A DNA stretch of 45,787 nt, taken from an uncultured Opitutaceae bacterium. Its GTDB lineage: Bacteria > Verrucomicrobiota > Verrucomicrobiia > Opitutales > Opitutaceae. Each line of letters starts with the position of its first letter. Position 1 is the first letter of the stretch. The notes below the pieces were generated by a model. The model was not told the DNA's origin. It worked only from the letters and a program-made list of their open reading frames with translations, and searched no databases. The DNA lies in assembly GCA_903890485.1 (NCBI GenBank), contig CAITBM010000118.1:1-45787 (forward strand). Reading direction: 5' to 3'. The translations under genes and the position numbers were made by a program. Positions 1-45,787 of the stretch are shown here, one piece after another.

Positions 1-68
1 AGTGTCGCATCGTATATAGAAACGGGCCGCTTTTGAGCTCCAAACAGCCCCAAACCCGAGAAAGCCGC

Positions 69-836
69 TCAAGCCATCAAAGTTGATCCGGCAAAAGTCG
101 CTTCATGAAATATCCGGGCTAGGTCCGGCGAGGTGCCCGGCCGGGCGGAGGAGAGGAGCCACACGCGCAGGCGCCCGCCCGGGCGGGTCACCACCACCAC
201 GTGGAGGACCTGCGGGGTCGTGACGCCCACGAAGAAATTGCGCGCGATCTCCTTCACCTGTCCCGCGTAGGCCGAGACGGCCTCCGAGGGCGGCATCCGC
301 TTGAGGAGAACGTCCCGGGCCTGGTAGACCCCGATCCGCTTCATCGCGTAGCCGTTGGAGACGTCGACCGGACCAAAATTGAATTCCTGCGCTGCGGTCG
401 TCGCGATGGGCACCCCCTTCAGTTTCCCGGGCTTGAAGCGCCACTGGGCCATCGCGCGGAGGGCTGCGTCGCTCAGCCGCGGATCGGAGGAGCGCAGGAC
501 GACGGGCTCGGCCACGAGGCCCTGGTCGGAGACCAGGTAAACGACCAGCACGTAGCCGCCCAAGAGCTGGCCGGATTCGGTCGCGGGGGATTTGGGCATT
601 TCCCCGGCGACCGGGACGGGTTCCGTGTATCCGGCCGCCGCGGTCGTGTCCACGATCGTGTACCTTGCCTGGTAGGCGTCCTTGATGAGGCGGTCTATGG
701 CGACCCCCCCGTCACCCTCCATATCGTTGTAAACGAGGGGCTTGTCCTGCGCGCCCGCCGATGGCGAAAGGCCAAGGAGGAGGAGCGGGAGGGCAAAAAG
801 GGAGAGGCGTTTCAAGGGGAGGGCAGAGGGCCGCAT
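69..836 (-). CDS. Secreted protein with TonB C-terminal domain
   Basis: A 255-residue protein with a clear Sec signal peptide: basic start, Leu-rich core and an AGA cleavage site near residue 29. Residues about 92-153 resemble the TonB C-terminal domain (PF03544), with the run SSDPRLSDAALRAMAQWRFK followed by PGKLKGVP, the usual place where the TonB fold ends in a WRF.P strand. There is no N-terminal anchor plus Pro-rich spacer, so this is not a standard TonB energy transducer but one of the free periplasmic TonB-domain proteins common in Verrucomicrobiota. The remaining roughly 100 C-terminal residues are unassigned. Its function is unknown; a role in envelope transport is only a guess. It lies 92 bases downstream of the fic gene on the same strand. 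The 68 bases to its left hold nothing recognisable. Confidence 0.7.
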   Translation of the reverse strand: MRPSALPLKRLSLFALPLLLLGLSPSAGAQDKPLVYNDMEGDGGVAIDRLIKDAYQARYTIVDTTAAAGYTEPVPVAGEMPKSPATESGQLLGGYVLVVYLVSDQGLVAEPVVLRSSDPRLSDAALRAMAQWRFKPGKLKGVPIATTAAQEFNFGPVDVSNGYAMKRIGVYQARDVLLKRMPPSEAVSAYAGQVKEIARNFFVGVTTPQVLHVVVVTRPGGRLRVWLLSSARPGTSPDLARIFHEATFAGSTLMA

Positions 837-928
837 TGGGGGCTGCGACCCCCCATGATTGTTGGCCCGCCCTCGCTGACAACACTCATGAGCACTGAAT
901 CGCCGTTCCTTCTTCTGAACGGGCCTCC

Positions 929-2116
929 TTACGGGTCTGTTTTTCCGGGCGGGAAAAGTCTCGGAAAATACGTGCCCAGCACCTTTGCCGGCAAAGCCAA
1001 TCGCACGGGCGATTTTGGCGTGAGGCTCGTGAGCAAACCAAGCTCGATTGCCTTCGACAACGTGGCACGTCCGGTCCGCTCCCTCGCTCCGGTGATCCGC
1101 GCAGCTTCGCCACGCGGGAATTGTCCGCGGTAAAGGGCTTCCCGCAGAAGCCGGACGACTCGGTCCGAGTCATCCTTGAGGAGAGCCTCAACCCTGACAT
1201 ACTGCTCAATCCGGTCGGCTAGGGTTTCCACTTCGAAGAGGCCCTCCATGAAGGCGATTTGGTCGATCATGACTCGAAGGACGAACTCACAAAACTCCCT
1301 GAGTGCGCGTTCGCTGAGGTGCCCGCGGCCATCATCGGCCGACGTCGAGCTGCGTTCACGGTCCGCATTTGCTAGGAGCGCGTAGTAGTCCTTCCTGCGG
1401 AAAGCCAAGCCGCGGGAGAGCGACCAGAGCCCGCCCGAATCTATCCCAAGCTCACGGATCAGGGTGTCTGAGAAGAGGCGCACCACGCGACCATTGCCAT
1501 CTCGAAACGGGTGGATCCATGCGAGACGATGATGGCTGGCCCCAATCGCGATAATCTTGGTCGCGCGAGAAATTCCGGCAGCTTCGTAGCGTGCACGAAA
1601 ATGGGCTAGGAGGGAGGGCACCAGCTGGGAGGGAGGTCCGACATGGGACCCCACCTCGACCTCCGTCGACCGCAGTACACCGGGTTCTAGCGGGGTCTTC
1701 ACACCGCTGCGCGTCATGGCAACCCTCATGGAGGAGGGCAGCTTGGTATAGAAGCGGCGGTGCAGTTCACAAAAAAATCCCGCGTCAAACGGGGACCCTT
1801 TGTAATCGGCGGCCCATCGCTGGCACTCGAGGTGCGCCAGTGCCATCTCCTGCAGATCCCGCTTCCTGGGCTCAGACGAGAAGTCCTTTCGCAGGGCAGC
1901 TTCGATTTCCAAAACGTGGGTCTGCTGCCCCTCGATCAGGTTCGAGTAGTAGCAATGCATCCATCGGGTTCGTTCCGCCAGCTCGCCCCTTAGGGGATCG
2001 CGCACCATTGCAGTTAAGCGTGCGGCTCTCTCGATCACTTCGCAGGCAAGGTCCTCCAGCACTGATTTGCCTTGTTCGGGGAAGGCGGGCTCAAGGGCGG
2101 TTTGGGTTAGGGTCAT
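929..2116 (-). CDS. Fic family protein (class II, self-inhibited AMPylase type)
   Basis: A 395-residue Fic protein. The catalytic loop HPFRDGNGRVVR (residues 202-213) matches the full HPFx(D/E)GNGRxxR signature, so nucleotide transfer, typically AMP onto a Ser, Thr or Tyr of a target protein, should be possible. Residues 58-63 read SNLIEG, which fits the inhibitory (S/T)xxxE(G/N) helix placed N-terminal to the Fic core; this makes it a class II, single-chain self-inhibited Fic. The C-terminal 80 or so residues look like a winged helix-turn-helix, as in many Fic/DOC_N proteins, and could bind DNA. No separate antitoxin gene is next to it, consistent with the built-in inhibitor. Base composition is less GC-rich than in the neighbours, suggesting acquisition. 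The target is unknown. Confidence 0.9.
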   Translation of the reverse strand: MTLTQTALEPAFPEQGKSVLEDLACEVIERAARLTAMVRDPLRGELAERTRWMHCYYSNLIEGQQTHVLEIEAALRKDFSSEPRKRDLQEMALAHLECQRWAADYKGSPFDAGFFCELHRRFYTKLPSSMRVAMTRSGVKTPLEPGVLRSTEVEVGSHVGPPSQLVPSLLAHFRARYEAAGISRATKIIAIGASHHRLAWIHPFRDGNGRVVRLFSDTLIRELGIDSGGLWSLSRGLAFRRKDYYALLANADRERSSTSADDGRGHLSERALREFCEFVLRVMIDQIAFMEGLFEVETLADRIEQYVRVEALLKDDSDRVVRLLREALYRGQFPRGEAARITGARERTGRATLSKAIELGLLTSLTPKSPVRLALPAKVLGTYFPRLFPPGKTDP

Positions 2117-2148
2117 GTTGCCGATATGATTATCAGAGCATTAATTTC

Positions 2149-2166
2149 TGTATAGATTCATATACA
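2149..2166. promoter_or_regulatory. Inverted repeat upstream of fic, possible operator
   Basis: TGTATA-GATTCA-TATACA is a perfect inverted repeat with 6-base arms and a 6-base spacer, 33 bases upstream of the fic start in an AT-rich patch. It may be an operator, perhaps for the helix-turn-helix part of the Fic protein itself. The function is inferred from position and symmetry only. Confidence 0.45.
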
Positions 2167-2206
2167 ATCATTTAAAGAAGCAAATGTCAAGAAAAGCCTC
2201 TTAAAA

Positions 2207-2227
2207 TGCCGATCTTGCTGCCGATCT
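2207..2227. repeat. Short direct repeat in the fic-rpsP gap
   Basis: TGCCGATCT occurs twice (2207-2215 and 2219-2227), separated by TGC. It lies in the 296-base gap between the divergent fic and rpsP genes. No function is assigned; apart from this repeat, the inverted repeat at 2149 and the rpsP promoter, the gap holds nothing recognisable. Confidence 0.4.
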
Positions 2228-2341
2228 CTAAATTTGAGTCCTCGGGCGGGAAAAAATTCTCGGACCGGAGCCCTCCCAGGGAGCAGCTTGGGGAGGAAAT
2301 GCCTAGAGCCGAATTGGGCCGCTTCCCGGGGCCGTAGTCGC

Positions 2342-2370
2342 TTGACAAGGGCCGCCGCCGCAGGTGTTAT
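2342..2370 (+). promoter_or_regulatory. Promoter of the rpsP operon
   Basis: A perfect -35 box TTGACA (2342-2347) is followed after 17 bases by TGTTAT (2365-2370), a 4-of-6 match to the -10 box. Transcription would start near 2377, leaving a leader of about 36 bases before rpsP. Motif match only. Confidence 0.6.
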
Positions 2371-2412
2371 CGGCCTCTTTTCCAAATAGAACCCACGCGA
2401 TAACTTTCCTTC

Positions 2413-2694
2413 ATGGCACTCAAAATCCGCCTCTCCCGCATCGGCGCCACGCACCAGCCGCACTACCGTATTGTCGTCGCAGAGACACGCTCACGCCGTG
2501 ACGGCGACGCCGTCGAGACCGTCGGAACGTACGATCCCCGCACCAAGGGCCAGCAGGTCAACCTGAGGCTCGACCGGATCGACTATTGGATTTCCAAGGG
2601 CGCAAAGCCGACCGACACCCTCCACTCGATCATCAAGCGGGCGCGCCGCGGCGCGACCGCGGCCCCCGAGGTAGCCGCCCCGGCGGCTTCCTGA
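2413..2694 (+). CDS. rpsP: 30S ribosomal protein S16
   Basis: Ribosomal protein S16, 93 residues. The N-terminus MALKIRLSRIGATHQPHYRI and the following RIVVAE and YDPR stretches are diagnostic of S16, which binds 16S rRNA early in 30S assembly. The last 15 residues are a low-complexity Ala/Pro tail. It is the first gene of the rpsP-trmD-rplS cluster; rimM, which lies between rpsP and trmD in many bacteria, is absent here. No clear Shine-Dalgarno sequence precedes the ATG, although a good promoter is present upstream. Confidence 0.97.
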   Translation: MALKIRLSRIGATHQPHYRIVVAETRSRRDGDAVETVGTYDPRTKGQQVNLRLDRIDYWISKGAKPTDTLHSIIKRARRGATAAPEVAAPAAS

Positions 2695-2716
2695 GGTCCC
2701 AGGAGGAAGGGGCAGC

Positions 2717-3388
2717 ATGCCCCGCATCGACGTATTGACCCTGTTTCCCCGGATGCTCGACGGCTTCCTGGCCGAGAGCATTTTGGGCAAGGGACTGGAG
2801 CGGGACCTGCTTTCCGTCACGGTCCACGACCTGCGGTCCTGGACGACCGACAAGCACCGCACGGCCGACGACCGGCCCTTTGGAGGCGGAGCCGGCATGG
2901 TCATGAAGCCCGAGCCGGTCGTTGCCGCCATTGAGCAGCTCCAGTCGCCGGGCTGCCGGCGGATCTATTTGACCCCCGACGGGGTGCCGTTTTCCAGCGC
3001 GATCGCCTCAACCCTTGCCAAGGAGACACACCTGGTGCTTCTGAGCGGCCACTACGAGGGCATCGACCAGAGGATCCGCGACACCGTGATCGACATGGAG
3101 ATCTCCATAGGGGATTACGTGCTCACCAACGGCACCCTAGCCGCCGCCGTCGTGATCGACGCGCTCAGCCGTTTTATCCCCGGAGTCCTCGGAGAGGAAA
3201 AGTCGTTGACGCACGAATCGTTCACCGGCAAGTTGCTCGACTTTCCTCAATACACGCGTCCCGCCGAATTTCGGGGCATGTCCGTGCCGGAAGTCCTCCT
3301 TTCCGGCAACCATGCCGAGATAGATAAGTGGCGGGTCGCTCGTTCCTTGGAGAAGACAAAAAAAGTCAGGCCCGATCTTATTAAATAA
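2717..3388 (+). CDS. trmD: tRNA (guanine-N1)-methyltransferase TrmD
   Basis: TrmD, 223 residues (E. coli has 255), methylates N1 of G37 next to the anticodon with S-adenosylmethionine and so prevents +1 frameshifts. The trefoil-knot SPOUT core is visible: [11 protein letters not shown] (53-63), SGHYEGID (110-117), SIGDYVL (130-136), SRFIPGVLG (151-159) and [14 protein letters not shown] strong ribosome binding site AGGAGG lies 10 bases before the ATG. Two positions are unusual. The knot loop reads TNGT where E. coli has SGGE, and the residue aligned with the catalytic Asp169 of E. coli (in EDSF) is Glu167 (in HESF). Identity is certain; whether these changes are clade-wide is unknown to me. 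The short C-terminus lacks the tail of the proteobacterial form. Confidence 0.96.
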
Positions 3389-3419
3389 TTTTCAATCAAC
3401 AACTAATAAGGCAATAGCC

Positions 3420-3806
3420 ATGAACCCGATCATCAAAGAAATCACCGACAGCCAGGTGAAAAAAGATATTCCGCCGTTTAAAGTCGGCGACGGCGTGCGC
3501 GTGCACACGAAGGTCCGCGAGGGCGACAAGGAGCGGATCCAGGTCTTCTCAGGCATCGTTATCGCCCGCAAGGCGGCCGGAATCCACGAGACGTTCACGG
3601 TCCGCAGGATCAGCTACGGCGAGGGCGTCGAGCGCGTTTTCCCGGTCAATTCCCCGAATATCGAGAAGATCGAGATCGAGCTCGAGTCCAAGCCGATGAA
3701 GGCCCGCCTCTACTACCTGCGCAACCGCACGGGCAAGGCAGCGGTCGCCGTCTCGGTGAAGACCCGCCGCTCGGAGGAAGCCGCCCCGGCGGCCTCCGCC
3801 AGCTGA
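3420..3806 (+). CDS. rplS: 50S ribosomal protein L19
   Basis: Ribosomal protein L19, 128 residues, located at the 30S-50S interface. Typical stretches are [50 protein letters not shown] and [15 protein letters not shown]. The C-terminal 20 residues form an Ala/Glu tail. It follows trmD by 31 bases and closes the ribosomal cluster. Confidence 0.97.
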
Positions 3807-3883
3807 ACGGTCCTGCGTAATTCCGGTCGTTTCTGCTTCCCCGCGGGGGACGCTAGCCGTAGGAGTTGTCGGTCTTTATCCCG

Positions 3884-5881
3884 ATGACTCTACAAACTTA
3901 CGTTCTCTCCAAGGCAGCCAACCAGGCCCGTGGCCTGGCCATCGACGCCGTTCACGCGTGCTCCTCAGGCCATCTGGGCCTGCCCCTCGGCTGCGCCGAA
4001 CTGGGCGCCGTCCTCTTCGGTCACGCGCTTTCCCTAAACCCCGCCGAGCCCCGCTGGCTCAACCGCGACCGCTTCGTCCTCTCGGCCGGCCACGGGAGCA
4101 TGTTCCTCTATGCCTGGCTCCACCTGAGCGGCTTTGACCTGCCGATTGAGCAGGTGGCCAAGTTCCGGAGTCTCCACAGCATGACCCCCGGGCACCCCGA
4201 GTTCCGCGAGACGCCCGGAGTCGAGGCCACCACGGGCCCCCTGGGCCAGGGCGTTGGTAATTCGGTCGGCATGGCCCTCGCCGGAAAGATGGCGGCCGCG
4301 CGCTTCAATACCCCCGAGCACGAGATCTTCGACTACCACGTCGTGTGCCTGGCGGGAGACGGATGCATGCAGGAGGGCGTTGCCATGGAGGCCGTCGCCT
4401 TCGCCGGGCACCAGAAGCTCGATAACCTGATCCTGATCTACGATTCAAACGACGTGACCCTGGACGCCATGGCGTCCACGACCCAAAGCGAGAACACCGC
4501 GCTCCGCTTCAAGGCGATCGAATGGGACGTGCAGACCGTGGACGGCTACGACATGCCCGGCTTCCTGAAGGCCTTCAACAAGGCGAAGAAGGCCAAGAGC
4601 GGCAAACCCCAGCTGATCATCGCCCGGACGACGATCGGCAAGGGGATCGCCGAGGTCCAGGGAACCCAGAAGGGCCACGGCGAGGGCGGGGCGAAGTTCG
4701 CCGCGACCGCGCGGGCGAGCCTGGGCCTGCCGGCCGACAAGCTGTTTTTCGTGAGCGACGAGGTGCGCGCGTATTTCGCCGACCACAAGAAAAAGCAGAT
4801 CCGCACCTGCAACCGCTGGCACAAGGGCCTGAAGGCCTGGCGCGCGGCAAACCCCGAGAAGTCGGCCCTCCTGGATTCTGCCTCCGTGCGCCCGAGCGCC
4901 GCCCACCTGCTCTCCAAGATCCCGCTCTTCGCCCCGGACGTGAAACTCGGCGGCACACGGGCCGCCGGGCGCGACGTGCTCCAGCCCCTGGCCGCGGAGC
5001 TCCCGCTCCTGATCGGCGGCAGCGCCGACCTTTACGGCTCGACCCTCAACTACATCGCCGCGGACAAGGACTTCGATCCGTCGAACCGCGCGGGCCGCAA
5101 CATCCGCTTCGGAATCCGCGAGCACGGCATGGCGGCCATCGCCAACGGCGTTGCCTACGACGGGCTGTTCCGTCCGTCTATCGCGACCTTCCTGGTCTTC
5201 GCCGACTACAGCCGACCGTCGATGAGGATCGCCGCGCTCTCGAAGCTGCCCGTAATCTACATCTACACCCACGACTCGATCGGGGTGGGAGAGGACGGCC
5301 CGACACACGAGCCCGTCGAGACGATCTCGGCGCTCAGGCTCATCCCCGGATTTGAGCTGATCCGTCCCGCCGACCCCGAGGAGACCGCCGGGGCGTTCGC
5401 CGCGGCGCTCGAGCGCACGGACGGCCCGACCCTGATCGCGCTCAGCCGTCAGGCCGTGCCCGTCCTTAACGAGATCCCGGCACACGAGCGCCGCGCCGGT
5501 GTGCTGAAGGGCGCCTACGTTGCCCTCCAGGAAACCGCGCCCCTGGATACCCTCATCCTCTCCACCGGGAGCGAGTTGTATCTGGCGATCGCCGCGGCAA
5601 AGGAGCTCGGCGGGAGCACGCGGGTCATTTCCATCCCCTCGTTTGAAATCTTCGACCGGCAGCCGGTCCACTACCGCGACAGCATCCTGCCGCCCTCGTG
5701 CCGCAAGCGTATTGCAATCGAGGCCGGGGTCACGGCGCTCTGGCGCAAATACGTGGGCCTTGAGGGCAAGGTGATCGGCATCGACCGCTTCGGCCTGAGC
5801 GCCCCGGCACCTATAGTCTACAAGGAGTTGGGCATCACCGCGGAGGCCGTGGTTGCCGCTGCGCGCTCGTTCGTCGCCTGA
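3884..5881 (+). CDS. tkt: Transketolase
   Basis: Thiamine-diphosphate transketolase, 665 residues from the ATG at 3884 (E. coli TktA has 663). It exchanges two-carbon ketol units between sugar phosphates in the non-oxidative pentose phosphate pathway. Visible motifs: the N-terminal [15 protein letters not shown], the ThDP-binding segment from GDGCMQEG to SNDVT, and in the pyrimidine-binding domain [14 protein letters not shown] and [18 protein letters not shown]. An in-frame TTG at 3866 could extend the frame by six codons, but alignment to the family favours 3884. The gene is followed by a strong intrinsic terminator. It is 77 bases from rplS and may have its own promoter. Confidence 0.95.
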
Positions 5882-5889
5882 GGCGCCGC

Positions 5890-5914
5890 CGCCGCCCCTA
5901 AAGCGGCGTTTTTT
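5890..5914 (+). terminator. Intrinsic terminator after tkt
   Basis: Stem CGCCGC/GCGGCG (5890-5895 with 5903-5908), loop CCCTAAA, followed directly by six T (5909-5914). It separates tkt from the MarR-efflux unit. Confidence 0.85.
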
Positions 5915-5926
5915 GGGCATATTCGC

Positions 5927-5956
5927 TTGAAAACGCGATAATTAGCCTCCTAATTA
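5927..5956 (+). promoter_or_regulatory. Promoter and palindromic operator of the MarR-efflux operon
   Basis: TAATTAG-CCTC-CTAATTA (5939-5956) is a perfect palindrome with 7-base arms. A -35-like TTGAAA (5927-5932) stands 17-18 bases upstream of CTAATT/TAATTA, so the right arm would overlap the -10 box. Size and symmetry suit a dimeric MarR protein, and the marR gene starts 46 bases downstream. Autorepression with derepression by a pump substrate is the likely logic (inference). Confidence 0.65.
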
Positions 5957-6001
5957 GTAACTTTGCGCCCAGAAGGGCCATTCCCGCGCACCCGCCACAC
6001 C

Positions 6002-6565
6002 ATGCCATTGCTGATGCTCAAGGACCTGCCGCGCTACGAGGGCCTGCTCGAGGCTGTGCGCCGCCATCCGGACCTGGACCCCTCGGCATGTGAGGCCTAC
6101 CTAAACCTGCTGCGCGCCGGCGACGAGGCCTACCGCCAGAGCGAGGCCTTCCTGGCCGAGCACAACATGTCCCCGGGGCGGTTCACGTTGATGATGCTCC
6201 TCTACGACAAGATGGCCGGGACCTCCGTCCCCGCGACCCCCGCCGCTCTGGCCGAGAAGGCCGGGGTCGCCCGGGCCACCATCACGGGCCTGGTGGACAC
6301 CCTGGAGCGCGACGGGCTCGTGACGCGCGAGCACGACCCGCGCGACCGCCGCATGATGCTCATTCACCTCACCCCGAAGGGCGTCTCGACCCTGGAGGGC
6401 ATCCTTCCCGGGCACTTCCAGCAGATGGCGGCCCAGATGGCGGCCCTCTCGCAGGACGAGCGGAAGACCCTGGTCAGGATCCTCAACAAGATCGCGGGCT
6501 CGCCCGCGCCGGCTGCCCGCATCGAGACCGACCCGCTCGTGCACGCTTCTCCCTCCACTTACTAA
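6002..6565 (+). CDS. MarR family transcriptional regulator
   Basis: A MarR-type winged-helix regulator, 187 residues from the ATG at 6002. A TTG at 5963 in the same frame would add 13 residues but would place the start next to the operator, so I prefer 6002. The helix-turn-helix and wing are clear: TPAALAEKAGVARATITGLV, then DTLERDGLVTREHDPRDRRM, the DxRxxR wing typical of MarR. It is the first gene of an operon with the RND adaptor 18 bases downstream, so it very probably represses this efflux system and releases DNA when it binds a toxic compound. The ligand cannot be told from sequence. A palindromic operator lies just upstream. Confidence 0.9.
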   Translation: MPLLMLKDLPRYEGLLEAVRRHPDLDPSACEAYLNLLRAGDEAYRQSEAFLAEHNMSPGRFTLMMLLYDKMAGTSVPATPAALAEKAGVARATITGLVDTLERDGLVTREHDPRDRRMMLIHLTPKGVSTLEGILPGHFQQMAAQMAALSQDERKTLVRILNKIAGSPAPAARIETDPLVHASPSTY

Positions 6566-6583
6566 GTTCCAAGCAAACTACAG

Positions 6584-7699
6584 ATGAAAACATTCCTCAC
6601 TATCATGGGCCTGATCGTCGTGATCGGGCTCATCATCCTCGTCAAGGTCCTCCAGATCAACACGCTGATCCACACGAAGGCCGTCGTTCCGCCGGAGCCC
6701 GTGTCCACCATCCAGGTGGCCCAGGGCACCTGGCAGCGCAGCCTCACCTCGGTGGGCTCGGTCTCCGCGGTGCAGGGCGTCACGGTCCCCGCGGAGTTGG
6801 ACGGCAAGATCGTCGAGATCGACTTCGAGGCGGGCAGCATGGTGAAGGCCGGCGACGTCTTGATCCGGCAGGACACCTCGGCCGAGCAGGCCCAGCTGCG
6901 CTCCGCCGAGGCGACCGCGGAATTGGCGCACGTGAACCTGGAGCGCACGCGCGAACTCCTCGCCAAGGCGACGGTTTCCCAGGCGCAATTCGACGCCGAC
7001 GTGGCCACCTACAAGCAGGCGATGGCCGCGGCCGACAACATCCGCGCGGTGATCGCCAAGAAGACCGTGAAGGCGCCCTTCTCGGGCCAGCTGGGCATCC
7101 GCCTGGTGAACCTGGGCCAGAGCCTTAAGGCCGGTGACGCGATCGTTTCCCTCGAGTCCCTCGGCAAGCTCTTCGTCGACTTTTACCTCCCTCAGGAGGA
7201 GGTGCGCAGCGTGAAGCCGGGCCTCAAGGTGTCGGTCGACGGTGACGCCGTCGAGGGACCCGCGATCGAGGCCACGATAACCGCCGTGAACCCCGAGGTC
7301 GACACCTCGACCCGCAACGTGCGGGTCCAGGCAACGGTCGACAACGCGGCCGCGCGCCTGAGGCCGGGCATGTACGTCGACGTCGCGGTCGAGCTTCCGA
7401 TCACCGACAAGGTGCTCACGATTCCCGCCACGGCGGTCCTCTTTGCCCCGTTTGGCGACACGGTCTACGTGGTCGACGAGAAGACGGGAGAGGACGGGGC
7501 GAAGCAGCTCACCGTCCGCCAGCAGATCGTCCGCCTGGGTGCCCGCCGCGGCGACTTTGTCGTCGTGACCTCGGGGCTCAAGGCCGGGGACACGGTTGTC
7601 ACCTCCGGGGTCTTCCGCCTGAGGCCGGGCGGCACGGTCATGATCAACAACTCGATAGCTCCGAACGCGCAGCTCTCCCCCAAGCCGACCAATTCCTGA
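6584..7699 (+). CDS. RND efflux periplasmic adaptor (membrane fusion protein)
   Basis: HlyD/AcrA-type adaptor, 371 residues. An N-terminal membrane anchor (about residues 4-24, no lipobox) is followed by a split lipoyl domain (start VTVPAELDGKIVEIDFEAGS, end TVKAPFSGQLGIRLVNLGQ) around a short alpha-hairpin (about 95-150), then a beta-barrel (IPATAVLFAPFGDTVYVV) and a membrane-proximal domain. It bridges the inner-membrane pump encoded next to the outer-membrane channel encoded after it. Spacing to the upstream marR gene is 18 bases and to the pump gene 28 bases, so they are co-transcribed. The sequence resembles the MexH/VexE-type adaptors; the substrate is not predictable. Confidence 0.93.
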   Translation: MKTFLTIMGLIVVIGLIILVKVLQINTLIHTKAVVPPEPVSTIQVAQGTWQRSLTSVGSVSAVQGVTVPAELDGKIVEIDFEAGSMVKAGDVLIRQDTSAEQAQLRSAEATAELAHVNLERTRELLAKATVSQAQFDADVATYKQAMAAADNIRAVIAKKTVKAPFSGQLGIRLVNLGQSLKAGDAIVSLESLGKLFVDFYLPQEEVRSVKPGLKVSVDGDAVEGPAIEATITAVNPEVDTSTRNVRVQATVDNAAARLRPGMYVDVAVELPITDKVLTIPATAVLFAPFGDTVYVVDEKTGEDGAKQLTVRQQIVRLGARRGDFVVVTSGLKAGDTVVTSGVFRLRPGGTVMINNSIAPNAQLSPKPTNS

Positions 7700-7727
7700 T
7701 CTGGGACAAGCCTACCCGCCCAATCCC

Positions 7728-10700
7728 ATGAAATTCACAGACCTCTTCATCAAGCGCCCGGTCCTGGCGCTCGTGGTCAACCTGGTGATCCTGATCGCGG
7801 GATTCCAGGCCTACCGCACGCTCAACGTCCGCCAGTACCCGAAGAGCGAGAACGCCACGGTGACGGTCACCACGATCTACGTGGGGGCCCCCGCCGAACT
7901 CGTGAGGGGCTTCATCACGACGCCCCTCGAGCGCTCGATCGCTGCCGCCGACGGGATCGACTACCTCTCCTCGACCAGCGTCCAGGGCATCTCGACCATT
8001 TCGGCGCGCCTGAAGCTCAACTACGACCCGATCAAGGCCCTCTCGGAGATCAGCTCCAAGGTGGACCAGGTCCGCAACAACCTGCCCGTCGAGGCCCAGG
8101 TCCCGTCGATCAACGTGCAGTCGGCCGACTCCCAGTTCGCCTCCTGCTACATCAGCTTCAGCTCGGAGAACATGCGCCAGAACGAGATCACCGATTACAT
8201 CGTGCGCGTCGTCCAGCCGCGGCTCTCGGCGATCCCGGGCGTGCAGCGCGCCGACATCCTCGGGGCGCGCTCCTTTGCGATGCGCATCTGGCTTAGGCCC
8301 GACCGCATGGCGGCCTTCAACGTGAGCCCGTCCCAGGTGAATGCCGCTCTCGCGGCGAACAACCACCTGAGCGCGCTCGGCAACACCAAGGGCAACCTGA
8401 TCCAGGTGGCGCTCACCGCCAACACCGACCTGCGCTCGGTCGAGGAGTTCAAGAACCTGGTGATCCGCCAGCAGAATAATGCGATCGTGCGCGTGCGAGA
8501 CGTGGCCGATGTCGAGCTTGGCGCCGAGGACTACGACACGGCGACCCGGTTCTCCGGAGTGACGGCCGTCGGCATGGGCATCTTCGTCCTGCCCAACTCC
8601 AATTCGCTCGATGTCATCCGCCTGGTGCGGACCGAGGTCGAGTCCATCAAGAAGGACGTGCCCGGCGGCATCAAGGTCCAGATCCCCTACGACGCCACCG
8701 CCTACATCAACGACGCGATCCACGAGGTGTTCCACACGCTCGGGGACACGCTCCTCATTGTCGTGATCGTGATCTTCCTCTTCCTGGGGTCGGTCAGGTC
8801 CGTCCTGATTCCGATCGTCGCGATCCCGCTTTCCCTGATCGGCGCCGTGTTCCTGATGCAGGTGTTCGGCTTCACGATCAACCTGCTTACGCTCCTTGCG
8901 GTCGTGCTCTCCGTCGGTCTCGTGGTCGACGACGCGATCGTCGTCGTGGAGAACGTGGAGCGGCACCTGGCCGAGGGCCTCTCGCCGCTCCAGGCCGCGC
9001 TCCAGGGCGCCCGCGAACTGGTGGGGCCGATCATCGCGATGACGGTCACCCTGGCCGCGGTCTATGCCCCCATCGGGCTCCAGGGCGGCCTCACGGGGTC
9101 CCTCTTCCGCGAGTTTGCCTTCACGCTCGCCGGAGCCGTCACTATCTCCGGATTGGTGGCGCTCACCCTCTCTCCCATGATGTGCGCCAACCTGCTGCGC
9201 GCGGGCGACGAGGAGAAGGGCTTTGCGCGCATCGTCACCCACACCTTTGAGCGGATCCGCAAGGGCTATTCCGGGATCCTCGAGTTCACCCTGGGTCACC
9301 GGGGCGCGATCTACACGATCTGGGTGGTGATCAGCGTGATCGGCATCCTGATGATCCGCCAGGCCCCCGCCGAGCTGGCGCCGGCCGAGGACCAGAGCAT
9401 CATCTTTGGCATCGGGACCACTGCGGCCAACGCCACTCTGGACCAGAACATGGCCTACTCCGATCCCGTCGAGAAGGCGTTCTTCTCCGACAAGGACACG
9501 GAGTTCGTCTTCCAGATCACCCGGCCCGACCAGGCGATCGCGGGCCTGGTGGCGAAACCCTGGGGCACGAGGAAGCGCCCGATCAAGACGATCCTCGCCG
9601 AGGTCCAGCCCAAGGTGTCCGTTATCCCGGGCGTCCAGCTTCAGCTCGTGCAGCCCCCGGCACTGCCCGGCGGCGGGACCTTCCCGATCGAGGTTGTGCT
9701 CACCTCGACCGCCGATCCGCAGGAGATCCTCTCCTTCGCGCGGCAGTTGGCCGACAAGGCGATGGAGACCAAGCGCTTTTACTTCCCGCCGCTCCTCGAC
9801 ATGAAGTTCGACGCCTCCCAGGCCGAGGTCGTCCTTGACCGCGACAAGGTCGCCGCGCTCGGGCTCAACCTCCAGCAGGTCGGCAACGACTTGTCCGCCG
9901 CCATGGGCGGCAACTACGTCAACTGGTTCAACATCTCGGGCCGCAGCTACAAGGTGATCCCGCAGCTCAGGCGCGAGGACCGCCTCAATCCGGACCAGCT
10001 CAACAAGATCTACGTGACCGGCCCGAACGGGGCCCTGGTTCCGCTCAGCACGATCGCCACGATCAAGAACACGACGATCCCCAGGTCGCTCAACCGGTTC
10101 CAGCAGCTCAACTCGGTCACGATCAGCGGCGTCGCGGGAATGCCGCTCGACGACGCCCTGAAGGTCTTCGAGACCGAGGGGGCGAAGATCCTGCCGCCGG
10201 GCTACCGGATCGACTACACCGGCGAGTCGCGCCAGCTCAGGAAGGAGGGCGGAAACGCCCAGTTCTGGACCACCATGGGGCTGGCCGTGGCGCTCATCTT
10301 CCTAGTCCTCGCGGCGCAGTTCAACAGCTTCCGCGACCCCTTGGTGATCCTCGGGGGCTCGGTGCCGATGGCGATCTTCGGCTCGGCGATCTTCATGTTC
10401 CTGAAGTTCCCGAACCCGAACATGCACTTCTTCACGGACGGATGGACCACGACCTTCAACATCTACTCCCAAGTGGGCCTGGTGACCTTGGTCGGCCTGA
10501 TCGCAAAGAACGGCATCCTGATCGTCGAGTTCGCCAACAAGCTCCAGCTCCAGGGTAAGTCGAAGCTGGAAGCCGTGCACGACGCGGCGCTCACGCGCCT
10601 CAGGCCGATCCTGATGACCAGCGTGGCCACCGTGGCCGGGCACTTCCCCCTGACGCTCGTCTCCGGTGCCGGCGCCGCCGCGCGTAACTCGATCGGCCTG

Positions 10701-10853
10701 GTCCTGGTTGGCGGCATGTCCATCGGCACCTTCTTCACCCTGATCGTGATGCCCTCCATCTACATCCTCATCGCGAAGGACCACTCCAAGGACCGCGCGA
10801 AGGAAGCCGTCGAAACGGCCGCCGAGGGCACCCTGAAACCTGCGCACGCATGA
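7728..10853 (+). CDS. RND multidrug efflux pump (AcrB/MexI-like)
   Basis: Inner-membrane RND transporter, 1041 residues, the normal size of the HAE1 group. It starts with the usual FIKRPVLALVVNLVIL first membrane helix. The proton-relay residues are present: the Asp pair in SVGLVVDDAIVVVEN (TM4, near residue 400) and the Lys in VGLIAKNGILIVEF (TM10, near 925). Two large periplasmic loops follow TM1 and TM7. It should form a trimer that exports hydrophobic or cationic compounds in exchange for protons. Its last four bases (ATGA) contain the start codon of the tolC-like gene, so translation is coupled. Confidence 0.95.
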   Translation: MKFTDLFIKRPVLALVVNLVILIAGFQAYRTLNVRQYPKSENATVTVTTIYVGAPAELVRGFITTPLERSIAAADGIDYLSSTSVQGISTISARLKLNYDPIKALSEISSKVDQVRNNLPVEAQVPSINVQSADSQFASCYISFSSENMRQNEITDYIVRVVQPRLSAIPGVQRADILGARSFAMRIWLRPDRMAAFNVSPSQVNAALAANNHLSALGNTKGNLIQVALTANTDLRSVEEFKNLVIRQQNNAIVRVRDVADVELGAEDYDTATRFSGVTAVGMGIFVLPNSNSLDVIRLVRTEVESIKKDVPGGIKVQIPYDATAYINDAIHEVFHTLGDTLLIVVIVIFLFLGSVRSVLIPIVAIPLSLIGAVFLMQVFGFTINLLTLLAVVLSVGLVVDDAIVVVENVERHLAEGLSPLQAALQGARELVGPIIAMTVTLAAVYAPIGLQGGLTGSLFREFAFTLAGAVTISGLVALTLSPMMCANLLRAGDEEKGFARIVTHTFERIRKGYSGILEFTLGHRGAIYTIWVVISVIGILMIRQAPAELAPAEDQSIIFGIGTTAANATLDQNMAYSDPVEKAFFSDKDTEFVFQITRPDQAIAGLVAKPWGTRKRPIKTILAEVQPKVSVIPGVQLQLVQPPALPGGGTFPIEVVLTSTADPQEILSFARQLADKAMETKRFYFPPLLDMKFDASQAEVVLDRDKVAALGLNLQQVGNDLSAAMGGNYVNWFNISGRSYKVIPQLRREDRLNPDQLNKIYVTGPNGALVPLSTIATIKNTTIPRSLNRFQQLNSVTISGVAGMPLDDALKVFETEGAKILPPGYRIDYTGESRQLRKEGGNAQFWTTMGLAVALIFLVLAAQFNSFRDPLVILGGSVPMAIFGSAIFMFLKFPNPNMHFFTDGWTTTFNIYSQVGLVTLVGLIAKNGILIVEFANKLQLQGKSKLEAVHDAALTRLRPILMTSVATVAGHFPLTLVSGAGAAARNSIGLVLVGGMSIGTFFTLIVMPSIYILIAKDHSKDRAKEAVETAAEGTLKPAHA

Positions 10854-12178
10854 AAATCCGCATCCTGGCTATCACCGCACTCGCACTCGCCCTGTGCCCG
10901 GCATGGGGCCTCCTGGCCGCCGATGCGGGCCCTTCGGAGCTCCCGTCGCCCCTCGATCTGGGAGGGGCGATCGGCTACGCGCTCGACCACAACTACGCCA
11001 TCCTGCAGGCGCGCGAAGCGGTACGCCAGCAGGAGGGGGTCATCGTGCAGGTGAGCAGCCAGCGGATCCCCAACGTGAACGCCCAGGGCCAGGTCGAGCG
11101 CAACGCCGCGGCGATCTCGCAGGTCTACCCGGCCTCGAACGAGCTCTGGAGCCTCCAGGTGAAGGCCACGCAGACGCTCTTCGCCGGAGGGGGCGTTCAG
11201 TCGTCCGTCAAGGGGGCGAAGCTCACCCGCGACGCCGCGGTGTTCGACCTGCAGACGGCCATCAACGCCGCGCTTCTCGACGTCCGCGTGAAGTTCTACA
11301 ACGTGGTCCTCGACCGCGAGAAGATCCGCGTGGAGGAGGAGAACGTGCGCCTCTACGAGCACCAGCTCGAGGACACCAAGAACCAGTTCGAGGCCGGGAC
11401 GGTCTCCAACTTCGAGGTGCTCCGCGCCAAGGTGTACCTGGCCAACGCGCAGCCGAACCTGATCATCGCCCGCAACAGCTACCGCATCGCGATCGAGCAG
11501 CTCCGCCAGGCCCTGGGGACCCCCTCGGGCGCGGCCTTCCCGGAGGTCACCGGCGACCTGAACTTTGAGACCGTGAGCTACGATCCCGTGTCGGCGATCA
11601 CCTCGGCCCACGCGCACCGCCCCGAGCTCCAGAAGCTCGAGAAGCTCGAGTCGGCGGGCACGGAGTCGGTGACCACGGCCCGGTCGTCCTACTACCCGAA
11701 CCTGCAGGCCTTCGGCGCCTACCAGTGGGACGGCTACAGCTACGTGAACTCGGCCCTCGGCAACGCCAACTTCAACGGCTGGACCCTCGGCCTTCAGTCG
11801 AGCTGGGCCATCTTCGACGGACGGGCCACAGCGGGCAAGGTGAGGCAGGCCAAGTCGATCCTCGAGCAGACGAAGATCGCCAAGGCGAGCGAGGAGCTCG
11901 AGGTCGACGTCGAGGTGCGCCAGACGCTCTCCTCCCTGCAGGAGGCCGGGGAGCTGGTGAACGCATCCCGCCAGACGATCGACCAGGCGGCCGAGGCGCT
12001 CCGCTTGGCCGAGGCCAAGCTGCACGCCGGCTCCGCCACGCAGTTGGACGTCCTCACCTCCCAGGTGGCGCTCACCCAGGCGAAGACCGACCAGCTCACG
12101 GCCAACTACAACTATCTGGTGGCGCTTGCCAATGTCCGCAAGGCCATCGGCCTGAGCGACGCGCTAGTCAGGCCCTGA
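10850..12178 (+). CDS. TolC-like outer membrane efflux protein
   Basis: Outer-membrane channel of the TolC/OprM family, 442 residues, with a signal peptide ending near AAD at residue 25. Two OEP repeats are visible, each with a long helical segment: one around LDVRVKFYNVVLDREKIRVEEENV and GTVSNFEVLRAKV, the second around VEVRQTLSSLQEAGE and AGSATQLDVLTSQVALTQAK. The residue pattern (x)G(S/T)xxxx(D/E)VLxAxVxLxxA is typical of the alpha-barrel. No lipobox is seen, so it is TolC-like rather than OprM-like in anchoring. It completes the tripartite pump with the two upstream genes, overlapping the pump gene by four bases. Confidence 0.93.
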   Translation: MKIRILAITALALALCPAWGLLAADAGPSELPSPLDLGGAIGYALDHNYAILQAREAVRQQEGVIVQVSSQRIPNVNAQGQVERNAAAISQVYPASNELWSLQVKATQTLFAGGGVQSSVKGAKLTRDAAVFDLQTAINAALLDVRVKFYNVVLDREKIRVEEENVRLYEHQLEDTKNQFEAGTVSNFEVLRAKVYLANAQPNLIIARNSYRIAIEQLRQALGTPSGAAFPEVTGDLNFETVSYDPVSAITSAHAHRPELQKLEKLESAGTESVTTARSSYYPNLQAFGAYQWDGYSYVNSALGNANFNGWTLGLQSSWAIFDGRATAGKVRQAKSILEQTKIAKASEELEVDVEVRQTLSSLQEAGELVNASRQTIDQAAEALRLAEAKLHAGSATQLDVLTSQVALTQAKTDQLTANYNYLVALANVRKAIGLSDALVRP

Positions 12179-12236
12179 AGGAGCTCCCGCGGGGACCGCG
12201 CGGGCGGGCCCCAAGGGGGCCTGTTCCCCTTAACCG

Positions 12237-15167
12237 ATGAGAGCCAAGCCGACCCTTATCGCCCTGGCCGTCCTGGCCGGGGTGGTCGCGATTGCCTTGG
12301 CGGGCGCCCTGAGCCCCTCGGTGCAGACGCGCGCCGCCCGCTGGGCGCTCTCCTCGCCCAGCTGGAAGGGGACCTCGATAGACCGGCTCACGTGCGGCTT
12401 GAAGTCGCAGGCCGTCGACGGCCTGCGGGTGGAGCGCCGGGGCATGGTGCTCCTGGCCCCGAGGATTGAGGCTGACCTGGAGCTCGTGCCCGCGGCGCTC
12501 GGCCGGGGCTACCACTTCAACCGCCTGGTCGCGCACGGCTGGACGCTGGATCTCTCGGATGGGGCGGGCACCGTGCCGGCACCCGCGGAGGCTGCCGGGG
12601 GCCTGCCTGCCCGCGCCCTGGGAGGCGCCCTCGCGGCATTTGACCTACAGGGCAACCTTGCCCTCACGGGGGTCGACTTGGAGGGCGACGTGCTCTTTCC
12701 CGACGAGAACGGCCGCCGGGGCGGGAAGGTGCATGTGTTGGTGACCGGCGGCGGCCTCTCCCCGGGCGGGAGCGGGCGGTTCGTGTGCACGGCCGCCGCG
12801 TCCCTGGACGACACCTCGGCGCCCGTCTCGCGGGTCTCTGTGAGCGCGACCCTGACCGCCGCGGCGGACCTCCACGGGGTCCTCACCCGGGCGGACCTGA
12901 AGGCCGACCTCCTGGCGAGCGGGCAGGGGGTTCCCGCCGGCATCGGCCTGTCGGTCGCCGCCTCCGCGGCGCATGACGCCGGGAAGAACGCCTATAGCCT
13001 GTCGCTCACCCGCGGCAGCGAGGCCATCGCCCAGGTCGACGCCCTGCATCCCGACGGCTCGGCCACGCTCTCGGGCACCTGGCGCCTTAACTTGAAGGAC
13101 TCGGACCTCACGCCCTTTGCGCTTGGGCGGAGCCTGCCGGTGTTCTATGTGGCGGGCAGCGGGAGCGTCGAGGTCGACACCTCGAGCGGCGACGCGCATG
13201 CCGCAGGCAAGCTCCAGGCGACGGCAAACCGGCTGGGCGTCCTCGGCAAGGACCTTTCGGCCCTGGGGCGGATCACGCTTTCGGCCGACTTCGACGTGGC
13301 GCGCCTCGGGGACTCGCTCCGGGTGGCCCGCCTCGACACGAGCCTGGGCGGCGCCTCCCAGGTCGCCTCGGTCCGCGCGCTCCAGTCCTTTGAGTTCAAC
13401 ACCACGACGGGCGAGCTCCGCGTGGCGGTCCCGTCAGGGGACCTGGTCGGAATTTCCATCACGGAGCTCCCGCTCGCCTGGTTCAGGGCGGCCCTCCGGG
13501 GGACGGCGGTTGAGGGCGGGGGCGTCAGCGGGGAATTCGTCATGAGGGCCGAGGACGGACGCCTGGCGCTTAGGACCAAGGCGCCGCTCACGGCCTCCGG
13601 GGTCACGGTGTCGCGCGGCAAGAAAGTCATCGCCGACGGGCTGGGGATCTCGGCGTTTGTCCTGGCCGACTACGCCGCCCAGGGCTGGCAGGTCCAGCTC
13701 GCCCCACTCTCGGTGCGCAGCGACGGCCTGAAGCTCCTTTCCCTTGAGGTGCGCTTTGGCAGGCTGGCCGGATCCGGCAGGGCCATCAAGGCCGCGGGCT
13801 CATGGAGCGCATCCCTGCCCGCCCTCCTGGCCGAGCCGGCTGCCTCGGGGCTCGTCCGCCTCTCGGCCGGCGAGGCGAGTGGCAGCTTCGAGGCGAACCT
13901 CGATCAGACCAGCGAAGTTCGGCTGAAGCTCCAGATTAGGGACATGCTCCTTGCAACGGACCCGGGAGTCCGCCTTCCCGAGGTCGAGTCCGAGATCCGG
14001 GCGGACTTTGAACCGGGTGGGCGCACCTCCTTCAGCGTCCCCCTGAGGCTCGACTACGGCGCGCGCGCGGCCGAGATCGCGCTCAAGGGCTCGGTCTCCT
14101 CGGACGCCGCCGGCCCGGTCCTGGACGCCACGCTCGAGGGAAGCCAGGTGACGGCGGAGGAGATTGGCGCCCTCCTTCACCTTTCCCGCGGGGGAGATCC
14201 CCCGGAGGGCCCGCCCAGCTCGGCCCCCGTCCCTCGGCGCCCCTTCTGGCCGGAGATCCGGGGGACTTTAGCCCTTCGCTTTGAAGGGGTCACCTTCCCC
14301 AAGCTGGGGCTCGGCGACCTGCGCGGAACGCTGCGGATGGACCCCACGGCCCTCGCGATCGAGTCCGGGACGGCAACGCTGTCCTCCGGGGGGACAGCCC
14401 GGCTTGACGGCCGCCTCGTGTTTGAGCCGGCGGAGACCCGCCCGCTCTCGTTCACGGCCAATCTCGCTCTGGCCTCGCTCGATTCCGGCGCGCTCTTTCG
14501 CTCGATCGATCCCTCGAGGCCCCCCTTGGTCGACGGCCGGTTCGACTGCGAGGGGCAGGTCGGCGGCCGGGGGACCTCCCCCAAGGACCTCCTGGAGGCC
14601 GTCCAGGGCGACGTGAAGCTCGTCAGCAAGCTCGGCACCTTCCGCGCGCTCCACGCCGACGCGATCGACCAGATCCGCCAGGCCCCGTCGAAGCTGGTGG
14701 GCGCGATCGACACGGTCTCCTCCCTCTTCGGCAAGAAGGTGGACAAGCTCGGCCAGGCGCTCGTCGAGTCGGCCAACGCCGTGTCGGAGATCCACTACGA
14801 CCAGCTCGAGCTCTCCGCACACCGCGGCGAGGACCTGGACGTGAAGCTGACGGCCATCAACCTGATCTCCCCTGAGGTGAGGATCACCGGCTCTGGCTTT
14901 CTCGCGCACGCCGCCGGAGTCTCCCTCCAGGACCAGCCGCTCTCGGTGGACCTGGACCTGGCCGTCCGCGGCAACCTCGGGAAATTCATGGATGTCGTGG
15001 GCCTGGTGTCGGACGACCGGGACTCCCTCGGCTACTCCAAGCTCGTCCAGCCGGTCCACCTTGGCGGGACCCTTCGGGCGGTCGACCCGGGCCAGTGGAA
15101 GGACATGCTGATCCAGGCGTCCCTCAAAAAGGGGGGCGGTTTGTTTGACAAGTTGTTGGGTAGGTGA
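12237..15167 (+). CDS. Large AsmA-like membrane-anchored protein
   Basis: A 976-residue protein with one N-terminal membrane segment (about residues 5-25) and then an almost uninterrupted series of beta-strand-rich repeats of low complexity, as in AsmA/TamB/YhdP proteins. The early part (SSPSWKGTSIDRLTCGLKSQ, then an LRVERRGMVLLAPRIEADL strand pair) and the late part (TSPKDLLEAVQGDVKLVSKL) resemble AsmA family N- and C-terminal regions. Such proteins form hydrophobic grooves that span the periplasm and carry phospholipids. The assignment rests on architecture and a few motifs, not on a full match. It follows the tolC-like gene by 58 bases and precedes an Aas-like lipid enzyme by 12 bases, a context that supports a lipid-trafficking role. 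Confidence 0.55.
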   Translation: MRAKPTLIALAVLAGVVAIALAGALSPSVQTRAARWALSSPSWKGTSIDRLTCGLKSQAVDGLRVERRGMVLLAPRIEADLELVPAALGRGYHFNRLVAHGWTLDLSDGAGTVPAPAEAAGGLPARALGGALAAFDLQGNLALTGVDLEGDVLFPDENGRRGGKVHVLVTGGGLSPGGSGRFVCTAAASLDDTSAPVSRVSVSATLTAAADLHGVLTRADLKADLLASGQGVPAGIGLSVAASAAHDAGKNAYSLSLTRGSEAIAQVDALHPDGSATLSGTWRLNLKDSDLTPFALGRSLPVFYVAGSGSVEVDTSSGDAHAAGKLQATANRLGVLGKDLSALGRITLSADFDVARLGDSLRVARLDTSLGGASQVASVRALQSFEFNTTTGELRVAVPSGDLVGISITELPLAWFRAALRGTAVEGGGVSGEFVMRAEDGRLALRTKAPLTASGVTVSRGKKVIADGLGISAFVLADYAAQGWQVQLAPLSVRSDGLKLLSLEVRFGRLAGSGRAIKAAGSWSASLPALLAEPAASGLVRLSAGEASGSFEANLDQTSEVRLKLQIRDMLLATDPGVRLPEVESEIRADFEPGGRTSFSVPLRLDYGARAAEIALKGSVSSDAAGPVLDATLEGSQVTAEEIGALLHLSRGGDPPEGPPSSAPVPRRPFWPEIRGTLALRFEGVTFPKLGLGDLRGTLRMDPTALAIESGTATLSSGGTARLDGRLVFEPAETRPLSFTANLALASLDSGALFRSIDPSRPPLVDGRFDCEGQVGGRGTSPKDLLEAVQGDVKLVSKLGTFRALHADAIDQIRQAPSKLVGAIDTVSSLFGKKVDKLGQALVESANAVSEIHYDQLELSAHRGEDLDVKLTAINLISPEVRITGSGFLAHAAGVSLQDQPLSVDLDLAVRGNLGKFMDVVGLVSDDRDSLGYSKLVQPVHLGGTLRAVDPGQWKDMLIQASLKKGGGLFDKLLGR

Positions 15168-15179
15168 CCAGCGTCGCGT

Positions 15180-17405
15180 GTGGTGATCCGAAGGCGCTCC
15201 ACGATGCCGCTCTGGATCGCGGTCCCCGTCGGCCTTCTGGCCCGACTGCTCTACCGCGTGAAGGTGCTTGGCGCGTCCAACCTGCCCGGTTCGGGAGGGG
15301 CCGTCATGGTTTCAAACCACATCTCCTACGTGGACGTTGTGGTCCTCCAATTGGCCTGCCCGAGGCCGATAAGGTTCATGGCCTTCTCGGGGAAGGGCAC
15401 GGGATGGCTCCTCGACTGGATCTTCGATCTGGCGGGTGTGATCCGCATCTCGAGCGACCACCCGTCGAAGTGGCTGCGGGACTCGGTGCGCGCCCTGAAG
15501 AACGGGGAGATCGTGTGCGTGTTCCCTGAGGGGGAGATCTCGAGGACGGGGCAGCTGATGTCGCTCCGCAGGGGATTTGAGCTCATGGCGAGGACGGCGC
15601 GGGTCCCGGTCATCCCGGCCGTGGTCGACGGGCTCTGGGGCTCGGTCTTCAGCTTCTCCCGGAACACCTACCTCTGGAAGTCACCCCGGCTGATGCCGAC
15701 GGCCGTCTGCGTCGCCTTCGGGGAGCCGATCGCCGCCGACCTGGCCGACTGCGTGACGACCCGCAAGGCGCTCATGAACCTGGGGGTCCTCGCGTTCGAG
15801 GAGCGGCCGACCCTCCGGCGCAACCTCGGGTTCGAGGTCATACGAAACCTGGCGAGGAGGCCGGGGACCGTGGCGCTCGTGGACCGGACGGCGGCGCGCC
15901 GCGAGGTGACCGGCGCGCAGCTGATCGCCGCGGCCGGTGTGCTTGCCTGGAGGATCCGAAAGACGGTCCCCGAGAAGCGGGTCGGGATCGTGCTCCCCCC
16001 CGGGGCCGGGGCCGCGATCGCGAACCTGGCGGTCATGTGCGCGGGCAAGGTGCCGGTGAACCTGAATTTCACGGCGGGCGTGGCCTCGGCCAAGTCGAGC
16101 ATCGCCGGGGCGGGCCTGGGGACGGTGATCTCGGCCGACGCCATGCGGGCCAAGCTCCTCGACTTTCCCTGGCCGGAGCGGACCGTGGACCTGCGCGCCG
16201 AGCTGGACGCGGCCGGGGGTAAGCGGGCAATGGCCCTGTTCCTCCTCGCCGCCTGGGTGCTCCCGAACAAGTGGGTGGCCCGCCTGACGGGGGCCTCGCC
16301 GCGGGGGGGGCTCGAGGAGGCGGCGATCCTCTTCACCAGCGGAAGCGCTGGCGCCCCGCGCGGGGTCGTCCTCTCGCACCGCAACCTGCTCGCCAACTGC
16401 CAGCAGATCTCCTCGACCTCGATCCTCCCGAACAACTGGGTGATGCTCGGCTGCCTGCCCGTCTTCCACAGCTTCGGGTTCACGTTCACGCTGTGGTACC
16501 CGCTGCTGATGGGATGCCGCCTGGTGACGACCCCGAGCCCCCTGGACACCCGGGCCCTGATCGATTCGATCCGCGAGGAGGGCGTCACGGTCTTCCTCGG
16601 GGCCCCGACCTTCGTCAGGCCGCTCCTGAAGAAGGCGACCCCGGCCGACCTGCGGACACTCGAGCTCGTGGTGACCGGGGCCGAGAAGCTGACCGACGAC
16701 CTCCGCAGGGGATTTCAGGAGAAATTCCACCTGGAGATCCTCCAGGGCTACGGCCTCACGGAAACCTCGCCCGTCTCGAACATCAATGTGCCGCACCCGC
16801 CTGTGACGACCGCCACCGCCGACGAGCAGATCGGCAAGAAGGTGGGCAGCGTCGGCAGGCTCCTGCCCGGGATGGCCGCCCGGATCGTGCACCCCGACTC
16901 CGGCGAGGAGCTTCCCACGGGAGAGCAGGGGATCCTGCTCCTGAAGGGTCCGAACATCTTCGCCCGCTACCTGGACGAGACCCCGGGCGCGCTCGCCTCG
17001 CACCGGGACGGCTGGTACGTGACCTGGGACCTTGCGCGGATCGACGACGACGGGTTCGTGACCGTCGAGGGAAGGCTTGCCCGGTTTTCGAAGATGGGGG
17101 GCGAGATGGTGCCCCACGTGACGGTGGAGCAGAAGATCGCCGAGCTCTACGGGTACGACCCGGGGGAGGGGCAGGGGATCGTGGTCGTGGGGGTGCCCGA
17201 CGACGTGAAGGGGGAGGCGCTGGTCGTCGTGACGACCCTCGACCTCTCGCCGTCGGAGGTCCGGGAGAAGCTATCCGGCGCCGGGTTCCCGAACCTGTGG
17301 ATCCCGCGCGTGGTGAGGAAGGTGGAGGCGATCCCCGTCCTCGGCACGGGCAAGCTCGACCTGCGCGAGTGCAAGCGGCTCGCCATGAAGCCGGGTGCGA
17401 ACTGA
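15180..17405 (+). CDS. Aas-like fusion: lysophospholipid acyltransferase + acyl-ACP synthetase
   Basis: A 741-residue two-domain enzyme with the layout of E. coli Aas (719 residues). The N-terminal third is a PlsC-type acyltransferase with the catalytic NHISYVD (HxxxxD) and FPEGEIS box. The rest is an AMP-forming acyl-activating enzyme: P-loop FTSGSAGAPRGVVLSHRNLL, the GYGLTETSP segment, GWYVTWDLARIDDDGF, and a C-terminal GTGKLDLRE with the catalytic Lys. Aas reacylates 2-acyl-lysophosphatidylethanolamine using fatty acids activated on ACP. In E. coli its partner is the flippase LplT; none is seen here, but an AsmA-like gene ends 12 bases upstream. The start is a GTG; an ATG at 15204 is an alternative and would begin right at the membrane-proximal helix. 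Confidence 0.88.
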   Translation: MVIRRRSTMPLWIAVPVGLLARLLYRVKVLGASNLPGSGGAVMVSNHISYVDVVVLQLACPRPIRFMAFSGKGTGWLLDWIFDLAGVIRISSDHPSKWLRDSVRALKNGEIVCVFPEGEISRTGQLMSLRRGFELMARTARVPVIPAVVDGLWGSVFSFSRNTYLWKSPRLMPTAVCVAFGEPIAADLADCVTTRKALMNLGVLAFEERPTLRRNLGFEVIRNLARRPGTVALVDRTAARREVTGAQLIAAAGVLAWRIRKTVPEKRVGIVLPPGAGAAIANLAVMCAGKVPVNLNFTAGVASAKSSIAGAGLGTVISADAMRAKLLDFPWPERTVDLRAELDAAGGKRAMALFLLAAWVLPNKWVARLTGASPRGGLEEAAILFTSGSAGAPRGVVLSHRNLLANCQQISSTSILPNNWVMLGCLPVFHSFGFTFTLWYPLLMGCRLVTTPSPLDTRALIDSIREEGVTVFLGAPTFVRPLLKKATPADLRTLELVVTGAEKLTDDLRRGFQEKFHLEILQGYGLTETSPVSNINVPHPPVTTATADEQIGKKVGSVGRLLPGMAARIVHPDSGEELPTGEQGILLLKGPNIFARYLDETPGALASHRDGWYVTWDLARIDDDGFVTVEGRLARFSKMGGEMVPHVTVEQKIAELYGYDPGEGQGIVVVGVPDDVKGEALVVVTTLDLSPSEVREKLSGAGFPNLWIPRVVRKVEAIPVLGTGKLDLRECKRLAMKPGAN

Positions 17406-17408
17406 CCG

Positions 17409-18311
17409 ATGGACTCGTCCGAGATCCTGGACGCGCACGTCCACCTCTATGGGCCCGAGGCCGCTGCCGACCCCGAGGGCTGGGGCCTTTACCGCCAGGA
17501 ACCCCACTGGGTGGACACCGTGGCCCCGAGCGACCGGGTGTCGATCCAAGGCTGGTCCACACCGGAACTCCTGATCCGTCACATGAACGAGGCGGGGATC
17601 GCGGCCTGTGTCCTCCTGGGCTGGTACTGGGAGCGCCAGGAGACCTGCGACCTGCAGAACGCCTGGTACCTGGAGTGGTCTGCCCAGCACCCGGGGAGGT
17701 TCATCCCGTTTGCCACGGTCCAGCCCGCCGCGGGCCCGCGGGCCCTGGACTCCCTTAGGCGCGCCCTCGACCAGGGAATGAAGGGGATCGGGGAACTCCT
17801 TCCCGTGGCGCAGGGCTACGGCCTGGAGGATCCGGTCTTTCTGAAGGTGATGAAGCTCGCGGACGAGCGTAGGCTCCCTGTCACGCTCCACGCGACCGAC
17901 CCGGAAAAGGGTCCCCGGGCGGGTCCGCCGACCCCGCTTGGGCCGCTCCTCGATCTGGCGCTTCGCTTCCCGAACGCCTCGATCATCCTCGCCCATTTTG
18001 GGGGAGGCCTGGCTTTCCGCGGCATGCAGGACGGGAGGCCGCTGCCGCCGAACCTGTATTTTGACACGGCCGCGTCGCCGCTTCTCTACGCGCCGGATGT
18101 CTACCCACAGAGTGTCGAGCGCTCCGGCGAGGACCGTATCCTCTATGGTTCGGATTACCCGCTGCTGGTCTATCCCCGGAGAACACGGGAACCCGGACTG
18201 AGGCCGATGGTGGAGGAGATCTTGGGCTCAGGGCTTGGTCCCACCTCCTGCACCTCAGTCCTTGGCGGCAACCTCCGCAGGATCCTCGCCCGGGGTATTG
18301 CGACTGGATGA
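17409..18311 (+). CDS. Amidohydrolase family metal-dependent hydrolase
   Basis: A 300-residue TIM-barrel hydrolase of the amidohydrolase-2 group (PF04909). Metal-binding and catalytic positions are visible: DAHVHLYG near the N-terminus (HxH), VTLHATD (metal His), ILAHFGGG (His) and LYGSDYPL (catalytic Asp). Members hydrolyse or decarboxylate varied small aromatic or lactone compounds, so the substrate cannot be given. It begins three bases after the stop of the Aas-like gene and so belongs to the same transcription unit, but a shared pathway is not evident. Confidence 0.8.
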   Translation: MDSSEILDAHVHLYGPEAAADPEGWGLYRQEPHWVDTVAPSDRVSIQGWSTPELLIRHMNEAGIAACVLLGWYWERQETCDLQNAWYLEWSAQHPGRFIPFATVQPAAGPRALDSLRRALDQGMKGIGELLPVAQGYGLEDPVFLKVMKLADERRLPVTLHATDPEKGPRAGPPTPLGPLLDLALRFPNASIILAHFGGGLAFRGMQDGRPLPPNLYFDTAASPLLYAPDVYPQSVERSGEDRILYGSDYPLLVYPRRTREPGLRPMVEEILGSGLGPTSCTSVLGGNLRRILARGIATG

Positions 18312-18325
18312 GAGGCTATCTAGCC

Positions 18326-18342
18326 AAAGGGCACCCCTTTTT
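18326..18342 (+). terminator. Possible weak terminator after the amidohydrolase
   Basis: AAAGGG-CAC-CCCTTT followed by two further T. The short stem is half A-T, so it is only a candidate end for the long efflux-lipid transcription unit. Confidence 0.4.
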
Positions 18343-18377
18343 GAAGGGCGACCATCCCGACCTTTTCGCGTGAAGAG

Positions 18378-18395
18378 TTGACACATTCAATGTGT
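18378..18395 (+). promoter_or_regulatory. vapBC promoter box and operator palindrome
   Basis: A perfect -35 box TTGACA (18378-18383) overlaps the perfect palindrome ACACATT-C-AATGTGT (18381-18395). The antitoxin ATG is at 18412, 34 bases after the start of the -35 box. The best -10 candidate (ATTGTG, 18401-18406) is poor. Position fits autorepression by the VapBC complex. Confidence 0.6.
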
Positions 18396-18411
18396 GGGCA
18401 ATTGTGTAGGA

Positions 18412-18612
18412 ATGGCTACAAACCTTCAAATTGACGATCGATTGCTAAACAGGGCCCAGAAGATCGGCGGCTTCCGGACCAAGAAGGACACCGTTAACCA
18501 GGCCCTGGCCGAATTCTTGAGGCGAAGGGAACAGAAATCCATCGGGGCACTTTTTGGGACGGTCGATTTCCTGGCGGATTTTGATCACAAGAAGCTGAGG
18601 GCCAATCGATGA
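18412..18612 (+). CDS. vapB: VapB-type antitoxin
   Basis: A 66-residue antitoxin from the ATG at 18412; a GTG at 18394 in frame would run through the operator and is unlikely. The sequence MATNLQIDDRLLNRAQKIGG then FRTKKDTVNQALAEFLRRRE is typical of the VapB group often annotated DUF2191: an N-terminal DNA-binding dimer domain and a C-terminal toxin-wrapping tail (GALFGTVDFLADFD). It should neutralise the VapC encoded directly after it, with the toxin start overlapping its stop (ATGA). AGGA touches the ATG directly, too close to act as a normal ribosome binding site. GC content is clearly lower than in the flanking genes, suggesting horizontal acquisition. Confidence 0.9.
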   Translation: MATNLQIDDRLLNRAQKIGGFRTKKDTVNQALAEFLRRREQKSIGALFGTVDFLADFDHKKLRANR

Positions 18613-19022
18613 GAGTCTTGCCAGACACCCCTATTTGGTCGGCGGCATTTCGCAGAGGGGAGGACGTCGCCGGATCGTATCGCCAAGAAATGCTGCGATT
18701 GGTGAACCAAGGGGTGGTAGAGATTATTGGCCCGATCAGGCAAGAAATTCTTTCTGGAATTCGTGAACGCCCAAAATTCGAACTGGTTCGCGATCGCCTC
18801 CGTACATTCCCGGATTTGGAAATCACCACCGAAGATTATGAAGAAGCGGCATCCTTTTACAACCAATGTAGGTCGGTGGGAATACAAGGTTCGTTCACCG
18901 ACTTCGTCATCTGTGCCGTTTCGGTGCGTTATCAGCTGGCCATTTTCACGGATGACAAGGATTTCGTCGGGTACAAAAAGATCCTGCCGATTCGGCTCTA
19001 TGATTATCGGATCGAAGGCTAG
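18609..19022 (+). CDS. vapC: VapC toxin, PIN-domain ribonuclease
   Basis: A 137-residue PIN-domain toxin that overlaps the antitoxin gene by four bases. The acidic active site is present: Asp6 in LPDTPIW, Glu in RQEILSG, Asp in FTDFVICAV and the Asp pair in FTDDKDF. VapC toxins cut specific tRNAs or the sarcin-ricin loop of 23S rRNA with Mg2+; the target here is unknown. The second motif residue after Asp6 is Thr-Pro where many relatives have Thr-Ser, a mild variation. Composition is lower in GC than the neighbours. Confidence 0.9.
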   Translation: MRVLPDTPIWSAAFRRGEDVAGSYRQEMLRLVNQGVVEIIGPIRQEILSGIRERPKFELVRDRLRTFPDLEITTEDYEEAASFYNQCRSVGIQGSFTDFVICAVSVRYQLAIFTDDKDFVGYKKILPIRLYDYRIEG

Positions 19023-19104
19023 ACACTCGCCTTCTCCTGCTGCAAAAGATCCCCTATAACTATTGTGGCATGCCCGCGCGTACGTGCGAGGGATCCCCTT
19101 GAAG

Positions 19105-20538
19105 ATGGATTTTTCAGCAGCAACGAACCAATTGAAGAGGAGCCTGGGATCTGGCGTCGTCCGCACGGACCCCGAGTCCCTGCGCGAGGCCTCCTTTGAC
19201 AGCAGCAAGATCGCCTTTCCGGTGGCAGCCGCCGTGTTCCCGCGCAACCGGGCAGACCTGGCCAAGGTGCTCGCCCTGGCAAACCGCGCCCGGGTTCCGG
19301 TGACGGTCCGCGGGCGCGGAACAAGCCTCACCGGTTCCGCCTCACCGGTCCGCGGCGGCTGGGTCGTCGACCTCCACCACTGGGACAAGGTCAAGGTCGA
19401 CGCCCAGTCGGGCCTGGCCCAGGTCGAGGCCGGGGCGACCGTGGCCGCGATCCAGGCGGCGGCCGAGGCCAAAGGCTGGTTCTATCCCCCGGACCCCTCC
19501 TCCAAGAAGTACTGCACGATCGGGGGGAACATTGCCTGCAACGCCGGCGGCATGCACGGCGGCAAGTACGGCGTCACCCGGGACTTTGTCCTGGCGCTTA
19601 AGGGATTTCTGCCCACCGGCGAGTTCGTGGAGTGGGGGACCCCCACCAAGAAATTCTCGGCGGGCTTCAACCTGCGCGACCTCTGGATCGGATCGGAGGG
19701 GATGCTCGGCATCGTGACCGACGCCACCCTGAAATTGATCCCAAAGCCCGAGGAGCGGTGGACCCTCCTGGTCTCCTTCAAGACCGAGCCGGACGCCTTC
19801 CGCGCGGTGCTCTCCCTCTTTGCGCTCCGCATCCAGCCCGCGATCTGCGAGTTTCTGGACCGGTATTCGGTGGACTGCGCCGAGAAGGCGACGGGACAGT
19901 CGGTCTTTGAAGGCCAGGCGGGCCGCCCGGTGGTCCTCCTGGAGCTGGCCGGCGGCAAGGCCGAGATCCGGGCCCAGAAGAAGCTGCTCCTCGCCTGGGC
20001 CCGGAGCCATGGGATCGCCCACCGGGCGGCCCGCACGCGCAGCGAGGCCGAGAGCCTCTGGGAGGTCCGGCGTTCCTGCTCCGGAGCCATGTTCAAGCTC
20101 GGGGACTCGAAGCTGAACGAGGACATCGTGATCCCCATGGGAAAGTACCTCTCCTTCGCCCGATTTCTCGAGAAGTTGCGCAAAGAATCGGGCCTCCCGA
20201 TCCCCACATTTGGGCACTTGGGCGATGGCAACCTCCACGTTAACATCATGTACCACAAGGGGGTACCGAGCGAGAGGCGTGCCGCCCAGAAGGCGGTGAA
20301 CCTCCTCATGAAGACCGTGGTCGCCCTGGGGGGAGCGATCTCCGGCGAGCATGGGATCGGCCTCGCCAAGACCCCGTTCCTCAGGCTCCAGCATCCGCCG
20401 GCGGCCGTGAAGGCCATGCGGGCCGTGAAGGATGCCCTGGACCCCAAGGGGATCCTCAATCCGGGCAAAATGTTCGAAATTTTCCGGGTTTGGGAGAGCC
20501 CCCGCCTCGAGGTCCGGATGCCGTGGGACCACGCTTGA
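19105..20538 (+). CDS. FAD-linked oxidase, GlcD/D-lactate dehydrogenase type
   Basis: A 477-residue flavoprotein from the ATG at 19105 (a TTG at 19099 is better spaced from GAGGGA and would add two residues). The N-terminal FAD_binding_4 domain is shown by VTVRGRGTSLTGSA, GGNIACNAGGMHGGKYG and LWIGSEGMLGIVTDATLKLI. The C-terminal FAD-oxidase_C domain holds FGHLGDGNLHVNIM and GEHGIGLAKT, with the His residues that bind the substrate carboxylate. It oxidises a 2-hydroxy acid such as glycolate or D-lactate; which one cannot be decided, and no glcE/glcF partners are present. The gene ends 61 bases before smc. Confidence 0.88.
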   Translation: MDFSAATNQLKRSLGSGVVRTDPESLREASFDSSKIAFPVAAAVFPRNRADLAKVLALANRARVPVTVRGRGTSLTGSASPVRGGWVVDLHHWDKVKVDAQSGLAQVEAGATVAAIQAAAEAKGWFYPPDPSSKKYCTIGGNIACNAGGMHGGKYGVTRDFVLALKGFLPTGEFVEWGTPTKKFSAGFNLRDLWIGSEGMLGIVTDATLKLIPKPEERWTLLVSFKTEPDAFRAVLSLFALRIQPAICEFLDRYSVDCAEKATGQSVFEGQAGRPVVLLELAGGKAEIRAQKKLLLAWARSHGIAHRAARTRSEAESLWEVRRSCSGAMFKLGDSKLNEDIVIPMGKYLSFARFLEKLRKESGLPIPTFGHLGDGNLHVNIMYHKGVPSERRAAQKAVNLLMKTVVALGGAISGEHGIGLAKTPFLRLQHPPAAVKAMRAVKDALDPKGILNPGKMFEIFRVWESPRLEVRMPWDHA

Positions 20539-20599
20539 ATTTAATTACGACTTTTCCGTTTGCCCGCGCAAGCCGGGCTCTCTCCACTTATGGAGTCCA

Positions 20600-23500
20600 A
20601 TGCATTTAAAGGCGCTAAAACTCCACGGATTTAAGTCATTCGCAGACCCCACGACCCTCCAGTTTGAGCCCGGTGTGACCGCCGTGGTCGGGCCCAACGG
20701 GTGCGGAAAGTCGAACATCGCCGACGCGATCCGCTGGGTCCTGGGAGAGCAGAGCGCGAAGGCGCTGCGCGGGGGCAAGATGCAGGACGTGATCTTCGAG
20801 GGCGCCGACACGCGCAAGCCCGCCCAGCTCTGCGAGGTATCGCTTCTCCTCACCGAGTGCGAGAAGCAGCTCGGCAGCGAATTCCACGAGATCGAGATCA
20901 CGCGGAGAGTCTACCGGGACGGCCAGGGGGAATACCTCTTCAACGGCCAGGCCTGCCGCCTGAAGGACATCCACAAGCTTTTCATGGACACGGGGGTCGG
21001 CCGGACCAGCTACTCGATCATGGCCCAGGGCCAGATCGACCAGGTCCTCTCCTCTAAGCCCGAGGAGAGGCGCGCCGTGTTTGAAGAGGCCGCCGGGATC
21101 ACCAAGTACAAGAGCCAGCGGCGGGAGGCCATGGGCAAGCTCGCCCTCACCGACCAGAACCTGGCCCGCGTGAGCGACGTGGTGGGCGAGGTTTCCCGCC
21201 AGATCGGGAGTCTTAAGCGTCAGGCGGCCAAGGCGATGCGCTACAAGCGCCTGGCCCACCGCCTTCGGCACCTGAGCCTTGCGCAGAGTGCCCTCCAGCA
21301 CGGCCGGCTTTCCGAGACCCTGGTGGGGCTTGAGGCGAAGCTCGGGGCGCTCCGCTCCGAGGCCGAAAGCCGCCGGACGGCGCTCGACGGCCAGCAGGCG
21401 GGCCTTGAGACCAGGAAGGGCGACCGCAGCCGCCTGAACCAGCGCGTCCAGGACGCGCAGCAGGCCGTCTTCGACGTGCGCAGCCAGAAGGAGCAGGCCG
21501 AGAATTCCGCAAACCTGGCGAAGATCCGCCGCTCGGGCCTTTCCGAGCGCCTGGACGGCACCCGCGACACCCTGGGCGAACTCGAGATGCAGCTCAGGGA
21601 GCTCTCTGCCCAGGTCGACACGGGATCCCAGGACAAGCAGATGCAGCTCGGGCTCCTCGGCAGCTCCGATGCCGTCTACCAGCAGCACAACCGCGAGGTG
21701 GCCGTCTCCGAGGGCGAGCTCTCACGCCTGGACCGCGAGCTCCAGCAGGCCAAGTTTGAGTTGCTCCAGTTCGACAGCGCCGTGGCGCGCCTAAGGACCG
21801 ACGCCTCAGGCTACGAGGTGGACCAGAAGACCAGCACCCACCGCCACGAGGCCTTGGCCGGCGAGTTGCTCCAGGTCGCGCAGCAGTCGGCCGCCGCGGC
21901 CAAGGCCGCCGAGGAGGCGGGCGAGAAGGTGAAGTTGGCCGCCGCCGAGCGCGCGGGCGCCGAGGGCGCCTCGGTCGAGGCCCAGCAGGCCGTGGCCTCC
22001 CTCACCAAGGAATTCAGGGAGCTCCAGCGCAGGCTCCAGGACGTGGACCGCCAGCTCGCCCAGCGCGGCGCCCGCCTTCGTCTCCTTCAGCAGCTCCAGG
22101 AGCGCTGGGAGGGGTTTGGCGAGGGAGCAAAGGCGGTCCTCCAGGGACGCCTTTCCGGGGCCTTGGCCGGCTCCAAGGCGACTCCCGTCTCCCAGGGGAT
22201 CGAGGTCAAGTCCGAGTACGGGCGCGCCGTCGACTCCCTCCTGGGATCGGCCGCAGAGGCGATTCAGGTGAGCGACCTGGCGACCGCCCGACGCATCATT
22301 TCCCAGTTGGAGTCCGAGCAGATTGGCTCCGTGGTGCTTCGGGTCGCCGATCTCGGGGGCCCCTCCGGCCTCGCCCCCGAGCTGCCCTCCGGGCTTGTTC
22401 CGGCTTCCGCAGCCCTGGAGCAGATTGACGAGGGGCACCCGGCCCGCGCCATCCTCTCCTCGTGCTACATCGCCGACGACCTGGGGGCCTTCCTCGAATT
22501 CTGGCAGGCCAACCCGAGTTTCCCCTTCCTGGCGGTCGCCACCCGAAAGGGCGAGGTCGTGGACCGCAGGGGGCTCGTGTCCGGGGGCCATGCCAACGCC
22601 AAGAAGCACTCCAATAGCATCGTCCAGCGGGAGATCGACCTTCGAGAGACCTCCAAGGCGCTTGCCGAGGACCAGAAGCAGCACGACGAGCTCCGTCTCC
22701 AGAGCGAGGCCCTGAACGCCAAGATCGCCGCGGCCGAGCAGGCGGTCGAGGAGCGCCGCGCCCTCGTGATGACGGCCACCCAGGCCCTGGCCTCCGTCCA
22801 GGCCGACGAGCGCGGGCTCCGCAAGGCGGCCGACGAGATCGCGCATCGGGTCAGCCGGATGGAGCAGGAGCTCGCGTCCCTGGAAAGCGCGCGGCTGGAG
22901 GCCCTGGCCCGCTGGGAAAAGGCGAGGGCGGGCCTCGCGCAGTCGGAGGCCGCGGCCTCGGGTCAGCGCAAGAAGATCGAGGATTTGGAGTCGAAGATCA
23001 CGCTTGTCCGGGCCGAGCGCGACGTGAAGCGCGAGAGCCTGGCCCAGGCCCGGCTCGAATTGGCCGAGAGGCGCCAGAAGGTCGAGGTCCTGGACAAGGG
23101 CCTTGGCGAGATGCAGAAGCGCCGGGAGCAGATCGACGACCTCCTCCTCCAGCGCCAGCAGGAGATCGAGGTCTGGACCTCGCAGATTGCCGACCTGGAA
23201 AAGGAGGAGACTGTGCAGCGGGCCAACGCGGCCCGGCTCTCGGAGACGCTCGGAGTGGCCCAGGAGCAGGTGGAGAAGATCCGGGTGGAACTCCTCGAGG
23301 TGGAGCGCGAGATCACGGCCCTTGAGACCTCGCAGTCGCACCTGCGCCAGGAGTCCGACCAGGCCCACGAGCTCCTCAGCACCCACGAGGTGCAGCTGGC
23401 CGAGACCCGCCAGCGGGCGATCTTCCTGGCCGAGGAGGTGCTCCGCGAGTACCAGTCCGATATCACCGCGATCGACTGGAAGCAGATGCTCTGGAAGAGC

Positions 23501-24382
23501 GACGACGAGCCGGAGGGCGCGAAGCCGCTCGACCTGGACGAGGAGGAGGGCGACGAGCCCGTAGTCCGCCGCTCGAGGAAGAAGAGGCCCGAGGCCCCGG
23601 GCGAGGCCGAGCTTGCGGCCATGGACGCGACCGACTGGGACAGCGTCAAGGTCGAGGTGGACGCGCTCCGCCAGCGGATGTCCGGCATGGGAGCGGTGAA
23701 CCTGGTCGCCATCGAGGAGTACTCGGAGCTCAAGGGGCGCCACGACTTCCTGCGCTCGCAGAGCGACGACCTGACGAAGGCCAAGGCCGACCTGATGGCC
23801 GCCATCGACGAGATCAACCAGACCTCCCAGAAGCAGTTCGAGGTCACTTTCGAGCAGATCCGCAAGAACTTCGAGTACACCTTCCAGACCCTCTTCGGGG
23901 GCGGCAGGGCCAACATCGAGCTCGTGCAGTCCGAGGACATCCTGGAGAGCGGGATCGAGATCGTGGCGCAGCCCCCGGGGACGAAGCTGAAGGGCATCTC
24001 GCTCCTGTCGGGCGGGCAGCGGACCCTGACCGCCGTGGCGCTCCTCTTCGCCCTCTACCTGGTCAAGCCCTCGCCCTTCTGCCTTCTGGACGAGCTCGAC
24101 GCCCCCTTGGACGAGTCGAACATCGGGCGGTTCACCGAGCTCCTGAAGAAGTTCGTGAAGGATTCCCAGTTCATCATCATCACGCACAACAAGCGCACCG
24201 TCGCCGCGGCGAGCGCGATCTACGGCGTCACGATGGAGGAGCGCGGGGTCTCGAAGACCGTCTCCATGCGCTTCAACCACGAGCACGGGGAGCCCGAGGC
24301 CCAGCAGCCGGCGCCGATCGCCGAGGCCGTGCGGGGCGCCACGGTCGCCCTCGAGGCGCCGGCGGTCCCTTCCGGCGCCTAG
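20600..24382 (+). CDS. smc: Chromosome segregation protein SMC
   Basis: Full-length SMC ATPase, 1260 residues from the ATG at 20600; the open frame continues upstream into the previous gene, but family alignment begins at MHLKALKLHGFKSFAD. Walker A is GPNGCGKSN (31-39), the ABC signature LSGGQ (1136-1140), Walker B LLDELDAPLD, and the H-loop His is in IIITHNKRT. Two long coiled-coil arms flank a hinge at about 505-665. A roughly 50-residue stretch at about 966-1015, very acidic and then basic (DLDEEEGDEP, RRSRKKRP), interrupts the C-terminal arm just before the head and is not a usual coiled-coil. SMC condenses and resolves newly replicated origins together with ScpA/ScpB, which are not in this window. 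Confidence 0.97.
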   Translation: MHLKALKLHGFKSFADPTTLQFEPGVTAVVGPNGCGKSNIADAIRWVLGEQSAKALRGGKMQDVIFEGADTRKPAQLCEVSLLLTECEKQLGSEFHEIEITRRVYRDGQGEYLFNGQACRLKDIHKLFMDTGVGRTSYSIMAQGQIDQVLSSKPEERRAVFEEAAGITKYKSQRREAMGKLALTDQNLARVSDVVGEVSRQIGSLKRQAAKAMRYKRLAHRLRHLSLAQSALQHGRLSETLVGLEAKLGALRSEAESRRTALDGQQAGLETRKGDRSRLNQRVQDAQQAVFDVRSQKEQAENSANLAKIRRSGLSERLDGTRDTLGELEMQLRELSAQVDTGSQDKQMQLGLLGSSDAVYQQHNREVAVSEGELSRLDRELQQAKFELLQFDSAVARLRTDASGYEVDQKTSTHRHEALAGELLQVAQQSAAAAKAAEEAGEKVKLAAAERAGAEGASVEAQQAVASLTKEFRELQRRLQDVDRQLAQRGARLRLLQQLQERWEGFGEGAKAVLQGRLSGALAGSKATPVSQGIEVKSEYGRAVDSLLGSAAEAIQVSDLATARRIISQLESEQIGSVVLRVADLGGPSGLAPELPSGLVPASAALEQIDEGHPARAILSSCYIADDLGAFLEFWQANPSFPFLAVATRKGEVVDRRGLVSGGHANAKKHSNSIVQREIDLRETSKALAEDQKQHDELRLQSEALNAKIAAAEQAVEERRALVMTATQALASVQADERGLRKAADEIAHRVSRMEQELASLESARLEALARWEKARAGLAQSEAAASGQRKKIEDLESKITLVRAERDVKRESLAQARLELAERRQKVEVLDKGLGEMQKRREQIDDLLLQRQQEIEVWTSQIADLEKEETVQRANAARLSETLGVAQEQVEKIRVELLEVEREITALETSQSHLRQESDQAHELLSTHEVQLAETRQRAIFLAEEVLREYQSDITAIDWKQMLWKSDDEPEGAKPLDLDEEEGDEPVVRRSRKKRPEAPGEAELAAMDATDWDSVKVEVDALRQRMSGMGAVNLVAIEEYSELKGRHDFLRSQSDDLTKAKADLMAAIDEINQTSQKQFEVTFEQIRKNFEYTFQTLFGGGRANIELVQSEDILESGIEIVAQPPGTKLKGISLLSGGQRTLTAVALLFALYLVKPSPFCLLDELDAPLDESNIGRFTELLKKFVKDSQFIIITHNKRTVAAASAIYGVTMEERGVSKTVSMRFNHEHGEPEAQQPAPIAEAVRGATVALEAPAVPSGA

Positions 24383-24399
24383 GCCCAAGCCCTTTTCCC

Positions 24400-25281
24400 A
24401 TGGCGAAATGGCTCCTGGTCGACGGGTTTAACCTGGCCTACCGCTGCTTTTTCGCGATCCCGGAACTCACGCGGGCGGACGGGTTCCCGACCAACGCCCT
24501 CCACGGGTGGGTGAAGTCCCTCTGGCGCCTCTCCGACCAGGAGAAACCCGACGGGGTGGTGGTCTTCTTCGACCTGGGCGGCGCCCAGGACCGGCTGCTC
24601 CTCTTGCCCGAGTACAAGGCGCAGCGCGAGGAGATGCCCGAGGCCCTCTCCAAGCAGATCCCCGTCATCAAGGAATTGACCCGGGCGATGGGCCTGGGAG
24701 GGATTGAGGTGGACGGAGTCGAGAGCGACGACCTCCTGGCCTCCCACGCCTGGGCGCTCGCCCAGAAGGGGGACCAAGTCCTGATCGTCAGCTCCGACAA
24801 GGACTTCGCCCAGATGGTGGGCGAGCGGATCAAGATCATGCTGCCGCCGCCCACGGCCAACCCGAAGCTCGGCTGGCGGGTCATGGACTCCTCCTACGTG
24901 GTCGAGAAGTTTGGCGTCCCTCCCTCGCAAATCGCGGAATTCCTGGCCCTGGTGGGCGACACTTCCGACAACATCCCGGGGATCAGCGGGGTGGGGCCGA
25001 AGACCTCCTCCAAGTGGCTCCTGGAGCACAAGACGCTGGAGGGCGTGATCGCGGCGGCCGACCGCCTGAACCCGGAGCGCTTCCGCGCCCTGGTGGCCGG
25101 CTCCGCGGATCTCCTCAGGAGGAACCTGAAGATCACGACCCTGAACCTCGCCCTTCCGGCCCCCTCCACCGAGCACAGCGCCCCGCGCGCGGATGAACTT
25201 ATCGGGATCCTCGAGCGGATGGAGATGCGAAGCGCCGCGGCCGAGGCCAGGCAGCGCTACGGCCAGCCCGAGCTCTTCTAG
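24400..25281 (+). CDS. Stand-alone 5'-3' exonuclease (Pol I N-domain/flap nuclease type)
   Basis: A 293-residue nuclease matching the N-terminal 5'-3' exonuclease domain of DNA polymerase I without the polymerase part. Metal-binding acids are visible: VDGFNLAYR (Asp8), VFFDLGG, EVDGVESDDLLA, VSSDKDF and the helix-hairpin-helix region GDTSDNIPGISGVGPKTSSK. It would remove RNA primers and 5' flaps during lagging-strand maturation or repair. It starts 17 bases after smc and is probably co-transcribed with it. Whether a full-length PolA also exists in the genome cannot be seen here. Confidence 0.9.
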   Translation: MAKWLLVDGFNLAYRCFFAIPELTRADGFPTNALHGWVKSLWRLSDQEKPDGVVVFFDLGGAQDRLLLLPEYKAQREEMPEALSKQIPVIKELTRAMGLGGIEVDGVESDDLLASHAWALAQKGDQVLIVSSDKDFAQMVGERIKIMLPPPTANPKLGWRVMDSSYVVEKFGVPPSQIAEFLALVGDTSDNIPGISGVGPKTSSKWLLEHKTLEGVIAAADRLNPERFRALVAGSADLLRRNLKITTLNLALPAPSTEHSAPRADELIGILERMEMRSAAAEARQRYGQPELF

Positions 25282-25290
25282 GACGCTTCC

Positions 25291-26058
25291 TCAGGTCCCC
25301 TTGGTGGAGACCTTCTTCGGGTCGAAGATGTAGCCGATCCCGTGCACGGTCCTGAAGTCGGCGAGGTCGAGCCCCTTCTTCTTGAAAAGCTCGCGCACCT
25401 TGACCACGTACTGGTCCAGGGAGCGGCTCTTCACGTCGGCGTGCTGGCCCCAGACCGAGTGGATCAGCGCCTTGCGGGTGATGACCTCGCCCTGGTGCTC
25501 GTTCAGGTAGGAGAGGATCCCGAGCTCCTTGCGGCCGATAGGGGTCGTCTCGCCGCCCGGGAAGGCGATCTCGAGCCGCACCGGGGTGATCTTCGCCCCG
25601 CAGAAGCTGAAGGGCTCGGTGTTCACCTTCACGTTGCCGGTCAGGTTCAGGTCCTCCTTGTAGTCGGCCCGCCGGAGCACGGCCTTGATGCGGGCCGTGA
25701 GCTCGGCGAAGCTGAAGGGCTTGGTGATTTAGTCGTCGCCGCCCTGCTCGAGGCCATGGACCTTGCTCGCCTCCTCCAGGTTCGCGGTGACGAAGATCAC
25801 CGGGACATTGATGTTGTGGGCCTTCATGTCCTCGTAGAGCTCGAAGCCGCCCTGGTCGGGCAGCACGAGGTCGAGCAGCACGAGGTTGGCGAAGTTGCGC
25901 TCCAGGAACTTGAGCGCGTGGGCCGCCCGGGCGCACACCTGCACCCTCATCCCGGCCCGCTCCAGGTGCTGGGCGACCAGGGAGGCCAGATCGGGCTCAT
26001 CCTAGACAACAACGATGAGGGGCTTTGGGCTGGGCCGCGTCGGCGATAATTCTGTCAT
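25291..26058 (-). pseudogene. OmpR-family response regulator with two in-frame stop codons
   Basis: A complete frame of 255 codons plus stop can be read from ATG at 26058 to 25291, encoding a receiver domain and an OmpR/PhoB winged helix, but codons 19 and 110 are stops. Codon 19 (TAG, 26002-26004) stands where the acidic pocket residue belongs (VVV-stop-DEPD); Glu GAG would need one change. Codon 110 (TAA, 25729-25731) stands in GGDD-stop-ITKPF, where Tyr (TAC) is usual. All else is preserved: Asp63 phosphoacceptor in LLDLVLPD, Lys113 in TKPF, and the C-terminal wing. There is no frameshift. Either a very recent pseudogene or sequence errors; a truncated DNA-binding fragment (25291-25680) might be made from a GTG. 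No histidine kinase is adjacent. Confidence 0.85.
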
Positions 26059-26168
26059 ATCCGGTCTACCATGAGGGTGTTAATTCGTGCCCTGCGAGTT
26101 GTCAATCAGGCTTGGCCCCGAGCATTTTGCTTGAACGACCCCCCGGTCGGGCGGACGCTTGCGGGGCT

Positions 26169-27053
26169 GTGCCCGACAAAAAGCCAATCCTGATGCTGGG
26201 ACTGCCCAAGGGCAGTCTCGAAGAGTCCACCCGCAGCCTTTTTGCAAAGGCGGGATGGAAGATCACCACCAATTCGAGGTCCTACCGGCCCTCGATCGAC
26301 GACCCCGAGCTCGACGGCCGGTTCGTCCGCGCCCAGGAGGTGAGCCGCTACGTGGAGCACGGGTTCTTCGACTGCGGGCTCACCGGCCTGGACTGGATCC
26401 AGGAGAACGCCTCCGACGTGGTCGAGGTGTGCGACCTGATCTACAGCCGGGCCTCGACGCTCAAGTCGCGCTGGGTGCTCTGCGTGGCCGAGGACTCCCC
26501 GGTCAAGAGGCCCGAGGACCTGGCCGGCAAGCGCGTCGCCACCGAGCTCGTGCAGACCGTGAAGCGCTATTTCGCAACCCGGGGGATCGCCGCCGAGGTC
26601 GAGTTCTCCTGGGGCGCGACGGAGGTCAAGGTGCCCGACCTGGTGGACGCGATCGTGGACATCACCGAGACCGGCTCCTCGATCCGGGCCAACAAGCTAA
26701 GGATCGTCGACACGCTGCTTGAGACCAACACGAAGCTGATCGCCAACAAGAAGGCCTGGGCCGACCCGGTGAAGCGCAAGAAGATCGAGACGATCGCCCT
26801 CCTCGTGAAGGGCGCCCTCGAGGCCGAGTCGAAGGTGGGGCTCAAGATGAACGCCCCGAGGACCGCGGTCGCCGCGATCATCAAGGCGGTGCCCTCCCTC
26901 AGGGACCCGACGGTCTCGCCCCTCAACAACCCGGACTGGGTGGCCCTGGAGACGATCATCGACGAGAGCGTCGTGCGGGAGATCCTGCCGCAGCTCAAGG
27001 CCCTCGGTGCCGAGGGCATCGTCGAGTACCCGCTCAACAAGGTCATTTACTAG
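26169..27053 (+). CDS. hisG: ATP phosphoribosyltransferase HisG, long form
   Basis: HisG, 294 residues from a GTG at 26169 (ATG at 26193 is an alternative), performs the first and feedback-controlled step of histidine synthesis: ATP plus PRPP to phosphoribosyl-ATP. The start [11 protein letters not shown], the [14 protein letters not shown] segment and the PRPP-loop region [18 protein letters not shown] are typical. A C-terminal HisG_C domain (from about residue 225: [20 protein letters not shown] and [14 protein letters not shown]) marks the long, hexameric form that binds histidine and needs no HisZ. No other his gene is nearby; instead aguB and aguA follow closely. The gene is divergent from the broken response regulator. 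Confidence 0.93.
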
Positions 27054-27057
27054 GGGG

Positions 27058-27936
27058 ATGGCCAAGGTCCACATCGGACTGCTTCAGCACGCCTGCACGG
27101 GGGAGCCCGCGGCCAACCTGAAGAAGACGCTCGCCCTGGCCGAGCGGGCCGCCGCGCGGGGCGCCAACATCATCTGCACGCAGGAGCTCTTTCAGACCCC
27201 GTACTTCTGCCAGAGCGAGGACTACCGGAACTTCGCGCTGGCCGAGACGATCCCCGGCCCCACGACCAAGGCCCTCGGAAGGTTCGCGAAGAAGCGGGGG
27301 GTGGTGGTCGTCGCCTCCCTCTTTGAAAAGCGGGCGAGCGGCCTCTACCACAACACGGCCGTCGTGATCGACGCCGACGGGAAGCTGCTCGGCATCTACC
27401 GGAAGATGCACATCCCGGACGACCCGCTCTACTACGAGAAGTTCTACTTCACGCCGGGGGACACGGGCTACAAGGCCTTCAAGACCCGGTTCGGGAGGAT
27501 AGGGGTCCTCGTCTGCTGGGACCAGTGGTATCCCGAGGCGGCCCGCCTGACGGCGCTCGCCGGGGCCGAGATCCTCTTCTACCCGACGGCGATCGGCTGG
27601 CATCCCAAGGAGAAGAAGAAGCTGGGCGCGCTCCAGCACGGCGCCTGGGAAACCGTCCAGAGGTCGCACGGGGTCGCCAACGGGTGCTTTGTCGCGGTCT
27701 GCAACCGGATCGGGCACGAGACGCCGGTCGGGGAACCCGGGATCGAGTTCTGGGGTCAGAGCTTTGTCGCCGGCACCTTCGGCGAGATCCTCGGCAAGGC
27801 GCCCGCCTCCTCCGAGGAGATCCTTGTAGTCCCCGTCGACCTGGACCAGGTCGACGACACCCGCACCCATTGGCCCTTCCTCAGAGACCGCCGGATCGAC
27901 ACCTACGCCGATTTGACCAAGCGCTTCCGCGACTAA
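27058..27936 (+). CDS. aguB: N-carbamoylputrescine amidohydrolase
   Basis: Nitrilase-superfamily enzyme, 292 residues from the ATG at 27058. The Glu-Lys-Cys triad is Glu43 (CTQELFQTPYF), Lys116 (GIYRKMHIPDD) and Cys153 (VLVCWDQWYPEAAR). The stretches YYEKFYFTPGDTGY and GWHPKEK are typical of AguB, which converts N-carbamoylputrescine to putrescine, CO2 and ammonia. The assignment is strengthened by the agmatine deiminase gene 15 bases downstream, which makes its substrate. It starts four bases after hisG. Confidence 0.93.
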   Translation: MAKVHIGLLQHACTGEPAANLKKTLALAERAAARGANIICTQELFQTPYFCQSEDYRNFALAETIPGPTTKALGRFAKKRGVVVVASLFEKRASGLYHNTAVVIDADGKLLGIYRKMHIPDDPLYYEKFYFTPGDTGYKAFKTRFGRIGVLVCWDQWYPEAARLTALAGAEILFYPTAIGWHPKEKKKLGALQHGAWETVQRSHGVANGCFVAVCNRIGHETPVGEPGIEFWGQSFVAGTFGEILGKAPASSEEILVVPVDLDQVDDTRTHWPFLRDRRIDTYADLTKRFRD

Positions 27937-27951
27937 GGAGCCGACCCACCT

Positions 27952-29007
27952 ATGTCCGCCACGACCCAGACCCCTTCCGCCCTTGGATTCAGGATGCCCG
28001 CCGAATGGGAGCCGCAGGAGGCCGTTTGGCTGTCCTGGCCGCACCGGCTGGCGACCTGGCCCAAGCACTTCAAGCCGATCCCGGCCAAGTTCGCCGAGAT
28101 CGCCGCCCGGGTGAGCGAGCGGGAGAAGGTCCGGATCAACGTGGAGCCCGGGGTCGAGAAGAAGGTGGCCGCCCTGGTCGCACGGGCCGGGGCCGCGATG
28201 GAGAATGTCGAACTCTTCGCCCACCCGACCAACGACGCCTGGTGCCGCGACCACGGCCCCATCTTCGTCAAGAACGACAAGACGGGCGAGGTTGCCGTGA
28301 CCGACTGGGAGTACAACGCCTGGGGCGGGAAGTACCCGCACCACGACGCTGACAACCGGATCCCCGCGCGGGTGGCCAAGGCCCTTGGGATGCGCCGGTT
28401 CCAGGCGGGGATCATCCTGGAGGGGGGCTCGATCGACGTGAACGGGGCGGGGCTGCTCCTGACGACCGAGGCGTGCCTCCTGAACAAAAACCGCAACCCC
28501 GAGCTCTCCCGAAACGAGATCGAGGACCGGCTCCGGCGCTTCCTCGGCGCCACGACTGTCCACTGGCTTGGGGCGGGGATCGTGGGCGACGACACCGACG
28601 GGCACGTGGACGACCTGACGCGCTTCTTTAGCGAGACGGGCATCGTGACCTCGGTCGAGGGCAACCGGAAGGACGCCAACTATGCGGCGCTTCGCGAGAA
28701 CCACGAGCGCTTGAAGGGGCTCCGGACGCCCGAGGGCAAGAAGTTCAAGATCGTCCTTCTCCCGATGCCCGGCCCGGTGGGCCCCTCGAACCACCGCCTG
28801 CCGGCCAGCTACGCCAACTTCCTCATCCTGAACGGCGCGGTCCTCATGCCCACCTTCGGGCAGCCCCGGCGCGACCGCGAGGCGGCCGAGATCCTCTCCT
28901 CGTGCTTCAAGGGCCGGACGGTGGTCCCGATCGATTGCGCGGAATTGGTGTGGGGTCTGGGCACGCTCCACTGCATCTCCCAGCAACAGCCCGCCTCCTC
29001 CCCATGA
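27952..29007 (+). CDS. aguA: Agmatine deiminase
   Basis: Peptidyl-arginine-deiminase-fold enzyme, 351 residues, turning agmatine into N-carbamoylputrescine and ammonia. Typical signs are the opening GFRMPAEWEPQEAVWLSWPH, NDAWCRDHGP, LEGGSIDVNG, GDDTDGHVDDLTRF and the C-terminal nucleophile Cys341 in LGTLHCISQQQP. With aguB it forms the agmatine route to putrescine used in many bacteria without ornithine decarboxylase. Agmatine would come from arginine decarboxylase, not in the window. The stop codon overlaps the start of the following lipoprotein gene (ATGA). Confidence 0.95.
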   Translation: MSATTQTPSALGFRMPAEWEPQEAVWLSWPHRLATWPKHFKPIPAKFAEIAARVSEREKVRINVEPGVEKKVAALVARAGAAMENVELFAHPTNDAWCRDHGPIFVKNDKTGEVAVTDWEYNAWGGKYPHHDADNRIPARVAKALGMRRFQAGIILEGGSIDVNGAGLLLTTEACLLNKNRNPELSRNEIEDRLRRFLGATTVHWLGAGIVGDDTDGHVDDLTRFFSETGIVTSVEGNRKDANYAALRENHERLKGLRTPEGKKFKIVLLPMPGPVGPSNHRLPASYANFLILNGAVLMPTFGQPRRDREAAEILSSCFKGRTVVPIDCAELVWGLGTLHCISQQQPASSP

Positions 29008-29468
29008 AGCCCCTCGCCCTAGCGGCCACCCTCCTGGCCCTCGTCCTTTCGGGATGCCAGTCCGATGTCCCGGACAACTTCAAGATCGGCCTCGGGCCCC
29101 GCGAGGCGCCCCAGTCGAGGACCTACCCGGCCGACCAGAAGGCCACCTATAACGCAGCCCGAGCCGTCATCGGCCGGATGGGCTACCAGGTCGTGAAGGG
29201 TGGGGCGGCCCAGGGGGAGCTCACGGCCCTCAGCTCCGTGGCCCACGGTGACGGCCAGGGCGGCGGCCGCCAGATCTCCCTGCGCCTGAAGCTCACCCCC
29301 GGGGTCGACAACGGGACCGACATGGAGGTTTCCCTGACCGAAATCCTCGAGGCCGATTCCTCCGGTCAGCAGGGCCTCTCCACCCAGACCCCCCTCCTGG
29401 ACACCCCGCTCTACGAGAAGATCTTCAAGGACGTGCAGCAGGAACTGGCCGCCCCCCGGGTCCAGTAA
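29004..29468 (+). CDS. Small predicted lipoprotein
   Basis: A 154-residue protein from the ATG at 29004, overlapping the aguA stop. It has a signal peptide with a lipobox (ALVLSGC, Cys about residue 18), so it should be lipidated by Lgt and cut by LspA. The mature part contains RTYPADQKATYNAARAVIGR and GRQISLRLKLTPG, a pattern seen in small periplasmic alpha/beta domains where a gene product predicts the effect of two residues pairing; I do not recognise a named family. Asp at +2 is not present (Gln-Ser follow the Cys), so outer-membrane sorting is plausible. Its place in a polyamine operon gives no clear hint. Confidence 0.75.
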   Translation: MKPLALAATLLALVLSGCQSDVPDNFKIGLGPREAPQSRTYPADQKATYNAARAVIGRMGYQVVKGGAAQGELTALSSVAHGDGQGGGRQISLRLKLTPGVDNGTDMEVSLTEILEADSSGQQGLSTQTPLLDTPLYEKIFKDVQQELAAPRVQ

Positions 29469-29753
29469 TTGCAGGTCCTTTGGCACAAATGGGTTAGGGA
29501 ATTATGCCGCTTGCGCCTCCGTGGGCGGGGGCGCTGGGGCAACGATTTAGGGCAGAATGTGCTTGCCCGGGCGCCGTGCCGGATGGGAGTCTGACCGTTC
29601 GCGGCATGTTTATCGGTCAGACTGGCGTCGCCGCGATGCTCCCGCCGGTCTTTTTCCCACAGTTCAACCGTCAACCCGTGGCCCCCTAAAGGCCTAGCGA
29701 GGTGGCCGGGTTGCCCAAAGGAGCGGGCGCTTCGACCATCCGTATCCCTGATC
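29469..29753 (+). promoter_or_regulatory. rpsA leader region with a long-armed inverted repeat
   Basis: This 285-base gap precedes rpsA. A possible promoter is TTGGCA (29480-29485), 17 bases, TATGCC (29503-29508). Further on AGTCTGACCG (29588-29597) and CGGTCAGACT (29614-29623) form a perfect 10-bp stem with a 16-base loop, about 130 bases before the ATG. A T-run (TTTTT near 29651) follows at some distance. The structure may regulate S1 synthesis or be an operator. The small open frame at 29504-29689 is not convincing as a gene. Confidence 0.5.
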
Positions 29754-31427
29754 ATGAGTTCATTAATGCAAGAGCTGCTCGCTCAATCCTCCTTCGACAA
29801 GCTCAAGGAGGGCGCAATCGTCCCCGGCACCATCACCGAAGTCCGCCAGAACGAGGTCGTCGTCGACATCGGCGGCAAGTCCGAGGGAGTCATCCCCGCC
29901 AACGAATTTATCGACATCGGCGACCTGCAGATCGGATCCACGATCGAGGTTCTGGTCGAGAAGCTCGAGGACCGCGACGGAAGCCCGATCCTGTCCTTCG
30001 ACAAGGCCGAGCAGAAGAAGAACTGGGACAACATCCTCACCAAGTTTCCCGAGGGCTCGGTCGCCACGGGCCGCGTCAAGGCCAAGGTCAAGGGCGGCCT
30101 GATCATCTCGATCGGCGTCGACGCCTTCATGCCGGCCTCGCACATCGACGTGCAGCCCCCGAAGAACCTGGACCAGTACGTGGGCCAGACCTACGACTTC
30201 AAGGTCCTCAAGATCAATCTCGAGAGGAAGAACATCGTCCTCTCCCGGCGCGAGCTGATCGAGCAGCAGCGCACCGACAAGCGCCGCGCGCTCCTGGACT
30301 CGATCCAGCCCGGCCAGTTCCGCAAGGGCGTGGTGAAGAACATCACGGACTTCGGCGCCTTCATCGACCTGGACGGCATGGACGGCCTCCTCCACATCAC
30401 CGACATGAGCTGGGGCCGCATCTCGCACCCGAGCGAGATGTTGAAGCAGGGCGAGGAGATCGAGGTCATGATCATCGAGGTGAACCGCGAGAAAGAGCGC
30501 GTTTCCCTGGGCCTGAAGCAGACCACCAAGAACCCCTGGGACGAGATCGACCGGAAGTTCCCGGTCGGCGCCAAGGTCCGCGGCAAGGTCGTGAACCTGG
30601 TTCCCTACGGCGCCTTCGTCGAGATCGAGCCGGGCGTCGAGGGCCTGGTCCACATCACCGAGATGTCCTGGACCAAGCGCATCACCAAGCCCTCCGAGCT
30701 GCTCAAGGTCGGCCAGGAACTGGACGCGGTCGTTCTCGGCATCCAGAAGGAGGAGCAGAAGATCTCCCTCGGCCTGCGCCAATTGGAGCCCAATCCCTGG
30801 GACATGGTCCGCCACAACTACCCGATCGGGGCGCGTGTCCGCGGCAAGGTCCGCAACATGACCACCTACGGGGCCTTCATCGAGCTCGAGGAAGGCATCG
30901 ACGGCATGGTGCACGTCTCCGACATGAGCTGGACCCGCAAGGTCAACCACCCGTCCGAGGTCCTGAAGAAGGGCGACGAGGTTGACGCCATCGTGCTCGA
31001 CATCGATCCCCAGCAGCAGCGCATCTCGCTCGGCATGAAGCAGCTCGCCACCGACCCGTGGAGCGACATCGACGCCTTCTTCAAGATCGGCGACGTCGTC
31101 GAGGGAACCGTCACCAAGGTGACCTCCTTTGGCGCCTTCGTGGAGCTGAAGGACGGCATCGACGGCCTGGTCCACATCTCGCAGATCAGCGAGGAGCGGA
31201 TCGACAAGGTGAAGGACATCCTCAAGCCCGAGCAGAAGGTCACCGCGCGCGTCATCAAGATCGACCGCGAGGAGCGCCGGCTCGGCCTTTCGATCAAGGC
31301 TGCCAACTACAGCCCCGACCAGCTGGCCGCGGAGACGGCCTCCTACGAGGCCCTGAACCGCAGCGCCAACAACGACATGATGAACCTCGGCGACATCCTG
31401 GACGAGGCCAGCAAGAAGGGCGAGTAA
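29754..31427 (+). CDS. rpsA: 30S ribosomal protein S1
   Basis: Ribosomal protein S1, 557 residues (E. coli 557) with six S1 (OB-fold) repeats at about 20-86, 103-168, 188-257, 274-343, 360-430 and 447-515. Repeats 3-6 carry the strong GAF(V/I)(D/E)(L/I).G(V/I)(D/E)GL(V/L)H(I/V) consensus; repeats 1 and 2 are diverged as in all S1 proteins, where they bind the ribosome. S1 helps structured and Shine-Dalgarno-poor mRNAs onto the 30S subunit, which matters here because many starts in this window lack a good ribosome binding site. Confidence 0.97.
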   Translation: MSSLMQELLAQSSFDKLKEGAIVPGTITEVRQNEVVVDIGGKSEGVIPANEFIDIGDLQIGSTIEVLVEKLEDRDGSPILSFDKAEQKKNWDNILTKFPEGSVATGRVKAKVKGGLIISIGVDAFMPASHIDVQPPKNLDQYVGQTYDFKVLKINLERKNIVLSRRELIEQQRTDKRRALLDSIQPGQFRKGVVKNITDFGAFIDLDGMDGLLHITDMSWGRISHPSEMLKQGEEIEVMIIEVNREKERVSLGLKQTTKNPWDEIDRKFPVGAKVRGKVVNLVPYGAFVEIEPGVEGLVHITEMSWTKRITKPSELLKVGQELDAVVLGIQKEEQKISLGLRQLEPNPWDMVRHNYPIGARVRGKVRNMTTYGAFIELEEGIDGMVHVSDMSWTRKVNHPSEVLKKGDEVDAIVLDIDPQQQRISLGMKQLATDPWSDIDAFFKIGDVVEGTVTKVTSFGAFVELKDGIDGLVHISQISEERIDKVKDILKPEQKVTARVIKIDREERRLGLSIKAANYSPDQLAAETASYEALNRSANNDMMNLGDILDEASKKGE

Positions 31428-31438
31428 GCCCCAACGGC

Positions 31439-31456
31439 CCCCCGGGAAACCGGGGG
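31439..31456 (+). terminator. First of two tandem hairpins after rpsA
   Basis: CCCCCGG (31439-31445) pairs with CCGGGGG (31450-31456) around a GAAA loop, a GNRA-type tetraloop. It lacks its own T-run and may protect the rpsA 3' end, upstream of the main terminator. Confidence 0.55.
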
Positions 31457-31475
31457 ACCTTTCAAATCAAGGAGA

Positions 31476-31514
31476 GGCCGCCGGGCGAAGTCGCCCGGCG
31501 GCCTTTTCTGTTTT
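31476..31514 (+). terminator. Intrinsic terminator of rpsA
   Basis: A perfect 12-bp stem (31476-31487 with 31492-31503, starting GGCCGCCGGGCG) closes a 4-base loop and is followed by TTTTCTGTTTT. A strong bidirectional-looking but T-tailed plus-strand terminator. Confidence 0.9.
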
Positions 31515-31537
31515 CGGTGCGCGCGTCCCGCGGTAAC

Positions 31538-31574
31538 TTGACAGGTATCCGTACATGTACCAATATCTGTACAT
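31538..31574 (+). promoter_or_regulatory. yefM-yoeB promoter and TGTACA-type operator
   Basis: TTGACA (31538-31543) is 37 bases before the yefM ATG, with CAATAT (31561-31566) as a moderate -10. Between and after lie the palindrome GTACATGTAC (31551-31560) and TGTACA (31569-31574), the core known from the E. coli yefM-yoeB operator. Repression by YefM-YoeB is thus likely. Confidence 0.65.
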
Positions 31575-31838
31575 ATGAAGACAATCACCTACACTTCGGC
31601 CCGGGGCAACCTTGCCTCGACAATGGATCGGGTCTGCGAAGATCGGGCTCCCGTGACGATAACGCGCTCAGGCAAGGGTCAGGCGGTCGTCCTGCTTTCG
31701 CTCGAGGAGTATGAGCAGCTTGAAGAGACAGCCCATCTGCTCCGAAGCCCAACCAACGCCCGGAGGCTTATGTCCGCAATCGAGAGCCTGGCAAAGGGCA
31801 AAGGACGGGAGCAGAAGATCAACCTCGCGGCGCCATGA
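31575..31838 (+). CDS. yefM: YefM (Phd/YefM) antitoxin
   Basis: An 87-residue Phd/YefM antitoxin. The N-terminal DNA-binding part [20 protein letters not shown] and the [20 protein letters not shown] strand region are typical, as is the C-terminal arm with [17 protein letters not shown] that wraps YoeB. It neutralises the toxin and represses the operon. The ATG has no ribosome binding site before it, and the -35 box is so close that the mRNA may begin at or just before the ATG. The toxin gene overlaps its stop (ATGA). Confidence 0.94.
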
Positions 31839-32089
31839 GACTCATCTTCGCGCCAGAGGCGTGGGAGGACTACCTGCACTGGCAAGAGACCGACAAGCAA
31901 GCAGTCCGCCGCATACATCTGCTGATAAAGGACGCGCAGCGAAGTCCCTTCTCTGGCCTCGGTAAACCGGAACCACTCCGGTATGCGCTTACCGGGTTCT
32001 GGTCGCGGCGAATTACGGAGGAGCACCGCATGGTTTACCGGGTCGAGAAGGGCGACCTCTTGATTGCGCAGCTTCGGTATCACTACTGA
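31835..32089 (+). CDS. yoeB: YoeB toxin, ribosome-dependent mRNA interferase
   Basis: An 84-residue YoeB, the same length as the E. coli protein. The catalytic residues line up exactly: Glu46 (KPEPL), Arg65 (EEHRMVYRV), His83 and Tyr84 at the C-terminus (LRYHY). YoeB binds the 50S/70S ribosome and cuts mRNA in the A site, halting translation. All key residues are intact, so the toxin should be active when YefM is degraded. It overlaps yefM by four bases. Confidence 0.95.
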
Positions 32090-32210
32090 TGGAACGCCTC
32101 GGAGCTTCACCCCGAAAGTTACAGACCTTAAACCTGCTGCGCGGACCCTGGCATTCATTCCCTTTGGGTCGGTTTCAAAAAACGGCGGTGCGTTGCTGCG
32201 CCTCGCTTAC

Positions 32211-33617
32211 ATGGTAACGCCCGACATCGATTTGTGTTTTCGCCTGCTGAAGCTCCCCCGGGGCTCGGACTTGGCTGCCGTTAAGCAGGCCTACCGGAAG
32301 AACCTCTACAAGTGCCACCCGGATCGCTTCCAGAACCAGCCGGAACTCCTCGCAGCCGCCGAGAGAAAGACCAAGCTCCTGGTCCAGGTCTACGGGACGC
32401 TCGAGAAGTGGTACCAGGACAACAGCGGGCGGGACCCCGGCTCGCCGTCCCCCTGGCAGGCCGAGGGACCGGGTTCGCAGGATGATACTGAGCCGGATTT
32501 TGATGACGAAGCCGGGGAGCCCCCGGGCGGCATCCCGCGATGGGTCCGCCCGCTGGGCGTGGCCGCCGCGGTCGCCAGCTTCGCGATCTTTGCCTGGAGT
32601 TTCCTGAGTGAACCCAAGGAGGCACGGCCTAAGGCGGGCTCAAGGCCGCCGGCAATCCCAACTCCTGCTCCCGCCGCCCCGCAGCCTCCCGCCGCTGCGG
32701 CGCCGGCGGCCGGTCCGCCGGGCGGGGCCTCTGCTGAGGTGACGGCGCTCACCGCCGAGCGCGACCGGGTCCGCGCCGAATGGATCCGGTCCTACCGGGA
32801 GGGATGGACCTCCATCCGGGCGGCAGCACGGAAGGAACTTGCCGAGGCCCAGGCGCAGTATGACCGCGACGTGACGGCCCAGGCCGCCGCGATCGACCAG
32901 GCGGACCGGGAGAGGGAGCGGCTCTTCACGCTCGCTGTCCGGGAGTCCGCGGCGAGGAAGGAAGCCTACGCGCAGGCGGCCCGGGCGGCCGAGGCGGCAG
33001 TTAAGCGCGACTACGAGCAGTGGCTCCGCTCAGAGGGGGTGGAGGCCGTCTCCCTGATCCAGAAGATCCGCGAGCGGGAGCATTCCCCGGTCGGCGTGTT
33101 TTCCTCGACGGAGGACCCCGCGAAAATCCTGGAGTTCTGGACGCCGGAGGAGGCGGGTAGCCCCGAGATCAATATCGCAGCAAAGACCGGGGTCACGGTG
33201 CGACAGCCGAACAGCCGCTTCTTTCCCCATTTCCGGACCAACATCTACCTCTATGAGCCGGAGGGCGGGGTTCTCGTGAGGATGATGGAAGCGATCGTGG
33301 ACCGGCGCGACCAACTCGAGCAAAAGACCAGTGCCCTGCGCCTGGGCGCCGAGTCGGAGATGCGGGGCTGGGACCAGCGCCATCCTCCGGTCCCGGAGCC
33401 GCTCCCGGAGAATTTTGCACGCGTCCTCGCCCAGAGGGAAAGCGCCGTCCAGCGCGTGACCCAGGCACGGGCGCGGATCGACAAGGCGGAGCTGGCGCTT
33501 AACCCCCAGGCGGCCGACCTGGCATTCAAGCAAAGCGACAAAGCCCGGGAACTTGCGGAGCGCATTTCGGCCGCTTCCCGCCCCACGCCCACGGGCGCGG
33601 CAGGTTCCCTGCACTAA
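32211..33617 (+). CDS. J-domain membrane protein of unknown function
   Basis: A 468-residue protein from the ATG at 32211. Residues 5-68 form a J domain: AYRKNLYKCHPDRF with the HPD tripeptide at 36-38, so it can stimulate an Hsp70 (DnaK). No G/F, zinc-finger or peptide-binding domain follows. Instead there is an acidic linker, one membrane helix (about 113-132), a Pro/Ala-rich linker (about 136-176) and a long charged region (about 177-300) of likely coiled-coil, then a 160-residue C-terminal part with no family I recognise. Topology would put the J domain in the cytosol and the rest in the periplasm. It lies between two toxin-antitoxin pairs; the 121-base gap upstream probably holds its promoter. 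Confidence 0.75.
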   Translation: MVTPDIDLCFRLLKLPRGSDLAAVKQAYRKNLYKCHPDRFQNQPELLAAAERKTKLLVQVYGTLEKWYQDNSGRDPGSPSPWQAEGPGSQDDTEPDFDDEAGEPPGGIPRWVRPLGVAAAVASFAIFAWSFLSEPKEARPKAGSRPPAIPTPAPAAPQPPAAAAPAAGPPGGASAEVTALTAERDRVRAEWIRSYREGWTSIRAAARKELAEAQAQYDRDVTAQAAAIDQADRERERLFTLAVRESAARKEAYAQAARAAEAAVKRDYEQWLRSEGVEAVSLIQKIREREHSPVGVFSSTEDPAKILEFWTPEEAGSPEINIAAKTGVTVRQPNSRFFPHFRTNIYLYEPEGGVLVRMMEAIVDRRDQLEQKTSALRLGAESEMRGWDQRHPPVPEPLPENFARVLAQRESAVQRVTQARARIDKAELALNPQAADLAFKQSDKARELAERISAASRPTPTGAAGSLH

Positions 33618-33657
33618 GCCGACGGAAATTGCGCATGGGCGATCGTGTCAGACCCAA

Positions 33658-34062
33658 TCAGGCCGGGATCAAAAAGGCGCCCGGGATTGCCGTATCGAGC
33701 GTTGCGAGCTTGGCTCCGTGGATGTCGGCAAGCGCCAGCAGGTGGGCATCGGTCGTGCGAGTGGCACCGGTGCACCAGGTGGGGAGCGCCGTCGCGCTCA
33801 GGTCGTCGTTTTGGAAGGCGTGGGCTTTGCCCAGGTGAGCCAGCATTCCCTCAAGAGCGGAGCACGCATCCTTGACGGAAACCGTTCCTGCCCCCTGGTG
33901 CACGGAAACACGTACGAATCCCAGTTCCGGAATTGGAGACGAAAGGAAAACCGTATCCCGAAGGCCGCGTTCGCGGGCCAGCCATCGTGCGACGCGCTCG
34001 TGATCGGCGTGATCCTTCCATCCCCAGGCCACCAGTACGTTGACATCGAGCAGGTATTTCAT
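33658..34062 (-). CDS. VapC-type toxin, PIN domain
   Basis: A 134-residue PIN-domain ribonuclease toxin. Acidic active-site residues: Asp6 (LLDVNVLVAW), Glu in PIPELGFVRVS, Asp in TTDAHLLALA and Asp in LATLDTAIPG. The FVRVS and DAHLLALA stretches place it in the subgroup often called TA-system VapC, distinct from the other two PIN toxins of this window. The start overlaps the stop of the antitoxin gene (ATGA). The 40 bases to its left are shared with the convergent J-domain gene and hold no clear terminator. Confidence 0.88.
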   Translation of the reverse strand: MKYLLDVNVLVAWGWKDHADHERVARWLARERGLRDTVFLSSPIPELGFVRVSVHQGAGTVSVKDACSALEGMLAHLGKAHAFQNDDLSATALPTWCTGATRTTDAHLLALADIHGAKLATLDTAIPGAFLIPA

Positions 34063-34301
34063 GGGAAGTCGGCGAGGATCTCCCTAACCGCTTCGGTTGT
34101 CAGGGGCCGGGCACCGGGGGAAGAGGAGAAGATGGTGGCTCCGGTATGGGCACAGCAAACGGAGCGCACTTTTCCGACGGGTTTTCCGCTGCTGAGGGCA
34201 CGTCCCCGGAGATACTCGGAGAGCGTTGCTTTCTGCCCTTTGGCCTGGGCGCGTATGCGCACGGCCTCATCCTGGGTGACTTTGAAGGTTAACGTCGGCA
34301 T
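34059..34301 (-). CDS. VapB-type ribbon-helix-helix antitoxin
   Basis: An 80-residue protein directly upstream of the PIN toxin. The beginning MPTLTFKVTQDEAVRIRAQA then KGQKATLSEYLRGRAL looks like a ribbon-helix-helix (MetJ/Arc) DNA-binding fold; the C-terminal 30 residues would wrap the toxin. Identification rests mostly on the gene pair and the N-terminal pattern. A 19-base palindrome touches its start codon, consistent with autorepression. Confidence 0.8.
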   Translation of the reverse strand: MPTLTFKVTQDEAVRIRAQAKGQKATLSEYLRGRALSSGKPVGKVRSVCCAHTGATIFSSSPGARPLTTEAVREILADFP

Positions 34302-34335
34302 GGTATTACGGTAATACCAGACCGGGCCTTATCAA
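34301..34335 (-). promoter_or_regulatory. Operator palindrome and -35-like box of the second vapBC
   Basis: TGGTATTAC-C-GTAATACCA on the minus strand (34301-34319) is a perfect palindrome with 9-base arms whose last base is the A of the antitoxin ATG. A -35-like TTGATA lies at 34335-34330, 34 bases before the ATG. There is no room for a ribosome binding site. Autoregulation is inferred. Confidence 0.65.
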
Positions 34336-34365
34336 GTCCGAAGTTCCTGGCGTCCGTTCTCGCGC

Positions 34366-34396
34366 AACAAAAAGCCCCGCGGGTTCGCCGCGGGGC
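34366..34396 (-). terminator. Intrinsic terminator of the sigma factor gene
   Basis: On the minus strand a 9-bp stem GCCCCGCGG/CCGCGGGGC (34396-34388 with 34382-34374) with a 5-base loop is followed by TTTTTGTTG. It ends the sigma gene transcript 30 bases after the stop codon. Confidence 0.88.
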
Positions 34397-34425
34397 AGGG
34401 GATTGTCGGGGGGAAACCGGGGCGT

Positions 34426-35493
34426 TTAGCGGCCCAGGGTCTTCGACTTGGACTCGATGAATTCGCGGATGACCGTCATCCTCTCGCGCTGGCGGTCCTC
34501 CTGCTCGACCTCCTCGGCGCTCCTGACCGACTCGTTCCTGGCCATCGCGCGGCGCATTTTTCCCAGGGCGATGTATTCCAACTGGCGGATCCGCTCGCGC
34601 GTGACGTTGAACCGGCGGCCGACCTCCTCCAGGGTCTGCTCGCCGTGGCCGTCCAGGCCGAAGCGCATGCGGATGATGTCCGCCTCGCGCTTGTCGAGCG
34701 AGTCGACCATGGAGTGGAGGTCCGCGTTCATGTTCTTGTCGCGGAGGTTGTCGTAGGGGCTCGTGGCGTTCTCGTCGCCCACGATCTCGCCGAAGGTGGA
34801 GGAGTCGCCGTCCTCGCCCACGGGGGCGTCGAGCGACGCCGGCCGGACGCTCACCGACTTGAGGTGGGCGACCTTGGAGGTCGGGATCTGCAGCTCCATG
34901 GCGAGCTCCTCGTCCGTGGGATCGCGGCCCAGGCCCTCGGAGAGGACCATGGCGGTCTTCCTCATCTTGGAGATCTTGTCCACCAGGTGGACCGGCAGGC
35001 GGATCGTCTTGCTCTGGTTGGCCAGCGCCCTCTTGATCGACTGCTTGATCCACCAGGCGGCGTACGTGGAGAGCTTGCCGCCCTTGCGGGGATCGAAGCG
35101 CTCGACGGCCTTCACCAGGCCGATGTTGCCCTCGCTGATCAGGTCCAGGAGCGGCAGGCCGAAATCCTTGTAGTCCATCGCGATCTTTACCACCAGGCGC
35201 AGGTTCGCCTTGATCATGTGGTCGCGCGCGGACTTGTCGCCCTTGCGGATGCGCTTGGCCAATTGGATCTCCTCCTCGATCGTGAGCAGCGGGGTCTTGC
35301 CGATCTCCTGGAGGTAGATCTGGAGGTTGCTGCGGTCGCCGTGGGCCAGGGGAATCTCGGCGGGCTCGGGCTTCTCCAGAAAGGAGGGAGGGGCGTCCAG
35401 TTGGACGGTGGGGGCGCCTTGGGCCACCCGTGAGCTGGCCTCGTCCGTGTCTGCATCAACCGAGGAGCTGCGGGTGCTGTATTTGGTGTGCAT
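34426..35493 (-). CDS. RNA polymerase sigma-70 family factor (RpoD/SigA-like)
   Basis: A 355-residue sigma factor from the ATG at 35493; a TTG at 35538 would add 15 residues. Regions 1.2 ([15 protein letters not shown]), 2 ([34 protein letters not shown]), 3 ([20 protein letters not shown]) and 4 ([37 protein letters not shown]) are complete, while a region 1.1 and the large non-conserved region of primary sigma factors are missing. It is therefore probably a group 2 factor of the RpoS/SigB-like kind rather than the main housekeeping sigma, though that is not certain. The N-terminal 65 residues are variable. Confidence 0.92.
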
Positions 35494-35694
35494 GGGATCT
35501 ATTACGATTGGAGGTTCGAAATGGATTAATGTTCCCAAACCAAAGCCTAAACCGTTCCGTTACGCCTGACGAAGCTCTCCCTCTGAGGTTGCACAATCGT
35601 CACCCTGGAACCGGGTAATTATGACACACTTCGACCCGTTTCGGGCGCGAATTGGCGCGGAGTGGGGCACGGTCCGGGGGGGGGCGGCCCGGCC

Positions 35695-36714
35695 TCAGCC
35701 CCCGGCGGCCAGCCGCTTGGCAAAGCCGAGGTAAAGGGGGATTCCGACCACGACATTGAACGGGAAGGTGACAGCAAGGGACGCGGAGAGGTAGAGGGCG
35801 GGATTGGCCTCGGGCAGCGCCAGGCGCACGGCAGCCGGGGCCGCGATATAGGAGGCGCTCGCCGCCAGGGTCCCCAGGACGGTGGAACCGCCGACCCCGA
35901 GCCCGGCGTGGTGGCCGAGCCAGACGCCTAGGGCTCCGTGCAGGAGGGGCATCACCACGGCGAACACCGCGAGGAAGGGGCCGCTCCTGCGAAGGTCGCC
36001 CAGCCGGCCGCCCGTCACGAGCCCCATCTCCAGGAGGAAGAGGGTGAGGACCCCCTTGAAAGGGGCGTCAAAGAGCGGCGCCACCTGCTCGAACCCGGCC
36101 TTGCCCCCAATGAGCCCGATGGCGAGTCCGCCCAAGAGGAGGATGACCCCCTTGCCCGTGAAGAGCTCGGCAGCCGCCTTGCCGAGCAGGAGATTTCCCC
36201 CGCCGGAGACAATGCCCAGGGCCGGGGCGGGCTCGCGGGCGGCCGAAGACCGGGCGAGGTGGACCAGGGCGAAGGCCATCAGGATCCCGGGCCCCTCCAT
36301 GAGCGCCAGGAGCGCGGGCAGGAACGCCTCGTGGGCAATCTGCTGGGCATCGAGGAAGGAGAGCGCCGCCCCGAAGGTGACGGCGGAAACCGAGCCGTAG
36401 TGGGCGGAGAGTGCGCCCGCGTCCGCCACGGAAAAGCCCCCCAGGCGGCAGAGGATCGCGAAACTCCACACGGGGATGGCCGCGCAAAGCAGGAGGGCGC
36501 ACCCGGCAACGGGGACAAACTGCGCCCACGCGACCCCGTCCAGCTTGGCCCCGCCCTTTAGCCCGATGGCGAAGAGGAGGTAGATGGTCATCCCCGAGTA
36601 AAGCGCCTCGGGAAGCCTTAGGTCGCTCTTCATGAGCCGGGCTGTGATGCCCATGATGAAGGCGAGAACCATGGGGGAACCAATGCTGAGGGCGAGGGTG
36701 TGAGTGAAGTCCAT
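35695..36714 (-). CDS. SbtA-like sodium-dependent bicarbonate transporter
   Basis: A 339-residue membrane protein with about 10 hydrophobic helices, matching the SbtA family (PF05982). It starts at the ATG at 36714 (MDFTHTLALSIGSPMVLAF); the frame is open further upstream but crosses the divergent gene. Family signs include LRLPEALYSGMTIYLLFAIG, LKGGAKLDG, GALSAHYGSVSAVTF and SASYIAAPAAVRLALPEANP, the Ser/Gly-rich pair of substrate-binding repeats. SbtA imports bicarbonate with sodium, feeding carboxylases. The usual cyanobacterial partner SbtB (PII-like) is missing; a winged-helix regulator is divergent instead. Confidence 0.85.
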   Translation of the reverse strand: MDFTHTLALSIGSPMVLAFIMGITARLMKSDLRLPEALYSGMTIYLLFAIGLKGGAKLDGVAWAQFVPVAGCALLLCAAIPVWSFAILCRLGGFSVADAGALSAHYGSVSAVTFGAALSFLDAQQIAHEAFLPALLALMEGPGILMAFALVHLARSSAAREPAPALGIVSGGGNLLLGKAAAELFTGKGVILLLGGLAIGLIGGKAGFEQVAPLFDAPFKGVLTLFLLEMGLVTGGRLGDLRRSGPFLAVFAVVMPLLHGALGVWLGHHAGLGVGGSTVLGTLAASASYIAAPAAVRLALPEANPALYLSASLAVTFPFNVVVGIPLYLGFAKRLAAGG

Positions 36715-36802
36715 ACCCCCGATATGTGTAATGTGATTCATGAAGTCTAGTTCATTATTTAGTCTTCTTGAACTTTTCCTGGGGCCCCGTAGGCTCCCCT
36801 TT
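36715..36802. promoter_or_regulatory. AT-rich divergent control region between sbtA-like and wHTH genes
   Basis: This stretch is far less GC-rich than its surroundings. It contains TTCATGAA (36738-36745) and ATGAA-GTCTAG-TTCAT (36740-36755). The ATG at 36740 may in fact lie inside the promoter, with the regulator starting at GTG 36803. A shared operator for both genes is plausible. Confidence 0.45.
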
Positions 36803-37093
36803 GTGCCCGCGACCCCCAAAGCCCCCGGCTGGACCTTCCTCACCAACCACACCCACGTGCTTGTTTGTCTCGCCAGGACGGCCGACCTGACCCTGCGCGA
36901 GGTGGCTGCCGAGGTCGGCATCACCGAGCGGGCCGTGCACGCGATCGTGAAGGCGCTGGAGGAGGACGGGGTCCTCAGCCGCACGCGGCAGGGCCAGCGC
37001 AACCGCTACCGGCTGAACCGCCAGTTCCGGCTCCGCCACCCGCTGGAGGCCCACCGCCGGATCGGCGAACTGCTCGACCTGGTGGTGGACTGA
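36740..37093 (+). CDS. Winged helix-turn-helix regulator, divergent from sbtA-like gene
   Basis: A 117-residue regulator if begun at the ATG at 36740, or 96 residues from GTG at 36803, which I favour because the family-like part starts around WTFLTNHTHVLVCLARTADL and the upstream 60 bases look non-coding. The helix-turn-helix is LTLREVAAEVGITERAVHAI and the wing VLSRTRQGQRNRYRLNRQFR, as in small MarR/ArsR-like repressors. Its position suggests it controls the bicarbonate transporter, but the signal is unknown. It converges on trpE. Confidence 0.75.
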   Translation: MKSSSLFSLLELFLGPRRLPFVPATPKAPGWTFLTNHTHVLVCLARTADLTLREVAAEVGITERAVHAIVKALEEDGVLSRTRQGQRNRYRLNRQFRLRHPLEAHRRIGELLDLVVD

Positions 37094-37129
37094 ACCCGCG
37101 GCGGAAGGGAGGGCGGGGACCTCGCCCCC

Positions 37130-38629
37130 CTAGTAGCGGGAGGCGATCTCCGCCGCCTTCAGGAGCGCGCCGGCCTTATTGACCGTCTCCTGGTACTCGG
37201 CCGCGGGATCGGAGTCGGCCACCACGCCGCCGCCGGCCTGGACGTACATGACCCCGTCCCTGAGGAGCGCGGTCCTTAGCGTGATGCACGAATCCAGGTT
37301 CCCGTCGTAGCCGAAGTACCCCAGGGCGCCCGCGTAGAAGCCCCGCTCGACGGGCTCCTTCTCGGCGATGATCTGCATGGCGCGGATCTTCGGGGCCCCG
37401 CTTACGGTGCCGGCGGGGAAGGTGGCCCGCATGAGGTCAAAGGCGCTCTTCTTTGGCGCGATCCGGCCCTCGACCTGGGAGACGATGTGCATCACGTGGG
37501 AGTAGCGCTCGACGAACATGTAGTCGGGGACGTGGATCGAGCCGAACTCGCAGACCCGCCCGATGTCGTTTCGGGCCAGGTCGACCAGCATCAGGTGCTC
37601 GGCGCGTTCCTTCTCGTCGGCCAAGAGCTCCTTCTCCAGGGCCTGGTCCAGTTCCTGGGTCGCGCCGCGGGGCCTTGTCCCGGCGATCGGCCGGATCTCG
37701 ACCAGCCCGTCCGTAAGCCGCACGTGGACCTCCGGCGACGCGCCGACCAGCGCGAATCCGCCCGTGTCCAGGATGAAGGTGTACGGGGACGGGTTCACCG
37801 TCCGGAGCGCCCGGTAGAGGTCGAGCGGCGACTTCGTGAAGGGCCGCGAGAACCGCTGGGAGGGGACGACCTGGATGATGTCCCCGGCACGGATGTACTC
37901 CTTCACGCTGTCCACCAGGTGCTCGTAGTCGGGCCGCGTGAAGTTGCCCGGGGGGATCTCCACCTTGGGCATGCTGGCAACCGGGGCCGGCGCCAGGGAG
38001 CTCGGCTGCTTGAGGATCTCGAAGAGCTCCCGGAGCTCCTTCTCGGCCGCGGCGTGCGCCGCCTCCGCGTGGGCCCTGTCCTCGCCCGCGACGTGGGCGT
38101 TCACGCAGAGCCTGAGCGTCTGCTTCGCCCTGTCGAAGATCAGGAGGCTGTCCGAAAGCATGAAGTAGATGAGCGGCATCGCGAGCTCGTCCCGGGCGGC
38201 CTTGGGCACCGTTGTCTCGATCCGGGTCACGTACTCGTAGCTGATGAAGCCCACGGCCCCTCCGGTGAAGCGGGGGAGCCCGGGGAGCTTCACGGGCCTG
38301 AATTTCCCGAGCTCGGCCTCGATCAGGGTCAGGGGATCCTGGGGCGTGGGGATGCTGCGCGTGGTCTGGCCGACCTCGGAGACGACGGTCGTCACCGGCC
38401 CGCAGGCAAAGACCTTCCTTGGCCGGCAGCCGATGAAGCTGTAGCGCGACAGGCGCTCGCCGCCCTCGACCGATTCCAGGAGGTAGGCGGGCCCGTGGGC
38501 CCGGAGCTTGGCATACGCCGAGACGGGGGTCTCGAAGTCGGCCATCAGGTCCGCATAGACGGGTATCAGGTTTCCCGTGTGCGCCAGGGCGACGAATTCG
38601 TCGCGGGTGGGATGGATCTCGAGGCTCAC
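37130..38629 (-). CDS. trpE: Anthranilate synthase component I
   Basis: TrpE, 499 residues, converts chorismate to anthranilate with ammonia from TrpG, the first step of tryptophan synthesis. The Trp-feedback motif LLESVEGGERLSRYSFIG is at about 49-66. The catalytic half shows IRAGDIIQVVPSQRFSRPF, PSPYTFIL, IRPIAGTRPRG, LMLVDLARNDIGRV, FPAGTVSGAPKIRAM and GALGYFGYDGNLD. PIAGTRPRG rather than PIAGT(R/K) variants of PabB supports TrpE. No trpG or trpD follows, so the trp genes are dispersed. Confidence 0.94.
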   Translation of the reverse strand: MSLEIHPTRDEFVALAHTGNLIPVYADLMADFETPVSAYAKLRAHGPAYLLESVEGGERLSRYSFIGCRPRKVFACGPVTTVVSEVGQTTRSIPTPQDPLTLIEAELGKFRPVKLPGLPRFTGGAVGFISYEYVTRIETTVPKAARDELAMPLIYFMLSDSLLIFDRAKQTLRLCVNAHVAGEDRAHAEAAHAAAEKELRELFEILKQPSSLAPAPVASMPKVEIPPGNFTRPDYEHLVDSVKEYIRAGDIIQVVPSQRFSRPFTKSPLDLYRALRTVNPSPYTFILDTGGFALVGASPEVHVRLTDGLVEIRPIAGTRPRGATQELDQALEKELLADEKERAEHLMLVDLARNDIGRVCEFGSIHVPDYMFVERYSHVMHIVSQVEGRIAPKKSAFDLMRATFPAGTVSGAPKIRAMQIIAEKEPVERGFYAGALGYFGYDGNLDSCITLRTALLRDGVMYVQAGGGVVADSDPAAEYQETVNKAGALLKAAEIASRY

Positions 38630-38653
38630 GATTTTGAGGGGGTCAGGCGATCC

Positions 38654-38659
38654 ATTATA
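38654..38659 (-). promoter_or_regulatory. -10 box of the trpE promoter
   Basis: A perfect TATAAT on the minus strand, 30 bases from its first base to the trpE ATG at 38629. The -35 region 17 bases upstream (CATAAG) is poor. The short leader shows no attenuator or leader peptide. Confidence 0.5.
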
Positions 38660-38689
38660 AAATTGATGACCAACGCCTTATGAGCCTCA

Positions 38690-39180
38690 GTACCCCACCA
38701 AATCCCCAGGACCGGTGAGGGTGTCCGTGCGGCAAGTCCGAGGGGGGAGGTCATGGAGGTTAGGGAGTTACTTGGGTTGGGTCCGCCAATGGGAACGGAC
38801 TCCCAAGGTTGTGACACGATTCTCCGCCCTTAGGCCACCTAGAAGTTTTCTGCCGGGTGGAGGCGGGCCGCCTACGGCGCCGGTGGGGTGGGCGGGCTTT
38901 CGGGCTCCGGCGAGGCGCGCTCCCGGATCAGGCAGCTCGCAATGGAGGGGATGCCCGGCGCCGCCAATGCGGCGAAGAACCCGGTGACCCTTCCGTTCAC
39001 GGAGCTCGGCGATAGCATGAAGCGCGCCCCAGGGAGCCTCATCCGGGCGCTGGGGTCCCCATTCGTTCAAATTACTCCGCAGTTTTCGCAAAAAATACCT
39101 CGGTTTTTGACAAAACGGCTGTCGACATCGCCGGCCAAATCGGTGAGACTCGTCCCCGTCTGACCCCACTCGAGACAGGC
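38690..39180. other. GC-rich stretch without a convincing gene
   Basis: About 490 bases between trpE and the desaturase. Open frames on both strands have no recognisable protein character. From about 38830 to 39060 the DNA is very GC-rich and dense in short inverted repeats, for example CGCCGC-CAAT-GCGGCG (38959-38974) and CCCCAG...CTGGGG (39027-39055). From 39061 to 39120 it turns AT-rich and holds a TTGACA (39108-39113) without a clear -10, perhaps the desaturase promoter. It could be a structured RNA or a genomic repeat. Confidence 0.4.
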
Positions 39181-39243
39181 AATGCACTGGTTTCGGCCAC
39201 CAAGCCGTTTGCGCGAGACGACCCGCGCAGGAGCTGGTGGCAT

Positions 39244-40143
39244 GTGCTCTCGACGCTCGCCCTTTTCGGAGTGTCCGCAGCGGGCACGAGCTACGCCCTG
39301 CCGATCGGCGTTAGGATCGCTTCCAGTATCCTGATGGGCTTCCTGATGATGCGGCTCTTCGTGATCTACCACGACCAGCAGCACCACGCTATCCTCTCCC
39401 GCTCGAAGCCGGCCGAGCTCCTGATGAAGCTCTTTGGCATTCTGGCGCTGACCCCGAGCAGCGTCTGGCGGAGCTCCCACAACCACCACCACAAGCACAA
39501 CTCGAAGCTCCGCGGCTCGGACATCGGCTCCTTCCCGATCATGACGAAGGACCAGTTCGTGAAGAGCACCCGGAGCCAGCGCGTGGGCTACTTATTCGTG
39601 CGGCACCCGCTGACGATCCTCTTTGGCTACGTCTTCATGTTCCTGTACGGGATGTGCCTGAAACCCTACCTGAATTACCCGAAGCGCCACTGGGACTGCT
39701 TCCTGGCGCTGGTCGTCCACTTCGCGATCGCGGCCGCGCTCGTCACGACGGGCGGCGTGACGGCGCTCATCCTCTCCCTGGTTTTCCCGTTCTTCATCAC
39801 GTACGCCGTGGCGACGTACTTCTTCTACGCGCAGCACAACTTCCCTGGGGTCTCCTTCAGCGCCCAGGGCGGGTGGACCTACGAGAAGGCGGCCCTGGAA
39901 TCCTCGAGCTGCATGCAGACCGGGCCCGTGATGGGCTGGTTCACGGCCAACATCAGCTACCACCACATCCACCACCTGAACGCCCGGATCCCGTTCTACC
40001 GGCTCCCGGAGGCCATGCGGGCGATCTCGGCCCTGCAGAGCCCGAAGGTGACCTCGCTCAGGCCCTCGGACATCCGCAGGTGCCTGAGCCTCAAGGTATG
40101 GGACGTCGAGAGCCAGCAGATGGTGGGCGTCCAGGGCCTCTAG
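39244..40143 (+). CDS. Membrane fatty acid desaturase
   Basis: A di-iron acyl-lipid desaturase, 299 residues from the first ordinary start (GTG 39244). The three His boxes are HDQQHHA, HNHHHKHN and YHHIHHLN; between boxes 2 and 3 lie two pairs of membrane helices. The pattern resembles omega-6/delta-12 desaturases, which introduce a double bond into membrane lipid chains. The true N-terminus lies further upstream: the frame is open from 39016 and encodes KPFARDDPRRSWWHVL, a normal desaturase beginning, but contains no ATG, GTG or TTG. Possible explanations are a rare start such as CTG at 39160 or 39187, or a lost base: the sequence aATGCACTG at 39181-39189 would give ATG-GCA-CTG with one added G. 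Confidence 0.85.
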   Translation: MLSTLALFGVSAAGTSYALPIGVRIASSILMGFLMMRLFVIYHDQQHHAILSRSKPAELLMKLFGILALTPSSVWRSSHNHHHKHNSKLRGSDIGSFPIMTKDQFVKSTRSQRVGYLFVRHPLTILFGYVFMFLYGMCLKPYLNYPKRHWDCFLALVVHFAIAAALVTTGGVTALILSLVFPFFITYAVATYFFYAQHNFPGVSFSAQGGWTYEKAALESSSCMQTGPVMGWFTANISYHHIHHLNARIPFYRLPEAMRAISALQSPKVTSLRPSDIRRCLSLKVWDVESQQMVGVQGL

Positions 40144-40227
40144 GGTCCTTGACCGTCATGGTTTTTTCCTCTCACCCGGCGCCCAACCCCGCCGGGAAGG
40201 CTTGATCCAACCCCCAACATCCGTCCC

Positions 40228-41253
40228 ATGAGCTATACAGCAGCCTCGGTCGCCAAGGAAGTCGGCGGCGAAGTGATCGGAGATCCCGCGCTCCTCCTCA
40301 CGGGATTTGCCTCGGCCGAGCGGGCGGGCAAGGGGGACCTGATCTTTGCGGAGAAAGACGCCTACTTCGAGGCCGCCGAAGCCAGTGGAGCCTCGGCGAT
40401 CCTCGCCTCGGGATCCCTCACCTCCGCGACGAAGGTCATCATCCGGGTGCAGAATCCCCGGGTGGCGGCGGCCAAGGCCCTCGCCCTCTTTTATCCGGAT
40501 CCGGTCGCCATCCCCGGGATCCATCCGACGGCCTCCATCGATCCCCTGGCGAAGATCGACCCCCTGGCCGAGATCGGCCCCTTCTGCGCCGTCGGCGCCT
40601 GCGTGCGGATCGGCGCCCGCACGGTCCTGATGGGCGGAAACCACGTCGGCCGCGACTCGGTCCTCGGAACCGACGTCCGCCTCTACCCCAACGTGGTCAT
40701 CTACCCCAAGACCCAGATCGGCAACCGTGTGGCGATCCACGCCGGCACGGTCATCGGGTCCGACGGCTACGGCTACGTTTTTGCTGCAGGCAAGCATCTG
40801 AAGATGCCCCAGGTCGGCCACGTCGAGATCCACGACGACGTGGAAATCGGCGCCAACACGGCGATCGACCGCGGAGCCCTGGGGCCGACCGTGATTGGGG
40901 CCGGCACCAAGATCGACAACCAGGTCCACGTGGCCCACAACGTGCACATCGGGCGCCACTGCCTGATCATGGGGCAGGTGGGATTTGCCGGGAGCACCCA
41001 CCTGGGCGACTACGGCGTCATCGCCTCCCAGTCCGGGATCGCCGGGCACTTGAAGCTCGGGACGCAGGTGACCGTGGGCGGAAAATCCGGGGTCATGCGC
41101 GACGTGGCCGACAAGGAGGTCGTCCTCGGAATGCCAGCCGTGCCCGACAAGCAGGCCAAGCGCCAGTGGATCGGGATCCAGAAGCTCCCGGATATGCTCC
41201 TCAGGATCCGGGAGCTGGAGAAGCAGGTGGCGGAGCTAATGCCCAAAGCCTAG
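40228..41253 (+). CDS. lpxD: UDP-3-O-acylglucosamine N-acyltransferase LpxD
   Basis: LpxD, 341 residues, adds the N-linked hydroxyacyl chain in the third step of lipid A synthesis, using acyl-ACP. The N-terminal uridine-binding domain ([19 protein letters not shown]) is followed by a left-handed beta-helix of hexapeptide repeats (about 105-290), with the catalytic His in [14 protein letters not shown], and a C-terminal helical tail. It shows that the organism makes lipopolysaccharide or a similar lipid A. A CG-rich hairpin (CCCGGCG...CGCCGGG) lies in the 84-base gap upstream. Its stop shares the bases CTAG with the stop of the glmS tail on the other strand. Confidence 0.95.
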
Positions 41254-41315
41254 GCGCCTTGGTCCCACTCCACCGTGACCGGCTTGGCCAGGTTGCGGGC
41301 CTTGCCCATGCCGCC
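41250..41315 (-). pseudogene. Orphan glmS 3' end
   Basis: The minus strand encodes [21 protein letters not shown] followed by a stop, nearly the C-terminus of GlmS (CDVDKPRNLAKSVTVE in the intact gene at 42047). Only about 22 codons remain; a stop at 41337-41339 cuts the frame upstream. It is separated from intact glmS by a toxin-antitoxin pair. Confidence 0.75.
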
Positions 41316-41336
41316 TTCAGAGTGCGATCGGAGTGC

Positions 41337-41732
41337 CTACGGCGTAACCGTGTTGATGGATTCTTTGCCCCTGCGGCGGTACACGCTAAAATCCCGTTTA
41401 TCGGTCGTATAGACGGTGGCCTTAGGGAGCATTTCGCTCAAACGCACAACACACGCGTCAGCTAACTGCATTTTGGGGTATTTGGTCATCAACGCCGCGA
41501 GTGCCGGCGCCTCGGCAGGGAGTAGGGGCTCCACATGGAGGGCGCCTCGGCGGATCATCTCCATCAGCCGGGGACCCGACCCTTGCGCAAGATACTCTGT
41601 TTCGGCGAGAACAGCTTCACACGTCACGAGACCTTCGTGAATACGGTCGAATTGTTCCTTTGCCCAGGCGTGGTACTGGTCGGATGAGTCAAGGAATCCG
41701 ACCAGAAGGCCCGTGTCAGCGATCAGCGTCAC
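41337..41732 (-). CDS. PIN-domain toxin (VapC-like)
   Basis: A 131-residue PIN toxin from the GTG at 41732, whose GTGA overlaps the antitoxin stop; the frame is open upstream inside the antitoxin gene. Active-site acids: Asp in LIADTGLLVGFLDSSD, Glu in CEAVLAETEYL, Asp in QLADACVVRLSEM and Asp in YTTDKRDFSVYRR. It should act as an RNase on tRNA or rRNA. The stop codon lies in the duplicated flank of the glmS tail region. The subgroup differs from the other two VapC proteins in this window. Confidence 0.87.
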   Translation of the reverse strand: MTLIADTGLLVGFLDSSDQYHAWAKEQFDRIHEGLVTCEAVLAETEYLAQGSGPRLMEMIRRGALHVEPLLPAEAPALAALMTKYPKMQLADACVVRLSEMLPKATVYTTDKRDFSVYRRRGKESINTVTP

Positions 41733-41959
41733 GGCCGGTTCCGTCCAAATCCGCTCAAGTTCTTGACCGCGACGCCTGTGCTGAGCGTTCCGCACAAATC
41801 GCTTAACTGGCTGCCAAGCGACGGGCCCGGCCCCTCCGACCGAAAGACATAGCGCCTTCCGCCCCGGTCCTTCACGACCAGCTCGTTTCCATTGGCCGCA
41901 GCCTTCTTGAAGCTGGAGAACTTCCTTACGAATTCGCGCGAGGTGACGATCGTTGCCAT
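41729..41959 (-). CDS. Phd/YefM-like antitoxin
   Basis: A 76-residue protein from the ATG at 41959. MATIVTSREFVRKFSSFKKA and the ELVVKDRGGRRYVFR strand pair resemble short Phd/YefM-like antitoxins paired with PIN toxins. Identification depends partly on the overlapping toxin gene. No ribosome binding site precedes the ATG. Confidence 0.78.
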   Translation of the reverse strand: MATIVTSREFVRKFSSFKKAAANGNELVVKDRGGRRYVFRSEGPGPSLGSQLSDLCGTLSTGVAVKNLSGFGRNRP

Positions 41960-41989
41960 GTCACACATCCATGTCTGCCATGGCGTGAA

Positions 41990-41995
41990 TGTCAA
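41990..41995 (-). promoter_or_regulatory. -35 box of the third PIN toxin-antitoxin pair
   Basis: Perfect TTGACA on the minus strand, 36 bases before the antitoxin ATG. The -10 region (ATGGAT) matches poorly. The spacing equals that at the other antitoxin genes in the window. Confidence 0.5.
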
Positions 41996-42046
41996 TCCCG
42001 CTCGGCCTGATGATCCAGGGGAGAAAGCGGGGCCCAAGGCCCTGCC

Positions 42047-43900
42047 TCACTCGACCGTGACCGACTTGGCCAGGTTGCGGGGCTTGTCCACGTCGCAGCC
42101 GCGCTCGACCGCGATGTAGTAGCTCAGGAGCTGGATCGGGATCGTGGCCACGATCGGGAGTACGGCCTCGTGGCAGTCGGGGATCGTGATCACCTCGTCC
42201 GCAAGGCCCGGCGGCAACTCCGCGCCTTCGGTCGTGATCGCGATCACCGGGCCCTTCCTGGCCTTGATCTCCTGCATGCTGGAGACCACCTTGTTGAAGA
42301 TCTCGCCCTTCGGGGCGAAGAACACGCTCGGGCACTTCTCGCTGATGAGGGCGATCGGCCCGTGCTTCATCTCGGCGGCGGGGTAGCCCTCGGAGTGGAT
42401 GTAGGAGATCTCCTTCAACTTGAGCGCCCCCTCGAGCGCGATCGGGAAGAGGGAGAGCCGGCCCAGGAACAGGAAGTCCTGGTAGTGGGCGTAGCGCTGG
42501 GCGATCCCCTTGATGTGCGCGGCCTGCTTCAGGGCCTGCCGCACCAGGTCCGGGACGCCCTTAAGCGCCTTCACGTAGTCGACCCCGTCGTTGAAGCTCA
42601 TGTCCCTGAGGCGCGCCACGTAGAGGGCCACCATGGCGCCGATCAGGAGCTGGGAGGTGAAGGCCTTGGTCGAGGCGACCCCGATCTCGGGGCCCACGTG
42701 CTGGAAGATGCCGCCGTCAGCCTCGCGCGCGATGGAGCTGCCGACCACGTTGTTGATCGCCATGACCCGGTACCCTTTGCGCTTGGCCTCGCGGAGGGCC
42801 GCCAGGGTGTCGATCGTCTCGCCGGACTGGCTCACCACGAAGAAGAGGGTCTGGGGGTCCAGGGGGGCGTTCCGGTAGCGGAACTCCGAGCTGTAGTCGA
42901 CCTCGACCGGGATCCTGGCGAACCGCTCGATCAGGTGCTCGGCGACCAGGCACGCGTGCCAGGCCGTGCCGCAGGCGCAGAACATGAACCGGTCGACCTG
43001 CCGGAGCTCCGCCGGGGTCAGGTTCAACCCGCCGAAGAGGGCCGTGCTCGAGTCCTCCGAGAAGCGCCCGCGCATGGCGTTCTCGAGCGCCAGCGGCTGC
43101 TCGAAGATCTCCTTCTCCATGAAGTGGGAGAAGCCGTCCATGTTCGCGTCCTCGACCTTCCAGTCGATCCGGTCGACGACCGGGGAGACGTCCGCCTGGT
43201 CCAAGGTCGAGATCGAGAACTCCTTGGGGGTGATGAGGACCAGTTCCCCGTCCTTCAGGTAAACCACGTTGCGGGTGCTGGAGACCAGCGCCGAGGCGTC
43301 GCTTGCCAGGAGGTACTCGTTCTCGCCGACCCCGAGGATGAGGGGCGAGGCCTTGCGAGCGGCCACCATCTGGTCGGGGAAGTCGGCGCACAGGGCCGCG
43401 ATCCCGTAGGTGCCCTCGACATGGCGCAGGGCCTTCCGGACGCTTTCCAGGAAGGCGCTCTCGCCCGCCGCCGGCTTCCTCTCCTTGGCGTAGTGGTAGG
43501 CGATCAGGTTGCAGAGGACCTCCGTGTCGGTCTCGGAGGTGAAGGTGTAGCCCTTCGTGAGGAGGAAAGCCTTGATCTGGCTGTAGTTCTCGATGACCCC
43601 GTTGTGGATCAGGGCGAACTTGCCGTCGGAGGAGAGGTGGGGGTGGGCGTTGGCCACGGTGACCCCGCCGTGGGTGGCCCAGCGGGTGTGCCCGAGTCCC
43701 ACGGTCCCCGTGAGGTGCACCTTGGCGACCTCCTTGGCGAGCTGCTCCACGCGGCCCACGGTCTTCACCACCTTGATCTTCCCGCCCTCGATGATCGCCA
43801 GCCCCGCCGAGTCGTACCCGCGGTATTCGAGGCGCTTAAGCCCCTCGAGGATGATGGTGGCCGCCTTGCGGGTGCCTACGTAGCCGACGATGCCACACAT
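42047..43900 (-). CDS. glmS: Glutamine-fructose-6-phosphate aminotransferase
   Basis: GlmS, 617 residues (E. coli 609), makes glucosamine-6-phosphate for peptidoglycan and lipid A. It starts MCGIVGYVG, exposing the catalytic N-terminal Cys after Met removal; GHTRWATHGG and the glutaminase domain run to about residue 230. Two SIS isomerase domains follow: GTAWHACLVAEHLIERFARI, VVSQSGETIDTL and the C-terminal HGPIALISEKCP and RNLAKSVTVE. No glmS ribozyme is visible in the 80-base gap to the divergent glgC gene. Its 3' end is duplicated 782 bases downstream. Confidence 0.96.
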   Translation of the reverse strand: MCGIVGYVGTRKAATIILEGLKRLEYRGYDSAGLAIIEGGKIKVVKTVGRVEQLAKEVAKVHLTGTVGLGHTRWATHGGVTVANAHPHLSSDGKFALIHNGVIENYSQIKAFLLTKGYTFTSETDTEVLCNLIAYHYAKERKPAAGESAFLESVRKALRHVEGTYGIAALCADFPDQMVAARKASPLILGVGENEYLLASDASALVSSTRNVVYLKDGELVLITPKEFSISTLDQADVSPVVDRIDWKVEDANMDGFSHFMEKEIFEQPLALENAMRGRFSEDSSTALFGGLNLTPAELRQVDRFMFCACGTAWHACLVAEHLIERFARIPVEVDYSSEFRYRNAPLDPQTLFFVVSQSGETIDTLAALREAKRKGYRVMAINNVVGSSIAREADGGIFQHVGPEIGVASTKAFTSQLLIGAMVALYVARLRDMSFNDGVDYVKALKGVPDLVRQALKQAAHIKGIAQRYAHYQDFLFLGRLSLFPIALEGALKLKEISYIHSEGYPAAEMKHGPIALISEKCPSVFFAPKGEIFNKVVSSMQEIKARKGPVIAITTEGAELPPGLADEVITIPDCHEAVLPIVATIPIQLLSYYIAVERGCDVDKPRNLAKSVTVE

Positions 43901-43980
43901 GTTATATTTGGGAGGATTAAGGGATTCCGCGGTGATTTTGTCTCGCGAAAGAAGGGATCACGATAGAAAAGTGAAATGTT

Positions 43981-45270
43981 ATGACCACCCAAAAACGCGT
44001 GCTGGCCGTCATCATGGGCGGCGGCCGTGGAACCCGCCTCGCCCCCCTTACCAACGAACGCTGCAAGCCTGCGGTGCCCCTCGCCGGCAAGTACCGGCTG
44101 GTGGACATCCCCATCAGCAACTGCATCAACTCGAACATCAACCGGATCTTCCTGTTGACCCAGTTCAACACGGCCTCCCTCCACCGCCACGTCCAGGGCG
44201 CCTACCAGTTCGACCCCTTCGGCGGCGGCTTCGTCGACATTCTCTCTGCCGAGCAGACCGAGAAGAGCCTGGACTGGTACCAGGGGACGGCCGACGCCGT
44301 CCGCAGGAACCTGATCCACTTCCGCAAGTACCCCCACGACCTGATCCTGATCCTCTCCGGGGACCAGCTCTACCGGATGGACTTCAGCGAGATCATCGAG
44401 CAGCACCTGGCCAACGGCGCCGACGTGACCGTGTGCGCCAAGCCCTTCGAGATCTCCAAGGTCGAGGGCCTGGGGCTCATGCGCGTGGCCGACGACCTCT
44501 CAATTCAGCAGTTTGTCGAGAAGCCGAAGGACCCGGCCGTGATCAACAGCCTGACCGTGAGCCCCACGATCGAGGCCAAGCTCGCGGTCCGCTCGACCGA
44601 GAAGCGGTGCCTGGCCTCCATGGGCATCTACGTCTTCAACCGGAACGTCCTTGCCGACGCCCTGGAGAACTCGATGACCGACTTCGGCCGCGAGGTGATC
44701 CCCGGGATCTTGGGGACGAAGAAGATGTTCGCCCACATCTACGAGGGCTACTGGGAGGACATCGGGACGGTGAAGGCCTTCTTCGAGGCGAACCTGGCCC
44801 TGGCGCAGCCGCTGCCGCCCTTCAACATCTTCGACGCCATGACCCCCGTCTACTCCCACAACGAGTACCTGCCCGCGGCCAAGCTGAACAAGTGCAGGGT
44901 CGACAACATCATCGTGGCCGACGGCTCCATCCTCACGGACTCCGCCATGAAACACAGCCTCTTCGGGATCCGCTCCTTCGTGGGCGAGGGCTCCGACCTG
45001 GAGGACGTGGTCATGATGGGGGCCGACTACTACGAGACCCCCGAGCAATTGGCGGCCAACGCCGCCCGGTCCAAGCCCAACATCGGCGTCGGCCGCAACT
45101 GCCACATCCGGGCCTCGATCATCGACAAGAACGCCCGGATCGGCGACGGCTGCAACCTCTCTCCCGTCGGCAAGCCCGACGGCTCCTATGCGAACGGCGC
45201 CGTGATCATCCGGGACGGGGTCCTGGTGGTCCCCAAGGGGGGCATGATCCCGCCGGGAACGGTGGTTTAA
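43981..45270 (+). CDS. glgC: Glucose-1-phosphate adenylyltransferase
   Basis: ADP-glucose pyrophosphorylase, 429 residues, the committed step of glycogen synthesis (glucose-1-phosphate plus ATP to ADP-glucose). Key stretches: VIMGGGRGTRLAPLTNERCK, PAVPLAGKYRLVDIPISNC, LILSGDQLYRMDF, FVEKPKDP, ASMGIYVFNR and GYWEDIGTVKAFFEANLAL. The C-terminal part is a beta-helix carrying the allosteric site. The wording of the N-terminal half is close to cyanobacterial/plant small subunits rather than E. coli GlgC. Its TAA overlaps the stop of the convergent lgt gene. Confidence 0.95.
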   Translation: MTTQKRVLAVIMGGGRGTRLAPLTNERCKPAVPLAGKYRLVDIPISNCINSNINRIFLLTQFNTASLHRHVQGAYQFDPFGGGFVDILSAEQTEKSLDWYQGTADAVRRNLIHFRKYPHDLILILSGDQLYRMDFSEIIEQHLANGADVTVCAKPFEISKVEGLGLMRVADDLSIQQFVEKPKDPAVINSLTVSPTIEAKLAVRSTEKRCLASMGIYVFNRNVLADALENSMTDFGREVIPGILGTKKMFAHIYEGYWEDIGTVKAFFEANLALAQPLPPFNIFDAMTPVYSHNEYLPAAKLNKCRVDNIIVADGSILTDSAMKHSLFGIRSFVGEGSDLEDVVMMGADYYETPEQLAANAARSKPNIGVGRNCHIRASIIDKNARIGDGCNLSPVGKPDGSYANGAVIIRDGVLVVPKGGMIPPGTVV

Positions 45271-45787
45271 GGGGCCTCGGCAACGCCGAGCGGGCCCGAC
45301 CTGCGGGTCCAGAGGACCGCGCCCACCGCCACCATGAAGAGCGAGTAGAAGGTCCCGCGGCTTAGGCCGAGGATCAGCGACGCGTCGGGCTCCCGGAAGA
45401 ACTCCCCGGCGATCCGGAAGAGGGCGTAGAGGATCAGGAATTCACCGGCGAGCCGACCGGGATGCTCCCGGACGACCGTGCTCTTCCAGAACCGGAGCTG
45501 CATCAGGGCAAACAGGACCAGGCCCTCGAGCGCGGCCTCGTAGAGCTGCGAGGGGTGCCGGGGCGCGATGTGGGAAAGGGGGGTGCCCTCCGGCATGCTC
45601 CGGGGGAAGATGACGGCCCAGGGGACGACCGAGATCCGGCCCCAGAGTTCCCCGTTCCAGAAGTTTGCGAGGCGCCCGAGAAAGAGGCCGGCGGGGGCCG
45701 CCGACGCCATCAGGTCCCAGAGGTGGGTGAGCCGGATCTTCTCGGAGCGGGAGAACACGGCCACCGCCACGACGACCCCCAAGAGGC
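45267..45787 (-). CDS. lgt: Prolipoprotein diacylglyceryl transferase (3' part, cut by window edge)
   Basis: The C-terminal 170 or so residues of Lgt; the start lies beyond the right edge. The family signature GRLANFWNGELWGR contains the conserved Arg and Asn needed for phosphatidylglycerol binding, and RHPSQLYEAALEG and FREPD follow. Lgt moves a diacylglyceryl group from phosphatidylglycerol to the lipobox Cys of lipoproteins, such as the one at 29004. Several membrane helices are visible. The gene converges on glgC with overlapping stop codons (TTAA at 45267-45270). Confidence 0.92.
   Translation of the reverse strand, partial: LLGVVVAVAVFSRSEKIRLTHLWDLMASAAPAGLFLGRLANFWNGELWGRISVVPWAVIFPRSMPEGTPLSHIAPRHPSQLYEAALEGLVLFALMQLRFWKSTVVREHPGRLAGEFLILYALFRIAGEFFREPDASLILGLSRGTFYSLFMVAVGAVLWTRRSGPLGVAEAP

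Follow-up and report, generated by a model that had tools for sequence, protein, structure and literature searches.

Introduction

The end of glmS is the textbook target of Tn7. At the icd gene of E. coli, prophage e14 and phage 21, which use a tyrosine integrase, supply a replacement 3′ end to the gene, and a long native end is displaced. According to PMC2918618 and PMC4046053, Tn7 and Tn7-like transposons target the conserved glmS end. SCCmec and ECC elements, as described in PMC6222049, use Ccr large serine recombinases and attachment (att) sites in the 3′ region of rlmH, and carry variable cargo. The open-licence literature searched contained no description of islands with a serine recombinase at glmS, and the word glmS is absent from the main text of a large survey of such recombinases (PMC10083194).

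Here, a glmS locus of an uncultured Opitutaceae bacterium is compared with these systems. The whole stretch of DNA analyzed (45,787 nt, hereafter the window) corresponds to contig C118 in a 144-contig assembly of a 3.1-Mb genome. It contains a toxin-antitoxin pair located between a real and an apparently dead glmS end, at the site of islands in relatives, so the pair is probably the leftover of an insertion.

Results

Toxin-Antitoxin Pair between Two glmS Ends

The following features were identified at the locus:

40228..41253, plus strand: lpxD paralogue, convergent with glmS (Pfam LpxD); native side of the junction, as in the sister species G004
41266..41314, minus strand: outer (relic) copy of the glmS 3′ end (direct repeat D2, 43/49; translation)
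41337..41732, minus strand: putative toxin gene with a PIN domain, VapC-like (Pfam PIN, 1.5e-6; acidic residues; VapC26 match)
41729..41959, minus strand: presumed antitoxin gene, weakly Phd/YefM-like (Pfam PhdYeFM, 0.089, below the cut-off)
42048..42096, minus strand: inner (functional) copy of the glmS 3′ end (direct repeat D2)
42047..43900, minus strand: complete glmS, 617 aa (Pfam SIS and GATase; GlmS 91% identical to that of G004)

Reading from glmS on the minus strand, the presumed antitoxin gene is followed by the PIN toxin gene, the second glmS end and the convergent lpxD paralogue. A desaturase gene, the lpxD paralogue and the toxin-antitoxin pair lie between trpE and glmS in the window.

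The original prediction, made from the sequence of the window, was that a direct repeat of the glmS tail, 782 bases apart, surrounds a PIN toxin and an antitoxin. This repeat is real: its copies (41266-41314 and 42048-42096) are 43/49 identical with a spacing of 782, and its 3′ limit is the glmS stop. It is unique in 445,787 bases of its own genome (the window plus 400 kb), which were searched for direct repeats with at least 41/49 identical positions and a spacing of 300-2000. A search of the whole genome with the glmS tail detected the second copy with E = 2.9e-11, further matches being short (E 0.17 or worse); the best other ungapped match in the 3.6 kb scanned downstream was 27/51. The outer copy was also correctly described as coding, with a short tail and a stop. 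Its relic frame is translated as EGGMGKARNLAKPVTVEWDQG(A*), and the stop of this frame (41250-41252) overlaps the lpxD stop (41251-41253).

Between both tail copies, only the putative PIN toxin gene and the presumed antitoxin gene are recognizable. As read from the sequence, the GTG start of the PIN gene overlaps the antitoxin stop (GTGA). The PIN toxin has the four acidic residues expected of VapBC systems (D14, E52, D100 and D119), which are invariant among the window protein and seven homologues, and its nearest solved relative is VapC26 (4.5e-8). No NCBIfam or PHROGs match was found for the presumed antitoxin. Two other PIN genes were considered and set aside: that of G019 is located 9 kb after glmS, with no island gene of the glmS family nearby, and ORF reading around the homologue in G012 gave neither an island nor a glmS context.

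Serine-Recombinase Islands at glmS in Relatives

The GlmS search covered 57 genomes, including the genome of the window, and 55 gave a match, some of them, judging from the weak matches, to other amidotransferases alone. Of the relatives' loci read (25), 10 have the start of trpE no more than about 250 nt from the end of glmS. In G027, whose contig matches CAIPAH010000006.1 in sequence (uncultured Opitutae bacterium; Verrucomicrobiota), the glmS-trpE gap is filled by an 11-kb island. This island contains a small left-end gene and genes for a G2P-like replication protein, a DNA methylase, a CyRepA1-type replication protein and a small tyrosine recombinase; at its right end, a 541-aa large serine recombinase is encoded. 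The right end reads GTTACAGGAGACTCAGATTACC-ACGGTGGAATGA, where the last 12 nt form a glmS end, and the native trpE spacer follows.

In addition to the island between glmS and trpE in G027, complete islands were found in G097 and G055, which have left-end, G2P-like, tyrosine recombinase and serine recombinase genes in common with it. The same island genes are split over two contigs in G302; G055 and G302 represent another family of the order. The small tyrosine recombinase gene adjoins the serine recombinase gene in G027, G097, G055, G302, L207 and L209, and L207 encodes a replication protein related to the CyRepA1-type one of G027. The cargo includes a candidate defence ATPase in G055 (PDC-S06 model) and a methylase in G027 (DruM/MTase_II models). 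The G027 recombinase has the features of a large serine recombinase, namely Resolvase, Recombinase and zinc-ribbon domains (all above the Pfam cut-offs) and S11 of the YTRVS motif, invariant across four homologues, which we take to be the conserved serine of this class.

Comparison of these loci thus shows the glmS 3′ end of relatives to be the attachment site of large-serine-recombinase islands, with the recombinase as the probable agent of attachment. The enzyme would exchange strands within the Val-Thr-Val-Glu-stop codons of glmS; the island would supply the last glmS codons, leaving the native end as an outer stub.

A left arm, TTYCCTATAAC, is located at positions +2 to +12 after the glmS stop (one base between) in 11 of 84 distinct glmS ends, with nine matches of 11/11 and two of 9/11, while the frequency of this motif at other offsets predicts 0.08; three of the 11 ends (L182, L183 and L185) had been fetched owing to a match of their genome to the recombinase or left-end gene. 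At the opposite end, the right arm GTTAYAGG, followed by the core ACSGTSGA, lies beside the native flank in G004, G027, G097, G055 and G302.

In 8 of the 12 loci with a close recombinase relative, the 300 nt that follow the recombinase gene include a Thr-Val-Glu-stop end (ACnGTnGArTrr; background 0.012 per 300 nt). These 12 loci come from 7 of 372 genomes and five further named contigs; L206 is G027 again in the named-contig set, and the other 23 weaker loci, three of them glmS-checked, are outside the count. The eight include L208 (Micavibrio MAG; Bdellovibrionota in the NCBI lookup), L210 (SAR86 MAG; Gammaproteobacteria) and L211 (MAG titled Alphaproteobacteria), in each of which glmS is located upstream of the recombinase gene. 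Two others of the eight are L207, without glmS on its own contig, and G302, with glmS on another contig. The nine right ends compared are these eight, picked by reading, and that of G004, which has no recombinase gene on the contig.

No glmS right end was found in the remaining four of the 12 loci. The G205 locus is rearranged and adjoins a glmS fragment that comprises the first 93 codons, and the L209 contig ends 124 nt past the recombinase match. The other two, G202 and contig C8 of the window's own genome, are at other places, C8 next to the end of a glutamine synthetase gene; therefore, glmS is not the sole location of the wider recombinase family. A search of the phylum with the recombinase profile gave matches in 6 of 387 genomes, none of them new. 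Of the plasmid and phage records searched, 48 and 159, respectively, had a match, none at 60% or more, the best of those listed being about 25%. Viral contigs contained three distant recombinase relatives (26-27%), and the one att pattern searched in them was unmatched.

Cargo between glmS Ends in a Sister Species and in Another Genus

In the sister species G004, the lpxD stop is followed after 5 nt by the right att site (GTTATAGGGAATTTAGTCCGCC-ACGGTGGAGTGA), a small unassigned gene, a ParE toxin gene (Pfam, 3.2e-15), a partly decayed left-end gene, a decayed left arm (9/11) and glmS. The right end of G004 also rebuilds T-V-E-stop, and the glmS duplication is just about 12-20 nt. Therefore, a toxin gene within a decayed island occupies the same lpxD/glmS junction as the pair in the window. 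The integration directed by the glmS tail that had been predicted is thus real in the lineage, with a different toxin gene in the decayed island, but by way of islands with a large serine recombinase and not of a Tn7 relative. It had further been proposed to compare the lpxD-glmS gap in relatives; other cargo was indeed found, namely the ParE gene between the G004 att sites, but an empty lpxD/glmS junction with a single tail was found in none of the relatives' loci compared. In the stretches read of G008, G009 and G011, the lpxD paralogue is not next to glmS.

A double tail with a foreign copy, which had been suggested for the window, is real in G204, a member of another genus. Its complete glmS with an intact left arm is followed by ~1 kb of cargo and a frameshifted second glmS end of ~120 nt, and the spacer after this second end is 75% identical (E 2e-23) to that after the single glmS end of G198. 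The origin of the G204 tails was scored at sites that distinguish G198 (native) from G203 (foreign). The outer end is G203-like at 15/16 sites before the core and G198-like at 3/3 sites after it; the inner end is ambiguous before the core (8 vs 8 sites) and G203-like at 3/3 sites after it. Thus, the outer end changes from one type to the other at the recombinase core or at the conserved block around it. In L207 (contig binned as Chthonomonas), an island right end is joined to a spacer identical to that of G204 over 137 nt, which is consistent with an island at the G204 site within the same population.

Among 88 loci scanned (the genome of the window at least three times, some others twice, and three loci with <300 bases downstream), second tails were found only in the window and G204; two tails without cargo, an arrangement at odds with the original prediction, were absent. 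A peptide search for GlmS tails gave a match in 206 of 252 genomes; since it missed the outer copy of the window itself, other decayed second tails may have escaped it.

Origin of the Outer Copy and of the Pair

The outer and inner copies in the window differ by five non-synonymous codons, one of which is the stop, and by one synonymous codon. Among 81 functional tails (3,240 pairs), the differences are synonymous only, although these tails were chosen by protein motif and the zero non-synonymous count is largely by construction. Because of the five-to-one pattern, a functional foreign glmS was rejected as the donor of the outer copy, and the foreign origin suggested earlier is not supported for the window. 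In its codons, the outer copy resembles a dead end of glmS and not a functional one of foreign origin. A mosaic glmS was not seen either: G004 was the best or tied in 9 of 13 segments of 150 columns and within 2.2 points of the best in the remaining four, including the last one (G006, 91.4 vs G004, 89.2).

An apparently displaced outer end is present at the glmS end of the window, and it adjoins lpxD as in G004. Because it lies 11 nt from the lpxD stop, compared with 5 nt in G004, its place suggests that the outer copy is, or includes, the displaced resident glmS end. A duplicated resident end accounts for the outer copy as well.

We consider it probable that the pair is a remnant of a glmS-tail-directed insertion into an ancestral lpxD/glmS junction; glmS-directed insertion at the window is likely. 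Incoming DNA with a copy of the glmS end and the toxin-antitoxin pair would recombine with the resident glmS end, either through the recombinase or through one homologous crossover with a circular molecule that bears a glmS tail, which the G204 junctions would allow. The inner copy would keep glmS functional, while the outer end would decay, and the pair may have been retained as an addiction or defence module. As for direct traces of an island, the window has GGCAGGGCCTTGGG in place of the left arm TTYCCTATAAC after the glmS stop and is outside the 11 of 84 ends. In a search for the right arm GTTAYAGG with the core ACSGTSGA, no arm was found in 40000-44000, and five island proteins gave no match better than E 0.5 in 41254-42047. 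The repeat of 49 nt is longer than the ~12-20 nt common to the island att sites and, therefore, is not a plain product of the island recombinase.

An interval without an island arm or gene, beside a glmS without a clear mosaic, would also fit a replication error that duplicated a short part of the glmS end in place, with an unrelated event of illegitimate recombination bringing the pair in between the copies. Of the tails compared, the inner one of the window is indeed the nearest to the outer copy (39/45, with 38/45 for five others), and there is one silent difference between the two. However, no other comparable repeat was found in 446 kb, the sister species has an island at this site, and the repeat ends at the stop codon; such a duplication is possible but rather unlikely. 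Still less probable is the tandem duplication named as the alternative in the original prediction, in which the outer copy would be the remnant of a complete second glmS with its body deleted. The outer copy is coding-like and has the same orientation, but the repeat spans the last 49 nt alone, and none of the relatives searched carries a pair of full-length glmS genes here (the two of G018 are on different contigs). To our knowledge, the glmS coding end is not copied in Tn7 insertion. That a Tn7-type transposon carried the pair to its glmS target is very improbable, since, although the glmS end is selected through TnsD, insertion occurs just downstream of glmS (both according to PMC2918618), and the interval in the window contains two recognizable genes alone.

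Discussion

Returning to the insertion directed by the glmS tail, we are inclined to regard the pair in the window as one scar of a widespread, unnamed family of cassette-chromosome-like islands. Members of this family would use the last glmS codons as the att site in Verrucomicrobiota and proteobacterial lineages, independently of Tn7. They would carry a large serine recombinase, G2P-like or CyRepA1-like replication genes, and defence and toxin-antitoxin cargo, and would leave toxin-antitoxin pairs between glmS ends. If a family of large serine recombinases independently evolved the use of the same codons in several phyla, this would be a natural test of why some gene ends turn into integration hot spots. 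If the proposal is true, it also enlarges the set of site-specific recombinases with predicted att sites and provides an example of a toxin-antitoxin pair stranded in a core locus once its carrier decays.

Comparison with VapBC and ParDE pairs shows that the order of a small antitoxin gene followed by the toxin gene is common to the window pair, and the PIN active-site residues of VapBC are present in the putative window toxin; the antitoxin of the window is assigned weakly, and the partner gene of the G004 ParE toxin is unassigned. Tn7 differs from the glmS islands in using a transposase with TnsD and in its insertion downstream of glmS. Elements e14 and phage 21 are similar to the islands in that the 3′ end of a housekeeping gene is replaced, but differ in their tyrosine integrase and in the gene used.

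With SCCmec and ECC, the glmS islands share a large serine recombinase, an att site in the 3′ region of a conserved gene and variable cargo. Among the NCBIfam recombinase models, CcrB, XisF and CcrA fit the G027 enzyme best, with scores that fall far short of the cut-offs (for CcrB, 86 bits vs a cut-off of 900). Unlike SCC, which is located at rlmH, the islands target glmS, have a small tyrosine recombinase beside the large enzyme in the six loci named above and, in G027, encode a CyRepA1-type replication protein.

The glmS–trpE gap and related loci elsewhere

Between glmS and trpE, the window carries the following feature.

39244-41253, desaturase-lpxD pair

The lpxD of this gap is also present in the sister species (G004). 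Since the pair lies in the gap in the window and at other places in genomes G008 and G011, the gap gathers insertions. In G205, next to trpE (L186/L202), the first 93 glmS codons are linked with the island recombinase's second half, which suggests that a rearrangement disrupted glmS there.

A recombinase relative lies on contig 8 of the window's own genome, near the contig start.

121-982, large serine recombinase relative, C-terminal part (L188)

At this locus the right arm, GTTATACGG, borders on a glutamine synthetase gene (Pfam, 1.4e-12) at the gene's 3' end. By eye, the G202 locus (L187) resembles it.

An island contig binned as Chthonomonas (L207, CAISOI010000945.1) is probably mis-binned, because its joined spacer is identical to that of G204, a genome of another genus.

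In another family, distant relatives of the left-end gene occur shortly after glmS in G450 (L189), G447 (L190) and G439 (L191). The arms at these loci differ from those of the glmS islands, and the three possibly represent a second island subfamily at glmS.
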